Source: Micavibrio sp.
Lineage (GTDB): Bacteria > Pseudomonadota > Alphaproteobacteria > Micavibrionales > UBA9664
DNA length: 64,000 nucleotides
Assembly: GCA_002699085.1 (NCBI GenBank)
Contig: PAAR01000006.1
Coordinates: 49,063 to 113,062 of the forward strand
Reading direction: 5' to 3'
Part shown: positions 1-64,000 of the stretch, piece by piece
Numbering within the stretch: the first letter of the stretch is position 1
Layout: each line of letters opens with the position of its first letter
The notes under the pieces: generated by a model
The model's database searches: none
What the model was told of the DNA's origin: nothing
The model's input: the letters and a program-made list of their open reading frames with translations, nothing else
Position numbers and translations under genes: made by a program

Positions 1-470
1 GCTAAATCACTTGTAGGATTGGGCGTCTCAAACAAAGAACCAATCTCTTGGGCCTGTGCAGTACCTGCATAAAACTCCATACCTGCCCATAAAACAATAA
101 GCCCAATTTGCACCACTATTGCTATAAGTCCAAAAATGACCGCCCCAAAGATCAAGACTTGGTCGATGGTTTGACGACTTACAACAACATTCTCCGCTGC
201 GGCAGAAATCACATCACGGAAACCAAATTTACCGATATTGGCTGGATTAAGCACAGGATGCTCAGGCTTAATAAGACGAACAGCGCCATAAATCATCGCT
301 AAAAGATAGGCGAAATGGCCAAAACGAGCCCCTAAAGTCTTTAGGCGGGGGCCAATTCCTGGCAAACAGGCTGTACGCCAATAAGCACCAAAAACACCGC
401 TCGCACGTTGTTTCATACTTTTTTTATTATTTTGAGGACCATCTACCATGGCTTGCTGCTGATTATTCAT
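1..470 (-). CDS. Partial multi-TM membrane protein N-terminus (possibly DotA/TraY-like secretion component), truncated by window edge
   Basis: Reverse complement from CAT 468-470 reads MNNQQQAMVDGPQNNKKSMKQRASGVFGAYWRTACLPGIGPRLKTLGARFGHFAYLLAMIYGAVRLIKPEHPVLNPANIGKFGFRD... open to the window edge; GAGAGAAG just upstream as SD. Absent from the ORF track because it has no stop in the window. The family suggestion is only a resemblance. Confidence 0.6.
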   Translation of the reverse strand, partial: MNNQQQAMVDGPQNNKKSMKQRASGVFGAYWRTACLPGIGPRLKTLGARFGHFAYLLAMIYGAVRLIKPEHPVLNPANIGKFGFRDVISAAAENVVVSRQTIDQVLIFGAVIFGLIAIVVQIGLIVLWAGMEFYAGTAQAQEIGSLFETPNPTSDL

Positions 471-638
471 TCTTCTCTCACACCCTTAATAACGCTCAAA
501 AAAATCCTATAAACAAGGACTTAGATAATTCTATACCCTACACGAACACCTATTATACCACGGCAAATAGGCATCTTTCCACACCTAATCCTAGCCCATC
601 AGGCTTAAAAAAGAGTTAATTTTGAGTGTTTTAGCTTC

Positions 639-2273
639 CTAAGCTGCTTTTTGCAGGCGACGCTCTAAATCAGCTTCGTAATCAGCATAATTGCCTTCAA
701 ACCAAACGACATTACCGTCGCCCTCATAGGCCAATATATGCGTGGCAATACGGTCAAGGAACATACGATCATGCGAGATAACCACAGCACAGCCTGGAAA
801 TTCTGTCAAAGCGTCTTCTAAAGCGGATAAGGTCTCAGTATCCAAATCATTTGTTGGCTCATCTAGCAGTAAAACATTAGATGGTTTACGAAGCATTTTC
901 GCCAAATGCACACGGTTTCTCTCACCACCTGATAAGACACCGACACGTTTTTGCTGATCTGGCCCTCGGAAGTTAAAAGAGGACACATACGCTCGAGACG
1001 GCATCTCATACTTACCGAGATTAATATTGTCATCACCATTTGAGATTTCTTCCCAAACAGATTTCTTATCATCCAAGCTATCACGAGATTGGTCAATATA
1101 ACCAAGCTCTACCGTTTCACCGACACGGATTTCGCCAGAATCGGGTGTTTCATTCCCCGTTAGCATTTTGAACAATGTCGTTTTACCAGCGCCATTCGGT
1201 CCAATAATCCCAACGATACCACCGGCCGGCAATTTGAAGTTCAAATCATTGATAAGGGTACGCCCATTATATGATTTACTTAGACCTTTGGCCTCAATTA
1301 CCAAATCACCCAATCTTGGCGGCGGCGAGATAACAATCTGTGCATTGCGCTGCGTATTGTTCTGAGATTTCGCCAATAATTCATGGTATGAATTGATACG
1401 CGCTTTTGATTTTGCCTGACGGGCTTTTGGCGACTGACGCATCCATTCCAGCTCTTTTTCCAAGGTCTTTTGGCGTGCTGTTTCTTCCTTAGCTTCTTGA
1501 GAAAGTCGCTTAGCTTTTGATTCAAGATAGGCTGTGTAATTGCCTTCATAAGGAATACCTGTGCCACGATCCATTTCTAAAATCCAGCCCGTCACATTAT
1601 CCAAGAAATAACGGTCATGGGTAATCATCACCACGGTACCTTTATACTCAAGCAAGTGATTTTGTAACCACGCCACAGAAGAAGCATCTAAATGGTTTGT
1701 TGGCTCATCAAGCAATAACATATCAGGTTGTTCCATCAATAAACGTGCCAAAGCTACACGGCGCTTCTCACCACCTGATAGTTTTTCAACACCAGAATCT
1801 GCTGGCGGACATTGTAACGCATCCATGGTTATTTTCGCCGCACGCTCAGCTTCCCAACCATTCGCTGCATCAATCTCAGCTTGTAACTCGCCCATTTCCG
1901 CCATCAATGCATCCATATCAGCATCTGGATTGCCCATCTCTGCACCAATTTCGTTGAAACGCTGCACCTTATCCATGATGGAACGCATTCCATCCAACAC
2001 ATTCTCAATAACGGTTTTTGATGCATCTAATTGTGGCTCTTGTTCTAAATAACCAATTTTAGTGCCTTCAGCAGACCATGCTTCACCCGTGAAATCTTTA
2101 TCACGCCCAGCCATAATTTTAATGAGTGTCGATTTACCAGCACCATTAGGACCCAACACACCAATCTTAGCACCTGGAAAGAAACTCAAGGTCAAATTAT
2201 CAATAACTTTTTTGCCGCCAGAATATGTCTTGGACATGTTCTTCATTACAAAAATATATTCATATGCCGCCAT
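639..2273 (-). CDS. ettA: Energy-dependent translational throttle protein EttA (ABC-F ATPase)
   Basis: 544 aa, two ABC domains (GPNGAGKST / GPNGAGKTT; LSGGEKRR / LSGGERNR signatures), EttA-like N-terminus YIFVMKNMSKTY. Confidence 0.95.
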   Translation of the reverse strand: MAAYEYIFVMKNMSKTYSGGKKVIDNLTLSFFPGAKIGVLGPNGAGKSTLIKIMAGRDKDFTGEAWSAEGTKIGYLEQEPQLDASKTVIENVLDGMRSIMDKVQRFNEIGAEMGNPDADMDALMAEMGELQAEIDAANGWEAERAAKITMDALQCPPADSGVEKLSGGEKRRVALARLLMEQPDMLLLDEPTNHLDASSVAWLQNHLLEYKGTVVMITHDRYFLDNVTGWILEMDRGTGIPYEGNYTAYLESKAKRLSQEAKEETARQKTLEKELEWMRQSPKARQAKSKARINSYHELLAKSQNNTQRNAQIVISPPPRLGDLVIEAKGLSKSYNGRTLINDLNFKLPAGGIVGIIGPNGAGKTTLFKMLTGNETPDSGEIRVGETVELGYIDQSRDSLDDKKSVWEEISNGDDNINLGKYEMPSRAYVSSFNFRGPDQQKRVGVLSGGERNRVHLAKMLRKPSNVLLLDEPTNDLDTETLSALEDALTEFPGCAVVISHDRMFLDRIATHILAYEGDGNVVWFEGNYADYEADLERRLQKAA

Positions 2274-2308
2274 AGTGATCTCCTTGAATTTTTATCTTTA
2301 TCCAGTCT

Positions 2309-2482
2309 TTAGTAATTGACCGCAAACAGGATCATAATAGCAGCCAAAGCGATAAGCAAGCCCGCTTTGGGACTAGCATCATCTTGTATATTACGCATGC
2401 GATAATAAAGCATAAACCATACAGGAATAAGACCATCCATCATCGACACATAGGCTGAATTAGAGAATAAAAAAAATGTCAC
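2309..2482 (-). CDS. Putative small membrane protein (57 aa from GTG; shorter from internal ATG)
   Basis: Hand-translated: (V/M)TFFLFSNSAYVSMMDGLIPVWFMLYYRMRNIQDDASPKAGLLIALAAIMILFAVNY*. Two hydrophobic segments, directly upstream of ettA on the same strand, below the apparent 60-aa ORF-track cutoff; C-terminus similar to the small ORF at 16562. Confidence 0.45.
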   Translation of the reverse strand: MTFFLFSNSAYVSMMDGLIPVWFMLYYRMRNIQDDASPKAGLLIALAAIMILFAVNY

Positions 2483-2499
2483 AAATCAATTTTGATGTC

Positions 2500-2529
2500 T
2501 TGACATAATATAAAAAATTCTTTTATAGA
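2500..2529 (+). promoter_or_regulatory. Sigma70-type promoter immediately before the 2536 gene
   Basis: TTGACA (2500-2505), spacer 18, TATAGA (2524-2529); ATG starts 7 nt after the -10 box. Confidence 0.45.
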
Positions 2530-2535
2530 TAATAC

Positions 2536-2931
2536 ATGAATCAAATTTGGACAATTGATATTCGCCCCGCTGCCGAAGAATATGATTACACACATATTAC
2601 GGAGTCTCTTAGCAAGGCATTTAAGCGTGCCGATCTGGGACTCTCTTTTAACAAAAAAAACCTATCTGTTACAGTCCCCAATAGCGCTATTATTTTTCAT
2701 TTCGAAGACATTACAAAAATGAACGCCCATGAAAGACGTGTCCATAGCTTAGCGGTAATAAACCTTGCGCTAAAAGATACTGCTTTTGTGGTAAAAGCGC
2801 TCCACAGCCCCAATGAAAATGCATGTGCGACACTGATCCCTCACGAACCACGAGTCAAAGCTGTGGATGCCAAAACACGCTTTGCCGAAATTATTGCACG
2901 CCATAATCGACGCAGAAATGCTCCAACATGA
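2536..2931 (+). CDS. Hypothetical protein (131 aa)
   Basis: ORF with upstream promoter, stop/start overlap ATGA with the next ORF; no recognised domain. Confidence 0.65.
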   Translation: MNQIWTIDIRPAAEEYDYTHITESLSKAFKRADLGLSFNKKNLSVTVPNSAIIFHFEDITKMNAHERRVHSLAVINLALKDTAFVVKALHSPNENACATLIPHEPRVKAVDAKTRFAEIIARHNRRRNAPT

Positions 2932-3296
2932 CCTGGGCAATTAATTTAAGTTTACCATACATAGATACTGAACATGGCCAAAATGTATTAGAAAACATGC
3001 GTAAAACATTATTAGACGTTTTTGCCGCAGCAGAAATCGGTGCGAGCGCAATTGTCGATGATACAATTCTAACAAACCTAAACCTAAATATTATTACTGT
3101 GAACAATGTTTTAGAGCCTTACGGCATGCGTCTTTATGGTGTTGAGAAATACGGGCAATTAGAATTTAAACTTGATTTCATTGATCCACTGACAAACCGA
3201 TACACACCAACTAAAGCAATTAAGAAAGCTGGTGTGTATGCCCGTCACGCTCTTATAAAAGCAGGCTTCACCCTAACGCCTTGGCACTTCAACTAA
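2928..3296 (+). CDS. Hypothetical protein (122 aa)
   Basis: Overlaps upstream ORF by ATGA (translational coupling); no recognised domain. Confidence 0.65.
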   Translation: MTWAINLSLPYIDTEHGQNVLENMRKTLLDVFAAAEIGASAIVDDTILTNLNLNIITVNNVLEPYGMRLYGVEKYGQLEFKLDFIDPLTNRYTPTKAIKKAGVYARHALIKAGFTLTPWHFN

Positions 3297-3362
3297 AAAA
3301 GTTCGCACTGCAAAATAAACTTCCCTATACGCGTTTCACTGCCTCAGATATACTGACTCTTA

Positions 3363-6350
3363 ATGAATGGCTTATATGCATATAAACATCGGGATGAAAA
3401 GCAATGTGTCGACACATTGCTTAAAGCACTACCCTACACGTCAACTCAGCAAAAATCTATTGCCGCCTATGCTGGAAAACTTGTGGAACATGTTCGGGTG
3501 CGATACAAAAATTCAGCGCCATTACAAAAATTTATCCAAGAATACAATCTAAGTTCCGCAGAAGGTTTGGCTTTAATGACGCTGGCTGAGGCACTTTTGC
3601 GGGTGCCCGATCGTTTAACCGCCAATGCGCTGATCGCTGATAAACTCAATGCGGCTGATTGGAATCATCACATCAGAACAGCCGATGATATTTTAGTAAA
3701 GGTTTCCTCACTCGGTTTAGCCACGTCTAAAGGCGTCATCAACTCCCTTGTTAAGCGTATGGGTATGCCCGTTATTCGTGAAGCAACTTTCGGTGCGATG
3801 AAAATATTGGGTAATCTATTTGTGCTTGGTCAAGATATAGATGATGCCATTAAGCGTGGTAAAGCCATGACAGATCAAGGGTTTTTATATTCTTATGACA
3901 TGCTTGGCGAAGGGGCACGTACTTTCAAGGACGCCGACACTTATTTCCAAAGTTATTTAAATGCTATTGAAACCGTTGGTGCATTAAACAATGACAAAAG
4001 TGGTAATCCTTTAAAAACAAATGGCATTTCAGTCAAACTATCTGCCCTTCACCCAAAATATCATTACGCTTTTAAGGAAGAATGCATTCCCAATTTACAA
4101 GAAAAACTACTCCATTTAGCGCAGCGTGCCGCCCATCACGGTATCGGCTTGACCATGGATGCTGAAGAAGCAGATCGCTTGATGATCTCTTTAGATGTTT
4201 TTGAAGAAGTTTCAAAACACAAATCCCTACAAGGATGGGATGGTTTAGGTTTGGCAGTACAAGCCTATCAAAAAAGATGTTTTGGCCTGATTTCTCACCT
4301 TACTGATATGAGCCAAAACCATCACCGTAAATTATGTATTCGTCTAGTAAAAGGGGCATATTGGGATACAGAGATTAAACAATCACAATTACTTAATCAC
4401 CCTGACTATCCCGTCTTTACCCGCAAAAGTAATACAGATTTATCCTATCTGGCTGCTGCCCATAAAATGCTGGAAAATCGTGAGCACATCACACCGATGT
4501 TGGCGACACATAACGCCCATACTATCGCTGCTGTCCTCAATTTTGCTGGCAAAAACAAAACAGGCTTTGCTTTCCAGCGCCTGCACGGTATGGGTGAAGA
4601 TCTTTATGCCAAAGTGGCGGATCAAGATATCCCAATCTCTATTTACGGTCCCGTTGGCGCACATAAAGATTTATTACCCTATCTCGTCAGGCGGTTATTA
4701 GAAAATGGTGCTAACTCGTCTTTCATCAATCAGATTTATAACCCCGATCTCTCTGTTGAAGACATTGTCGGCGATCCTGTCAAAGACGTTAAAGAGCATG
4801 AAGCGAAACGTCACCTTCTTATTCCATTGCCAAAAGATATCTACCAACCAGATCGACAAAACTCCCGCGGTATTGACTTAACAGATGATGAGATTGTCAA
4901 ACCGCTTTACGCTAAAATGCAAAAAACTGCCAGTAAACTGCCTAAAGCGCCAAACATTGCAACCAATGTTGATATTGATAAAGCCTTTGAAAAAACAAAG
5001 GCGGCTTTTAAAGCATGGTCATCTACCAGTGCCGATCACCGTGCCGGCCTGATTGAAAAAGCAGGCCATCTCATTGAAGAGCAAACAGAAAATCTCATGG
5101 CTTTATGTGTCAAAGAAGCAGGAAAAACGGTGCCAGACTCACTTGCTGATATCCGTGAAGCCGTTGAGTTCGCTCATTATTACGCCGCTCGTGGCCGTGA
5201 AGATTTTGCTGGCTTTACTGAATTACAAGGGCCAACGGGTGAGAAAAATATCTATCGCATGCGAGGGCGTGGCACGTTTGTTTGTATTTCACCATGGAAT
5301 TTCCCTGTCGCTATTTTTGCTGGGCAAATTATGGCTGCCCTTATGGCAGGTAATTGCGTTATTGCCAAACCAGCCGAGCAAACCCCAATTATTGCTGATG
5401 CTATTATTAAACTCATGCATAAGGCGGGCATTCCAAAAGATGTACTGGTCTTGCTTTGTGGGGACGGCAAAATTGGCGGACAACTTATTGCCCATAAAAA
5501 TGTCGCTGGCGTTACCTTCACAGGCTCAACCGCCACAGCACGCAAAATAAATCAAACACTTGCCAATAAAGAAAATGCACCGATCGTACCATTAATTGCA
5601 GAAACAGGCGGCCTCAATGCAATGATTGTTGATAGCACTGCTCTTCCAGAACAAGTGGTCGATGATGCGCTGCTTTCTGGTTTTGGGTCAGCAGGCCAAC
5701 GTTGTTCTGCGCTTCGCCTCTTATGTTTGCAGGAAGAAACAGCCGATACCATTATTGAAATGATGATGGGAGCCATGGACACGATGCGTGTTGGTGACCC
5801 TTGGAAGCTCCGTTCACAAATCGGGCCGGTCATTGATGAAGATGCCTTTAACATGCTGAATGCCCATAAGCAGCGCCTAGAAAAAGAAGCAAAAATTTTA
5901 AAAATTGTGCCGAATATACCCAGCAAAACACATCAAGACGGTCACCCCTATTTTGCCCCTATTTTGGCAGAAATTGATGATATCTCATTCATGGAAAAAG
6001 AAGTCTTTGGCCCGATCATTCATGTACTTCGTTATAAAGCCAAAGATCAGGACAAATTGATTGAGCAAATTAACAATCTTGGTTATGGCCTTACTTTTGG
6101 TTTCCATTCTCGTATTTTGGCACAAGCTGACAAAGTTATTGATGATGTGCAAATCGGCAATGTCTATATTAACCGCTCTATGATCGGGGCTGTTGTTGGT
6201 GTCCAACCATTTGGTGGTCAGGGTCTTTCAGGCACAGGGCCTAAAGCAGGTGGCCCAAACTATCTCAAACGCTTTGCTTCTGAGCAAGCTGTCTCAATTA
6301 ACACCACCGCAGCAGGTGGTAATACAACACTAGTTACCTTAACCGAGTAA
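3363..6350 (+). CDS. putA: Bifunctional proline dehydrogenase / L-glutamate gamma-semialdehyde dehydrogenase PutA
   Basis: 995 aa; PRODH segment (RLVKGAYWDTEIK, YGPVGAHKDLLPYLVRRLLENGANSSF) fused to ALDH (SPWNFPVAIFAGQ, TGSTATA, GSAGQRCSALR). Confidence 0.96.
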   Translation: MNGLYAYKHRDEKQCVDTLLKALPYTSTQQKSIAAYAGKLVEHVRVRYKNSAPLQKFIQEYNLSSAEGLALMTLAEALLRVPDRLTANALIADKLNAADWNHHIRTADDILVKVSSLGLATSKGVINSLVKRMGMPVIREATFGAMKILGNLFVLGQDIDDAIKRGKAMTDQGFLYSYDMLGEGARTFKDADTYFQSYLNAIETVGALNNDKSGNPLKTNGISVKLSALHPKYHYAFKEECIPNLQEKLLHLAQRAAHHGIGLTMDAEEADRLMISLDVFEEVSKHKSLQGWDGLGLAVQAYQKRCFGLISHLTDMSQNHHRKLCIRLVKGAYWDTEIKQSQLLNHPDYPVFTRKSNTDLSYLAAAHKMLENREHITPMLATHNAHTIAAVLNFAGKNKTGFAFQRLHGMGEDLYAKVADQDIPISIYGPVGAHKDLLPYLVRRLLENGANSSFINQIYNPDLSVEDIVGDPVKDVKEHEAKRHLLIPLPKDIYQPDRQNSRGIDLTDDEIVKPLYAKMQKTASKLPKAPNIATNVDIDKAFEKTKAAFKAWSSTSADHRAGLIEKAGHLIEEQTENLMALCVKEAGKTVPDSLADIREAVEFAHYYAARGREDFAGFTELQGPTGEKNIYRMRGRGTFVCISPWNFPVAIFAGQIMAALMAGNCVIAKPAEQTPIIADAIIKLMHKAGIPKDVLVLLCGDGKIGGQLIAHKNVAGVTFTGSTATARKINQTLANKENAPIVPLIAETGGLNAMIVDSTALPEQVVDDALLSGFGSAGQRCSALRLLCLQEETADTIIEMMMGAMDTMRVGDPWKLRSQIGPVIDEDAFNMLNAHKQRLEKEAKILKIVPNIPSKTHQDGHPYFAPILAEIDDISFMEKEVFGPIIHVLRYKAKDQDKLIEQINNLGYGLTFGFHSRILAQADKVIDDVQIGNVYINRSMIGAVVGVQPFGGQGLSGTGPKAGGPNYLKRFASEQAVSINTTAAGGNTTLVTLTE

Positions 6351-6393
6351 TCAGTTCTTTTCTCTGTACTGCTTTATTGCTAAAACTATTCCT

Positions 6394-7680
6394 ATGAAAG
6401 TTTTACTCTTAGGTTCTGGCGGACGTGAACATGCTTTGGCATGGAAATTAGCGCAATCCCCAAAACTCACCACATTATATGCCAGCCCCGGTAATCCTGG
6501 TATTGCCCAACATGCCGAATGTATTTCTTTATCAAATGACAAACTCGTTTCTTTTTGTAAAACAGCGGATATTGATCTTGTAATTGTTGGGCCTGAGCAA
6601 CCATTAGTCGATGGTGTCGCTGATCTTTTAACAGCCGCCAAAATTCCAGTTTTTGGTTGCTCACAAAAAGCCGCTCGCCTTGAAGGCTCAAAAGCTTTTA
6701 TGAAGGATATGTTGAATGCGGCCAAAGTCCCGACAGCCTTTTATGGTCGCTTTACTGATATTGAAAAAGCCACAGCTTTTATCCATAAAAACGGCGCACC
6801 TATTGTTGTAAAAACAGATGGTCTCGCTGCTGGAAAAGGCGTTATTATTTGTGAAACAATCGAGGAAGCCATCACCGCCGCATCCGACATGCTCTCGGGC
6901 GAAAGCTTCGGCACTGCTGGCAATGAAATTGTTATTGAAGAGTTTTTAGAAGGGCCAGAGATTAGTTATTTCGCCCTTTGTGACGGTAAAACAGTATTAC
7001 CACTCACCTCGGCCCAAGACCATAAACGTGCCTATGATGGTGATAAAGGCCCTAATACAGGCGGTATGGGTACTTACTCACCAGCACCCATTTTAACACC
7101 TGCTTTAGAACAAGAAATTATCGAAAAGCATTTAAACCCGACGCTTAAAACAATGGCTGATATGGGCTGCCCATTCACAGGTGTTTTATTTGCTGGACTG
7201 ATGTTGACCAAAGACGGGCCTAAAATGTTGGAATATAATATCCGTTTTGGTGACCCTGAGTGCCAAAGCCTGATGTTACGCATGGAAAGTGATTTGCTCG
7301 ATATTCTTGATAAAGCCGCTCATAAAAAACTAGATGAAGTTGGCAAAGTTCAATGGTCAAAAAAGCCAGCCATCACGGTCGTTATGGCCGCCAAAGGCTA
7401 TCCTGCTTCTTATCAAAAAGGGTCTGAAATTAAAAACCTTGAGGCCATTAAAGAAGCGATTATATTCCATGCTGGTACAAAAGAAGAGAATGGGAAAATA
7501 CTTGCGAATGGTGGGCGTGTTTTAAATATTTGCGCTACAGGCACAACTCTTGCAGAAGCAAGAGAGTGCGTTTATGACGCCATTGAACAAATTGACTGGC
7601 CTGAAGGATTTTACAGATCCGATATTGGCTGGCAGGCACTAAAACTACCTGCTTCCCCCGTGAAAACGGGGGCCTTATAG
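6394..7680 (+). CDS. purD: Phosphoribosylamine--glycine ligase PurD
   Basis: 428 aa; MKVLLLGSGGREHALAWKL, DGLAAGKGV, DHKRAYDGDKGPNTGGMG, RFGDPECQ motifs. Confidence 0.97.
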   Translation: MKVLLLGSGGREHALAWKLAQSPKLTTLYASPGNPGIAQHAECISLSNDKLVSFCKTADIDLVIVGPEQPLVDGVADLLTAAKIPVFGCSQKAARLEGSKAFMKDMLNAAKVPTAFYGRFTDIEKATAFIHKNGAPIVVKTDGLAAGKGVIICETIEEAITAASDMLSGESFGTAGNEIVIEEFLEGPEISYFALCDGKTVLPLTSAQDHKRAYDGDKGPNTGGMGTYSPAPILTPALEQEIIEKHLNPTLKTMADMGCPFTGVLFAGLMLTKDGPKMLEYNIRFGDPECQSLMLRMESDLLDILDKAAHKKLDEVGKVQWSKKPAITVVMAAKGYPASYQKGSEIKNLEAIKEAIIFHAGTKEENGKILANGGRVLNICATGTTLAEARECVYDAIEQIDWPEGFYRSDIGWQALKLPASPVKTGAL

Positions 7681-7704
7681 ATCCCCGCTTACGCGGGGAA
7701 TACA
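7652..7704 (-). repeat. REP-like palindromic repeat, copy 1 (two hairpins)
   Basis: CCCCCGT-gaaa-ACGGGGG (7655-7672) and TCCCCGC-ttac-GCGGGGA (7682-7699); reverse complement TGTATTCCCCGCGTAAGCGGGGATCTATAAGGCCCCCG... matches copy 2 at 11790. Confidence 0.8.
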
Positions 7705-7716
7705 GATAGGATAAAG

Positions 7717-9450
7717 ATGACACAATCACAGCAACTGAACATGGGAGAGTATTGGTACAAAGAAGGCCTGAAACATACCGATAATCATAATTTAAAAGTC
7801 GCCATTGTCTGTTTCCAAAAAGCTTTAAAAGAAGATATGACCCAAGCCCCTTACTGGTATGCTTTCGGTAGTGTGGCACAAAATCTAGGCCTAAAATTTG
7901 AAAGCTTTATCGCTTTTTATAATGCGCTTAAACTAGACCCCAATCAACCAGCGCATATTTCCTCACTGGCTAAATCGACAGAAGGGTTAGTCTTTAATCA
8001 ATTCGACCAAGAATGTAAAGACGCCATGCTCGCTTGTTTAACGCACCCACAAATTCGAGCGCAATCAATGGGACGCTCTTGGTTCTCACTGATGGTCTAT
8101 GACCCTGCGCTCAATACAACTGAAGCCATTCTTACGAATGCAAATGATCCTTATCTTCTCCTTGGTTTAGAAAAGATTATGATGAATACGCCACGGGCAG
8201 AGGAGTGGTTAAAGAACCTGCGTGCCACCATTCTTATCAAAAAAGATAAGACATTTGCTGAACTGGCTGCCGCTATCGCTCAAAGCTGCTTCTTAAGTGA
8301 ATATGTTTTTTCTATTTCGGATGACGCCAATGCCAAAATCAAAGTGCTTCAAAAAGATATTGAGACGGGTAATCATACGGCACTTTCCGTAGCGCAATAC
8401 GCTATGTACGCACCACTGCTTACATTAAAAAATGCTGATACTATAGAAGAAGCTTATGCATCAAGCGATATTAATAAATTGATTTTACAACAAATTACCC
8501 AACCTAAAAAAGAAATAGCGCTTAAAGATACGATCCAAAAAATTGGCACGATTGATGATGAAACCTCGGCAGAGGTTCAAGCCATGTATGAACAAAATCC
8601 CTATCCGAGATGGGGAAATATATCCCCCTCCGCTCAAACAATTACTGACAAAAATTTACGCTATCTTGTGGCAGGTTGTGGTACAGGACAGTCCACCTGT
8701 GGCGCAGCGCAATTATTGCCAAAATCAAAAATTACAGCAACGGATTTAAGTTTAACAAGTATGGCCTATGCCAAACGTAAAGCCAAAGATTTAGGCTTAA
8801 ACAATATCAGCTTTAAACAAATTGATATTTTGCAACTCAGTAAGCTTAATCAAAAATTTGATGTCATTGAATGTGGCGGTGTGCTTCATCACATGCAAAG
8901 CCCTATTGCTGGATGGCAAGCATTACTTGATGTTCTAGCAGAAGGAGGGCGCATGACCATTGCCCTTTACAGTAATAATGCCCGTCGTCATATTGTCGCA
9001 GGACAAAAACTTGCCCAAGAGCATAAATTAAAAGGTAATATTGCTGATATTAGAAAATTTCGAGAGATCGTCTTTAACCTTGAAGAGTCACATCCAACTA
9101 AACGGCTTATGTATGAGCTTGATTTCTACTCAACCTCAAATTTGCGTGATCTTGTCTTCCATGTGCAGGAGAAATGTTATGATCTATCTGAAATTCAAGA
9201 GATGCTTGACCAATTAGGATTGGTTTGTCTAGGACTACAGCCACATTCTTACTCTATCACCCAACTATATCGTAAACACTTTCCTGACGATCCGCTTCTA
9301 TCAAATCTCTCCAACTGGGCTGAACTTGAAGAAACAAATCCTGAAATATGTGTCGGCATGTATGCTTTCTTTTGTGGCCGCAAAGGTGAAGAAAAATCAA
9401 ACAATGCATCTGTTCAAAAACTTATAAAGTCGCGGATAATTTACCAATAA
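7717..9450 (+). CDS. TPR-like N-terminus fused to class I SAM-dependent methyltransferase
   Basis: 577 aa; TPR-like YWYAFGSVAQNLGLKFESFIAFYNALKLDPNQPAH, then MYEQNPYPRW and SAM motif YLVAGCGTGQST, DVIECGGVLHHM. Confidence 0.85.
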   Translation: MTQSQQLNMGEYWYKEGLKHTDNHNLKVAIVCFQKALKEDMTQAPYWYAFGSVAQNLGLKFESFIAFYNALKLDPNQPAHISSLAKSTEGLVFNQFDQECKDAMLACLTHPQIRAQSMGRSWFSLMVYDPALNTTEAILTNANDPYLLLGLEKIMMNTPRAEEWLKNLRATILIKKDKTFAELAAAIAQSCFLSEYVFSISDDANAKIKVLQKDIETGNHTALSVAQYAMYAPLLTLKNADTIEEAYASSDINKLILQQITQPKKEIALKDTIQKIGTIDDETSAEVQAMYEQNPYPRWGNISPSAQTITDKNLRYLVAGCGTGQSTCGAAQLLPKSKITATDLSLTSMAYAKRKAKDLGLNNISFKQIDILQLSKLNQKFDVIECGGVLHHMQSPIAGWQALLDVLAEGGRMTIALYSNNARRHIVAGQKLAQEHKLKGNIADIRKFREIVFNLEESHPTKRLMYELDFYSTSNLRDLVFHVQEKCYDLSEIQEMLDQLGLVCLGLQPHSYSITQLYRKHFPDDPLLSNLSNWAELEETNPEICVGMYAFFCGRKGEEKSNNASVQKLIKSRIIYQ

Positions 9451-9516
9451 TTTAATTTCCCTCTTGCACCCTCATTTGTAATTATGTTTAATTATAAATA
9501 AACAGGGAAAATAAAC

Positions 9517-11025
9517 ATGTCAGCAGAAACATTAGAAGAGCCTGAAGCGGCCCCGCCAAAACAAATTAAACTCTTATTACACTCAGGAGATTATTCTCTA
9601 AAAGATTTCGACTATATGGGCGAAGAACTGACTCATGTTGTTAATAGCATTAAAACAGCAAGAGCACGTGGCAACAAAGGTATCAACATCCTTATTCATG
9701 GGCCGACTTACCGTGGTGTCAATGGTATGGCGATCGCAATAGCCAAATCATTAAGAAAAAAGCTGTTAGAATTAGATTTGACCCAAAACACCTCCGCCGA
9801 AGAGAGTATATATGATCTAAATACGGCACAACAGTGTATCAACCCCAATCAATACGTTCTTTTAGCCGATGCACGCTATATGGGAATCCATTACCTTTCA
9901 AACCAGTTAGATGATAATGATGTTGTAACAATTTGGGTCTGTAATGATCTGCAACATTTAGATCCCACCATAAAAAATACCTGTCTATTTTCTTTATATG
10001 CCAGCATACCGCCCACACATATTAAACAAAAAGTTTGGGAGCATACATTAAGCAGCCATGGAATCACTTTATCGAAAGAAGAGACCTTAGAGCTTGCACG
10101 TAAATATGAAGTGGATTCTTTAGACGATATCAGAAACGCTGTGCGTAATGCCGCTCTTTCTGAGAATGGTTTCGATGCTGCCAATTTGTACTTACCTGCA
10201 GCCGCCACAATTTCCAAAGGTGGTTATAGCAATACAATGCTTGCCCATAGAATTTCCCGTTACTTCGATAGAAATCTTGTTGCCGTTAAAGATGGCAAAT
10301 GGTCAGAATTAGGCAGCAAAATCAAAAAGAATGGTAAGCCCTTTTCTTTACTAGCCGAAGGCGAAAAAGGTAGCGGTATGCTGACAGCAATTAGAGCTTT
10401 GGCTGAAGATATGAAACGCGTTGCATTGGAAGTGCCAATGGCCAATCTTATAGCCGATAGTGATACAGCTGCCGCAAATATTGGTACTGTTTTTAGAAAA
10501 GCAACAGATGAGCGTGGTATTCTTCTACTCAGTAATATTGGTGCCATTATGGCCTCACCTTATAGTCAGTTTTTACTACCTATATTGCTAGAAAATATAT
10601 ATGCACATGACCTACCTGTAGCTGCAACAAATGCTCATGGAAGTGGCGAATTACCATTAGAGTTGACGCAATTATTTCCTTCTCGTATAGAGTTCAGCAC
10701 GCTATCAACAGCGCAAGCGCAAAAAGCTTTTCTAAAATATTTTGGTCAAGAAGCACCTAAAGAATTAAATCAAATAACAGATCTTATCATTGGTGATTTC
10801 TCTACCGTTAATCGCATATTACGCAAAAGTGACATCACTGATGTCTATGCGGATGGTGTTATACCTTTACTGAAACAACAAGTGGAAATCAGAAAAGCAA
10901 AAAAAGGAAATGGCATAGGCTTTGGCTCAAGACAAGGGACTAAAGAAGAGCCCTATATTTTAAAGCCAACACAACCAAAACGTGAAGATGCGCTGCCAAT
11001 TGCCGCAACCCTTGTTATAAAATAA
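9517..11025 (+). CDS. Tandem AAA+-like protein with degenerate Walker motifs (predicted pseudo-ATPase)
   Basis: 502 aa; domain 1 NILIHGPTYRGVNGMAIAIAKSL and lid-like segment VWEHTLSSHGITLSKEETLELARKYEVDSLDDIRNAVRNAAL; domain 2 SLLAEGEKGSGMLTAIRALAEDM, FRKATDERGILLLSNIGAI. Neither has GxxxxGK[ST] or a clean DE Walker B. Confidence 0.6.
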   Translation: MSAETLEEPEAAPPKQIKLLLHSGDYSLKDFDYMGEELTHVVNSIKTARARGNKGINILIHGPTYRGVNGMAIAIAKSLRKKLLELDLTQNTSAEESIYDLNTAQQCINPNQYVLLADARYMGIHYLSNQLDDNDVVTIWVCNDLQHLDPTIKNTCLFSLYASIPPTHIKQKVWEHTLSSHGITLSKEETLELARKYEVDSLDDIRNAVRNAALSENGFDAANLYLPAAATISKGGYSNTMLAHRISRYFDRNLVAVKDGKWSELGSKIKKNGKPFSLLAEGEKGSGMLTAIRALAEDMKRVALEVPMANLIADSDTAAANIGTVFRKATDERGILLLSNIGAIMASPYSQFLLPILLENIYAHDLPVAATNAHGSGELPLELTQLFPSRIEFSTLSTAQAQKAFLKYFGQEAPKELNQITDLIIGDFSTVNRILRKSDITDVYADGVIPLLKQQVEIRKAKKGNGIGFGSRQGTKEEPYILKPTQPKREDALPIAATLVIK

Positions 11026-11062
11026 AAAAGCCCGCAATCATCGGGAGAGACAGATTGCGGGC
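11020..11062 (-). terminator. Rho-independent terminator for hsp20
   Basis: GCCCGCAATC (11030-11039) / GATTGCGGGC (11053-11062), perfect 10-bp stem followed on the minus strand by TTTTTTATTTTAT. Confidence 0.8.
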
Positions 11063-11124
11063 AGGGAGCTAGTGAGTTGGGGAGACACTAAAACTAACTT
11101 TATGCTATTACTCTATCGAGCAAA

Positions 11125-11607
11125 TTAGGCAGCTTTATTGTTTGATTGTGTCAATTTTTTGACTTTTTGAAACACACTACCTTGTTCTATTTTCACTTTA
11201 CGTGGCTTCATTTTCTCTGGAATTTCACGTAATAGCTCAATATGCAACATACCGTTGGTTAAGGTGGCACCTTTCACTTCGACATAATCTGCCAATTTAA
11301 AGCGTTGCTCAAAATTACGTGTAGCGATGCCACGGTGTAGGAAACCATTTCCGGATTCGCTTTCACTCTCAGCCTTTTGGCCAGTGACAATCAACGTGTT
11401 TTCTTGAGCAGTAATATCAATCTCATCATCGGTAAAACCAGCCACAGCCATTGAGATGCGATACGCATGCTCATCCAGCTTTTCAATATTATACGGTGGG
11501 TAAGTTCCCGAATTACTCGCCGCACGGTCTATGTTATCCAGCAAAGATGCCAGATGGTCGTAACCTATGGTTGAACGGTAAAAAGGGGATAAATCAAAAC
11601 GTGTCAT
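11125..11607 (-). CDS. Small heat shock protein Hsp20 / alpha-crystallin family
   Basis: 160 aa; MTRFDLSPFYRSTIGYDHL, AYRISMAVAGFTDDEIDITAQENTLIVTGQK, GIATRNFEQRFKLAD. Confidence 0.95.
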   Translation of the reverse strand: MTRFDLSPFYRSTIGYDHLASLLDNIDRAASNSGTYPPYNIEKLDEHAYRISMAVAGFTDDEIDITAQENTLIVTGQKAESESESGNGFLHRGIATRNFEQRFKLADYVEVKGATLTNGMLHIELLREIPEKMKPRKVKIEQGSVFQKVKKLTQSNNKAA

Positions 11608-11760
11608 AATAACCTCCTAAAAGCATTACAATGTTAAACGTGAGACAGCCGTTTTGGACGCTGCTATCACGCTTGAAAGCCATCATTTAGATCGACTTTC
11701 ACTTTTCAAGAAACCTCACCATGAGCATTTCTTATATATACAATGTTATAAGATTATATT
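11608..11760 (-). promoter_or_regulatory. hsp20 upstream region with candidate promoters and possible thermosensing 5' UTR
   Basis: Minus strand: TTGACA-N16-TATAAC; further down CTTGAAA (RpoH-type -35, weak -10); then ~90 nt leader ending AATGCTTTTAGGAGGTTATTATG. Confidence 0.35.
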
Positions 11761-11789
11761 CCTAATTGTCAATAGCTATTTATAAAAAA

Positions 11790-11855
11790 TGTATTCCCCA
11801 CAAAAGCGGGGATCTTATCGAAAACCAATAAGACCCCTGCTTGCGCAGGGGATAC
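11790..11855 (+). repeat. REP-like palindromic repeat, copy 2
   Basis: TGTATTCCCCACAAAAGCGGGGATCTTATCGAAAACCAATAAGACCCCTGCTTGCGCAGGGGATACA; shares TGTATTCCCC..AAGCGGGGATCT..ATAAG(G/A)CCCC with copy 1. Confidence 0.8.
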
Positions 11856-11873
11856 AAAAAAGAATTGAGAGTT

Positions 11874-12494
11874 TTATTCCACTGGATCAACCCAGCCAAT
11901 ATTGCCGTCTTTACGTTTATAGACTACATTCAGCTTATCTGTCTGGGCATTGCGGAACATCAAGGCATTGCTATCCGCCAATTCCATCCGCATCACGGCA
12001 TCAGAAACAGATAGTTTTTGAATATGTGTTGTCGTTTCGGCAATGATGAGCGGCTCATCCCCTGCTTCATAATTATCTTCATCTGCATCATTAGCCGGCT
12101 CTGCCGTTGCCGCCAAAACATAGCTTTGAGCCTTTTGTTGCGCCTCTTCGATTTTATCTTCTATACGGTGATGGTCATCCCGAATGCGTCTTTTATAACG
12201 GCGTAATTGTTTTGCCACCTTTTCTGCGGCTTCTTCAAATGAACCATAAGGGTCATGTGCGTCTGAATCAGCCTGAACAATTAAATCACGTCCACCTTTG
12301 AGCACAATATTTGTTTTATAAACGCTGCCACCTTCTTTTGTTAACGTGACGGTTGCCTCAATACCACGATTAAAATATTTTTCATTAATACCGTCCATCT
12401 TGTCCTGAATATGCGTTTTTAGTGCATCACCGACATTAAGATGATGACCGTGAATATGATATTGCATTGGGGTGGAGGCTGGTTGATTGCTCAT
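11874..12494 (-). CDS. hpf: Long-form ribosome hibernation-promoting factor
   Basis: 206 aa; HGHHLNVGDALKTHIQDKMDGINEKYF N-terminal domain and C-terminal MRMELADSNALMFRNAQTDKLNVVYKRKDGNIGWVDP. Confidence 0.95.
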   Translation of the reverse strand: MSNQPASTPMQYHIHGHHLNVGDALKTHIQDKMDGINEKYFNRGIEATVTLTKEGGSVYKTNIVLKGGRDLIVQADSDAHDPYGSFEEAAEKVAKQLRRYKRRIRDDHHRIEDKIEEAQQKAQSYVLAATAEPANDADEDNYEAGDEPLIIAETTTHIQKLSVSDAVMRMELADSNALMFRNAQTDKLNVVYKRKDGNIGWVDPVE

Positions 12495-12538
12495 GATATT
12501 TCTCCTTTATTCATTTGCATTAAGATAGGCATGTATAA

Positions 12539-12564
12539 CAAAAACCGCCAAACAACATTTGGCG
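12539..12564 (-). terminator. Probable rho-independent terminator downstream of GGDEF/EAL gene
   Basis: CGCCAAA (12546-12552) / TTTGGCG (12558-12564), followed on the minus strand by GTTTTTG. Confidence 0.5.
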
Positions 12565-12711
12565 TTCCAAATGGTTTAAAGCGGCTTTTTAAAGAGAGTT
12601 TTTGTATCCATATCTATCTTATAAGTATATAGAATTTTCCCAAAATTTTCCACCTAAATCGGACAATATATATAAGAAAACAGCGTAACCAATTGAGTTT
12701 TCAGAAGAATT

Positions 12712-14877
12712 TTATGCCTTATCAAAGACGCTCAAATCACCCTTATAATTTTGGCAAAAATCAATAAAGGCTTCTTTTGGTAAAGGCTTGGCATAACGGA
12801 AACCTTGCACTTCATCACACCCTTCTTCTAACAAGAATGTCTGATGATCGATGGTTTCAACACCTTCTGCGAGTACCTTCAAATTAAGCGCATGGCCAAG
12901 CGCAATGATCGTCCGTGTGATCGACGCATCGTCAGAGTTATTCAGTGCATTCATAATGAAAGACCTGTCAATTTTCAAACGGTCAATCGGGAATTGGCGT
13001 AAATAAGCTAATGAGGAATAGCCTGTACCAAAATCATCAATCGCCAATTCGACCCCTGTTTCATGCAGCCTTTTTAAGATATCAATCGTGTTATTAATAT
13101 CCCCCATAAAAGTACTCTCCGTCACTTCTATTTCTAAATTCTTGGGGTCTAGTCCTGTTTCATAGATAATATGCTGAAGTGTCTCCACCAGATTAGGTTG
13201 TCTGAATTGTACGCCCGAAACATTAACCGCTACACGTAGATCATCTAATCCTGAAAGCTGTAATTTCTGTACCGTCATACATGCTTCTTTAAACACCCAT
13301 TCACCAATAGGTACGATTAAACCACTACTTTCGGCAATCGGGATAAATTCACCAGGCGATATATACATGCCACCCTGTTTTGAATTATCAGGTTTCCACC
13401 AACGAATAAGAGCTTCCGCACCAATAATTTTTTGGCTTCTTAAATCAAACTGTGGCTGAAAATGTAGCTCAAATTCTTCATTTTCTAGCGCATGACGTAA
13501 ATCTTTTAACAGATGGAATCGTGCCTGCACCGCCATATCAAAATCACGTGAATAAGCACGGATCATATCACGCCCATCTTCTTTGGCACGCGACAGCGCA
13601 ATATCTGCATTTTTCAAAACATCTGATGGGTCAGAGCCATCTTCTGGATAAACCGCATAACCAACAGAACAATGAATACGGAAATCTTCTTCCATCACCG
13701 TAAAACCTTGACCACGAATAGCGTCTATTACACGCTGAGCAATATCCTTTGGCGTATTCACGCCTTTAATAATCGGTAACATCACCGCAAAGTCATCTTC
13801 ACCAATACGGGCAACAATCGCACGCTTGGGCAAAGACTGGCGAAGTCTTTTAGCGACTGATTGTAAAATCACATCACCAACACTATGCCCCATGCTTTCA
13901 TTGACTTGTCTAAAATGGTCAAGATCAACTGTCACAACAACAAAGTGCTCATCATCTGGAATGTCTTTTGTGTATTCACGCAATTTTTCAATGAACATTG
14001 TGCGATTGGGTAATTCAGTCAACGCATCAAAATAAGCTAATTTCTTAATCTCACTTTCAGCCGTCGACTTAACTTGTTTAATATGCTGAGCATTTTGCTC
14101 AATCAAAGTCATCGCCGCACTCATCGCATCGCCTAATCTGCCCTGTTCTTTGGCTTGTTTTAAATGCGCTGGGAATTGTGGCGTTTCTGGATTGGCTATC
14201 GCTTTTTTCAAAAGACGGGTTAAAGTCACGGTTGGTTGTAAGAACCAATAACCAAGGGCGGTCATCAATACCGTTGTTAAAAGAGCACTTAATAGCAATA
14301 TAATAACAGCAGCGTCACGCCCATATTGTGCCATATCTTGGCTGATCGATCTCGTATCAAGTCTCGCCGTAATATAATAAGGGTGACCTAAATCATTTGG
14401 ACTAAACACATAATCAAGACTATGTCCTTTATTATCGACAAAACGTTGTGGCATATCTTCACCCCGATGAAGCATGATGCGAGGCTTCTGGCCATATTGA
14501 TTAACCAATTCATATTCGGTGGTATGAATATTAAACCCTTGAATAGAAGACTGACTTAATAATCCTTGAGCTGCTTTATTACTAATAAAGTTATTTTTGT
14601 CGGTGTTTTCAAAGCCGACAGAGGAAATAGCTGTACGACTTGCCTTTATTAACGCTTCCACACGACTGTTCTGATAAGCACTGTAACTCATCATTGCTAC
14701 GGTTGCCTGAATACACAAAATTGTACAAAACATCATAACGGTGATAGCCCAAGACGTACGGCTTTTCCAAAAAAGCGCATAGCTTTGATTGAAGTTTTTA
14801 ACCTCAATACGCACTCTATCCAGCAAAGACAATGAAGAGGTCTTCCCTTCTGCTTTTATGCTATCAGCTTTTGACAC
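12712..14877 (-). CDS. Membrane-bound GGDEF-EAL bifunctional c-di-GMP protein (GGDEF motif altered to GEDDF)
   Basis: 721 aa; N-terminal TM + periplasmic segment + TM; IGEDDFAVMLP; EAL domain GAEALIRWW, DDFGTGYSSLAYLRQFPIDRLKIDRSFI. Confidence 0.93.
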   Translation of the reverse strand: MSKADSIKAEGKTSSLSLLDRVRIEVKNFNQSYALFWKSRTSWAITVMMFCTILCIQATVAMMSYSAYQNSRVEALIKASRTAISSVGFENTDKNNFISNKAAQGLLSQSSIQGFNIHTTEYELVNQYGQKPRIMLHRGEDMPQRFVDNKGHSLDYVFSPNDLGHPYYITARLDTRSISQDMAQYGRDAAVIILLLSALLTTVLMTALGYWFLQPTVTLTRLLKKAIANPETPQFPAHLKQAKEQGRLGDAMSAAMTLIEQNAQHIKQVKSTAESEIKKLAYFDALTELPNRTMFIEKLREYTKDIPDDEHFVVVTVDLDHFRQVNESMGHSVGDVILQSVAKRLRQSLPKRAIVARIGEDDFAVMLPIIKGVNTPKDIAQRVIDAIRGQGFTVMEEDFRIHCSVGYAVYPEDGSDPSDVLKNADIALSRAKEDGRDMIRAYSRDFDMAVQARFHLLKDLRHALENEEFELHFQPQFDLRSQKIIGAEALIRWWKPDNSKQGGMYISPGEFIPIAESSGLIVPIGEWVFKEACMTVQKLQLSGLDDLRVAVNVSGVQFRQPNLVETLQHIIYETGLDPKNLEIEVTESTFMGDINNTIDILKRLHETGVELAIDDFGTGYSSLAYLRQFPIDRLKIDRSFIMNALNNSDDASITRTIIALGHALNLKVLAEGVETIDHQTFLLEEGCDEVQGFRYAKPLPKEAFIDFCQNYKGDLSVFDKA

Positions 14878-14962
14878 GATTTAGACTTCCCCTTAAACGC
14901 TCACGTCACGATCTTTAACAATAAACGTTAAATCCTAATATACTCTTAAAAATAAGGGGTGA

Positions 14963-15805
14963 CTAGTTACGAGATTTCTCAAAAATTGAATGATCTATAT
15001 GCGCAAAGAAAGACAGGCTCATCTGTTGTGCTTGCATTTCCTTAGGCGCAGACAAATTTAACCCCTTATAACCAAATTGACTTGCACCAACAACAAAGCG
15101 TTGCACTTGCTCACTAAAAGGCTTTAAACGCTCGGGCGGGATTGCTGTATAATGATTTTCGTTCACTGGGTGCAATGACTGATTGATCTCTTTAGATACA
15201 TCAAGTTGCGCAACTTCTACAGGGGCGGCCTGTGTTGGCAAAACAACATCTTGGAATTTCTTATCAAAAAAAGCGTAAACCTGATCTAGTGTTTTGGCAG
15301 AACCGTCTTTGTTAAAAAAGACAGCTTTATTGGCTTTGGCGGCTTCAGGGAATAAATAAGCTGCCTTATCGGCGCCATTACTTTGTCTTGCATTGACAAA
15401 TTCAGCCGCTTTCCCAGCGCCTAAGAAATGCGCAAAATATAATTCGGTTGCCCCTATATCGCCTTTAGTTCTAGCCTCCAGCACTTGTTTATTTTCACTG
15501 GCAAGTTCTGCTGCCAAAAGGCTAGAAATTTCTGGGTCTTTTCTTTTTGCTAGTAATTCTTGCCTAGAAAGGCCTTCAAGCCCGTATTTTTCACCGTATT
15601 TATCAGCTAAATCGAGCCATGTCCGTTCTATAAATTGAAAAAGGCCTGTGGCAGAGCTTGTTTTTGCTTTGGCATTGGCATCAAACGCACTTTCTGCTTT
15701 AGCTTGCTGAACAAGATAAGAGAAATCCACGCCAGTTTGTGCACTGGCGTTTTGGATTGAGTTCATAATATGACTAGGGGCTTGTAAGCCGTTTATTGTC
15801 GTCAT
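14963..15805 (-). CDS. Transglycosylase SLT domain-containing protein
   Basis: 280 aa; GVDFSYLVQQAKAESAFDANAKAKTSSATGLFQFIERTW is an SLT-type signature. Confidence 0.85.
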   Translation of the reverse strand: MTTINGLQAPSHIMNSIQNASAQTGVDFSYLVQQAKAESAFDANAKAKTSSATGLFQFIERTWLDLADKYGEKYGLEGLSRQELLAKRKDPEISSLLAAELASENKQVLEARTKGDIGATELYFAHFLGAGKAAEFVNARQSNGADKAAYLFPEAAKANKAVFFNKDGSAKTLDQVYAFFDKKFQDVVLPTQAAPVEVAQLDVSKEINQSLHPVNENHYTAIPPERLKPFSEQVQRFVVGASQFGYKGLNLSAPKEMQAQQMSLSFFAHIDHSIFEKSRN

Positions 15806-15872
15806 CTTCCTTTACCTTTTTCTTTTGGCGTAAAACTTTGCAAAATCCATGCCAATAGCATAATTTAAGGGA

Positions 15873-16550
15873 ATGGAAATAACTGCGCTTCTACCTCTGT
15901 TCTTCGCCTGTTTATTCTTAATGCTGAAACCAGGGCCTTATATCTTAACGATGGTCAGTCTTTCGGCGGCAGGGCATTATAAATCAATGTTTCTATTCTG
16001 GATTGGCTATTATGTTGGCGCTGTCATTTTATATGTTTTTTTACTGAAAACCCTCTCTTTATTACCTACGGGTTTTGGGATGATTTTCATTTTTATGAAA
16101 GCAACGGCGGCCTGTATTTTTATCTCTATGGGTATAAATGGTTTAAAAAACTCTTTAGACAGTGCTCAAAAAGAAGCTGAAGACACCAAAGAGCGCATCA
16201 CCCATTTGGGCGGCTTAGCTAAATTAAGCAGCGGTATTGCCTTAGCTCTGTCCAATCCTTTTGACATTGTCTTCGTGATAACTGTTATTCCCGCCCTTGT
16301 GGGCACCACTATTTTTTCATTGTTAGATATCAGTTTTGTGATGGCGGCTATCTTTTTAGCCGATATTGCTGTGTTAATTGTCTATTGTTTACCTGTAATT
16401 TTCATTCGCAATTTCCTAACACCACAACTCTTAAATAGAGTAAAAACCGTGGCATCGATTGCTATGGTTACCATCGGTCTTTATATATTCTCAACGATTA
16501 TATTACGCTGGGATCTCATACAATCTAATCTATTATCGACAATGAGTTAG
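15873..16550 (+). CDS. LysE/RhtB family translocator
   Basis: 225 aa, multi-TM; LKPGPYILTMVSLSAAGH, GINGLKNS, LALSNPFDIVF. Confidence 0.85.
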   Translation: MEITALLPLFFACLFLMLKPGPYILTMVSLSAAGHYKSMFLFWIGYYVGAVILYVFLLKTLSLLPTGFGMIFIFMKATAACIFISMGINGLKNSLDSAQKEAEDTKERITHLGGLAKLSSGIALALSNPFDIVFVITVIPALVGTTIFSLLDISFVMAAIFLADIAVLIVYCLPVIFIRNFLTPQLLNRVKTVASIAMVTIGLYIFSTIILRWDLIQSNLLSTMS

Positions 16551-16561
16551 AGAGATAGAAC

Positions 16562-16675
16562 ATGATCTGGCCACAAAACATAATGGTCGTGTGTCTTGTT
16601 TGCACCAGCCCCGTTGCAGGTCTATTCATGGGGCTGGCCGCCTTACTTATTATGTTTGCAACTAATTATTCTTAA
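16562..16675 (+). CDS. Putative small membrane protein (37 aa)
   Basis: MIWPQNIMVVCLVCTSPVAGLFMGLAALLIMFATNYS*; C-terminus SPxAGL..LAA..I.FA.NY resembles the small ORF at 2309-2482. Confidence 0.35.
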   Translation: MIWPQNIMVVCLVCTSPVAGLFMGLAALLIMFATNYS

Positions 16676-17220
16676 GCAGCTTTTGCGCTACTTCCACTGC
16701 TGACTTTTGGGAAATCAACATCGGTTTTAACCGCTTCGTTGAAGTAATTCGTAAAGATATTGAGAGAAATAACCGCAATCATCTCCACTACCTCTTGATC
16801 GCCAAACCCTGCTTTTTGCACAGCCTTCATATCTTCATCTGATATTTTTCCACGTTTTTCAAGCAAAGCCGTTGTAAAGGTCAGCGCCGCTTGTGTCTTA
16901 TCATCCGTCGCCTTGCCTTTTAAAGCGCTCGATAGTTCATCATCATTAAGGCCAGCTTTACCGCCCATTAACGTATGGGCAGAAGCACAATAATCACAAC
17001 CATTATAACCCGCACATGCCAGGGCTATTTGCTCTTTCAATTTGCCATCAAGTTTTGTATCCCCCAAAGCACCACTAAAGGCCATGTAACCGCCAAGTGC
17101 AGCTGGAGAATGTGCTAATGTTGTAAAAATATTCGGTGTTTTACCAAGTTTTTGTCTAATTTTGTCCAAAGAATCTTGGGCAGCCTGCTGAGGATTAGAG
17201 GTCGGTGAAATGCGAGTCAT
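16672..17220 (-). CDS. Carboxymuconolactone decarboxylase / AhpD-like family protein
   Basis: 182 aa; GYNGCDYCASAHTLMGGKAGL CxxC motif. Confidence 0.9.
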   Translation of the reverse strand: MTRISPTSNPQQAAQDSLDKIRQKLGKTPNIFTTLAHSPAALGGYMAFSGALGDTKLDGKLKEQIALACAGYNGCDYCASAHTLMGGKAGLNDDELSSALKGKATDDKTQAALTFTTALLEKRGKISDEDMKAVQKAGFGDQEVVEMIAVISLNIFTNYFNEAVKTDVDFPKVSSGSSAKAA

Positions 17221-17281
17221 AATGTGATCCTTTCAATTAAATGTCTTAATTAAAAGATAGGACAAACCATCAAACAATCAA

Positions 17282-17803
17282 TCACATATAAAACATCGAA
17301 ACTGCCATTATCACCATCAAGCCATTCTCAACCACAGTGACGGTTGACAAAGGTACACTCAAAATAGCGCCCATACATGGGCAGGCCATATCAAGACCTT
17401 TTTTTAAGCCAATCAACACGCCGATTAAGCCTATGCCGAAAACAATAATTGTCCCCGCATAAACAAAACTTAGATAAGTGAGTGATAAATAACCAAGCCC
17501 CAAAGCCAATTCTACAAATGGGTATAAATACCCAAAGAAAATATGACGAGACGCCAAAAGATCATATTTAGCAAAACCATGCGCAAAGCCACTTAATTTA
17601 AATAATTTTAATGTCGCAAAGATCACGAGAAAAATACCCATGAAATGATGCATCCATAAAACAAAATCAATCCCACGGCCATTAAAGGACAATGTCAGAG
17701 CTGATGCCATTGACACCAATACTAAACAAATTAGTGGCCAATAATCTTTAATAGAATATGTTTTTTCTGGTTTTTTTGTACCGCAGCACGCTTTTTCTTC
17801 CAT
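17282..17803 (-). CDS. MauE/DoxX-like membrane protein
   Basis: 173 aa; 4-5 hydrophobic segments, N-terminal CC and conserved DMACPCMG loop. Confidence 0.7.
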   Translation of the reverse strand: MEEKACCGTKKPEKTYSIKDYWPLICLVLVSMASALTLSFNGRGIDFVLWMHHFMGIFLVIFATLKLFKLSGFAHGFAKYDLLASRHIFFGYLYPFVELALGLGYLSLTYLSFVYAGTIIVFGIGLIGVLIGLKKGLDMACPCMGAILSVPLSTVTVVENGLMVIMAVSMFYM

Positions 17804-17884
17804 GGCAACTTCCTTGTATGTGTTTCTTTAAGATATATTCTTTACTATACTATAATCAAATCAATTAGAAAACGGATCGTCCTT

Positions 17885-19510
17885 ATGCCTTATACCGCAC
17901 CGATTAAAGATCAACTTCTTGCACTTAGAGCTTTAGGGTTTGACTTTTCACTCTTAGACGAAGCAACAGTTGAGGCCATTCTTGATGAGGCAAATAAACT
18001 TGCCTCTAATGTTTTGGCACCGCTCAACTGGACGGGCGATCAAGAGGGCTTAAAACGTGCCGATGATGGCTCTATCAAAATGCCAAAAGGGTTTAAAGAT
18101 GCCTATCAGCAATATCGTGAAAGTGGCTGGAACGCTGTTCCTTTCTCAGAAGAATATGGCGGTCAAAACCTACCATGGGCGATGGCTTTTCCTATCCAAG
18201 AAATGTGGCAGGCAGCCAATATGGCCTTTGGTCTATGCCCCTTGCTTAATCAAGGTGCCGTAGAAGCTATTTTGCATCACGGCTCCGATGAACAAAAAGA
18301 AATTTATTTGCCAAAACTTATCTCTGGTGAATGGACGGGGACAATGAATTTAACCGAACCCCAAGCTGGCTCAGATCTCGCCGCTGTGAAATCAAGGGCC
18401 GAGCCGCAAGCTGACGGGTCTTACAAAATCTCGGGCCAAAAGATTTTCATTACTTACGGCGAACATGATATGGCCGATAATATCATCCACCTTGTTTTGG
18501 CACGTACACCAAACGCCCCCGAAGGTGTTAAAGGTATCTCTTTATTTATTGTGCCGAAAATCTTGGAAGATGGGTCTCGTAATGATCTGGTCTGTAGTGG
18601 TATCGAACATAAGCTTGGCATCCATGCCTCACCCACTTGTACAATGCAATTTGGTGATAAGGGCGGTGCAACAGGTTATTTGATTGGCGAAGAAAACAAA
18701 GGCCTTATTTACATGTTCACCATGATGAATAACGCCAGACTTTCTGTCGGGCTTCAAGGTGTCGCTATTAGCGATCGTGCTTATCAGCACGCTTTCGCCT
18801 TTGCTAAAGAGCGTGTTCAAGGTGGTGGCAAAACCATTGACCAACATACTGACGTCCAGCGCATGTTAAAAACAATGAACGTCTTAACTGAAGCCGGCCG
18901 TGCCTTAACCTATGAAGCAGCCATTGCTTTTGATGCGGCCAATGCCGGTGACAAAACAGCCCAAAGTAAAGTTGAGTTTTTAACACCAATTGTTAAAGCT
19001 TTCGGCACAGACAATGCGATAGAAGTAACATCTCTTGGTATCCAAGTACATGGCGGGATGGGTTATGTTGAAGAAACAGGGGCAGCACAATATTTACGTG
19101 ATGCTCGTATTTTGCCTATCTATGAAGGCACAAATGGTATTCAAGCCATTGACCTTGTAGGGCGTAAAACCCTTATGAATGATGGTGCCTACGCCAAAAC
19201 ATATATTGAAGAGCTTAAATCACATGCCGCTGATACACTTGTATCTTATATTAAGCGCTTGGAAGAAACCTTAGAGCATGTTCTGTCTTTGAAAGAAAAT
19301 CCCGATAAAGCGCAATTCATTGCACATGCTTATTTAAATCAATTTGCGCTTGTCGCAGGCGGTGTCTTATTAAAACGCTTAGCCGAAACAGCCGCCAGTG
19401 ATGACGATAAAGATTTTGCGCATGAAAAAATGGCCTCATTCGATTTTTACTGTGACATGATTCTGCCACGTGCCGAAAGCTTCGCCCGTCAGATATTGGC
19501 TATTAAATAA
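17885..19510 (+). CDS. Acyl-CoA dehydrogenase
   Basis: 541 aa; TGTMNLTEPQAGSDLAAVKSRA, KIFITYGEHDM, QVHGGMGYVEETGAAQYLRDARILPIYEGTNGIQA. Confidence 0.95.
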   Translation: MPYTAPIKDQLLALRALGFDFSLLDEATVEAILDEANKLASNVLAPLNWTGDQEGLKRADDGSIKMPKGFKDAYQQYRESGWNAVPFSEEYGGQNLPWAMAFPIQEMWQAANMAFGLCPLLNQGAVEAILHHGSDEQKEIYLPKLISGEWTGTMNLTEPQAGSDLAAVKSRAEPQADGSYKISGQKIFITYGEHDMADNIIHLVLARTPNAPEGVKGISLFIVPKILEDGSRNDLVCSGIEHKLGIHASPTCTMQFGDKGGATGYLIGEENKGLIYMFTMMNNARLSVGLQGVAISDRAYQHAFAFAKERVQGGGKTIDQHTDVQRMLKTMNVLTEAGRALTYEAAIAFDAANAGDKTAQSKVEFLTPIVKAFGTDNAIEVTSLGIQVHGGMGYVEETGAAQYLRDARILPIYEGTNGIQAIDLVGRKTLMNDGAYAKTYIEELKSHAADTLVSYIKRLEETLEHVLSLKENPDKAQFIAHAYLNQFALVAGGVLLKRLAETAASDDDKDFAHEKMASFDFYCDMILPRAESFARQILAIK

Positions 19511-19512
19511 AG

Positions 19513-19965
19513 ATGTCTGATTTTTCAATAAGAGCTGTATCAGTCGACAAAGAAGATTTAACCACTCTACATAGATTTTGCCACGATATGGCAGCGTATG
19601 ATGAGTTTGCTATAAAATATGATACTGAAAAGCTGAAACAATTAGTCACTGAGAATAATAAAAACTATTTCTTCTTTGCTTGTGTAAATGAAAAACCGAT
19701 TGGCTTTATCTCTTTTTATGAATGTTTCACCTTATACCATGCAGAAAAAGGACTATATGTCGCTGGTGCTTTCATAGAAGCTGATTACCGTGGTAATGGC
19801 TACGGAAAAAAACTTTTTGAATTCACTGCTAATTTTGCAAAAGAAAATCACTACGCATATTTAAACTGGATTGTTGAATACTCTAATCAAAAAGCCTTTA
19901 ATTTTTATAAATCTCTTAATGCACAAATATCTGATAGATGGGCTTATGTTCGTTTAAATACCTAA
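19513..19965 (+). CDS. GNAT family N-acetyltransferase
   Basis: 150 aa; GAFIEADYRGNGYGKKLFEF acetyl-CoA binding motif. Confidence 0.9.
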   Translation: MSDFSIRAVSVDKEDLTTLHRFCHDMAAYDEFAIKYDTEKLKQLVTENNKNYFFFACVNEKPIGFISFYECFTLYHAEKGLYVAGAFIEADYRGNGYGKKLFEFTANFAKENHYAYLNWIVEYSNQKAFNFYKSLNAQISDRWAYVRLNT

Positions 19966-19967
19966 AA

Positions 19968-20036
19968 GTCATCCCGAGCAACGCCGAGGGATCTCTCGAG
20001 ATTTCTCCACTCGTATAAATACTCGGTCGAAATGAT
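19968..20036. repeat. Palindromic dispersed repeat (GTCATCCCGAGC..GAGGGATCT..AGATTTCTCCACTCG..TCGAAATGATA type)
   Basis: Sequence resembles the dispersed repeat GTCATCCCGAGCGAAG(T)CGAGGGATCT...AGATTTCTCCACTTCGGTCGAAATGAC seen in many bacteria; lies between convergent genes. Confidence 0.75.
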
Positions 20037-20041
20037 AATTT

Positions 20042-21370
20042 TTATTTTACTGGTCGACCTATCGCATAATATTTAATACCATCCTCGGCCATAGCCTCTG
20101 GGTCATAGATATTACGGCCATCAAAAACCACAGGATTTTTAAGTGCTTTTTTAAGCTGATCTCGATCAATTGATTGAAAAGCTTTCCACTCTGTCACAAT
20201 AATAAGTGCATCTGCCCTCTCTACTGCTGACCAAGGATCATTAGCATAAGTTAGATCATTACGTGTGCCGTATATGCGCTTGGTCTCTTCCATCGCTTTT
20301 GGGTCATAAGCGTTCACATGTGCCCCTTCAGCCCATAGATTTTCCATGATGACCCGAGATGGTGCCTCACGCATATCATCTGTATTTGGCTTGAAGGCCA
20401 AACCCCATAGCGCAAAAGTTTTGCCTTTTAAACTGCCGCTAAAATGTGCTTTCACTTTATTAACGAGCACATGTTTTTGCGCTTCATTCACAGATTCAAC
20501 CGCTTCAATCAAATTGGCAGTGTAGCCATTTTGTTTCGCTGTTGCCGCCAATGCTTTCACATCTTTAGGGAAACAAGACCCCCCATAACCAGCGCCTGGA
20601 TAGATGAAATCATAGCCAATACGGCTATCGGCACCGATACCATGACGGACATGCTCGATATCAGCACCAACACGATCCGCAATATTTGATAACTCATTCA
20701 TAAAACTGATTTTTGTCGCCAACATTGCATTCGCTGCATATTTGGTCAGCTCAGATGATTTCACATCCATCGCAATCACACGACTATGTGAACGCATAAA
20801 AGGAGCATAGACTTTTTCTAAAGTTAATTTAGCTTTGTCATTTTCTACACCAATGATGATGCGATCAGGCTTCATAAAATCTTCAACCGCACGGCCTTCT
20901 CGTAAAAATTCTGGGTTTGAAGCGACATCAAATGTCAAATCGGATTTACGTGCATCTAAAGCCTTTTGCACTTCCTTTTTGACTTTCTCAGCCGAACCAA
21001 CAGGCACCGTCGATTTCGTCACAACAATCTTATGCTCGTTCATATGTTGGCCAATAGCACGGCCCACAGATAAAACTGCTGATAAGTCAGCAGAGCCGTC
21101 TTCATCTGGCGGCGTACCCACCGCAATCATAATAATTTGGCTAGCCTCGATTGCTGCTTTGGAATCGGTGGTAAAAGTCAGTCGTTTCTCAGCAAAATTA
21201 CTTGTTACTTTTTGCTGAAGGCCAGGTTCGTAAATAGGAATGCCGCCATTATTCAATAGATCTACTTTTGCTTGGTCAATATCAAGACATATAACATCAT
21301 GGCCAACTTCGGCCAAACAGGCCCCTGTTACTAATCCAACGTAACCAGTTCCAACAACCGTAATTTTCAT
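20042..21370 (-). CDS. UDP-glucose/GDP-mannose dehydrogenase family protein (UDP-glucose 6-dehydrogenase)
   Basis: 442 aa; [59 protein letters not shown]. Confidence 0.94.
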
Positions 21371-21518
21371 GAGGTGATCCTTATATCAATTAACTACTGT
21401 TGATATATAAGACTTAAAGTTTGAAAGCAAGACTTTAGACTTTCTTATCAGAGCAACCATCAAAATTGGCACAGCCTTTGCAATCTTTTTATTGGGGTCA
21501 CAGTAAAAGGATTAAAAC

Positions 21519-22121
21519 ATGCGCCAAGAACATGGCTTTAGACAGACCTTGAATAATTTTTCAATCCCCGCAGAAGAAACTGATTCTGCCCTTCTTAATC
21601 GTATTCATAGTACACAGGATAAGGCTGCTTATAAAGCGTTAGTGAATCGCTACCTCCAACCTCTATGGCGACTAGCATCAAATATTTTACACGATAAGTC
21701 CGAAGCTGAAGATATTATACAGGATGTTTTTGCCCAGCTATGGCATGCGACCCCTGATTGGGACGGCAAAGGCGAGGCGTCCTTCAAAACATGGTTATAT
21801 CGTGTCACATTAAATAAATGCATTGACGTTAAACGTAAGAAAGCACACCAAACACTCAATGCCGAAAGTGCTCTAAGTGTCATTAAAGATAGCCGTGATT
21901 CTTCTGAGGATATGCTTCACCAAAAACAAAATGCGAGAATGGTACGTGAAGCAGTGAAGCGTTTACCAAAAACCCAACAACAAGCGCTCCATCTATTTTA
22001 TTTCCAAGAAAAATCGATTGAAGACATTGCCGCCGAAATGGATACATCAATTGATGCCGTTAAATCCTTACTTAAACGTGGTCGTCAAAATACCCGTGAC
22101 GCCTATGAGCGTCATCTATAG
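21519..22121 (+). CDS. Sigma-70 family (ECF-like) RNA polymerase sigma factor
   Basis: 200 aa; region 2 NILHDKSEAEDIIQDVFAQLW, FKTWLYRVTLNKCID; region 4 LPKTQQQALHLFYFQEKSIEDIAAEMDTSIDAVKSLLKRGR. Confidence 0.93.
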   Translation: MRQEHGFRQTLNNFSIPAEETDSALLNRIHSTQDKAAYKALVNRYLQPLWRLASNILHDKSEAEDIIQDVFAQLWHATPDWDGKGEASFKTWLYRVTLNKCIDVKRKKAHQTLNAESALSVIKDSRDSSEDMLHQKQNARMVREAVKRLPKTQQQALHLFYFQEKSIEDIAAEMDTSIDAVKSLLKRGRQNTRDAYERHL

Positions 22122-22667
22122 TAGTTTATAATAGTAATAGCCTTTGACAGGCTTTTCATCGACATAAGCATAAAATGGGTGAATACCACATTGCTTATAG
22201 CCTTGTGTCTCAAAAAGATTAATCGCTTCTTGCTGCGTTTCTCGCACATCAAGATTTATGACTTTAAAATGATCCTGTTTGGCTTTGCGCTCTGCCGCTT
22301 CGACTAATTTCTTTGCTAAACCATACCCACGTGCCCAAGGTGTCAAAAAAGTACTCGTTAAATGTACAGCATGGGACTGTGCTTCATTATTATGTGGTGG
22401 TAATACAAGCTGCGCTGTCCCGCAAATCACATCATCAAGACGCGCGACAAATAAATGACGTTGCGGCATTGCCAATACGCCACGCCAAAATCGTTCAAGA
22501 ACATCTCGCTCAGGCACAACTACCCAGCCAAAACCACCACCATTTTCAATAGCTGTCACGGTTGCATCGCATAAATCGATCATATCGGCTTTGGAAATTT
22601 CAGTAATAAGTGAGACCCGTGCCTCTGGCATTTGGGGCTCTGAAGTAAAAGCGGATTTCTCCGTCAT
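22116..22667 (-). CDS. GNAT family N-acetyltransferase
   Basis: 183 aa; TSTFLTPWARGYGLAKKLVEAAERKA, LFETQGYKQCGIHPFYAYVDEKPVKGYYYYK. Confidence 0.85.
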   Translation of the reverse strand: MTEKSAFTSEPQMPEARVSLITEISKADMIDLCDATVTAIENGGGFGWVVVPERDVLERFWRGVLAMPQRHLFVARLDDVICGTAQLVLPPHNNEAQSHAVHLTSTFLTPWARGYGLAKKLVEAAERKAKQDHFKVINLDVRETQQEAINLFETQGYKQCGIHPFYAYVDEKPVKGYYYYKLL

Positions 22668-22768
22668 AATGCCCTCTTTCTCTTTTGCTTATAGTTTAAG
22701 TATATCACATCAGATAAAGTACTTTCTCTATTTGTCCATGATGCAGCGCAATGAGAGCTCATCAAGGA

Positions 22769-22795
22769 TTGACATTCTAAGCTGTGCTCCCATAT
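22769..22795 (+). promoter_or_regulatory. RpoH (sigma32)-type promoter of hslVU
   Basis: TTGACA (22769-22774) - 14 nt - CCCATAT (22789-22795), about 30 nt upstream of hslV ATG. Confidence 0.6.
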
Positions 22796-22826
22796 CTTCT
22801 CAAGGTAAGTAAAAGAGGAAAAATAC

Positions 22827-23360
22827 ATGACAACCATATTATCTTTAAGAAAAGACGGTGAACTTGTTGTTGCAGGTGATGGACAAGTATCACTTGGCCA
22901 AACAGTAATGAAAGGAAACGCCGTCAAGGTGCGCCGACTTGGCAAAGACAAAGACATTGTTGCGGGCTTTGCTGGTGCGACCGCTGACGCCTTCACTTTA
23001 TTTGAACGTTTAGAGGCAAAATTAGACACTTATCCAGGTCAACTAACACGGGCCTGTGTCGAGCTGGCTAAAGACTGGCGCACGGATAAGTATCTGCGTC
23101 GCTTAGAAGCGCTAATGGCTGTTTGTGATAAAGATGTCTCTCTCATATTGTCTGGCACAGGCGATGTTGTTGAACCAGAAGATGGTATTATTGGTATTGG
23201 CTCAGGTGGTAATTATGCATTATCTGCAGCACGGGCGATGATGGATCAGAAAGATTTATCCGCCAAACAAATTGCTGAAAAGGCAATGAAGATTGCGGCA
23301 AATATCTGCGTATACACCAATGACAATATCGTTATTGAAACCCTTAAATCCGATACATAA
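22827..23360 (+). CDS. hslV: ATP-dependent protease subunit HslV
   Basis: 177 aa; [29 protein letters not shown] with catalytic Thr after Met. Confidence 0.97.
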
Positions 23361-23372
23361 AAGAAAAATACT

Positions 23373-24728
23373 ATGAGTACAAAATTAAAAGATAAAACAG
23401 CCACACCGGCTGAACCAACTAATATTACAAGCTATTCTCCGAAAGAAATTGTGAACGAGCTTGACCGTTACATCATTGGCCAAAAAGCAGCTAAAAAGGC
23501 TGTGTCTCTTGCTTTGCGTAATCGCTGGAGACGGATGCAAATCGAGCAACCTTTACGTGACGAGGTTTTGCCAAAAAATATTTTAATGATCGGGCCAACA
23601 GGGGTTGGTAAAACAGAAATCGCTCGTCGTTTAGCCAAGCTCGCTCAAGCACCTTTTATTAAAGTAGAAGCCACAAAATTTACTGAAGTAGGTTATGTCG
23701 GCCGTGATGTGGAATCGATCATTCGTGATTTAGTTGAAATATCGATCCATATGACCCGTGATGAAATGCGTAAAGGCGTTACAGAAAAAGCCAAGCTTGA
23801 TGCTGAAAATCGTGTCCTTGATGCCCTAGTAGGCGCTACAGCCACAGAAGGAACAAGAGAATCTTTCCGCAATAAATTGCGGGCTGGCGAGTTGAATGAT
23901 CGTGAGATTGAACTTGAGCTACAAGATAATTCATCACCGATGCAGGGCTTTGATATTCCTGGTATGCCGGGTGCATCCATGTCGATGCTTTCTATAGGTG
24001 ATATGTTCGGCAAGGCTTTGGGCGGTAAAACTAAAAAGAAAAAAATGAAGGTCAAAGATAGTTTTGATGTATTGATTGCTGAGGAAAGTGACAAACTTTT
24101 AGATGAAGATAAAATTATCTCTGATGCTTTGGCGGCAGTTGAACAAAACGGAATCGTCTTTTTGGATGAGATTGATAAAATTACCTCGCGCCAAGATGGC
24201 CGGGGTGATGTTTCTCGTGAAGGCGTGCAACGTGACTTATTACCACTCATTGAAGGGACAACTGTTTCAACAAAATACGGGCCCATAAAAACCGATTTTA
24301 TTTTGTTTATTGCCTCTGGGGCGTTCCATTACGCCAAACCATCTGATCTATTAGCCGAGTTACAAGGGCGGCTACCGATCCGTGTTGAGTTGCGTGCGTT
24401 AACCGAGGAAGATTTCAAAAAGATTTTGTTAGAACCAGAAGCGAGCCTTATTAAACAATATAAAGCGCTTTTAAAAACAGAAGGTGTTGACCTTGAATTT
24501 GACGATGGCGCTATTGATGAGATTGCTCGTATTTCAACCGATATAAATCGCACAGTCGAAAATATAGGCGCAAGACGTTTACATACAGTGCTTGAATATC
24601 TATTAGAGGAAATAAGCTATACAGCCAATGAAAAATCAGGTGAGACCGTTAAAGTGACCGCCGAGCTGGTGCTGAAGAATTTAAAAGATCTTTCTCAAAA
24701 CACCGATCTAAGTAAGTTTATTCTTTAA
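23373..24728 (+). CDS. hslU: HslU ATPase subunit
   Basis: 451 aa; [49 protein letters not shown]. Confidence 0.97.
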
Positions 24729-24729
24729 A

Positions 24730-25377
24730 TTAATTCTGGAAGAATTTCTTAAACGGAAATGTTTCAAATAGTGCTTTAGCACTGCCCATGCTTGCACCAA
24801 TTTTAGAGCCTGCTTGGCCAATCTTTAGAACATTTTCGATCCGTGCTCGTAAGAAAGTTTCCACCTCTTCGAGGCTCGCCTCATTTTTTGATAACCAATA
24901 CAATGTCGTGGTTGTTAATACACCAAGGAGTAATCCACGTTTTGTATATCGATTATAATCGGTCGCCGTATCCCCTGCCCATGTCCAAATATGATCGGCT
25001 GTTTGCCAAATAACTTGTTTTGCACGCAATGATCTAAAAGGTCGTGCCCAGAATTTTGCAGCCTCTCTTAGAGCTTCTTTATGTGGGGCTAAAATCTCAA
25101 AACGGATCATCGCTGCTTTAGCTACTCTGGCACGTACACGTAAATCTTCTGGATCAATTTTAGCAAGTTGTGCCAGCATTTGTGCATCAGCCCATTCACT
25201 GAAATACGCCACCAAATCAGTAACACCCTCAGGAAAAACAGCGACAGCCATATCAGGCTTATATCCTGCTTTTTCAGTAGCATCCATAAGCACAGATTGT
25301 GTCCAGCCTTCAAAAGCCACTTCATTAAGAGCGGCGGCTAAAATTTTATTTTTAATGTCTTGTGTATCAATTGTCAT
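24730..25377 (-). CDS. COQ9 family protein (ubiquinone biosynthesis)
   Basis: 215 aa; LNEVAFEGWTQSVLMDATEKAG, KQVIWQTADHIWTWAGDTATDYNRYTKRGLLLGVLTTTTLYW is typical of COQ9. Confidence 0.9.
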   Translation of the reverse strand: MTIDTQDIKNKILAAALNEVAFEGWTQSVLMDATEKAGYKPDMAVAVFPEGVTDLVAYFSEWADAQMLAQLAKIDPEDLRVRARVAKAAMIRFEILAPHKEALREAAKFWARPFRSLRAKQVIWQTADHIWTWAGDTATDYNRYTKRGLLLGVLTTTTLYWLSKNEASLEEVETFLRARIENVLKIGQAGSKIGASMGSAKALFETFPFKKFFQN

Positions 25378-25568
25378 ACCTAAATAAATAGCAGCTTATA
25401 GAGAAATGAAAAGTATTAATTAAAATCGAACAAAATCAATGGCTTATCATTTTTTTCTGGACTTCATAAAATATTTTCTATAAACAAGATGGTAACGCTA
25501 AGTGTCTCAAAACATTTAGAAAACACATAAATAACGTTCGCAAAGAACGTACAACGATAAGGGTAATT

Positions 25569-26243
25569 ATGCCAGAAGTCTTGATTAACGGCCCAGAAGG
25601 TCGTCTTGAAGGTCGCTACTATCACTCTAAAACACCAAATGCACCGCTTGCACTCATATTGCATCCGCATCCTGAACATGGCGGTACAATGAACAACAAA
25701 GTTTCTTTTGCTTTATACCAGATTATGGCCCAGCGTGGTTTTTCTACCTTACGCTTTAATTTCCGTGGTGTCGGAAATTCTCAAGGAACATATGATAATG
25801 GTGAAGGTGAATTATCTGATGCAGCAGCAGCCCTAGACTGGATGCAGGATATTAATAAAAATGCCCCTTATGTTTGGGTTGGTGGTTTCTCATTCGGTGC
25901 ATGGATTGGTATGCAATTACTAATGCGTCGTCCTGAAATTCAAGGCTTCATTTCTGTTGCGCCACCTGCCAATACTTATGACTTTAATTTCTTGGCACCG
26001 TGCCCAACAAATGGTCTGATCCTTCGTGGTGATAAAGATACAATCGTGACAAAAGACTCTGTTGAAGTGTTAATTGAAAAATTAAACGTACAACAAGGTC
26101 TTAATGTTGATTACCGTGAAATGGAAGGTGCTAACCACTTCTTCCGTGATAAAATTCCTCAATTAGCTTACCACGTTCACGACCATATGAACCAAGCCGA
26201 AGCAGGTAACTTCATCGAGATCGGGCAAAAAGCCGCTGCTTAA
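25569..26243 (+). CDS. Alpha/beta hydrolase
   Basis: 224 aa; LALILHPHPEHGGTMNNKV, LRFNFRGVGNSQG, VGGFSFGAWIGMQ. Confidence 0.92.
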   Translation: MPEVLINGPEGRLEGRYYHSKTPNAPLALILHPHPEHGGTMNNKVSFALYQIMAQRGFSTLRFNFRGVGNSQGTYDNGEGELSDAAAALDWMQDINKNAPYVWVGGFSFGAWIGMQLLMRRPEIQGFISVAPPANTYDFNFLAPCPTNGLILRGDKDTIVTKDSVEVLIEKLNVQQGLNVDYREMEGANHFFRDKIPQLAYHVHDHMNQAEAGNFIEIGQKAAA

Positions 26244-26265
26244 ATTGACCACAAAATAATAAGAA

Positions 26266-26303
26266 TTAAAAAACCCCAGCCTAAAGACTGGGGTTTTTAT
26301 TTT
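26266..26303. terminator. Bidirectional rho-independent terminator between convergent hydrolase and bcp
   Basis: AAAAACCCCAG-cctaaaga-CTGGGGTTTTTATTTT. Confidence 0.85.
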
Positions 26304-26766
26304 ATGCAGCAACACTGCTTAGAACATCATCAACATGGCCATCAACTTTGACCTTATGCCATATCTTTCCAATCTTACCTTTTTCATCAATTAAAAACGT
26401 CGTGCGCTCAATACCCATATATTCACGCCCGTACATAGATTTTTTCTTCCATACACCATAGCGTTCACACATATCGCTATTTTCATCTGATAAAAGTGGG
26501 AGGGTTAGATTATATTTTTCTTTAAATTTCTCATGGCGCTTCACTGAGTCTTTTGACACGCCTAGAATTGTAGCACCACTGGCAGAAAATTTTGCTAAAT
26601 TCGCCTCAAAGGCACAGGCTTCTTTTGTACAGCCTGATGTGTCATCTTTTGGATAAAAATACAGAACAAGTTTTTTGCCCTTATAATCTTTGAGTGAAAT
26701 TGTCTTACCGCCATCGGCTGGTAATGTGAAATCTGGTGCTATATCACCCTCTTTAAGTACTGTCAT
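26302..26766 (-). CDS. bcp: Thioredoxin-dependent peroxiredoxin (BCP)
   Basis: 154 aa; GDIAPDFTLPADGGKTISL, YFYPKDDTSGCTKEACAF. Confidence 0.96.
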   Translation of the reverse strand: MTVLKEGDIAPDFTLPADGGKTISLKDYKGKKLVLYFYPKDDTSGCTKEACAFEANLAKFSASGATILGVSKDSVKRHEKFKEKYNLTLPLLSDENSDMCERYGVWKKKSMYGREYMGIERTTFLIDEKGKIGKIWHKVKVDGHVDDVLSSVAA

Positions 26767-26826
26767 TCTAGTGTATCCTTCTATATAATATTACTCTACT
26801 ACATAAAAAGAATTGAACCGCCAAGC

Positions 26827-29800
26827 ATGAATGTCAAGTCTGAGCCACCAGAACAATCCATAGACACACCCTCAACCGCCCCAGCCAAAAAGCTAAGCAT
26901 TGGGCGAATATTCTTACATGATATTTTTGAGATGATCGGGATTTTATTGCTCGTATTGGGTGGCCTTGTTTTTGCTGCTTTTTTCTACCTGCACAATAAA
27001 AATGTTTCATTAGAACCGATCAAACATATTGTTGAAGAAAGATTAAGTAATCCTGCCGAAAGTCTTGTTGTTAATATCGGAAATCTTGATTTGGCTTGGC
27101 CAGATCTTGAAAAGCCGCTTCTACTTCAAGCCTCTAATATTACAGCAACAAAATATGGTGAAGAGCCTTTCTTTTCGGTTTCCAATGCCAGTTTTGAACT
27201 TTATTTCCTTGATCTTATCTTGGGAAGAATTGCTTTAAAGTCAGCCACACTTGAGAACCCAACTATAAAACTTCTTCATATGGGTAAACACCATTATCGG
27301 CTTAGTATGGCAGATATCGCCAACCCACCTATTATCACAGAAACAGCCACCAATGAGATTGAAAACGATGATGCGATAAAAAATGACAAACAAATCATCA
27401 ATGATTTTTTCCATTACTTCAGCACAGCGCCAGAAAAACTCCCAAGTGCTTACCGCAGGACAAAAGAAATTGCGCTGATTGATGCTGATATTCAACTCAT
27501 TGATATTAAGGCTGACAAAACACTACAACCACAAGCGGTTAATATCCTCATTGATAGAGATGAAACAGATATAAAGGCGACAATAAAATTAGGACTAGAT
27601 AAAGAATATGGTGAAAACGCCTTTATTACTTTTTCTGGTGATTATGATTCCTTAAAACAAAAAGGATCACTAAATCTAAGCTTTGATAAAATTGATATAC
27701 CCGAACTTTTATATGATTGGATTGGGGTTGATTCATTAGAAAAAATACGCGGTATCTTTTCTGGCGATGCCAATATAGGTTTCACTTTATCCGACGGTTT
27801 AAAAAATATTAATTTCTCCCTTACTTCTGATGAAGCGGTTTTTCATGAAGATAAAACTGTCACACTAACAATGAAACCATTTCTCATTGAAGGTAAAGCC
27901 GAAGATCGTGACGAAAAAGGTTTTAATATTCTTGTTGAAAAAGCAGTATTAGGTGAAGGTCGCAATCTTTCAGCCAGCGTTTCTTTTGCACCAGATCCCG
28001 CTAACATCGAACTTCATTTAAAGGTGCCTTCTATAGAAACAGATTTCATTGAAACGATTTGGCCAAAGCCGGCCGCTGACAAAGAAACGCCGTTGATCTA
28101 TACTTGGCTCGTTGAAAAAATAAACAATGGAACATATAAAGACGTCTCAGCCAGCATCATTTTAGACGGTACGCTCCGAGAGGATAAGCCTAATTTAAAC
28201 ACAGCCTATCCATGGTCTTATAATTGGAATTTTAATGAAGACAAATTAAAAGTTGAATTCGGCTTTAAAGATATTGATGTCCGTTATTTAGATAGTCTGC
28301 CCCAAGTTGAAAAATCATCTGGAACAGGTTCTCTTGCCAATGATTCTATGCAATTAAATATTGCCGCTGCTACCTTAAATAAGGACATTGTTTTAAAAGA
28401 GCCAGCAATCTTCAAATTTCAAGATTTTATGAAAGTAGGAGCAGGTCATGCTGAAACAACGCTCGCCTTAAAAGGACCCCTCAGCTCTGTATTATCTTAT
28501 TTATCTAACCCACCCATCTCTATTCAAGAGCGTATAGAATTTGAACCTGCAGATGTTAAAGGGGATGCCGATTTCACTGTTGCCCTCAAATTCCCAACAG
28601 TGAAAGATTTAAAGAAAGAAGATGTTCATATCCAAGTAAACGGCACGGTCAATAACACGACCTTACCTGCAGTACTTGGTCATTTACCCCTCAGTGATGG
28701 CCCCTTCACCATCGATACAGATGGCCGCGAGTTTAAACTCTCTGGTAAGGGTTATTTGGGCGGCACCCCTATAGACCTTAATTGGCACCAATTCTTACGC
28801 GCCGTTGAAGGTGACCCTTATTTACGCAGGATTGAGGCTAAAACGCGCGCTTCACTGCCCTTACAAAAAATATTTGGTCTTGATCTTACAGGGTTCACCA
28901 GCGATGAAATTCCTGTAGATGTCGTACATGTCAAAAAAACGGAAAGCCTTGCGAGTTTAGATGTAAATGCAGATCTTTCTCCTGTCGCATTATCAATTAA
29001 TTTCTTTGACTATATGAAAGAAAAAGACAAAAAGGCGCAATTACAATTCCAAGCCGACTTACTCAATGAAAAAATAAAGTCTATCAGTAATCTCTCACTT
29101 GAGGGGCCAGCACTTTACGTCATCGGCAAGGATTTAAAATTCAATGACGCATCAACTTTCTTACCGCAATCTGGTACATTCGTGCCCTTTGACATCGGTG
29201 ATACTAAATCTGAGATACGACTAAAACCAATTAATGACGCCGTACAGATTGATGTGCTTGCTACCGCTCTTGATGCAGGCGGTTTCATTAATCAGGACAA
29301 AGGCGGTTTAAAAGGCCTATTACCCGCTCTTATTATTCGGACAAAAGCGGATAAGCTTTATCTTAAAAATGGTGAATTTTTTGAAAAATCAGAATTCCAA
29401 TTCAAACAAAACAAAGACGGTAATATCAGTAATATCCAGCTACAAGGATTAAGTAGTGGCAAACCTGTTTCTCTATCTTTCAATCCAGATCAACCAGAAA
29501 ATCCTGAACGTCTCAAATTTTCATCTGAAAATGCAGGTGCTACTTTGCGCGCCTTAGGTTTATATAACGATATGCGGGGCGGGGTTATTAGCGTAGCGGG
29601 TACAGGTCGTAACCCTGAAAAACCAGAAGAGATCAAAGGTGTTATGAATATTACAGGTTTTAAAGTTGCTAATGCGCCTTTAATGGCTAAATTTCTTAGC
29701 TTACTTTCTGTACAGGGTTTCTTTGAAGGCGCTGGTTCGGGAGATACCGATATTAATTTTGATCGTCTTGGTGCAAAATTCTATACAGAAAAAAATGCGC

Positions 29801-30120
29801 AAGACCAATGGTTAGTAATTTTTGATGACGCAAAAGTCAAAAGCTCTTCACTCGGTCTTACTTTTGCAGGCACAACTAATATTGATGAAAAAACATTAAA
29901 TATCAAAGGTGAGATTATTCCTGTTGCTGGCCTTAATAATTTAGTCAATGAAATTCCTGTAATCGGCCAAGTTCTTACAGGCGGTAAAGATTCTGCTCTT
30001 TTCGCAGCACGTTACAGCATAAAAGGGTCTGACAAAGATCCTGAAATCCGTATTAATCCCCTATCAGCAATCACCCCAGGTTTTTTAAGAGGGTTTCTTT
30101 TTGGTGATGAAAAAAAATAA
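26827..30120 (+). CDS. AsmA-like/DUF3971 (YhdP-type) envelope protein
   Basis: 1097 aa; single N-terminal TM, long repetitive beta-like body, C-terminal AsmA-like region (GLNNLVNEIPVIGQVLTGGKDSALFAARYSIKGSDKDPEIRINPLSAITPGFLR). Confidence 0.85.
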   Translation: MNVKSEPPEQSIDTPSTAPAKKLSIGRIFLHDIFEMIGILLLVLGGLVFAAFFYLHNKNVSLEPIKHIVEERLSNPAESLVVNIGNLDLAWPDLEKPLLLQASNITATKYGEEPFFSVSNASFELYFLDLILGRIALKSATLENPTIKLLHMGKHHYRLSMADIANPPIITETATNEIENDDAIKNDKQIINDFFHYFSTAPEKLPSAYRRTKEIALIDADIQLIDIKADKTLQPQAVNILIDRDETDIKATIKLGLDKEYGENAFITFSGDYDSLKQKGSLNLSFDKIDIPELLYDWIGVDSLEKIRGIFSGDANIGFTLSDGLKNINFSLTSDEAVFHEDKTVTLTMKPFLIEGKAEDRDEKGFNILVEKAVLGEGRNLSASVSFAPDPANIELHLKVPSIETDFIETIWPKPAADKETPLIYTWLVEKINNGTYKDVSASIILDGTLREDKPNLNTAYPWSYNWNFNEDKLKVEFGFKDIDVRYLDSLPQVEKSSGTGSLANDSMQLNIAAATLNKDIVLKEPAIFKFQDFMKVGAGHAETTLALKGPLSSVLSYLSNPPISIQERIEFEPADVKGDADFTVALKFPTVKDLKKEDVHIQVNGTVNNTTLPAVLGHLPLSDGPFTIDTDGREFKLSGKGYLGGTPIDLNWHQFLRAVEGDPYLRRIEAKTRASLPLQKIFGLDLTGFTSDEIPVDVVHVKKTESLASLDVNADLSPVALSINFFDYMKEKDKKAQLQFQADLLNEKIKSISNLSLEGPALYVIGKDLKFNDASTFLPQSGTFVPFDIGDTKSEIRLKPINDAVQIDVLATALDAGGFINQDKGGLKGLLPALIIRTKADKLYLKNGEFFEKSEFQFKQNKDGNISNIQLQGLSSGKPVSLSFNPDQPENPERLKFSSENAGATLRALGLYNDMRGGVISVAGTGRNPEKPEEIKGVMNITGFKVANAPLMAKFLSLLSVQGFFEGAGSGDTDINFDRLGAKFYTEKNAQDQWLVIFDDAKVKSSSLGLTFAGTTNIDEKTLNIKGEIIPVAGLNNLVNEIPVIGQVLTGGKDSALFAARYSIKGSDKDPEIRINPLSAITPGFLRGFLFGDEKK

Positions 30121-30122
30121 TT

Positions 30123-30491
30123 TTACGATTTAACCCGCAATGGGCCAATTTTTTCGCCTGCTAATATATGCATGTGAAAATGTGGCACTTCTTGTCCACC
30201 ATGCTCGCCTGTGTTTGCAATCAATCTGTACCCTTTTTGCGCCAAATGATGGTCTTTAATAATCTGGCCCAGCGCTCGAAAAAAGGCAGTCACTTCTTCT
30301 GCTGAAGCATTAATTGAGAAATCATCAGCCGAGATATATTTTCCTTTTGGTATCACTAGAATATGAGTAGGTGCATGCGGCGCTATATCATTGAAAGCCA
30401 ACACATGCTCATCCTCATAAACTTTATCACATGGTACTTCACCACGTAATATTTTTGCGAATATGTTCTCTATATCGTAATTTATGCTCAT
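30123..30491 (-). CDS. HIT family (histidine triad) nucleotide-binding protein
   Basis: 122 aa; IFAKILRGEVPCDKVYEDEHVLAFNDIAPHAPTHILVIPK, HFHMHILAG. Confidence 0.95.
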   Translation of the reverse strand: MSINYDIENIFAKILRGEVPCDKVYEDEHVLAFNDIAPHAPTHILVIPKGKYISADDFSINASAEEVTAFFRALGQIIKDHHLAQKGYRLIANTGEHGGQEVPHFHMHILAGEKIGPLRVKS

Positions 30492-30570
30492 ACTATATCT
30501 CTATCAGAATAGAAAATATTTGCAATATTGTGAAAGGGGCTTTAGTCTTTTCATAAAAAGGGAGATGAAA

Positions 30571-31431
30571 ATGGCCGTTGAGTTAAAAATGCCATTTAGT
30601 GCAGCCATAGACAACGCACAGAAAAATTTTGACGCCGTGCATATTTGTGCCGTAGCTAGTTATATTTTTCTAATCGTTAAACAATCTGGCTTGTATATTC
30701 CTTCTGAGCCCATTAATAACGCTGCCAATCAACTCCTCAATCGTGGCTTAGATTTATATGACCTGCCACTCAACCAGAAATTTGCTTTTTTAACCGATCA
30801 TATATTCACCGTACCAGAGTTAGAAGAACTAGAAGGCGCCTCTTCTCATTACGAAAAAGATCTTAAAAACTGCCTCAGCTCTCTTCATAAAATTATGAAT
30901 GCTAGCTACACCGCCGTTGAACAAGAACGTCTTCGCAATGGACAAACAAATTACGAAGATGTTGATGATGTTGACATGACTTATGATGATAATATCCACG
31001 ATAGTCGTGTCAAAGATGCTGCTGTTTATTTTTCACCTGTTGAAACATTAAAACTTGCCCGCTTTTTTGGCCAAGTTCTAGTTCAAACAATGCCCAAAGC
31101 ACGTGGTAAAAAAGAAAATAAACGATTAATTGCTCTAGAGCCATTTAATGAAAATATGCGGATGCTTAAAAATTCACGCGCACAAGCAACAAATGAAAAT
31201 GGCCAAAACAGAATACTTGATCTACTGAGTGAGACTGGACAATCCTATATTATGCTTTTCCATCAGTTGGAAGAAATTGGCTATAAACAACCGCTTATGC
31301 TAATAGCCCTACATGCAATGTCAGAGCTATGTTTAAGCTATTCCCATAAAGCAGATATTATTGATTTCCCAACGGAAGAAAAACACTCTGCACAGATTAT
31401 TTCTTTTGAAGAACGACGTCTCACAAAATAA
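30571..31431 (+). CDS. Hypothetical protein, tandem paralog A
   Basis: Start MAVELKMPFSAAIDNAQKNFDAVHICAVASYIFLI, SD AGGGAGATG upstream (ORF-track start 30484 overlaps hit gene); paralogous to the next ORF. Confidence 0.75.
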   Translation: MAVELKMPFSAAIDNAQKNFDAVHICAVASYIFLIVKQSGLYIPSEPINNAANQLLNRGLDLYDLPLNQKFAFLTDHIFTVPELEELEGASSHYEKDLKNCLSSLHKIMNASYTAVEQERLRNGQTNYEDVDDVDMTYDDNIHDSRVKDAAVYFSPVETLKLARFFGQVLVQTMPKARGKKENKRLIALEPFNENMRMLKNSRAQATNENGQNRILDLLSETGQSYIMLFHQLEEIGYKQPLMLIALHAMSELCLSYSHKADIIDFPTEEKHSAQIISFEERRLTK

Positions 31432-31485
31432 TATTTGCAATTCTACACAGCGATCATTATTGTTTTTCATAAATAAAGAGGGATT

Positions 31486-32412
31486 ATGTCTGTAGAATTA
31501 AATATGCCGTTCAGCCGTGCAGTTGACGCTGCCAAAAATAATTTTGATGCGACCTATATTTGCACTGTTGCGAGTTATATTTACATTCTTCTAACGCACC
31601 CAGATAATCCTTTATTACAAAAACTTCACGAAGATACTTTTTCAAATAAAGAAACACTTACCCGTATGACTGCTGCCGCTAATCTTCTTATTAGTCGCGG
31701 CGAAAAAATATCTTCTATAAATGATGAAAATGCGAAAACATATATTGAAACGACGCAATTTCTCTCAGAAACACTCATTTCTTTTATCCAACATTTACCT
31801 GATAAACGTACATTTAAAGGACAGGATAATATAGAATATTTACTAGGCTTGCTTGAACCACTGCTTCGTGAAACAGAGGCCGCTATAGAACAAACAGAAA
31901 ATGATGAAATAGATAATAGGTATAATACGGAACAGCAAGATGATGATATTGGTTACCAATCGTCTGATTATAGCTCTGCAGCAGACGCATCACAATATTT
32001 CTCGCCCCTAAGCACACTTTATTTTGCTGCAGCATTTTCTGAATTCATCATGGACTTTTTTCCTTATGATTACACAGAAGAAGTAGATGACGCATTTACG
32101 GCGCTGTCAAAGGTTTTAAAAAAATATGAAAACTTTGAAGACGGCGTGATGACAGCTCAAGATCAAAACGATGTATTGGATATGCTTTTTGATTTTGGTG
32201 ACGCCTTAAATACATTTTCGGAAGAGTTGCTCGATAATGCTTATGACTTCCCAGCGCTTATTTTAGCGGCGCAAGCAATGGATGAGCTTTGTTACATCTA
32301 TAATCCGGATTTTGGCAAAGCTACAGCTCAAGAGACAAAGCCAAACACTTCTGATAATGAAAGAACAGTTATTTATCCTACGGCCTTTCATCCACACTTA
32401 AAAAATAAGTGA
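31486..32412 (+). CDS. Hypothetical protein, tandem paralog B
   Basis: MSVELNMPFSRAVDAAKNNFDATYICTVASYIYIL aligned to paralog A; shared (A)xYFSPxxTLxxAxxF segment. Confidence 0.75.
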   Translation: MSVELNMPFSRAVDAAKNNFDATYICTVASYIYILLTHPDNPLLQKLHEDTFSNKETLTRMTAAANLLISRGEKISSINDENAKTYIETTQFLSETLISFIQHLPDKRTFKGQDNIEYLLGLLEPLLRETEAAIEQTENDEIDNRYNTEQQDDDIGYQSSDYSSAADASQYFSPLSTLYFAAAFSEFIMDFFPYDYTEEVDDAFTALSKVLKKYENFEDGVMTAQDQNDVLDMLFDFGDALNTFSEELLDNAYDFPALILAAQAMDELCYIYNPDFGKATAQETKPNTSDNERTVIYPTAFHPHLKNK

Positions 32413-32437
32413 TCCTGTTTTGTAATCCTGATACGCT

Positions 32438-33784
32438 GTGTGCATGGATCGACAAGCACCTATCTCTAATCTACCTGAATGGTCGGTATCAGAAATTTCT
32501 GATGCATTAAAACGGACAGTTGAAGATAATTTTACTCATATTCGTGTGCGTGGTGAGTTAAGTGGCGTTAAACAAGCGGCAAGTGGTCATCTTTATGCCG
32601 ACCTCAAAGACGACAAAGCCGTCCTGAATATTATTTGTTGGAAATATACAATGCCGCGACTTTCTGTTGCGCCCGCCGAAGGGTTAGAGGTTATCTGTAC
32701 AGGCAAACTAACCACCTATCCAGGACGTTCAAACTATCAGATGATTATTGAGAATATGGAGCTGGCTGGCGAAGGTGCTCTTCTTAAAATGCTAGAGATG
32801 CGTAAAAAACAACTCGCCGCTGAAGGCTTGTTTGCGCCTGAGCGAAAAAAGCCACTACCTTATATTCCACAACGTATCGGTGTTGTCACCTCGCCAACAG
32901 GCTCGGTTATCCGTGATATTCTCCACCGTTTAAGAGAGCGTTTTCCACGTCATGTCATGGTATGGCCTGCCAAAGTACAGGGTGAAGGGGCAGCTGATGA
33001 GATCACCGCCGGCATTAACGGTTTTAATGCCATGCCAGAGGGACAACGCCCTGATCTTATTATTGTTGCACGTGGCGGTGGTTCTTTGGAAGATTTAATG
33101 CCGTTTAATGAAGAAAATGTTGTTCGTGCAACGGCTAACTCGCTCATTCCAATTATTTCCGCCGTTGGACATGAAACCGATACCACCCTGATTGATTACG
33201 CATCTGATTTACGGGCACCAACACCAACAGGCGCAGCAGAAATCGCCGTACCACGTCGTGATGAATTATTAGCCTCCGTCATGGATAATGAAAGACGGTT
33301 ACTCAATGCTGCGTCAAGACTGCTCACTACAACCAAAGAAAAGCTAAATCTTTTAAGTCGTGGCCTACGTGATCCACTTCAGATCTTGGCACAAAAGCAA
33401 CAGAGTTTTGATTATGTGCTACAGCAATTCACCAGTGCTTTTGAAAAAGGTTTAGCAGCAAGACAGTCAAAACTAGCACAACTCACTGCCTCTATCCGCC
33501 TACCAAAAGAGCGTGTTATACAGGCTCAAAATCAATTAAATTTTACAAGCGCTAATCTTCAAAAAGCAGGACAACACCTTATTAAAAACCAAAGTGTCAA
33601 AGTTGAGGGCCTTTCACGTATGTTAGAAAGCCTCTCTTTTGAGCGTGTTTTAGATCGTGGCTATGCGGCTGTATTTGATGCTCAAGACAATATTGTCTCA
33701 AATCCAGATATCTTAAAAGATCAAGATAAGATCAAACTACTGTTTAAAGATAAAAAGCACGTCAATGCTAAAGTAGAAAAATAA
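32438..33784 (+). CDS. xseA: Exodeoxyribonuclease VII large subunit
   Basis: 448 aa (or ATG at 32444); VRGELSGVKQAASGHLYADLKDDKA, RIGVVTSPTGSVIRDILHRLRERFP, RGGGSLEDLMPFNEENVVRA. Confidence 0.96.
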   Translation: MCMDRQAPISNLPEWSVSEISDALKRTVEDNFTHIRVRGELSGVKQAASGHLYADLKDDKAVLNIICWKYTMPRLSVAPAEGLEVICTGKLTTYPGRSNYQMIIENMELAGEGALLKMLEMRKKQLAAEGLFAPERKKPLPYIPQRIGVVTSPTGSVIRDILHRLRERFPRHVMVWPAKVQGEGAADEITAGINGFNAMPEGQRPDLIIVARGGGSLEDLMPFNEENVVRATANSLIPIISAVGHETDTTLIDYASDLRAPTPTGAAEIAVPRRDELLASVMDNERRLLNAASRLLTTTKEKLNLLSRGLRDPLQILAQKQQSFDYVLQQFTSAFEKGLAARQSKLAQLTASIRLPKERVIQAQNQLNFTSANLQKAGQHLIKNQSVKVEGLSRMLESLSFERVLDRGYAAVFDAQDNIVSNPDILKDQDKIKLLFKDKKHVNAKVEK

Positions 33785-33787
33785 AAA

Positions 33788-34135
33788 TTAAAGCCAGTCT
33801 GGACGGGCACCAGGAAGTGCGACCACAAGGCCGTTTAGCTCTTCTTCCATGATAATCTGGCACGAAAGACGAGAGGCTTTTTTTAGATCAAAAGCCAGAT
33901 CGAGCATATCCTCCTCATCTTCGGTGATATCACCCTCTTCTGGTAAAACTTTACTATACCAATCAGGGTGCACATAAACATGACAAGTGGCACAGGCCAG
34001 CGAGCCACCACATGAGCCTTCAATTTCATATATTTTATTATGATGGGCAATTTCCATCACAGATAGACCAAGCGGCGCATCGGCGATACGTTCACTGCCA
34101 TCTTTCATAATAAAAGTCATTGTTGGATTACTCAT
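33788..34135 (-). CDS. 2Fe-2S ferredoxin
   Basis: 115 aa; EGSCGGSLACATCHVYV, LSCQI cysteine ligands. Confidence 0.95.
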   Translation of the reverse strand: MSNPTMTFIMKDGSERIADAPLGLSVMEIAHHNKIYEIEGSCGGSLACATCHVYVHPDWYSKVLPEEGDITEDEEDMLDLAFDLKKASRLSCQIIMEEELNGLVVALPGARPDWL

Positions 34136-34185
34136 GCAGTGAAAATGACAATCTCATCTCTATAAGTCAATCACCTTTCTTTTAA

Positions 34186-34214
34186 TTGACATATTATTTT
34201 ACATAAGGTATAGT
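34186..34214 (+). promoter_or_regulatory. Sigma70 promoter upstream of 34240 gene
   Basis: TTGACA - 17 nt - TATAGT, about 25 nt before ATG 34240, GGAG SD between. Confidence 0.6.
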
Positions 34215-34239
34215 TGCCTCAGAATTTAGGAGTTATGAA

Positions 34240-34659
34240 ATGATGATAGAAGCTGGAAATGATAATGATAGAAAACTTTTAAGAGGCAGAATTATTACAC
34301 GTTTGTGTGATGAATTTGCACGTGCCTTTCCTAAAGCCGTTAGTATTGATCCAGACCTACCGAATATCGATCCATCTCAATCTTTCAGATTAGCTGCTGG
34401 TACAAAAGATATGAGTGGTACAAAATTTGCCGATCGCAATATTACGCATTTCATTCTTCATATTCCTTTGGAAAACGCAGAAGATTTATATCTATTAGTT
34501 CCACTTAATAAATTAGATACTAAAGGAGACCCTCAGAAAGTTGTCGACGATAGTTTTGAACCAGTGACAGGCCGTCCTGTCGCACTTGAATGTATTGTTG
34601 AAAGAAACCAAGAGGGTAATTTATCAAAAGTTACACCAAGAGACCAATATACGTTCTAA
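34240..34659 (+). CDS. Hypothetical protein (139 aa)
   Basis: Clear promoter and SD; convergent 3' overlap with cysteine desulfurase; no recognised domain. Confidence 0.65.
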   Translation: MMIEAGNDNDRKLLRGRIITRLCDEFARAFPKAVSIDPDLPNIDPSQSFRLAAGTKDMSGTKFADRNITHFILHIPLENAEDLYLLVPLNKLDTKGDPQKVVDDSFEPVTGRPVALECIVERNQEGNLSKVTPRDQYTF

Positions 34660-35762
34660 GCTCTAACACGGCTAACGATTTTTTTCCAACGCACTAAAAA
34701 CTCGTCCACTTCTTCTGGTTTAGTATTCCAACCCATGGAAATGCGCAGTGCGCCAAGTGCTTCTTCATCACTTACGCCCATCGCTTTTAACATCGGTGAT
34801 GGCTTCATTGAGCCAGAAGAGCAAGCCGATCCTGTGCTGACCGCTACACCCTCTAAATCAAAATTCATCAATAGCATCGAAGCTTGTTGACCTGGCCAGC
34901 TAATATTGAGTGTGTTTGGCGCACGTGGTGCATCACCTGACATGACTTTCATTTCAGGGACAATCTCTAACATTGAAGCTTGTAATGTATCACGCATCTT
35001 ACCAAGACGTTCAACATAGTCTTCACGTCCAGCTAAGGCCATTTCTAACCCCTTGCCAAAACCAGCAACACCAGCGGCATTTTCTGTGCCTGAGCGACGG
35101 TGGTTCTCTTGCGTACCGCCATGAATCAAACGCGGCGTTTCAGGCGCACAAGCGCCCATAATCAAAGCACCAACCCCTTGAGGGCCACCAATTTTATGGG
35201 CTGAAACCGAAAGATAATCCAAATTCATTGCCTTCATATCAATTTCAATACGGCCCAAAGCCTGCACAGCATCAGAATGCACAAGCACATCATATTTTTT
35301 TGCCAATTTAGCAATTTCAGCAACAGGATTAATAGCGCCCGTTTCTGAATTTACAAAAATCACTGAAATCAACTTAGGCAATGGTCCTTTTTCGAGCATT
35401 TCTTCCAAAGCATTCAAATCGACAATACCATCTTCCGTCACAGGAATCCGTGGGGCATTTGGGATTACATTACGCACCGAACTATGTTCAGCACGGCTTG
35501 TCCAAATATCTTTTTCATCAAAATGTTTTAAAATTGTGTTATTCGCTTCTGAAGCGCCTGAATTAAAAACAACTTGCGAAGGGTCTGTATTAACAGCCTT
35601 AGCCAAAATTTTACGGGCGTGTTCAATATGCTTACGCGCCAAACGACCCCAATAATGGACAGAGGATGGATTGCCAATATCTTTATACACTTCCATCATC
35701 AGCTCTAGTGCTTCGGGTCTCAACGGTGTTGTCGCATTGTAATCAAAATAAAGTCTTTGCAT
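34656..35762 (-). CDS. Cysteine desulfurase (NifS/IscS family)
   Basis: 368 aa; MQRLYFDYNATTPLRPEAL, VSAHKIGGPQGVGALIM, VAVSTGSACSSGSMKPSP. Confidence 0.94.
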   Translation of the reverse strand: MQRLYFDYNATTPLRPEALELMMEVYKDIGNPSSVHYWGRLARKHIEHARKILAKAVNTDPSQVVFNSGASEANNTILKHFDEKDIWTSRAEHSSVRNVIPNAPRIPVTEDGIVDLNALEEMLEKGPLPKLISVIFVNSETGAINPVAEIAKLAKKYDVLVHSDAVQALGRIEIDMKAMNLDYLSVSAHKIGGPQGVGALIMGACAPETPRLIHGGTQENHRRSGTENAAGVAGFGKGLEMALAGREDYVERLGKMRDTLQASMLEIVPEMKVMSGDAPRAPNTLNISWPGQQASMLLMNFDLEGVAVSTGSACSSGSMKPSPMLKAMGVSDEEALGALRISMGWNTKPEEVDEFLVRWKKIVSRVRA

Positions 35763-35913
35763 TTTCTTTTAGCTTTTTCTTTTTTATTTAAAACGGGTCT
35801 AAAAACCGTCATAGCACAATTAAAATGCAAAAACAGTACCAGATTTAAGAGGGTTCACATACTTGGGTATGCATGTACTATAATTTACTTGAAACAGAGC
35901 TATATTCGCTTCG

Positions 35914-36396
35914 ATGAAAAACCGACAACAACACATAAACGAATTAGAAACATCTTTAGAATTTGAAAGAAATTGTTTCAACTTTCTACTCGCAACATTG
36001 CCTTATGCTGTATTGCACATTGATGAAAAATTTTTTATTCGCTCTGCCAATGAATGCGCCCGCCACGTTTTTGGTCTCAAAGATAAATTGCCGGATAATG
36101 CCACTATGTTTGACTTTCTCCATATGGAGAATAAAAAGCAAACACAAGCATTGTTTTTAAAAGCAGATGCTGATCTCATCAGCTTCCACGCTCAATGGCG
36201 ACATATAAATAGCGCCAATAAATATTTTATGTGGGATTGCCTAAGGCGGCCACTCACAAATGGTGATAATGGCTATTTATGTATCGGCAAAGATATCACC
36301 GTTGATTTAGCGATAAACATTGATAATGAACACGAAAATATAGATTTTGCCCAGTCTCTTGACGAGATATCTAAACTTTACGGCAATAATCTTTGA
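35914..36396 (+). CDS. Stand-alone PAS-domain protein
   Basis: 160 aa; LLATLPYAVLHIDEKFFIRSANECARHVFGLKD ... GYLCIGKDITVDLAIN. Confidence 0.65.
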   Translation: MKNRQQHINELETSLEFERNCFNFLLATLPYAVLHIDEKFFIRSANECARHVFGLKDKLPDNATMFDFLHMENKKQTQALFLKADADLISFHAQWRHINSANKYFMWDCLRRPLTNGDNGYLCIGKDITVDLAINIDNEHENIDFAQSLDEISKLYGNNL

Positions 36397-36398
36397 CC

Positions 36399-37010
36399 TT
36401 AAAAATTGATATGATTATTTTGCAGCCCGATAGGGGCTGGAATTGGATCATTCACGAGCTTTCCCGGCAGCCTACCTTCTGATTGCAGCATCTCAACATA
36501 ATTTTCAGCCAAATTCGCATGAGCATAAGCTTGATACTCTAACAATTTACCTAAACTAGAGGCTAGGCTATCAAGATTATCGCATATCTCATGAATCTCT
36601 TGAACGATTGAACCAAAACCATTCAGATTTTCTGGGCTTTCCACCAATAGCTCTTCTTCTACAGCACGCTCATTACCCTTACTTGTTTGATGCTCCTGTG
36701 CATTGATCCATGCACGACCGTAGCGTTCAACAATATCTATCGAGAAATATTTAAGCTCTGTGGCTAATACCGCCAGATCCTGATGACTTGGTTGTGACGC
36801 TAATAAATGGTTAGATAACATGATGCCGCAAAGTCCCAAAGTAATAAGGGCCGTATCAGGTTTTTGATCGGCAATAACCTGATGAAGCGCCAATGCTGTG
36901 TCATCTGTTAAAATGCCAAGCTGAAGAATTTTTTGAAAACTCAACGGCGCAGCCATTTCAACGTATAAAATGCCTAATTCTGGTTGAGTGAGCGTATTTT
37001 CCATGAGCAT
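36399..37010 (-). CDS. Hypothetical protein (203 aa)
   Basis: Single long ORF between neighbours; no recognised domain. Confidence 0.6.
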   Translation of the reverse strand: MLMENTLTQPELGILYVEMAAPLSFQKILQLGILTDDTALALHQVIADQKPDTALITLGLCGIMLSNHLLASQPSHQDLAVLATELKYFSIDIVERYGRAWINAQEHQTSKGNERAVEEELLVESPENLNGFGSIVQEIHEICDNLDSLASSLGKLLEYQAYAHANLAENYVEMLQSEGRLPGKLVNDPIPAPIGLQNNHINF

Positions 37011-37144
37011 AAAGGTAACTGATTCCTTTCCTTTATTAAAAGGCTAGATTGCGAATCTTAAGAGAAAGTTAAGATCGCACTTTATTTGAAAAGAAATTAT
37101 AATTATAGTTTAGTTGAATAAAAGACAATCAAAAGAAAGAATAT

Positions 37145-38680
37145 ATGGCCGTTCAACTACAAACAGTGGCTTTCCGAGGCATTGATGTCATTGATATTGA
37201 AGTGCAAGTTCAAATATCCAACGGTCTACCCGCTTTTAATATTGTTGGTTTAGCTGATAAAGCGGTCGCTGAAAGTAAAGAGCGTATCAGAGCCGCCCTT
37301 CATGCTATGGGCTTATCACTGCCTGCCAAACGGCTTACCGTTAATTTAGCCCCCGCTGATGTCGCCAAAGAAGGTGCCCATTACGACCTGCCGATTGCGC
37401 TGGGATTATTACAAGCCATGAATGTTATTCCATCTGATTGTTTGGAAAACTATATTGTTTTAGGGGAACTTGCCCTTGATGGGCGAATATCAACCATTAA
37501 CGGCGCACTGCCTGCGGCGATCCATGCCCAAAGTCAAAAATCGCATATTATTTGCCCAAAATCCTGTGGTGCAGAAGCCGCTTGGGCAGGAGATTGTGAT
37601 GTTTATGCCCCAGACTCTTTATTACAGCTCATCCAGCACTTAAAGGGCCACGCTCTTTTGCAAACAACAAAGCCAAACTATTCGGCACCACAGGCGCAAC
37701 AAGTGCTTGTTGATATTGCCGATATAAAAGGTCAAGAAACCGCTAAGCGTGCTTTAGAAATTGCTGCGGCTGGTGGGCATAATTTATTGATGATTGGTCC
37801 GCCAGGGGCGGGTAAGTCAATGCTGGCCGAACGGCTGCCTACAATATTGCCGCCCCTCTCACCGATGGAAGCCTTAGATGTTTCCATGATTCATAGCCTC
37901 TCTGGCAATTTGCCAGAAGAAGGTTTAATGCGGGAAAGGCCATATCGTGACCCTCATCATTCGGCCTCACTCCCTGCACTGATTGGCGGTGGCCAAAAAA
38001 TTAAACCGGGAGAAATCAGTCTTGCTCATCGTGGTGTACTCTTTTTAGATGAATTTCCTGAATTCCCTAGAGCTGTACTAGAAGCCCTCCGTCAACCGCT
38101 CGAAAGTGGTAAGACTTTGGTCGCACGTGTGAACCACCATGTAACATACCCCGCCAAATTCCAACTTATTGCCGCTATGAACCCTTGCCGTTGCGGCTAT
38201 CTAGGTGATGCGTCTATGGAATGTAACAAAGCCCCAAGATGTGGCGGTGATTACCAAGCCAAATTATCTGGTCCTATTCTGGATCGTATTGATATCCATA
38301 TTGATCTACCCGCTTTAAGTGTCTCCGAGCTTTCTAATACGCCGCAGGGCGAGAACAGCAAAACTATTTTAAGCCGTGTTGAAGCAGCACGTCTCATTCA
38401 AGCCCAGCGCATCAAAGCACATAATCTAAATGAACAAACCGCTTACACAAATGCTGAAATTCCTGCAGCTAAGGTTGATGAAATTATTATTATTGAGCCA
38501 CAAGCTAAAGCATTACTTACGCAATCAGCAGATAAATTTAAACTCTCTGCTCGTGCTTACCACCGTGTTCTACGGGTGGCACAAACCATCGCTGACTTAT
38601 CAGGTCAGAATTTTGATAAACCGCTTGAAAAGCAGCATATTGCTGAGGCATTATCCTACCGAAGACTCTCGCTACAATGA
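37145..38680 (+). CDS. comM: YifB/ComM family Mg chelatase-like AAA ATPase
   Basis: 511 aa; LPAFNIVGLADKAVAESKERIRAAL, GPPGAGKSMLAERLPTILPPL, NPCRCGYLGD. Confidence 0.96.
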   Translation: MAVQLQTVAFRGIDVIDIEVQVQISNGLPAFNIVGLADKAVAESKERIRAALHAMGLSLPAKRLTVNLAPADVAKEGAHYDLPIALGLLQAMNVIPSDCLENYIVLGELALDGRISTINGALPAAIHAQSQKSHIICPKSCGAEAAWAGDCDVYAPDSLLQLIQHLKGHALLQTTKPNYSAPQAQQVLVDIADIKGQETAKRALEIAAAGGHNLLMIGPPGAGKSMLAERLPTILPPLSPMEALDVSMIHSLSGNLPEEGLMRERPYRDPHHSASLPALIGGGQKIKPGEISLAHRGVLFLDEFPEFPRAVLEALRQPLESGKTLVARVNHHVTYPAKFQLIAAMNPCRCGYLGDASMECNKAPRCGGDYQAKLSGPILDRIDIHIDLPALSVSELSNTPQGENSKTILSRVEAARLIQAQRIKAHNLNEQTAYTNAEIPAAKVDEIIIIEPQAKALLTQSADKFKLSARAYHRVLRVAQTIADLSGQNFDKPLEKQHIAEALSYRRLSLQ

Positions 38681-38760
38681 TCTTTACTTTCTGAGTATTA
38701 TGTCATATATTAGCGAATTCTTAAGGAAATATCAGTATAGTGTTACTGGGGAAGAATAAG

Positions 38761-39195
38761 ATGTTTGCTGGTTCTGAAATAGATAGAAAAACAAATGAAT
38801 CACTCGCTGACTTAAAGCGAGGATTTGGTGCAGGCAAAATCAATTTTTCTGGCCATCAAAATGATATTGGCAATACGCCCGCACCAAAAAACTTTATGGA
38901 CAAGCTCGGTGGCACCGAGCCTATTAAATTTAATGCAAAAGAACCGCTTCCTGAGAAAAACGCTGGTGCTGAAGCAGAGGTCAGCATTCTATTTGGTGCG
39001 CTTGCACCTACAGCTATAAGCATTGCTGAATCATTAGGTGAGCATCGAAGCGATAAAGCTGAAGCTGAAGAGCGTATCGCTTTCCAAAGACAAGAGCTTA
39101 AACCAGCAATTATGCCTGAAAAGCCACAAATGTCCTTTTTTCAGCGGCCACAGCCAACAAGCCCTAAAAGACCCTCTATGGGTGGTGGTTTTTAA
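38761..39195 (+). CDS. Hypothetical protein (~144 aa)
   Basis: MFAGSEIDRKTNESLADLKRG..., GGGGAAG SD upstream of ATG 38761. Confidence 0.6.
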   Translation: MFAGSEIDRKTNESLADLKRGFGAGKINFSGHQNDIGNTPAPKNFMDKLGGTEPIKFNAKEPLPEKNAGAEAEVSILFGALAPTAISIAESLGEHRSDKAEAEERIAFQRQELKPAIMPEKPQMSFFQRPQPTSPKRPSMGGGF

Positions 39196-39951
39196 CTAAT
39201 CCTCTTTTTTAAGATCATCGTCTTCCTCGATATCATCAATATCTTCAACCGCCATCGGCTTATCCAAAATATCTGACACATCATCATCGACACCGTCCAT
39301 ATAATCATCTTCTGGATTATAAGGGGCATTTTCTTGCATATAAAATTGTTCACCAATTTTGGCGTTGAGCTTTATTTCCATGAAACGGCCAATCGCCGAC
39401 CCTAAACATAAAAAGCCAAGTACCACGGCGAAGAATGGAAAAGCCGCACTAATAAGACACATTAATGCGAAAAACACGGTAACCACCATGTCATCGACTA
39501 AGCCATATAGGCGTGTCATTACTGATGGCTCATTCACCTCTTTACGGGTACTGGTATTATACGCAAAATACGCTGCATCATTCAGATAAAAGGCAAAGAA
39601 TAAGAATAGGCCAGGGATTGCAAAATCGCCATCTGAAACGGCGAAGAAGAAAATAAATCCAGCAAAGAAAAGATGGTTCCCAAAACGGCTTAAAAAACCA
39701 TCAAGAATATGCTCTTCTTCACTATGGCCCCGCTCTGGATATTGGGCGACCATTAAATTAGCAAAACGATTGGCAAGCAAGGTGATAAGCCCTAAACCAT
39801 AGGCTTCAATCGCCACGAGTAGAAAAGTCAGTACCGCCAACGCAATCGCCGCAAAAGCACATTGCTTTCGGCTTACATTTTTTCCATCAGCAAAATTGAT
39901 CGCTTTTTCTACATAAGGAGAAAGCAGAGAATTAACACGTTGCTCAATCAT
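39196..39951 (-). CDS. CDP-alcohol phosphatidyltransferase-like membrane protein
   Basis: 251 aa; multi-TM; LANRFANLM...DGFLSRFGNHLFFAG resembles the CDP-OH-P motif, with acidic C-terminus. Confidence 0.65.
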   Translation of the reverse strand: MIEQRVNSLLSPYVEKAINFADGKNVSRKQCAFAAIALAVLTFLLVAIEAYGLGLITLLANRFANLMVAQYPERGHSEEEHILDGFLSRFGNHLFFAGFIFFFAVSDGDFAIPGLFLFFAFYLNDAAYFAYNTSTRKEVNEPSVMTRLYGLVDDMVVTVFFALMCLISAAFPFFAVVLGFLCLGSAIGRFMEIKLNAKIGEQFYMQENAPYNPEDDYMDGVDDDVSDILDKPMAVEDIDDIEEDDDLKKED

Positions 39952-40001
39952 GGGGACACCTTTTGTTGTCTTTTAATTATTCTAGCAGAGTTTTATAGAA
40001 A

Positions 40002-41774
40002 CTAAAGAGCCGCAACATCGGCGATATGGAACTCAACAGATTCCCGCCCCTGCCATTCATTAATCTGGAACCCGCCTGCCAAATGTAGTGGCGTATCATT
40101 TGCGCTTAAAAGGGCGTCACCCATCGCTGTCCCAACTGCGCCAAAAGCAACGGCCTTAATTGATGAACCACCTTCCATGTCTGAGACATAACACCGTATA
40201 TGACGCTCCGCCATAATATCCGCCCTACCAATCCGCACCTTGTTCAGGGCAAAGCGTGGCTCTGGATTGCCTGAACCAAAAGGCGTCATCTCTCGTTGGA
40301 TAAGTTTAACAAAATCAAGCGATGCCCCGCCAATAGTTGCCACCGCATCAATGGTCATTTCGGGCAATATCGGTTGACCATCTAATTGTTGTTGCACATG
40401 TTTACGGACAAAGATACGAAACGGCTCAATCATTTCAGGCATAATTGTAAACCCGCCCGCCATCGCATGGCCGCCACCCTTAACGAGCAAGCCTTCATTG
40501 CGGGCTTCAATAAAACTAGCGGCAATATTAACACCCTCAATAGAACGCCCTGACCCACGGCCTTCCAAAACGCCATTTTCATTTTCTGCATAAGTAATCA
40601 CACAAGCGGGACGGCCATAGGTTTCCTTTAACTTTCCAGCGACAAGGCCAGACAGGCCTGAATGCCAACCCTCACCCTCAACAACAATCACAGGATCATT
40701 TTCTAAACCGAGCGTTTTGACTTTTTCTAACGCTTCCGCCGTCATGTCTTTTTGTAAATTTTTACGCTTCTCATTGCAATCATTGAGCAACCACGCCAAA
40801 TTCTTGGCTTCTTCATAATCATCTGTCGATAAAAGTTTCGAGCCCAAATCAGATTGATGAACACGAGAGCCTGCATTAATCCGTGGCCCCATCCCAAACC
40901 CAATATGATACGGTGTTGGGAATTTCGTCACACCACATACTTCCATCAGCGCACGCATACCGGCTGTTTCACGTTTATCCATTTGCTTTAAGCCTTCACG
41001 GACAAGTAATCTATTCGGGCCACGCTGCGGTACCATGTCGGCAATTGTGCCAAGCGCCACCAAATCAAGCCAATTCTTTAGCGGTGGTTCTGGACGATCT
41101 TTATAAAAGCCTTTATCCCGCAAACAGGCATTAATTGCGACACAAGTTAGAAATGCCACACCACAAGCCGCCAACTCATCAAATTCAGATGTGTCATCTT
41201 GGCGTTTTGGGTCAATTAAGAACGTCGCCACGGGTAATGTATCTTCGGTCTCATGGTGATCGAGAATAATAAGATCAACACCCATATCTTTGGCAGCTTG
41301 AGCAGGGCCGAAGCTGGTCGCACCACAATCCACCGTGATAATAATGTCGACACCCAGTTCTTTAAGCTTGGCGAAGGCTTCCGCTGATGGGCCATAACCT
41401 TCGGTTAAACGCTCTGGAATATAAACAGGCACATCTTGCCCCAACGCACGGAAAAAACGTTTTAAAATCGCGGAAGAGGTTGCGCCATCAACATCGAAAT
41501 CAGCAAACACGCCGATCTTACGATTATTAATCACCGCATCAGCAACAAAATCCGCCATTTTATCCATGTCCTTTAATTTAAATGGATCTGGAAAATGATC
41601 GCGCATACGTGGGCGCAAGAACGCTTCTACTTGGTCAAACCGTACCTCACGAGATGATAATAGGCGCCCAATAATCTCTGGTAAGCCATAGCTTTGAGAA
41701 ATGCGCATGGCTTCACGGGCATCATAAGGGGTCATGACCCAGCGGTTATTACCTAAAGATTTATCTATTTGCAT
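40002..41774 (-). CDS. recJ: Single-stranded-DNA-specific exonuclease RecJ
   Basis: 590 aa; IGVFADFDVDGATSSAIL, LIILDHHETED, GGGHAMAGGFTI. Confidence 0.96.
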   Translation of the reverse strand: MQIDKSLGNNRWVMTPYDAREAMRISQSYGLPEIIGRLLSSREVRFDQVEAFLRPRMRDHFPDPFKLKDMDKMADFVADAVINNRKIGVFADFDVDGATSSAILKRFFRALGQDVPVYIPERLTEGYGPSAEAFAKLKELGVDIIITVDCGATSFGPAQAAKDMGVDLIILDHHETEDTLPVATFLIDPKRQDDTSEFDELAACGVAFLTCVAINACLRDKGFYKDRPEPPLKNWLDLVALGTIADMVPQRGPNRLLVREGLKQMDKRETAGMRALMEVCGVTKFPTPYHIGFGMGPRINAGSRVHQSDLGSKLLSTDDYEEAKNLAWLLNDCNEKRKNLQKDMTAEALEKVKTLGLENDPVIVVEGEGWHSGLSGLVAGKLKETYGRPACVITYAENENGVLEGRGSGRSIEGVNIAASFIEARNEGLLVKGGGHAMAGGFTIMPEMIEPFRIFVRKHVQQQLDGQPILPEMTIDAVATIGGASLDFVKLIQREMTPFGSGNPEPRFALNKVRIGRADIMAERHIRCYVSDMEGGSSIKAVAFGAVGTAMGDALLSANDTPLHLAGGFQINEWQGRESVEFHIADVAAL

Positions 41775-41884
41775 GATGCTATCATCATAGAAGAGTCGCT
41801 GTTAAAAACCTAGGTTTTAATGGTAGCGATCAACAGATTTATCTATTTACTTTTGCTTTACGATAGACGTGCTAAACTTAAAAG

Positions 41885-42130
41885 ATGCAAAAAGTGATTG
41901 GTGAGAAAATCTGTAATTTTTCTATGAATGAGGCTGGCAAAGCGCAAGTTGCTATTACTTTTCCGCGCGCTAAAATATTTAAGCCACAAGCTGATGGCTC
42001 TATCAAAGTTGTTCAAGGCGAGCGCACTATTACACATACCGCAGAAAGTCTCGATAAGCTTATCAAAAGCTGTAAAAACCCTGGTGACCTCCCATTTATT
42101 TTGAAAAACTTGAGTGATTTTAAGGCTTAA
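41885..42130 (+). CDS. Hypothetical small protein (81 aa)
   Basis: ORF MQKVIGEKICNFSMNEAGKAQVAITFPRAKIFKPQADGSIKVVQ...; overlapping minus ORF 41858-42133 looks spurious. Confidence 0.5.
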   Translation: MQKVIGEKICNFSMNEAGKAQVAITFPRAKIFKPQADGSIKVVQGERTITHTAESLDKLIKSCKNPGDLPFILKNLSDFKA

Positions 42131-42179
42131 CAACCACTAAATTCAAAATATTATTACAAAAAATTTGACTCTTGCGACA

Positions 42180-42225
42180 TTCCCTGTTTTTCTTAATCAA
42201 AAGACATAAGAAAAAGGACAGGGAA
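42180..42225 (+). promoter_or_regulatory. Hairpin overlapping SD of 42231 gene
   Basis: TTCCCTGTTTTTCTTA (42180-42195) / TAAGAAAAAGGACAGGGAA (42207-42225), near-perfect stem with a small bulge, ends 6 nt before ATG. Confidence 0.5.
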
Positions 42226-42230
42226 AAAAT

Positions 42231-42752
42231 ATGGCGGACGGTGAAGGGCGTGCACCCAGTGTTTCTATTGACAGACGGAGTTTTATAAGAGCTATTGAGG
42301 TTCTTACTTTTAATTATTTTGTTTTAGCTGTTGCTGGCTTTGGTAATTACAAAGCCTTACATGAAGAGGTCGACCTGTCTCCAGAATGCCGCATTGAAAC
42401 AGATGGGTCGATCATGGTTTCTTTTGACCGCGCTGCATGGTCAGATAAGCCAATGGCAAAGAATTTTATTGATACTTTTTTTACAGCAATAAATAAAGCG
42501 AAAGACGCCCAACACCCTATTACAGAGGCACAACTGCAAGTAGATAAAGACAGGGGCATTGCCTATTTTAAAAGCCTTGCCACTTTTTATAATCTTATCA
42601 TTGTCCTGTATAACGCAAGTGAATTTATAACAGATCCGAGCACAGATACCGTCGAGCTTGAGGGTGATACTGTTCAAACAATCAATACACAACTCTCCTC
42701 CATCAAAAAGACTATTTTTCCTTTTGATACCGGTAATTGTCGTCCCTGCTAA
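42231..42752 (+). CDS. Hypothetical protein (173 aa)
   Basis: ORF preceded by SD-containing hairpin; no recognised domain. Confidence 0.65.
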   Translation: MADGEGRAPSVSIDRRSFIRAIEVLTFNYFVLAVAGFGNYKALHEEVDLSPECRIETDGSIMVSFDRAAWSDKPMAKNFIDTFFTAINKAKDAQHPITEAQLQVDKDRGIAYFKSLATFYNLIIVLYNASEFITDPSTDTVELEGDTVQTINTQLSSIKKTIFPFDTGNCRPC

Positions 42753-42789
42753 AGATAATAAATTTTACACGAACGAAAGAGCAAATATA

Positions 42790-43626
42790 ATGACAAGTAA
42801 AAATAATTTAATGAGCTCCAGCACTATTAGTGGAAAAGTGGGTGGTACAGAAGAGTTCATTGCAAGTGCAGATTTTACGACCGTTGCTGATTTAGCTAAA
42901 TCAAATGCTTTGCGTGACCAACAAGTGTTAAACTATTTAAAAGAAGAACCATTACTGTTTGTCATACAAGCATTAGAAATTAATCTTGCGCATATTTTTG
43001 CTACACGAAACCCTAAATTAGGTTTAACACAATCGCAGTTATTTTGTTTCTTTAGTGATTTTTTTATCACCAACAACAATACAACAGTGGTCACCAAAAT
43101 AGATATTGGAAAAACTTTAACCGAGCTTCCCGTTAGTGATAACTTACGTGAGTGTACAGCAGGTTGTTTAGAAGAATTTTTAAAGCTTATTGATTTTATG
43201 GCGAAAAGAGAAAAGCTAGAACATATTATCGAAGTCGATGCCGCCAAAAATACATTAACCTTTCATACGCAACGTGCTTTCTTTGAAGTGGTTAATGTTC
43301 TTACAAAAGCAACACCAGGCCTTTATGATATTGATAATTTTGAGAAAGCCGAAGACATCTATAAACAAGCCCTTAATGAACCTGATGTAATGGCCGCGCT
43401 TACAGGCTATGAACAAGAAATGTCATACAAAACAGGGTTTATTTCAGTTGGTTTATTGCTTGATGGACAGCACATAACCAAAAAACAGTTTAAATCCAGA
43501 GAAATTAATAGAGCCTTTGGCAACACCTTGCCGTATCCGATGAATGATCTCGAATATTTAATGGAAAAGTACCAATTTAGCCTTCAGAAAGAGCCTAATC
43601 AGGCTATGGTACATATACCCAATTAA
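42790..43626 (+). CDS. Hypothetical protein (~278 aa)
   Basis: MTSKNNLMSSSTISGKVGGTEEFIASADFTTVADLAKSN...; start refined from ORF-track 42658, which overlaps the previous gene. Confidence 0.65.
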   Translation: MTSKNNLMSSSTISGKVGGTEEFIASADFTTVADLAKSNALRDQQVLNYLKEEPLLFVIQALEINLAHIFATRNPKLGLTQSQLFCFFSDFFITNNNTTVVTKIDIGKTLTELPVSDNLRECTAGCLEEFLKLIDFMAKREKLEHIIEVDAAKNTLTFHTQRAFFEVVNVLTKATPGLYDIDNFEKAEDIYKQALNEPDVMAALTGYEQEMSYKTGFISVGLLLDGQHITKKQFKSREINRAFGNTLPYPMNDLEYLMEKYQFSLQKEPNQAMVHIPN

Positions 43627-44072
43627 AATGGTTTAACGACCGCCATTATCACAATCACGATCATCAGTAATGTCGGCACTTCATTCATAATCCGGTAAAA
43701 TTTTGCTGATTTTGTATTCTGGTCGGCTGCAAATTGTTTTTGCCATTTACTCATCATACCGTGTAAGCTACTCAACAAAACCACAGCCGTTAATTTAACA
43801 TGGAGCCACCCGCCTTCAAAAAGTGCTGGGTTTGCAAAGATCATCAACCCACCAAACAACCATGTCGCACCCATCGCTGGGTTCATAATAAATTTCAACA
43901 AACGACGCTCCATTACTTTTAATGTAGCAATCGGTTCTTTGTTTTTTTGATTGGCCTCAGCGTGATAGACAAAAAGGCGTGGCAGATATAGCATTGCCGC
44001 CATCCAGCAAATAACACTTATAAGATGAAGTGCTTTTAACCATAGATAATTATTAAGCAGAAATTCTTGCAT
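43623..44072 (-). CDS. hemJ: Protoporphyrinogen oxidase HemJ
   Basis: 149 aa; LWLKALHLISVICWMAAMLYLPRLFVYHAEA, LLKFIMNPAMGATWLFG; next to hemH/hemE. Confidence 0.94.
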   Translation of the reverse strand: MQEFLLNNYLWLKALHLISVICWMAAMLYLPRLFVYHAEANQKNKEPIATLKVMERRLLKFIMNPAMGATWLFGGLMIFANPALFEGGWLHVKLTAVVLLSSLHGMMSKWQKQFAADQNTKSAKFYRIMNEVPTLLMIVIVIMAVVKPF

Positions 44073-44081
44073 GTTTTTTCC

Positions 44082-45152
44082 TTATGCTGCCTCTGGCATT
44101 ATTGCGCACGGGCATTTTTTAAACGTATTCGGACATAAACGCTCACCATTATCTGGTGCAATATCAATATCTCGTTTATCAGCCATTTTAACCATATCAC
44201 CAAGGCCTTGAATAAATGCTTCATTCACACTCACGGTTGGCACAACATCATAATAGACGATACCGCGTTTTTTAGCCAAGTGGCGATATTCAATATCCAA
44301 CTCCACCAATGTTTCAACATGTTCGGAGACAAAAGCATGCGGATAAATAATAACAGGTACTTGGTCAGCGGCGGCTTTTTCTAAAGCTTCTTCTACCGAC
44401 GGGCCGATCCATTTTAAAGGACCAACACGGCTTTGATAACATATCTGCCAATCAAGCCCCTCAACCATTAAAGCATCAGCGAGCTTTTGTGCGGTCTGTT
44501 CACATTGCCATTGATAAGGGTCACCTTTTTGAATAATTTTTTCTGGCAAACCATGTGCAGAAAATAAAATACGTGGCGGTTTAAAGCCTTTTTCTTTGGC
44601 CGTGAAAAGTGCTTTGTTATAAGAGCTGGCCAAATGCTGTCGACCGGCTTCTATCCAGCCGGCTTGCCACGGATAACAACAAATCGTCTTCGTTGGTAAA
44701 TCTATCTCTAATTTTTTAGCTGTTTTTTGCCAATCTTCAATGGAGGAAAAACTCGTCGTTGTTGAATATTGCGGATAAAGCGGTAACAGGATTATTTTTT
44801 TAGCGCCCCATTTTTTAACTTGTTTGAGCACTTCTGCCGCCATTGGATGCCAATAGCGCATAGAAACGAATACCTTCATGTGCTTTGGCAAAACAGCTTG
44901 TAAAACTTCCGCTTGTGCTTGTGTGTTTTTTAAAAGCGGTGATCCGCCACCTAAAAAACCATAAGATTCACCCGCTTCTTTTTTAGACCGACGATTGGAA
45001 ATAAGTTTTGAAATAAGCCAGCGTATCGGTTTCGGTGCACCAATAATATTTTTATCCATGAAGAAATTAAATAAAAACGGCTTAATAGATTCGGCCTTAT
45101 CAGGCCCACCTAAGTTAAATAAAATTACTGCTGTTTTTTGTGCTTTGCTCAT
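44082..45152 (-). CDS. hemH: Ferrochelatase
   Basis: 356 aa; AVILFNLGGPDKAESIKPFLFNFFMD, LFSAHGLPEKII, CYQSRVGPLKWIGPS. Confidence 0.96.
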   Translation of the reverse strand: MSKAQKTAVILFNLGGPDKAESIKPFLFNFFMDKNIIGAPKPIRWLISKLISNRRSKKEAGESYGFLGGGSPLLKNTQAQAEVLQAVLPKHMKVFVSMRYWHPMAAEVLKQVKKWGAKKIILLPLYPQYSTTTSFSSIEDWQKTAKKLEIDLPTKTICCYPWQAGWIEAGRQHLASSYNKALFTAKEKGFKPPRILFSAHGLPEKIIQKGDPYQWQCEQTAQKLADALMVEGLDWQICYQSRVGPLKWIGPSVEEALEKAAADQVPVIIYPHAFVSEHVETLVELDIEYRHLAKKRGIVYYDVVPTVSVNEAFIQGLGDMVKMADKRDIDIAPDNGERLCPNTFKKCPCAIMPEAA

Positions 45153-46168
45153 TCTCTCACTAATCGTATTAATTCTTCAACATGTTCAATCTTGGTATCT
45201 TTATCAATACCATGGCCTAGGTTGAAAATATAGCTTCCCTGCCCCAGCGCTGTTTTTATATTCGTCACAGCTGTCCGCAAAGTTTCACCCCCAGCTTTTA
45301 AAACCATTGGATCAAGATTACCTTGGACAGGACATATTTTTTGTAAGTCTTGTGCCTGTGATAGAGGCACAGAGGTATCAAGAGATACGGCAGTCACCCC
45401 AGTTTTTTCAATATAGCTTTTTATCTTCACCCCAGCGCCGCGTGGAAATCCTATGATTGGCATGTTTGGGTAGACAGCTCTTACCCGCTGAACAATGTCT
45501 TTGGTCGGTTTAATAACCCATTGATCAAATTGTTGCTCGGATAAAACACCTGACCAGCTATCAAAAAGTTGCAGAGCATTCACACCGGCTTTGACTTGTT
45601 CAATCAAATATTCAACAGTTGAATTAACCAAAATATCAATCAGTTTTTGAAAGCCAATTTCATCTTCGAAGGCTTTTAAGCGAACACTATCAAACCCTTT
45701 ACTATCGCCACCGCCATTGACCATATAACATGCTACTGTCCATGGGCTACCGGCAAAGCCAATGAGTGCTTTATCATTTGATAATTCTTTGCGGATGAGT
45801 TTTTGAGCCTCAAAAACAGGTTGTAAATGCTCAAGATTAAAGTTGAGCGTATCAATATCCAAAGTGCCTAATTTAGGACCTTCGCCTTTTTCAAACCAGA
45901 GTTTTTGGCCTAAGGCATGGGGGATTACCAAAATATCAGAAAAAGTAATCGCTGCATCAAAATCAAAGCGCCTAATAGGCTGTAATGTTACTTCTGCCGC
46001 CATTTCTGGGGTATAGCAAAGGGTTAAAAAATCACCTGCTTTAGCACGGGTTTTAAGATATTCTGGTAGATATCGACCGGCTTGGCGCATCAACCAGATA
46101 GGCGGAACTTTATCCGTTTTCAATGGTTGGTTTATATGCTGATTGGTAAGAGCTTCAATTAATTTCAT
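45149..46168 (-). CDS. hemE: Uroporphyrinogen decarboxylase
   Basis: PPIWLMRQAGRYLPEYLKTR, LVIPHALGQKLWFEKGEGP, GFAGSPWTVACYM; start set to MKLIEALTNQ (46168); ORF-track start 46291 runs into the AT-rich intergenic. Confidence 0.95.
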   Translation of the reverse strand: MKLIEALTNQHINQPLKTDKVPPIWLMRQAGRYLPEYLKTRAKAGDFLTLCYTPEMAAEVTLQPIRRFDFDAAITFSDILVIPHALGQKLWFEKGEGPKLGTLDIDTLNFNLEHLQPVFEAQKLIRKELSNDKALIGFAGSPWTVACYMVNGGGDSKGFDSVRLKAFEDEIGFQKLIDILVNSTVEYLIEQVKAGVNALQLFDSWSGVLSEQQFDQWVIKPTKDIVQRVRAVYPNMPIIGFPRGAGVKIKSYIEKTGVTAVSLDTSVPLSQAQDLQKICPVQGNLDPMVLKAGGETLRTAVTNIKTALGQGSYIFNLGHGIDKDTKIEHVEELIRLVRE

Positions 46169-46504
46169 GCGCCGATACTGCCAATTAAAAACCTTTCTAA
46201 CAACTAAAATAAAAAGAATCTTTAAAGGATGTAGTAGTTGTATATCCCTGTGAAAATCGGGGATAAAACTTACCCCTATATTTATGCACAAGGGCTCTTA
46301 TTTTATGAATCGTTATAATTAAACAGGCTTTTACCCTATTCAATTTTTTATCCGTAGCATTGTATAAAATTAAATTATGTGTGTAAGGAGTCTTGAACTA
46401 TGTTTTGCGATCTGGGGATAAAACAATCCCCTAATTGATCCTTGCAAAAACACCTGACTTCTCCACAATGTTATACATAGGATTATGAATAAGGAGATAC
46501 AATT
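46169..46504. other. Candidate chromosomal replication origin (oriC)
   Basis: hemE-adjacent AT-rich intergenic; TTATGCACA (46282-46290), TTCTCCACA (46459-46467), TTATACATA (46471-46479), TGTGTGTAA (46379-46387), TTATCCGTA (46348-46356), and two GGGGATAAAACnnnCCCC elements whose complements contain TTATCCCC; sampled GC skew changes sign here. Confidence 0.75.
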
Positions 46505-47122
46505 ATGGACACATTGATATTTGTAAAAGCAGGTACAAAAGATATCAAAAAGCTTTTACCGCTTATCAATGATATAAGCCAATCAAAGAAATTTAGTGTA
46601 GAGAAAACTACAATTATGATGGCCTTTCTACCTTTTTATCAGGGCTGTCAGTTACTTGAAGTAATGGACCATGATAGTTTTCCGATTATCAAGCGCCGTT
46701 TTGTTTATAACCGTGAAGAGAATGAGATTTATTCTGTAGATTATAAGGATGAAACGCTTCAAAAATTGAATAATGATATTCCGTTATTTTTAGACGAGAG
46801 CACAGCGGCTGACTATGTCCGTTTCTATTTTGATATGGTTATTGGCGATTACGGCCGCTTTTATGTTGTTGAGAGTATTGATGATATTCCGTGGCTTGAA
46901 GATCCTACCCCTCAATTACGAAAATCTATGGCCAGTTTAGTGCAAGATATAAGCATAACGGCACAAACAAAAAATGATTATACACTCAAAGTTAGCCTGC
47001 TTTTCAAGAATTCACTGTTTGAAGCGATGGTAAAATTAACAAAAACAGGCGAAGTTTCAATTTTATCGCAAGATATTTTACTTCAAGATATGCCTGTCCA
47101 CGATCAAGCTTTGGGGCATTAA
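46505..47122 (+). CDS. Hypothetical protein (205 aa) next to putative oriC
   Basis: Good SD (AAGGAGATACAATT-ATG); no recognised domain. Confidence 0.75.
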   Translation: MDTLIFVKAGTKDIKKLLPLINDISQSKKFSVEKTTIMMAFLPFYQGCQLLEVMDHDSFPIIKRRFVYNREENEIYSVDYKDETLQKLNNDIPLFLDESTAADYVRFYFDMVIGDYGRFYVVESIDDIPWLEDPTPQLRKSMASLVQDISITAQTKNDYTLKVSLLFKNSLFEAMVKLTKTGEVSILSQDILLQDMPVHDQALGH

Positions 47123-47313
47123 TGCGGGTTTGCGCATTTTAGAGTTACCATAATCAATTAATACTTCATTAACTTATTGAAAAAATTCACATTTTTTTGA
47201 AAAAAGATGTTTTTGTTAGGATTCTGTTTACCCTTTTCGACGATACTGGATATGTAGGCAGAAGAAAAAGGGTTCTGAACCTACAAAAGAGTGAGTTTTT
47301 AGGGGTAAGAACA

Positions 47314-48636
47314 ATGACAACGACAAATAACACATCTGACGGAAATAATGAGCAGTTACAAGTTAGTTGCCGTGTAGCGTATATGCTAGACGACGATCAA
47401 CCTGTTTTATGCACGCTTATTGGTGACCAGCCATTATTTTACGCAGATGAAATGGCAATAAATGAAATTGACGATGATGCTTTCGAAGATGATTTTGAAA
47501 GTACTGGCGATTTATTATTCCGCCTAACGACAGAAGATCTTCAGGCACGTGCCATTAAAATGGAAGAAAAACGTCAGGCATTTGTCGATGATAATAAACC
47601 AAATGTATATGATCTGTTTGCAGCGAATGCCGCTAGTCTTTCAGATACTAAATTAAATCAAGAAATTACTATCTCTCATCTGACCACCATTTTAGAGAAA
47701 AGTCGTCTTGGTGCTGAGCTTTTACGCTTTGCCCAAGACAACGCTATTACCTTATCGGTATCATCTGATACAGATTGCGTTATATATGATCGTGACATGT
47801 TGAGCATTTTGGTGCCAAGCTTTATGGAAGAAGGTACAGCCCTTGTTGGTTTGGCTCAAGAGCTTCGCCGTGCTTTTCAACATAAGCAAGGAACATTAAT
47901 TAACCCAGTAACATTTGCGGTTGAAGATGCAATAACAGTGAACCGTGCGCAGATTGCTGATCTTTGTGTATCAAAAATTCGTATTGCTTGGGAATTGAGT
48001 TTGACTGATGAAAAATCAGCATGGGAAGCAATTGCTGCTTCTGGTCTATCAGACATCGCTTTTTCTATGGTACGGGAAGTGAAAAATGATTTCCGTAGCC
48101 TTAATAATGGCTGGGCGATGCAAGTTGGCTTTGAAAAATGGTTCTTATCGGATCGTTGCAAATTGGAAGATAGGCGTCTTATCCAGACAATGCTTGCCGA
48201 CCATGGTGGCCATGTTTTTGAAACAGACGAGTTGTCTCATATGGTAAGTATTGAAGTGGTGACACGTCTTGGCCATATGCCATTTGGTAAAAATTACTTG
48301 TCAAATATTGCATCAAATATTGTGCATGACCCATTATACACAGAAGTGCGTGACCGTTCATCGGCTAACTTCTTATGGTTTATTAAGTTTGAAAGTGCCT
48401 TCCGTGATAAAGAACGCGACTTGAAAACGCCTGCCTCTTCGGCTAAGATGCCATCTTCAGTGAGAGCCACTCTTTTCGGTGGTGCAGAGGAAGAAGAGAC
48501 AAAGAATAATGAAGAAGGCTATTGCGAGGTCATCGCATTCCCGAGCATATTTGCCGACATTGCAGAGCAAAGACAACCAGTCCTTGCGGCAAGAGGCAAT
48601 AATATCGTCCAGCTCTTCGCTCATAAAGACCGTTAA
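47314..48636 (+). CDS. Hypothetical protein, possibly DUF6782-like, lacking HExxH
   Basis: MTTTNNTSDGNNEQ... with SD AGGGGTAAG; segment ALVGLAQELRRAFQHKQG...QIADLCVSKIRIAWEL. Paralogous to next ORF. Domain name is from memory. Confidence 0.65.
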   Translation: MTTTNNTSDGNNEQLQVSCRVAYMLDDDQPVLCTLIGDQPLFYADEMAINEIDDDAFEDDFESTGDLLFRLTTEDLQARAIKMEEKRQAFVDDNKPNVYDLFAANAASLSDTKLNQEITISHLTTILEKSRLGAELLRFAQDNAITLSVSSDTDCVIYDRDMLSILVPSFMEEGTALVGLAQELRRAFQHKQGTLINPVTFAVEDAITVNRAQIADLCVSKIRIAWELSLTDEKSAWEAIAASGLSDIAFSMVREVKNDFRSLNNGWAMQVGFEKWFLSDRCKLEDRRLIQTMLADHGGHVFETDELSHMVSIEVVTRLGHMPFGKNYLSNIASNIVHDPLYTEVRDRSSANFLWFIKFESAFRDKERDLKTPASSAKMPSSVRATLFGGAEEEETKNNEEGYCEVIAFPSIFADIAEQRQPVLAARGNNIVQLFAHKDR

Positions 48637-48661
48637 TTTTATTGATGGGGATGTCAAATCT

Positions 48662-49651
48662 ATGCAGACCCATTTGTCTTCAAAGCCGTTCATTACATTA
48701 GAACAAACCGAAAGTCTTGAGCCGATTGCTTTTGCAACGCTACTGGGTCACCAGCAAATTCAGCTTTTTGATGATGCTCTGCAAGCGCAACACCATGAAT
48801 TACTTTATGATCTAGTCTCTGATTTATCGCTGGTGAATAATGCCAGTATATTACTGAAAACAGCTGCGCATCACGGCTATAGCTTTGTTCTGTCTTTTGT
48901 TGAGCATGGCGGTTATGTGCTCGATCATCTGAATAAATGTCTTATCATTGATAATTTTGGTCTTGATATGGATATACTTGGTGCCTCTGATTATTACCAA
49001 GCACATTTATTTATCTCTCTTATTCGGGGGCTGCGGGATATATGGCATGAGATCCGTATGGGTGGTATTTATGATATCCTTAATCCAGAAGACATTATGA
49101 AGATTGAGCGCTTTAGAGCAGCTGATATCGAAGCTGTCACAGCCTCTATTTGTTGGTCAATGCGTAATGAAGGCTATGTCGAGTTATGGCGTAATTTAAT
49201 CTCTGGTGATGATGGCGATATTGCTATTGCCTATATGCGTGAAGGTGAAACAACACCAGATAGTCTTTCTGGCGGTAAAGCGTTACGCACCGCTTTTAAG
49301 CAATGGTTTACTGACCATAATAGATCAGATATTTGCGATCATCAGGCGCTGGAAATGATGGATTTACTGCTGCTTGAAAATAATGGTAGTGGCCGTGTTT
49401 TTGGTCAACATGCTTTAAATCCTACACAGATTTCAGGATTAATGGCGTTACCTGATGGTATGCGGTATTTATGTCCGATGAAAAATCGTTTATTGAGCGA
49501 TATGTTTTATACCAGCTTTGGCGATGATATTAACCAAGCGCATTTATTTCACATTATGCGTGAAGTGGCCTCTCATATGAGTTTTGGTGTCTCGTTCCAA
49601 AACCCAGATCTGGCCTCTAAAATTTTCCCGAAAGAAACGGCACTGTTTTAA
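48662..49651 (+). CDS. Hypothetical protein, paralog of 47314 gene
   Basis: MQTHLSSKPFITLEQTES...; FISLIRGLRDIWHEIRMGG...ADIEAVTASICWSMRNEGYVELW...ALRTAFKQWFTD aligns with preceding ORF. Track start 48479 overlaps the upstream gene. Confidence 0.65.
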   Translation: MQTHLSSKPFITLEQTESLEPIAFATLLGHQQIQLFDDALQAQHHELLYDLVSDLSLVNNASILLKTAAHHGYSFVLSFVEHGGYVLDHLNKCLIIDNFGLDMDILGASDYYQAHLFISLIRGLRDIWHEIRMGGIYDILNPEDIMKIERFRAADIEAVTASICWSMRNEGYVELWRNLISGDDGDIAIAYMREGETTPDSLSGGKALRTAFKQWFTDHNRSDICDHQALEMMDLLLLENNGSGRVFGQHALNPTQISGLMALPDGMRYLCPMKNRLLSDMFYTSFGDDINQAHLFHIMREVASHMSFGVSFQNPDLASKIFPKETALF

Positions 49652-49662
49652 TTTAGGCGCTT

Positions 49663-50790
49663 TTAAATCGCTTCCAAAATAATCGCCGTGCCTTGGCCGC
49701 CACCAATACACATGGTTGCTAGGCCGTATTTGGCTTTTTCACGTTTCATGATGGAGGCTAATTTGCCTGTGATGCGGGCACCAGATTCGCCTAGTGGGTG
49801 GCCCAGTGCAATCGCCCCGCCATCAATATTGACTTTTTTCTCATCTAGGCCGAGCTCTTTTAGAACAGAAAGAGATTGAGCGGCAAAGGCTTCGTTTAAT
49901 TCAGCTACTTCGATGTCTTCTATTTTTAAACCAGCACGTTTTAATGCTTTTGCCGTGGCTGGTACAGGGCCAATGCCCATAATTTCTGCTTTACAACCAG
50001 CTACACCGACCGATTTAATGCGCGCCAGTTTTGGTAATTTATGTTTATCCGCATAATCTTCCGAACATATGAGAACAGCACAAGCACCGTCTGTTAAAGG
50101 CGATGCCGTTCCTGCTGTTACTGTGCCTTCTGTATCAAAGGCAGGTTTTAGGCCAGCAAGTGCTTCTTTAGAGCTGTCTGCACGAATGGTGCCGTCCTCG
50201 CTCACATCACCAATGGCAACAAGTTCATCTTTAAATTTGCCAGAGGCTGCCGCTGACGCTGCTTTTTTGTGAGAATTCACAGCGAATTCTTCCTGAGCAT
50301 CTCGGCTAATATCATATTTTTTGGCCAAATTTTCGGCTGTAATGCCCATAGACATATAGGCTTGCGGGTAAATCTCTCCAAGCTTTGGATTGGGCATTGG
50401 GTTAAATCCACCCATAGGAATGCGGCTCATGCTTTCAACCCCAGCGCAGATAAATGCTTCACCTGCATCCATCTGAATGTAGCCAGCGGCCATTTGGATC
50501 GCTGTCATCGACGAGCCACAAAAACGATTGATAGTAACACCACCAATGCTTTCAGGGAGTTGTGCTAATTGACCAACGATTTTAGCTAGGTTAAAGCCTT
50601 GCTCTGCTTCAGGAAAAGCGCAACCCATCAATAAGTCTTCAATGTCATTAGTGTCAATTTTTGTTTCAGCAATAAGGGCCTTGATAACGCTGGCCGCCAT
50701 ATCATCTGGCCGCACTTTCGCTAATTCACCTTTATTGGCAAAATGATGTGGGCTTCTTTTATAACCGCAAATAACAACGTTTTTCTGCAT
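49663..50790 (-). CDS. Thiolase family protein (acetyl-CoA acyl-/acetyltransferase)
   Basis: 375 aa; TINRFCGSSMTAIQMAAGYI, ELNEAFAAQSL, GGAIALGHPLGESGARI, MCIGGGQGTAIILE. Confidence 0.95.
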   Translation of the reverse strand: MQKNVVICGYKRSPHHFANKGELAKVRPDDMAASVIKALIAETKIDTNDIEDLLMGCAFPEAEQGFNLAKIVGQLAQLPESIGGVTINRFCGSSMTAIQMAAGYIQMDAGEAFICAGVESMSRIPMGGFNPMPNPKLGEIYPQAYMSMGITAENLAKKYDISRDAQEEFAVNSHKKAASAAASGKFKDELVAIGDVSEDGTIRADSSKEALAGLKPAFDTEGTVTAGTASPLTDGACAVLICSEDYADKHKLPKLARIKSVGVAGCKAEIMGIGPVPATAKALKRAGLKIEDIEVAELNEAFAAQSLSVLKELGLDEKKVNIDGGAIALGHPLGESGARITGKLASIMKREKAKYGLATMCIGGGQGTAIILEAI

Positions 50791-50928
50791 AACTACTCCT
50801 TAGTGATTTGTAATAGCTTATAATGAATTAAATTGGTTAACAATGTGTTTCAATTTTTTGAATTGACAAGCACGCACGGCAGTTATACTTAGAAAAGGAA
50901 TTTATCTATAAAACAGGAGACACAAACC

Positions 50929-51351
50929 ATGGCGGCGACAATTGAAAAAGGTATTAAGCGCTCATGCTTAAGCTGCTCAACAAAATTTTACGATTTTAAT
51001 CGTACCCCTATTCTTTGCCCACATTGCGAGACTGAATTTGTTGGCTTTGTAAAAGTAAAAGGTAAACGTGGTCGTCCGGTGGCGGATCTTAAAGACTCTA
51101 AAGTGTCTAAAGCCAAGATTGTTGAAGATGACGAAGAAGATGAAGACGATATTGATTTAGACGATGATGATACTATCTCAATCGATGATCTTGATGAAGA
51201 TGATGATGCAGAAGACGATGATCTTGATCTTGATGATGATTTAGACGGCGATCTTGATCTTGATGATCTGGACGACGATGATGATATCGATTTAGAGCTC
51301 GATGACGAAGATGACGAGCTTGATCTTGATGATCTTAAAACATCAGAATAA
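50929..51351 (+). CDS. TIGR02300 / FYDLN_acid family protein with poly-Asp/Glu tail
   Basis: KRSCLSCSTKFYDFNRTPILCPHCETEF followed by long acidic low-complexity tail. Confidence 0.93.
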   Translation: MAATIEKGIKRSCLSCSTKFYDFNRTPILCPHCETEFVGFVKVKGKRGRPVADLKDSKVSKAKIVEDDEEDEDDIDLDDDDTISIDDLDEDDDAEDDDLDLDDDLDGDLDLDDLDDDDDIDLELDDEDDELDLDDLKTSE

Positions 51352-51476
51352 GTGTAAAAAATAAAACCCCAGTTTTAGTTCCTACGCCACTTTTTATACT
51401 GATTAGGCTTGCGCCTAAGGTTTTCCTCCCTGTACTCACCGGGCTATAAATAGTGTATAAGCTAAAACTGGGGCTA
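51351..51476 (-). ncRNA. Candidate structured small RNA with intrinsic terminator (family unknown)
   Basis: Perfect 12-bp closing stem CCCCAGTTTTAG (51367-51378) / CTAAAACTGGGG (51462-51473); inner 6-bp hairpin 51403-51418 with GCAA (GNRA) loop on the minus strand; minus strand continues into TTTTATTTTTT. Confidence 0.45.
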
Positions 51477-51786
51477 TGATATTTGTAATGAATATAAGAT
51501 TTGCCTGAAAAAGGCTTATCGTATGTGTTTTTGGTTTGTTGTTATAATTTAACACGTTTTCTCTCCACTACTTTTTCACATAAGCATAAAGGCCTATAGG
51601 GCGCAACTTGAAAATTTTTGACAATATATATTTCTGGTGATTCGGTCTATTACACTTTGCTTTTGTAACAAATTTTTTTGATACGCTGCATCATAATCTC
51701 TTTTATTGTTAGAGGTTGATCCAATTGACGAATGGAGCGAAGCCAATTACCCTGAACGCAATAATCAATCATGGGTGTTAAAAATC

Positions 51787-54700
51787 ATGGCTTATCAAAA
51801 ATTTCTTTCTCTTGCGGAAGCGTCACTAGATCACAAAGAACTCGCTCTTATCACAAAAAATTTGTTCGATAAGCAAATGCGCGCTATTGGCGAGGTTTCT
51901 GGAGACGTATTAACAGGAACGCCACAGATCATTATTGATACTTCGCCGAATGACCAAGGACGGAATGTAACCACTATTGCACTAATGACAGAAGATCGCC
52001 CCTTCATTGTTGATTCATTTGTCGCCTGTGTGCACGCAGAAGAATTAACCATGGATCATTTGCTCCATGCTAATTTCTTTATGGAGAAGAAGGGCGGTAA
52101 AATCTCTTACCAAAAAGAAGCCGACCCTTCGATGAAAGAAGCTGGTTTTATTTATGCCGAGCTTTCAACGGAATTATTGCCACGCCAGGAAAAAGCACTC
52201 TTAAAGAATTTGCAGACAATGGTGCAGGATGTGCGTTTGGCGACACGTGACTGGAAAGCAATGTTACAAACGATGCGCCGTGTTAAAGAAGAGATTCGTC
52301 ATATACCTGTCGCCCAATGCCGTTACCCTATAAAAGAATATGAAGAGTTTTTACAATATTTGCATGATGATAGTTTTACATTTTTGGGTTATCGCCAATA
52401 TAAGGTAGAGCATAAAAAAGACGGTCTTTCTTTAAAGCCCGTAAATGACAAAAGTTTGGGTATTTTGTCAACGGAACGAAAGCCTTCTTTACTGGGAAAG
52501 GAAGCTGAATTTTTCCCTGATGATTTGAATGATCTTATTAGCTATACCGATGTGGTGACGATCGGGAAAACGCAGAAACGCACCTATGTGCATCGCTATG
52601 TGCCGCTTGATCTAGTAATTATTCGCCGTGCCGATGATAAAGGAAATATTAGTAAAATTGATGTGTTTATTGGTTTATTCACCTCTATCACTTATTCACG
52701 TTCTGTGTTCACCATTCCAATGGTACGAGCGAAAATAAATAATATTGTTGAGCGCTCTCATTATAAGGAGCGGACTCATAATTTTAGGGCACTGACCCAT
52801 ATTTTAGAAAAATATCCACGTGATGAGATTTTCCAAACAGATGAAAAAGTTTTGGGCGAATATGCACGTCGTATTTTAGAATTACAGGAATGCCAGCATG
52901 TTGCGATGTTCCCGCGCCGTGACGTTTTTGGGCGCTTTATGTCGGTTATGGTTTATATACCACGCAGTATTTATGACACTAGATTAAGAAAAATTTACCA
53001 AGATATTTTGGCCGAAGGCTTTGAAGGTGTGTCTGATAGTTTCTACACAGCCATGGATGATTCACCGCTTGTAAGAGTGTTATTTGTTATCACCTCCGAT
53101 AAGCCGTTTAAGAAAAAATATGATAACAAAGCGATTGAACGCCGTTTGATCGAAGAGGGGCAAGATTGGACAGAAAAACTGCGTAAAATATTGCGTGATA
53201 AAGAAGACACAGCACAGGCCTTATCTCTTATTGAGCGATATGATGACGCATTCCCAGCTTCATACCGTGAGTATTATTCAGTTGAGCAGGCGCATCATGA
53301 TATTACCTTCATGGAAAAGGCTTTGGCTGAAAAACGATTAAAGCTCGATTTATATGCCACACAAGCGGGTGATAAAGAAACATTACATCTAAAACTTTTC
53401 AATCTTGAAAGCCCTGTTATTTTATCAGATATCCTGCCAATTCTGGCCAATATGGGTGTACGTGTGATATCAGAAAGCCCACATTTGGTTAAACCCGTTG
53501 ATGGCGAAACTGGGATATGGATTCATGATTTGAAGTTAGAGATTACCGGTGCTCAAGAAAAAGGCTTAACAGTTGATGATATTAAAGCCAATTTTGAAAC
53601 GGTTCTGTTTAAGCTTTGGCAAAAAGAGATGGAAAGTGACTCACTTAATAGCCTTGTATTGCTGGCAAATTTAAATGGGCGTGAGATCTCAATTTTGCGT
53701 TCTTACATACGTTATATGCGCCAGATTCGTTATTTACATGGCCAAGGCACAATTAATGCCGCACTGACGACCCATCCAGATATTGCGAAAGCTTTGGTTA
53801 CCTTATTTGATTGTCGTTTTGATCCTGAAAAGGCTTCAAAAAATCCAGAGAAAATGATTAAAGGCTGTTTAATCAGTATTAATGATTATTTGGAAAAAGT
53901 TTCAAGTATCGAATTTGACCGTATTTTTAGAAGCTTCCAAGATATTATATTGAATACATTGCGTACAAATGCGTATCAAAAAAATACTGAGGGCCATTTT
54001 AAGACCTATATAAGTTTTAAAATTAAATCAAAGGCACTAGCCGATGTGCCTGCCCCTAAACCTTGGGCGGAGATTTTTGTTTATGCGCCAAGTTTTGAAG
54101 GGGTTCATTTACGTGGTGGCCGTATCGCGCGCGGTGGTTTGCGCTGGTCTGACCGTCGTGATGATTTCCGTACAGAAGTTTTAGGTTTGATGAAAGCACA
54201 GATGGTTAAAAATGCTGTGATCGTCCCTGTTGGCTCAAAGGGTGGTTTTGTCCTGAAGCATTTGCCAAAAAATATTAGTCGTGACGAGTTCCAAAAACGT
54301 GGCATTGAGGCTTATAAAACTTATCTACGTGGGCTTTTGGATATCACCGATAATCTTAAAAATGGTAAAGTGGTGCCACCAAAAGACGTTTATCGCCATG
54401 ATGGCGATGATCCTTATTTGGTGGTGGCGGCTGATAAAGGGACAGCGAGTTTCTCTGATATCGCCAATTCTGTTTCACAAGAATATGGTTTTTGGCTGGA
54501 TGATGCTTTTGCTTCTGGTGGCTCAGCTGGATATGACCATAAGAAAATGGGGATTACCGCTAAAGGTGGCTGGGAAGCAGTTAAGCGCCATTTCCGTGAA
54601 TTAGGCACAGATATCCAAACGGAAGAATTTGATGTTATTGGTGTCGGTGATATGGGTGGCGATGTTTTTGGTAATGGGATGTTGTTATCTGAAAAGATCA

Positions 54701-56520
54701 GATTAATTGGGGCGTTTAACCATCTGCATATTTTCTGTGATCCTGACCCGGATGCAGCCATCAGTTTTAAAGAGCGCAAGCGTTTATTTGAGAATGTGAT
54801 GGGCTGGGGTGAGTATAACACCAAGCTCTTATCAAAAGGCGGGATGATTTATTCACGCCATGATAAAGCGTTGAAATTAACACCACAGATCAAGACCCGT
54901 TTTGGTTTAACAAAAGACAGTGTATCGCCATCAGAATTAATGCAGGCGATGCTTAAAGCACAGACCGATCTTTTATGGTTTGGTGGCATTGGCACTTATT
55001 TGAAATCGGTGGATGAAAGTCATGCTGATGTGTCTGATAAGGCTAATGATGCTATTCGTGTGGATGCGTGGGAAGTTAAAGCGAAAGTGATCGGTGAAGG
55101 GGCTAATCTTGGTGTAACCCAAGGTGGCCGTATCGCCTTTGCCCAAGGTGGTGGTAAAATAAACACTGACTTTATTGATAATTCTGCTGGGGTGAATTGT
55201 TCTGACCAAGAGGTCAATATCAAGATTCTTTTACAATCAGCAATGAGTCTAAAAACCGATAAGCAAGTTAAAGAACGTAATAAATTATTAGAGAGTATGA
55301 CAGATGACGTGGCGGCGGCTGTGTTATCAAATAATTACCAGCAAACACAGGCGATTAGCTTGATGGAGCAGAATGTTCGTTCTGACTTTGCGTATTATTT
55401 ACGTCTTATCTCACAGCTTGAAAAACGGATTGAGCTTAATCGTAAATTAGAAAACCTCCCTGATATGGAAGAGGCGCAACAACGTCGTGATAATGGGGTT
55501 GATTTTGTGCGACCTGAGTTAGAGGTTATTTTCTGCTATGCGAAGATCATGTTCTATAATGAATTGCTCGAGAGTAATATTGCGGATTCAGATCAAGCTG
55601 ATGAATGGTTGATCCGATATTTCCCAGACACATTACAGAAGAAATATAAAAAGGATATTGAGAACCACTCCTTGCGCCGTGAGATTATTACGACACAAAT
55701 TACCAATTCTGTTGTTAATCGTTTAGGGCCAGCCTTTATTTATCGCTGTTCAGAGCGTACAGGGGCTAAAGCCGCTGATGTTGTGCGCGCTTATTTGATG
55801 GTGCGTCAGATCTGTGCGTTATCGCCCCTTTGGGATGAGATTGAAGCGCTGGACGGTAAGGTGCCAGCGCAGGCACAGCTGAAAGCCTTTAACGAGATAT
55901 TACATCTGGTTGAACATATGATGTTATGGTTACTAAGTCGCCCTTCACTCATGCGTAAAGAGGTTGAGGTGTTAGCATTCTTTGGCAAGGGTTATGAAGA
56001 ATTAGCAAAAATGATGCCTGCAGTCTTACCAAAAGATCTCAAAGACAATTACGGCAAGCGCTTTTTTGATTTCACACAGGCGGGTTTATCCGAAAGTTTG
56101 GCGCATAAGATTGCTTTGTGCCAGAACCTTGTGTCAGCGCCAGATATTCTAAATCTTTCGATGCGTTCTGGCCGTTCTGTTAAGCAGGTCACACAGGCTT
56201 ATTATAGTATTGGCGAAACACTTGATCTTGTCTGGTTACGTAATCAAGCACGCGCTATGGTCGTTCAGAATTCATGGGAAGAAGAGGCGTTGAATGGTTT
56301 AGTGGATGCGTTTTTTGAAAGCCAATCAGCGATTATCCATGAAGCTTTGGGTAAGAAATCAGGCGATGATATTGCTGCGGATATTATGCAATGGCTGAAG
56401 AAAAATGCGCATAATGTCGAATTATTTGAAATGCTGGTCGATGAAATGAAATCGGCGCAATCAATCTCATTGGCGATGTTGACGACTGTTGAAAAACGTT
56501 TGCGTGGGTTTTTACATTAA
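51787..56520 (+). CDS. Large NAD-specific glutamate dehydrogenase
   Basis: ~1577 aa; RGGRIARGGLRWSDRRDDFRTEVLGLMKAQMVKNAVIVPVGSKGGFVLK, NCSDQEVNIKILL. Track start is an upstream TTG at 51706. Confidence 0.96.
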   Translation: MAYQKFLSLAEASLDHKELALITKNLFDKQMRAIGEVSGDVLTGTPQIIIDTSPNDQGRNVTTIALMTEDRPFIVDSFVACVHAEELTMDHLLHANFFMEKKGGKISYQKEADPSMKEAGFIYAELSTELLPRQEKALLKNLQTMVQDVRLATRDWKAMLQTMRRVKEEIRHIPVAQCRYPIKEYEEFLQYLHDDSFTFLGYRQYKVEHKKDGLSLKPVNDKSLGILSTERKPSLLGKEAEFFPDDLNDLISYTDVVTIGKTQKRTYVHRYVPLDLVIIRRADDKGNISKIDVFIGLFTSITYSRSVFTIPMVRAKINNIVERSHYKERTHNFRALTHILEKYPRDEIFQTDEKVLGEYARRILELQECQHVAMFPRRDVFGRFMSVMVYIPRSIYDTRLRKIYQDILAEGFEGVSDSFYTAMDDSPLVRVLFVITSDKPFKKKYDNKAIERRLIEEGQDWTEKLRKILRDKEDTAQALSLIERYDDAFPASYREYYSVEQAHHDITFMEKALAEKRLKLDLYATQAGDKETLHLKLFNLESPVILSDILPILANMGVRVISESPHLVKPVDGETGIWIHDLKLEITGAQEKGLTVDDIKANFETVLFKLWQKEMESDSLNSLVLLANLNGREISILRSYIRYMRQIRYLHGQGTINAALTTHPDIAKALVTLFDCRFDPEKASKNPEKMIKGCLISINDYLEKVSSIEFDRIFRSFQDIILNTLRTNAYQKNTEGHFKTYISFKIKSKALADVPAPKPWAEIFVYAPSFEGVHLRGGRIARGGLRWSDRRDDFRTEVLGLMKAQMVKNAVIVPVGSKGGFVLKHLPKNISRDEFQKRGIEAYKTYLRGLLDITDNLKNGKVVPPKDVYRHDGDDPYLVVAADKGTASFSDIANSVSQEYGFWLDDAFASGGSAGYDHKKMGITAKGGWEAVKRHFRELGTDIQTEEFDVIGVGDMGGDVFGNGMLLSEKIRLIGAFNHLHIFCDPDPDAAISFKERKRLFENVMGWGEYNTKLLSKGGMIYSRHDKALKLTPQIKTRFGLTKDSVSPSELMQAMLKAQTDLLWFGGIGTYLKSVDESHADVSDKANDAIRVDAWEVKAKVIGEGANLGVTQGGRIAFAQGGGKINTDFIDNSAGVNCSDQEVNIKILLQSAMSLKTDKQVKERNKLLESMTDDVAAAVLSNNYQQTQAISLMEQNVRSDFAYYLRLISQLEKRIELNRKLENLPDMEEAQQRRDNGVDFVRPELEVIFCYAKIMFYNELLESNIADSDQADEWLIRYFPDTLQKKYKKDIENHSLRREIITTQITNSVVNRLGPAFIYRCSERTGAKAADVVRAYLMVRQICALSPLWDEIEALDGKVPAQAQLKAFNEILHLVEHMMLWLLSRPSLMRKEVEVLAFFGKGYEELAKMMPAVLPKDLKDNYGKRFFDFTQAGLSESLAHKIALCQNLVSAPDILNLSMRSGRSVKQVTQAYYSIGETLDLVWLRNQARAMVVQNSWEEEALNGLVDAFFESQSAIIHEALGKKSGDDIAADIMQWLKKNAHNVELFEMLVDEMKSAQSISLAMLTTVEKRLRGFLH

Positions 56521-57422
56521 ACAAATAAAATTGCCAAAAGAATAAGCGCACCAAGGATAGCGTTTTTCTTGAAGTTGCTGAGTGCGCTGTCTTGGCTTGC
56601 TGGATCAAAATGCCATGCGATTATATAGGTGTAATAAGCTGGCAATAGTAAAACGATATAGTATAGAACACTCGCTTTGGCACTAATGCCAGCCATAATA
56701 AGAGCAATAAACATTGCACTATAAAAGCCAATAATCCAAAGCGGTCCATTTTTATCAAATAGGCGGGCTGTTGATTTAATATCAATCATGCGATCATCTT
56801 CTATATCTTGATAGGCATAGATGGTGTCGTAAGCCATTGTCCAGAGAAATCCTGCCAAATAAAGCCACAAAGCAGGTGGCTCAACAATACCTGTGACTGC
56901 TGCCCAAGAAATGAGGATGCCGATATTGAAAGTGATGCCCAAAAAAGCCTGTGGCCAAAAGGTAAAGCGTTTCATCAATGGATAGGCAATAACAAGGCTC
57001 ATTGAGAACAAGCCGATAATAATACTTAAGCCTGGTAGTTGCATCAGAATGAATAGGCCGATCAGCAATAAGCCAGTTAAAAAAGCAAATGCTTGTTTAA
57101 TGGATATTTGTCCGCTGGCAAGTGGTCTTTGCGCTGTTCTTTCAACTTTCTGGTCCAAATGGCGATCCCATAAATCGTTAATAACGCAACCAGCCCCACG
57201 CATAACGATTGAACCGATCACCATAAGGAAAATAATCCGTAAAGGCTCTAAACCGATTTGTAAAATACCATGAAGAGAGAAAAAGATACCCCATAAGCAC
57301 GGCAATAAAAGTAAGTAAATGCCTGTCGGGCGATCAATACGTGCCATAATGGCATAAGAGCGCATGGCTTCTGGTAAGCGTGCGACAATATCAAATCGTA
57401 TATCAGTGAAATTCTTATTCAT
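56517..57422 (-). CDS. ubiA: 4-hydroxybenzoate polyprenyltransferase UbiA
   Basis: MNKNFTDIRF...RIDRPTGIYLLLLPCLWGIF, GAGCVINDLWDRHLDQKVERTAQRPLASG; ORF-track start 57512 overlaps rsmE. Confidence 0.95.
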   Translation of the reverse strand: MNKNFTDIRFDIVARLPEAMRSYAIMARIDRPTGIYLLLLPCLWGIFFSLHGILQIGLEPLRIIFLMVIGSIVMRGAGCVINDLWDRHLDQKVERTAQRPLASGQISIKQAFAFLTGLLLIGLFILMQLPGLSIIIGLFSMSLVIAYPLMKRFTFWPQAFLGITFNIGILISWAAVTGIVEPPALWLYLAGFLWTMAYDTIYAYQDIEDDRMIDIKSTARLFDKNGPLWIIGFYSAMFIALIMAGISAKASVLYYIVLLLPAYYTYIIAWHFDPASQDSALSNFKKNAILGALILLAILFV

Positions 57423-57463
57423 ATTGACTGGTTTTACCGTGTTACAGTGTCTTTGACAAGCGA

Positions 57464-57477
57464 AGATCCCTCGACTT
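57464..57477. repeat. Fragment of the GAGGGATCT-type palindromic repeat
   Basis: Complement AAGTCGAGGGATCT; core resembles the repeat at 19968-20036. Confidence 0.3.
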
Positions 57478-57505
57478 GAGAGTTGGTAAGATTTATACTT
57501 TTTTG

Positions 57506-58240
57506 ATGACAAGTGAACACCAGCACCTTAGGCGTCTTTACGTTGACCAACCTCTTAAAGGCGTTATTGCTTTGAGAGACAACCAACATCATTATCTGCG
57601 CAACGTTTTACGTGTTGAGGTGGGTAATCTCATTCGTGTGTTTCACGTGAAACAAGGGGAGTTTCTGGCTGAAATTCAAGAGGTGAAGAAAAAAGAAACA
57701 CTTGTTCTCATTAAAGAGCAATTGCGCAAAGTCGTTGCAGATAGTCGCTGTGTGACATTAATTGCGCCGATCATTCATAAGGATCGCATGCAAATGATGA
57801 TTGAAAAGACAACAGAATTGGGTATGACGCATTTTCAGCCTATTACCTCGGCACGATCTGAAAACCATAAGGCTAAGCAGGATAAAATAGAAGCGTGGTT
57901 CATTGAGGCGGCCGAGCAGTCCGAGCGTTTAGATATTCCTGTTTTATTGCCCACAATCAGCTTTCAGCAAGCTGTGAGACAGTATAGGCAGATTTTAGTG
58001 GCTGTTGAGCGTCAAAATACCGCACCGCTTTTAGATGCCTTAAAAATGACAGAAAATAATGAGACAGTTAATGTAATGATTGGCCCTGCAGGTGGTTTTA
58101 CGGAGGAAGAAATGGCTTTTTTGAGTGAACAAGAGTCAGTGCAGGGTGTTTCATTAGGTGAAACAATTTTGCGGGTTGAAACAGCCGCTATTTATATGTT
58201 GTCGGTTATTAATGCTGTGCGAGCGATAAAAAACAACTGA
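57506..58240 (+). CDS. rsmE: 16S rRNA (uracil(1498)-N(3))-methyltransferase RsmE
   Basis: [78 protein letters not shown]. Confidence 0.95.
57639..57654. promoter_or_regulatory. parS: parS centromere site (ParB binding), copy 1
   Basis: Perfect 16-bp palindrome TGTTTCACGTGAAACA inside rsmE. Confidence 0.9.
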
Positions 58241-58280
58241 AGACCTTTTTCTACGCTCCGTTTCGTATTATATTATAGCT

Positions 58281-58610
58281 ATGGCAGATGACGATCATAA
58301 GCATGGCGAAGAAGACAAAGAGATTGGCATTTTGGTCAAAACCAGACCAAAAACTGGAAAGCCTTCTATGTATAAGGTTTTATTGCTGAATGATGATTAT
58401 ACGCCGATGGATTTTGTGATCCATGTTTTAGAAAAATTCTTCAATAAAACACGTCAAGAATCGACCGATATTATGTTGCATGTTCATCGTAAGGGAATGG
58501 GTCTATGTGGCGTTTTTACTTATGAAATTGCAGAAACGAAGGTTAATCAGGTGATGGATTTTGCTCGTACGAATGAGCAACCATTACAATGTACAATGGA
58601 AAAGGAATAA
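58281..58610 (+). CDS. clpS: ATP-dependent Clp protease adaptor ClpS
   Basis: 109 aa; [49 protein letters not shown]. Confidence 0.97.
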
Positions 58611-58622
58611 GGATTATTCATT

Positions 58623-60935
58623 ATGTTGAGTAAAAAATTAGAAGAGACCTTACATCGTGCTTTAGAAATTGCCGCTGAAAGAGACCATGAGTTTGCGACA
58701 TTGGAACATCTTCTATTCGCCTTAATTGATGACCATGATGCACGGGCTGTGTTGCGAGCGTGCAATGTGTCGCTTGATTTGTTGAAAGAGCAGGTTGAGA
58801 CTTATGTTGATACACAGCTTGATAATCTCATTAACCCTGATATGACGGAAGCCCGTCCTACAACTGGGTTTCAGCGTGTTTTACAGCGTGCTGCCATCCA
58901 TGTTCAGTCCTCAGGGCGTGAAGAAGTAACAGGGGCGAATGTATTGGTGGCATTGTTTTCAGAGCGTGAATCACATGCGGTTTATTTCTTACAAGAACAT
59001 GATATGACCCGTTTTGATGCGGTAAATTATATCTCTCATGGTATTGCTAAAGTGGCAGGGATTTCTGATCCACGGATTGCTATGGGCGTTGAAGCTGAAG
59101 CCGATGGCCAAGGTATGCCTGCCGACGGTAAAGCATTGGAGGCTTATTGTGTTAATCTCAATAAAAAGGCGGCCGACGGTAAAATTGATAAATTGATTGG
59201 CCGTGAAAAAGAGATTGAGCGCACTGTACAAATTCTTTGTCGTCGGCAAAAAAATAACCCGCTTTATGTCGGTGATCCAGGTGTTGGTAAAACGGCTATT
59301 GCTGAAGGCTTAGCTAAACGGATTGTTGATGGTGATGTACCACCTGTTTTAAAAGAGGCGGTTGTTTATAGCCTTGATATGGGGGCTTTGTTAGCTGGTA
59401 CACGTTATCGTGGTGATTTTGAAGAGCGTTTAAAAATGGTCTTGAAAGAGATTAATCTTATTGAAGGTGCTGTTTTATTTATTGATGAAATTCATACTAT
59501 TATCGGCGCTGGAGCAACCTCTGGTGGAGCGATGGATGCCTCAAATCTACTAAAACCAGCGCTTTCAAATGGTACGTTAAAATGTATCGGTTCCACAACG
59601 TATAAAGAATATAGAAATCATTTTGAAAAAGACCGTGCGCTCGTTCGTCGTTTCCAAAAAATTGATGTGAATGAACCCTCTATTGAAGATGCTATCCTCA
59701 TTCTTGAAGGTGTTAAGGCTTATTACGAAAAGTACCATGATGTGAAATATTCACCAGAGGCGATCAAGTCGGCGGTTGAATTATCGGCCCGTTATATTGG
59801 TGACCGTAAATTGCCTGATAAAGCGATCGATGTGATAGACGAGGTTGGGGCTGCTCAACGCTTATTGCCAGAAGATAAACGTAAGAAAAACATTGAAGTA
59901 AGCGATATTGAAGCGATTGTCGCTTCGATTGCCCGCATTCCACCAAAAACGATTTCACAAACAGATCGTGAAGCAATACAAAATCTTGAGCGTGATCTAA
60001 AAACATTAGTCTTTGGCCAAGATGTGGCGATTAAAGCACTAGCTTCGGCGATTAAATTATCACGTGCTGGATTACGTGATGCCGAGAAACCAATTGGTTG
60101 TTATCTGTTCTCTGGTCCAACTGGGGTTGGTAAAACAGAAGTAACAAAGCAATTAGCGGCCAGTATGTCGATTGAATTGGTTCGCTTTGATATGTCTGAA
60201 TATATGGAGCGGCATTCAGTGTCACGTCTCATTGGGTCGCCACCCGGTTATGTGGGTTTTGACCAAGGGGGATTGCTCACGGATAAAATTGACCAAAACC
60301 CGCATTGTGTCTTGCTTTTGGACGAGATAGAGAAAGCGCATCCTGATTTGTTTAATATCTTATTGCAGGTCATGGATTACGGGAAACTCACGGATAATAA
60401 CGGTAAAGTCATTGATTTCCGCAATGTCATTTTGATTATGACGACCAATGCAGGGGCTACGAATATGGCTAAAGCCCCCATTGGGTTCTCGCAAGAATTT
60501 CGTGTTGGTGAAGATGAAGAAGCAATTAAAAATCTATTTACGCCAGAATTTCGTAATCGTCTGGATGCAGTTATTCCGTTTGCGCCACTTGATCCAAGCA
60601 CGATTGGTAAAGTGGTCGATAAATTCATTATGCAGCTTGAAGCTCAATTATCAGATCGTGATGTGAGTATTGAGCTAACCGCTGCGGCACAGCAGGAATT
60701 AGCAGAAAAAGGCTATGATCCAGCGATGGGTGCACGACCATTGGCACGCCTCATTCAAACACACATAAAACAGCCATTGGCTGAGGAATTGTTGTTCGGC
60801 CAATTACAATCTGGTGGCCATGTAGTTGTTGATTTTGTTAAAGGTGAGTATGTTTTTACTTTCCCGAAATTGAAGAAAAAAGAGAGTAAAATTTCCTTTT
60901 CTAAGAAGAATAAGCCGAAAGAAACAGTTAAGTAA
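58623..60935 (+). CDS. clpA: ATP-dependent Clp protease ATP-binding subunit ClpA
   Basis: 770 aa; Clp_N, two AAA+ modules ([30 protein letters not shown]), follows clpS. Confidence 0.97.
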
Positions 60936-60965
60936 TTATTCACCTTTAATCATTAGGATGAGACC

Positions 60966-61712
60966 ATGCATATCGTTTTGAGCTTTTTATTGTGTTTCTT
61001 TTTTACGATGTCTGTTGATGCTCAAGAGGCAGCAACCTCAGCCGATGTTGTACAAGGTCAGGTCGAAGAGCTCGGTTTATCTTTCTTGCGAGAGCAATCA
61101 GGTGTTGAGACTGTTGGTATGTCTTATTACAAGACAGCTAAAATACAGCCTGATTTTAAAGATTGGGCACAGCGCACAGATAAAATAAAGGAAACGCCCA
61201 TTTATGATCGTGAATTGGCGGCAACCTCTGAATTTAACCGCTTACAGAATAAATTTGCTAATTTTGAATCTGATACACCGATTATTATTCACGCCTCAAT
61301 TGATCTTAATCGTTACAGTGAACGGCAGGAAACATTGTTTTTGCCGTATTTTTATCCTGAGCTTTACTTTCCTTACGATGTGTACGGCATGCCTGTGGCT
61401 GTCTTAGTGCAAAATATAGATCGCTTTAGAGAGATTTACTTACCTGGAGCTGATGCTGAGACGATGTTTTCTAAGGCTGACGGTTCAACAAAGGCGCTTG
61501 TTGAGATAACTTTATTACCAATTCTGGCAGACCATGAGCGGACATTACAATTAGATCCTGAAGATAAAACAGGTTTTCATCCGATGTTGATGAAAGTAGC
61601 GCAAATGGCGATTTGGACGGTAAATGAGCCACAAATACCACTATGGGTTTGGCGTGACCCAGAATACAGCCCTAAAGAAGATAAAGAGCTACTTAATCTT
61701 TATAAAAAATAA
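60966..61712 (+). CDS. Hypothetical secreted protein (248 aa)
   Basis: N-terminal signal-peptide-like MHIVLSFLLCFFFTMSVDAQE; no firmly recognised domain. Confidence 0.65.
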   Translation: MHIVLSFLLCFFFTMSVDAQEAATSADVVQGQVEELGLSFLREQSGVETVGMSYYKTAKIQPDFKDWAQRTDKIKETPIYDRELAATSEFNRLQNKFANFESDTPIIIHASIDLNRYSERQETLFLPYFYPELYFPYDVYGMPVAVLVQNIDRFREIYLPGADAETMFSKADGSTKALVEITLLPILADHERTLQLDPEDKTGFHPMLMKVAQMAIWTVNEPQIPLWVWRDPEYSPKEDKELLNLYKK

Positions 61713-62208
61713 GCTGATAGCCACCATTGGTTGTTAAAAGAATTTTCGGCTCATTGGGGTCTTGTTCAAGCTTTTGTCTTAGTCGATAAATATGCGTTTC
61801 AATCGTATGTGTGTCTAAATCAGCGCGCTGTCCCCAAACATGCTCCATTAAATAATTTTTACTTTGACCTTTTTTACCGCCATCAATTAAGCAAAGAAGA
61901 ATCTCAACTTCTTTCTGTGTAAGCATTTCTTTCTTTTCTTTAACGGATAAGGTCTGCATTTCAGGTGAAAATATTTTATCGTCTAAATGGTAGAGAAGCG
62001 GCTCTTTTCCTTCGTCTACCAGAGATTTTGCCATGTCTATTACTGCCCCTATACGGGCTGGGAGTGTAAGGCTTTTAAAATTATTCGTATTAATTTCTGT
62101 TAGCAGTATTTGGCGTGTTTCATCATCTATGGAGATTGAAAGCATGCCTTTATAGGGCGCTAAGGCGTTTTGTAGGGTTATAAGCTGGGTTTGGGCAATG
62201 TTTGGCAT
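61693..62208 (-). CDS. Winged-helix (OmpR/PhoB-type) transcriptional regulator without recognisable receiver domain
   Basis: 171 aa; LTQKEVEILLCLIDGG..NYLMEHVWGQRADLDTHTIETHIYRLRQKLEQDPNEPKILLTTNGGYQL. Confidence 0.85.
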   Translation of the reverse strand: MPNIAQTQLITLQNALAPYKGMLSISIDDETRQILLTEINTNNFKSLTLPARIGAVIDMAKSLVDEGKEPLLYHLDDKIFSPEMQTLSVKEKKEMLTQKEVEILLCLIDGGKKGQSKNYLMEHVWGQRADLDTHTIETHIYRLRQKLEQDPNEPKILLTTNGGYQLIFYKD

Positions 62209-62239
62209 ATTGATTGCATTATAAGATGGTTAGAGGACT

Positions 62240-62671
62240 TTGCAAAGAAAAGAAGAAGGAAGAATAATCGTGACAACGCCCGCTATAACATATCATTCAG
62301 AGGTTATTACGCTTAAAACACAATCTGAGCGTTTTAAATCTGGTGCGGCTGTCCCCAAAGAAAGCTTTGATTACTACGCTAAACAAAATGAACTAAAATT
62401 TATTGATCTTGTCGATATCGTAAACCCTTTACAGCACATCCCTGTGGTTAATCATTTTTACCGTGAAGCAACAGGCGATGAGATTAAACCTGCTACTAAA
62501 ATACTCGGTGGCGGGCTTTTTGGTGGTGTTATAGGCATGGCTTCAGCAACAGCCAATGCCACAATAGAAGCACAAACAGGCAAAGATTTTACCAGTCATA
62601 TGCTTGATGGTGATTATTCAAGTTCAGATCAGGAAGGACATGTACATAACAATGCCAATCGTTATAATTAA
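62240..62671 (+). CDS. Hypothetical protein (143 aa)
   Basis: Single ORF; glycine-rich segment ATKILGGGLFGGVIGMASA; no recognised domain. Confidence 0.6.
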   Translation: MQRKEEGRIIVTTPAITYHSEVITLKTQSERFKSGAAVPKESFDYYAKQNELKFIDLVDIVNPLQHIPVVNHFYREATGDEIKPATKILGGGLFGGVIGMASATANATIEAQTGKDFTSHMLDGDYSSSDQEGHVHNNANRYN

Positions 62672-62677
62672 TCAAAT

Positions 62678-63376
62678 TCAGCTTAAATTCTCTTTTATAA
62701 AGGCATCAGTCCTCTGATTGGCCAGTGTTGCCGCCTCTTGGTCAAAATGTACGCCGTTCAGACGACTAAATGCGTGGTTTACACCTTTATAACTATGTGT
62801 GGTGACATCAGGCTTATCTGAGAGCCCTGCAATTATCTTAGCTTGAGCGTCTTTGGACACATATTCATCTTCCTCAGCGATATGCAGCATGAGTGGTTTT
62901 TGGATAGAGACTGACTCTCCGAGCATGCCGTCAATACCAACACCGTAATAGCTGACTGCGGCATCAATATCAGAGCGACAAGCCATCAAATACGTTAATT
63001 TGCCGCCTAAGCAATATCCTATTGTGCCGACTTTGCCATTGCAGCCTTCATCTTTACGGATGTAATCAAGTGTTGCTTTAAGATCAGTGATGCCAAGATC
63101 AATATCAAAACCGTTCATCAATTTGAACGCTTTGTCCCACTCTTCTTTTGATTGATCCGTGATATCAACACCAGGCTCTTGGCGCCAGAACAAATCAGGG
63201 GCAATAGCGATATAGCCTTTTTCAGCCCACGCATCACATTTTTTACGCATCTCGCCGTTTACGCCGAATATCTCTTGAACCATTATGAGGGCTGGTGCAT
63301 TTTTCGCTTTAGGGCGGGCAATATAGGCGTCGAATGACCCTGCGCCATCTGTTGCTTTAATTGTCACATAAGTCAT
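62678..63376 (-). CDS. Dienelactone hydrolase family protein
   Basis: 232 aa; APALIMVQEIFGVNGEMRKKCDAWAEKGYIAIAPDLFWR, GTIGYCLGGKL, GVNHAF. Confidence 0.94.
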   Translation of the reverse strand: MTYVTIKATDGAGSFDAYIARPKAKNAPALIMVQEIFGVNGEMRKKCDAWAEKGYIAIAPDLFWRQEPGVDITDQSKEEWDKAFKLMNGFDIDLGITDLKATLDYIRKDEGCNGKVGTIGYCLGGKLTYLMACRSDIDAAVSYYGVGIDGMLGESVSIQKPLMLHIAEEDEYVSKDAQAKIIAGLSDKPDVTTHSYKGVNHAFSRLNGVHFDQEAATLANQRTDAFIKENLS

Positions 63377-63423
63377 GGTATGATCTCCTTCAGAATTAAT
63401 TGGTTAGTAGAAAGATAGGTTTT

Positions 63424-63648
63424 ATGAAGTTCACAATCAACATTGAATGTACACCAGATGAGGCACGCGACTTTATGGGCTTGCCTGATCCTAAGATTAT
63501 TCAAGAGAAAATGTTCAAAGCAATGCAGGGAAAGGTTACAGATCTTCCAGCGGGCTGGGATGCATGGCAAGATATGCAAAAGATGATGTGGGATCAAATG
63601 GCGGCGGCGATGAATGCGCCTGCGGCTGACTCTAAAAGTAAAAAATAA
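63424..63648 (+). CDS. DUF6489-like small protein
   Basis: MKFTINIECTPDEARDFMGLPD...WDAWQDMQKMMWDQMAAAM; start refined from ORF-track 63400; stop overlaps mnmE start (TAATG). Confidence 0.75.
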   Translation: MKFTINIECTPDEARDFMGLPDPKIIQEKMFKAMQGKVTDLPAGWDAWQDMQKMMWDQMAAAMNAPAADSKSKK

Positions 63649-64000
63649 TGTCTCCGACCAATACTCCTACCATTTATGCGCTAGCATCGGCTGCTGGACG
63701 TGGCGGCGTTGCTGTTATCCGTGTATCTGGCCCAAAGGCTTTAAAGAGCTTAGTAGCGCTTACAGCGTTAAAAGAGACTGATATCAAGCCTCGCTATGCT
63801 TATTTCACTGCTGTTTTGGATAATGTTTCACGTGAAACAATTGATGAGGGGCTTGTTCTTTATTTTAAAGCCCCGAACAGTTTTACAGGTGAGGATGTTG
63901 TAGAGTATCACCTCCATGGCGGGCGGGCGATCACGCAAAAAATGTTAGAAACACTTTCAACTTTCGAAGGTCACCGTATGGCCGAACCAGGTGAGTTTAC
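63648..64000 (+). CDS. mnmE: tRNA modification GTPase MnmE (partial, runs off window end)
   Basis: MSPTNTPTIYALASAAGRGGVAVIRVSGPKALKSL...NSFTGEDVVEYHLHGGRAITQKMLE...RMAEPGEF; absent from ORF track because truncated. Confidence 0.95.
   Translation, partial: MSPTNTPTIYALASAAGRGGVAVIRVSGPKALKSLVALTALKETDIKPRYAYFTAVLDNVSRETIDEGLVLYFKAPNSFTGEDVVEYHLHGGRAITQKMLETLSTFEGHRMAEPGEF
63824..63839. promoter_or_regulatory. parS: parS centromere site (ParB binding), copy 2
   Basis: Perfect 16-bp palindrome TGTTTCACGTGAAACA inside mnmE. Confidence 0.9.

Follow-up and report, generated by a model that had tools for sequence, protein, structure and literature searches.

A 16-bp sequence within the rsmE gene is very probably a functional chromosomal parS site, one of four that together would form the centromere of this chromosome (Table 1). 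It lies in the window, by which we mean the whole 64-kb stretch of DNA that was analysed, and it matches the 16-bp parS palindrome TGTTTCACGTGAAACA at all 16 positions, about 130 bp into rsmE and near the divergent ubiA frame. The gene is read through the site in the codons CGT GTG TTT CAC GTG AAA CAA GGG, corresponding to R-V-F-H-V-K-Q-G(-E), and the site falls in the N-terminal PUA-like domain of the protein. Base composition predicts ~2e-5 perfect copies for the window, which has two; shuffled windows contain a mean of 0.39 matches at three mismatches or fewer.

Table 1. Coordinates and supporting evidence for the parS sites, their host genes and the probable origin.
Feature	Position	Strand	Evidence or context
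Probable origin of replication (AT-rich, intergenic, next to hemE)	46232..46504	.	Suggested by GC skew, hemE, the GGGGATAAAAC pair and DnaA-box-like 9-mers
rsmE, 16S rRNA (uracil-1498-N3)-methyltransferase, host of parS no. 1	57506..58240	+	TIGR00046, PF04452, PF20260; frame intact
parS no. 1, TGTTTCACGTGAAACA	57639..57654	.	Perfect palindrome, V-F-H-V-K-Q in frame within rsmE
mnmE (trmE), 5' part, host of parS no. 2	63648..64000	+	PF10396 TrmE_N, NF003661; cut by contig end
parS no. 2, same 16-mer as TGTTTCACGTGAAACA	63824..63839	.	In frame in mnmE as N-V-S-R-E-T
Two perfect parS in rsmG	contig C6 62216-62231 and 62498-62513		Beside parA, parB

Clustered parS sites, the probable origin and the ParABS proteins

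The genome is a draft of 1.89 Mb in 31 contigs (97% complete), and a genome-wide count identifies four perfect parS copies and one copy with two mismatches, the latter near chance level; copies with one mismatch are absent, and ~0.0007 (7e-4) perfect copies are expected genome-wide from base composition. The window's contig ends within mnmE and the reversed end of contig C6 resumes this gene with, by gene content, a few codons missing. No sequence overlap was found between the two contigs at mnmE, and the join that we use, with a 12-base spacer, is deduced from gene content. This putative join puts the four sites at 57639, 63824, ~67022 and ~67304 and parA and parB at ~67677-69391, so that all four perfect sites are within ~9.7 kb and, given the probable position of the origin, 11-21 kb from it. 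On the sequence, the sites in rsmE and mnmE and the two in rsmG are almost certainly genuine chromosomal parS sites, which together would make up one centromere. The original prediction, that a perfect parS lies in frame as VFHVKQ inside RsmE, is borne out by the exact match and by direct reading of the frame, although the second site in mnmE had been overlooked. It had also proposed a genome-wide count, naming a random spread over the chromosome as evidence against parS; the four perfect copies are clustered beside parAB with none scattered, and the test therefore does not refute the parS reading.

The GC skew, computed within the window, changes sign at ~46-47 kb in a region adjoining hemE, and this is the probable location of the origin, from which the rsmE site would be ~11 kb and the last rsmG site ~21 kb distant; the former value agrees with the distance given in the original prediction. 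The Caulobacter origin likewise adjoins hemE. There are two perfect copies of GGGGATAAAAC in this region (46259-46269 and 46414-46424), which are possible initiator-protein sites, and three DnaA-box-like 9-mers with one mismatch are present within 186 bp (46282-46467). These 9-mers are a weak argument for an origin because their count in the whole window equals that expected by chance.

The parA and parB genes are adjacent to rsmG on contig C6, and the genome also encodes SMC. The single strong ParB has the N-terminal, HTH and dimerisation domains, and its best match among solved structures is the chromosome-partitioning ParB 6t1f. Residues at the positions equivalent to Caulobacter 173, 179, 184 and 201, as read from the 6t1f alignment with numbering assigned from the residues named in PMC7383237, are R, T, N and G; R173 and G201 are absolutely conserved in ParB, and positions 179 and 184 vary (PMC7383237). 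The same genome thus encodes ParA together with a ParB whose specificity residues are of the parS type, as in ParABS-type systems, and with SMC these proteins indicate that a reader of the rsmE parS is present.

Loading of ParB, CTP-dependent clamp closure, sliding, ParA-driven movement and the loading of SMC are established aspects of ParABS function. For the rsmE site we infer ParB binding, clamp sliding and SMC loading, such that ParB dimers would load at the rsmE parS, form closed, CTP-dependent clamps and slide onto the flanking DNA, ParA would move the ParB-parS complex, and SMC would be loaded at parS, with the origin region then segregating first after replication. parS sites without ParB occupancy can exist, and with three other sites present the one in rsmE could be dispensable.

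The rsmE site and how it may have arisen

The RsmE of the window is a well-supported member of its family (TIGR00046, 141 bits against a cut-off of 41; PF04452 and PF20260 above cut-off) and retains the invariant residues flanking parS. We compared it with its orthologues in an alignment of 111 rows, representing about 110 independent orthologues since the locus of the window genome is present twice; a single RsmE protein used as query over named genomes gave no match, and the alignment used as query gave 80 loci. The Phe and Gly that flank the parS position are invariant across the 111 rows, and this Phe is followed by N in 99 rows and by D in 8. The window genome is alone in having H here and V-K-Q after it, the other orthologues having mostly G-R/K-D after this residue; among the about 110 orthologues it is also the only one with parS at this site. 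Because this peptide is unlike that of every other sampled RsmE, the protein evidently did not require V-F-H-V-K-Q. That a parS cassette was inserted into rsmE can be rejected, as all 111 rows align across the site without insertions or deletions; the site was therefore built by substitution. We propose that base substitutions created the palindrome with no change in length, making use of the codon of the invariant Phe and replacing the usual N-G-R-D turn with H-V-K-Q. The site is read in the rarer frame, F-H-V-K, probably because TTT within the palindrome can serve as the codon for this Phe.

The RsmE of a same-genus relative (G001) reads R-V-F-N-E-D-Q-G-E, parS is absent from the homologous place, and the homologous 16-mer is seven positions removed from parS. 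A search of 387 genomes of the class for parS followed by NGGNGA, a pattern that would miss parS elsewhere within rsmE, matched only the window genome and an unrelated rsmG. In those relatives with rsmE and parS on one contig the two are ~200 kb to >1 Mb apart and rsmE lacks parS; no parS linked to rsmE was found in any of the other sampled genomes, and among the open-access papers searched we found none joining parS, ParB and rsmE.

The location of rsmE also differs between these genomes. In G001 there is a block of genes (thiolase, zinc-finger protein, NAD-glutamate dehydrogenase, ubiA, rsmE, clpS and clpA) with the same internal order as in the window, located on another contig and outside the interval between the hemE region and mnmE. 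That interval in G001 contains a gene whose 473-codon frame includes a parS with one mismatch (TGTTTCACGTGAAACC, L195:4525-4540), read as V-S-R-E-T, and this gene has no counterpart in the same interval of the window. On the available sequences, the most economical account has the rsmE block moving in between the origin and parAB in the lineage of the window, with parS arising in rsmE afterwards, so that the gain of the site would most likely postdate the arrival of the block between the origin and parAB; we infer this order of events, whose direction and sequence rest on few genomes, mostly drafts. A broader proposal is that centromere sites follow chromosomal position and not the gene, with parS having been built in rsmE by point substitutions once the block had entered the origin-parAB interval, overriding a near-invariant Asn, and with the same-genus relative filling the interval with the near-perfect TGTTTCACGTGAAACC in a different gene; we consider this about as likely to be wrong as right. 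The gain of parS in exchange for a near-invariant residue is of modest interest, in that a site found in one genome, the loss of that residue and a coinciding difference in gene order together illustrate the gain of a centromere element in a protein-coding gene. The case is a small system, open to testing, in which selection on the DNA can be weighed against selection on the protein, and in which the pace of parS turnover can be set against an unchanging ParB specificity.

Intragenic parS sites in relatives

All four perfect parS sites of this genome are intragenic (rsmE, mnmE, and two in rsmG). Intragenic parS sites are already known and are ordinary in bacteria, and in Pseudomonas aeruginosa nine of the ten parS sites are predicted to lie within coding sequences (PMC4368675). 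The suggestion in the original prediction that a coding gene has a centromere within it therefore holds but describes an ordinary arrangement, the rsmE site being one of four such sites here, with similar cases in P. aeruginosa and in the relatives. Four intragenic sites out of four is unsurprising even without any preference, because bacterial DNA is mostly coding, and the location of parS in coding DNA can be attributed to nearly all origin-proximal DNA being coding.

An exact parS is present in 40 of 55 genomes of the organism's order, the closest named relatives being listed as Micavibrio and unclassified Alphaproteobacteria. Counted as matches in related genomes and not as independent events, the sites that were examined are in rsmG (35), mnmE (9), mnmG (7) and parB (3), with 20 outside these genes; two more lie at the very start of ParA-matching frames, probably before the start codon. 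The mnmE-mnmG-rsmG-parAB neighbourhood of parS is kept in the relatives, and the two rsmG positions, together with an N-terminal position in mnmE, are also occupied in other genera. Five relatives encode V-S-R-E-T at the middle rsmG position but lack the exact 16-mer, and in each of the five the inner 14 bases are kept and only the outermost bases differ, which argues that selection acts on the DNA.

Several other features of these regions were observed. Across the order-wide loci (L011-L025 and L180-L194) mid-gene parS sites are almost always read V-S-R-E-T and hardly ever F-H-V-K, though both frames are open. Downstream of parB in one locus (L006:215-871, minus strand) there is a frame that by eye resembles a DotI/IcmL-type protein, in which V-S-R-E-T is coded by GTATCACGGGAAACC, like a decayed parS. 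The densest cluster seen (L181, genome G050) has five perfect parS sites within 1.3 kb over mnmG and rsmG, with two more far off on the same contig. Genome G054 has two mnmG-rsmG-parA-parB regions with parS on different contigs (L191 and L192); it has 7% contamination and is probably a mixed bin.

Alternative explanations and comparison with known systems

The rsmE 16-mer could in principle be a chance product of coding sequence with no role in segregation, since V-F-H-V-K-Q is readable in frame and rsmE is intact. We regard this as highly improbable and reject it on the copy counts and the clustering of the rsmE site with the other sites beside parAB; the peptide set apart from all other sampled RsmE proteins also argues against it, as do the exact codons, for which the probability given the peptide and the codon usage of the window is ~0.004 (the corresponding value for V-S-R-E-T is ~0.016). 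Somewhat less improbable, though still very unlikely, is that the rsmE site mainly tunes local expression, with spreading ParB repressing or tuning rsmE and the divergent ubiA, and the rsmG and mnmE sites serving segregation. The proximity of the site to the rsmE start and the ubiA frame is compatible with such a role, and in P. aeruginosa raised ParB is reported to strengthen the repression of promoters next to parS sites of high affinity (PMC5521831). However, the three other perfect sites lie close to it beside parAB, a clustering typical of centromeres, and a linkage of parS to rsmE is peculiar to this genome among those sampled.

That the rsmE site is the target of a Noc-type (nucleoid occlusion) or other ParB-like protein, and not parS, seems exceedingly improbable. 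The ParB does score against the NCBIfam Noc model, though below its cut-off. The Noc binding site (NBS) differs from parS at two positions (PMC7383237) and the sequence here is parS; a Noc protein would have Q/K/K/R at the four specificity positions, and the only strong ParB has R/T/N/G, with R and G and not Q and R at the two that distinguish them. The second TIGR00180 match in the genome is weak and below cut-off. We reject a Noc-type site on the strength of the ParB residues.

The arrangement is similar to that of the chromosomal ParABS system of Caulobacter crescentus, in which the parS cluster is ~8 kb from the origin (PMC5815017). This organism belongs to the same class. In both, the parS cluster is next to parAB and to one side of the origin, the specificity positions of ParB are occupied by R and G, and SMC is present; this organism differs in having four perfect sites, 11-21 kb from the probable origin. 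As in P. aeruginosa, parS sites are located inside intact genes and the clustered, origin-proximal sites are the important ones, but the host genes are different and there are four sites only, none of them dispersed. The relatives share the same 16-mer and the same mnmE-mnmG-rsmG-parAB neighbourhood, but in contrast to their parS sites, almost all of which are in the V-S-R-E-T frame, the rsmE site uses the F-H-V-K frame and is found in the window genome only.
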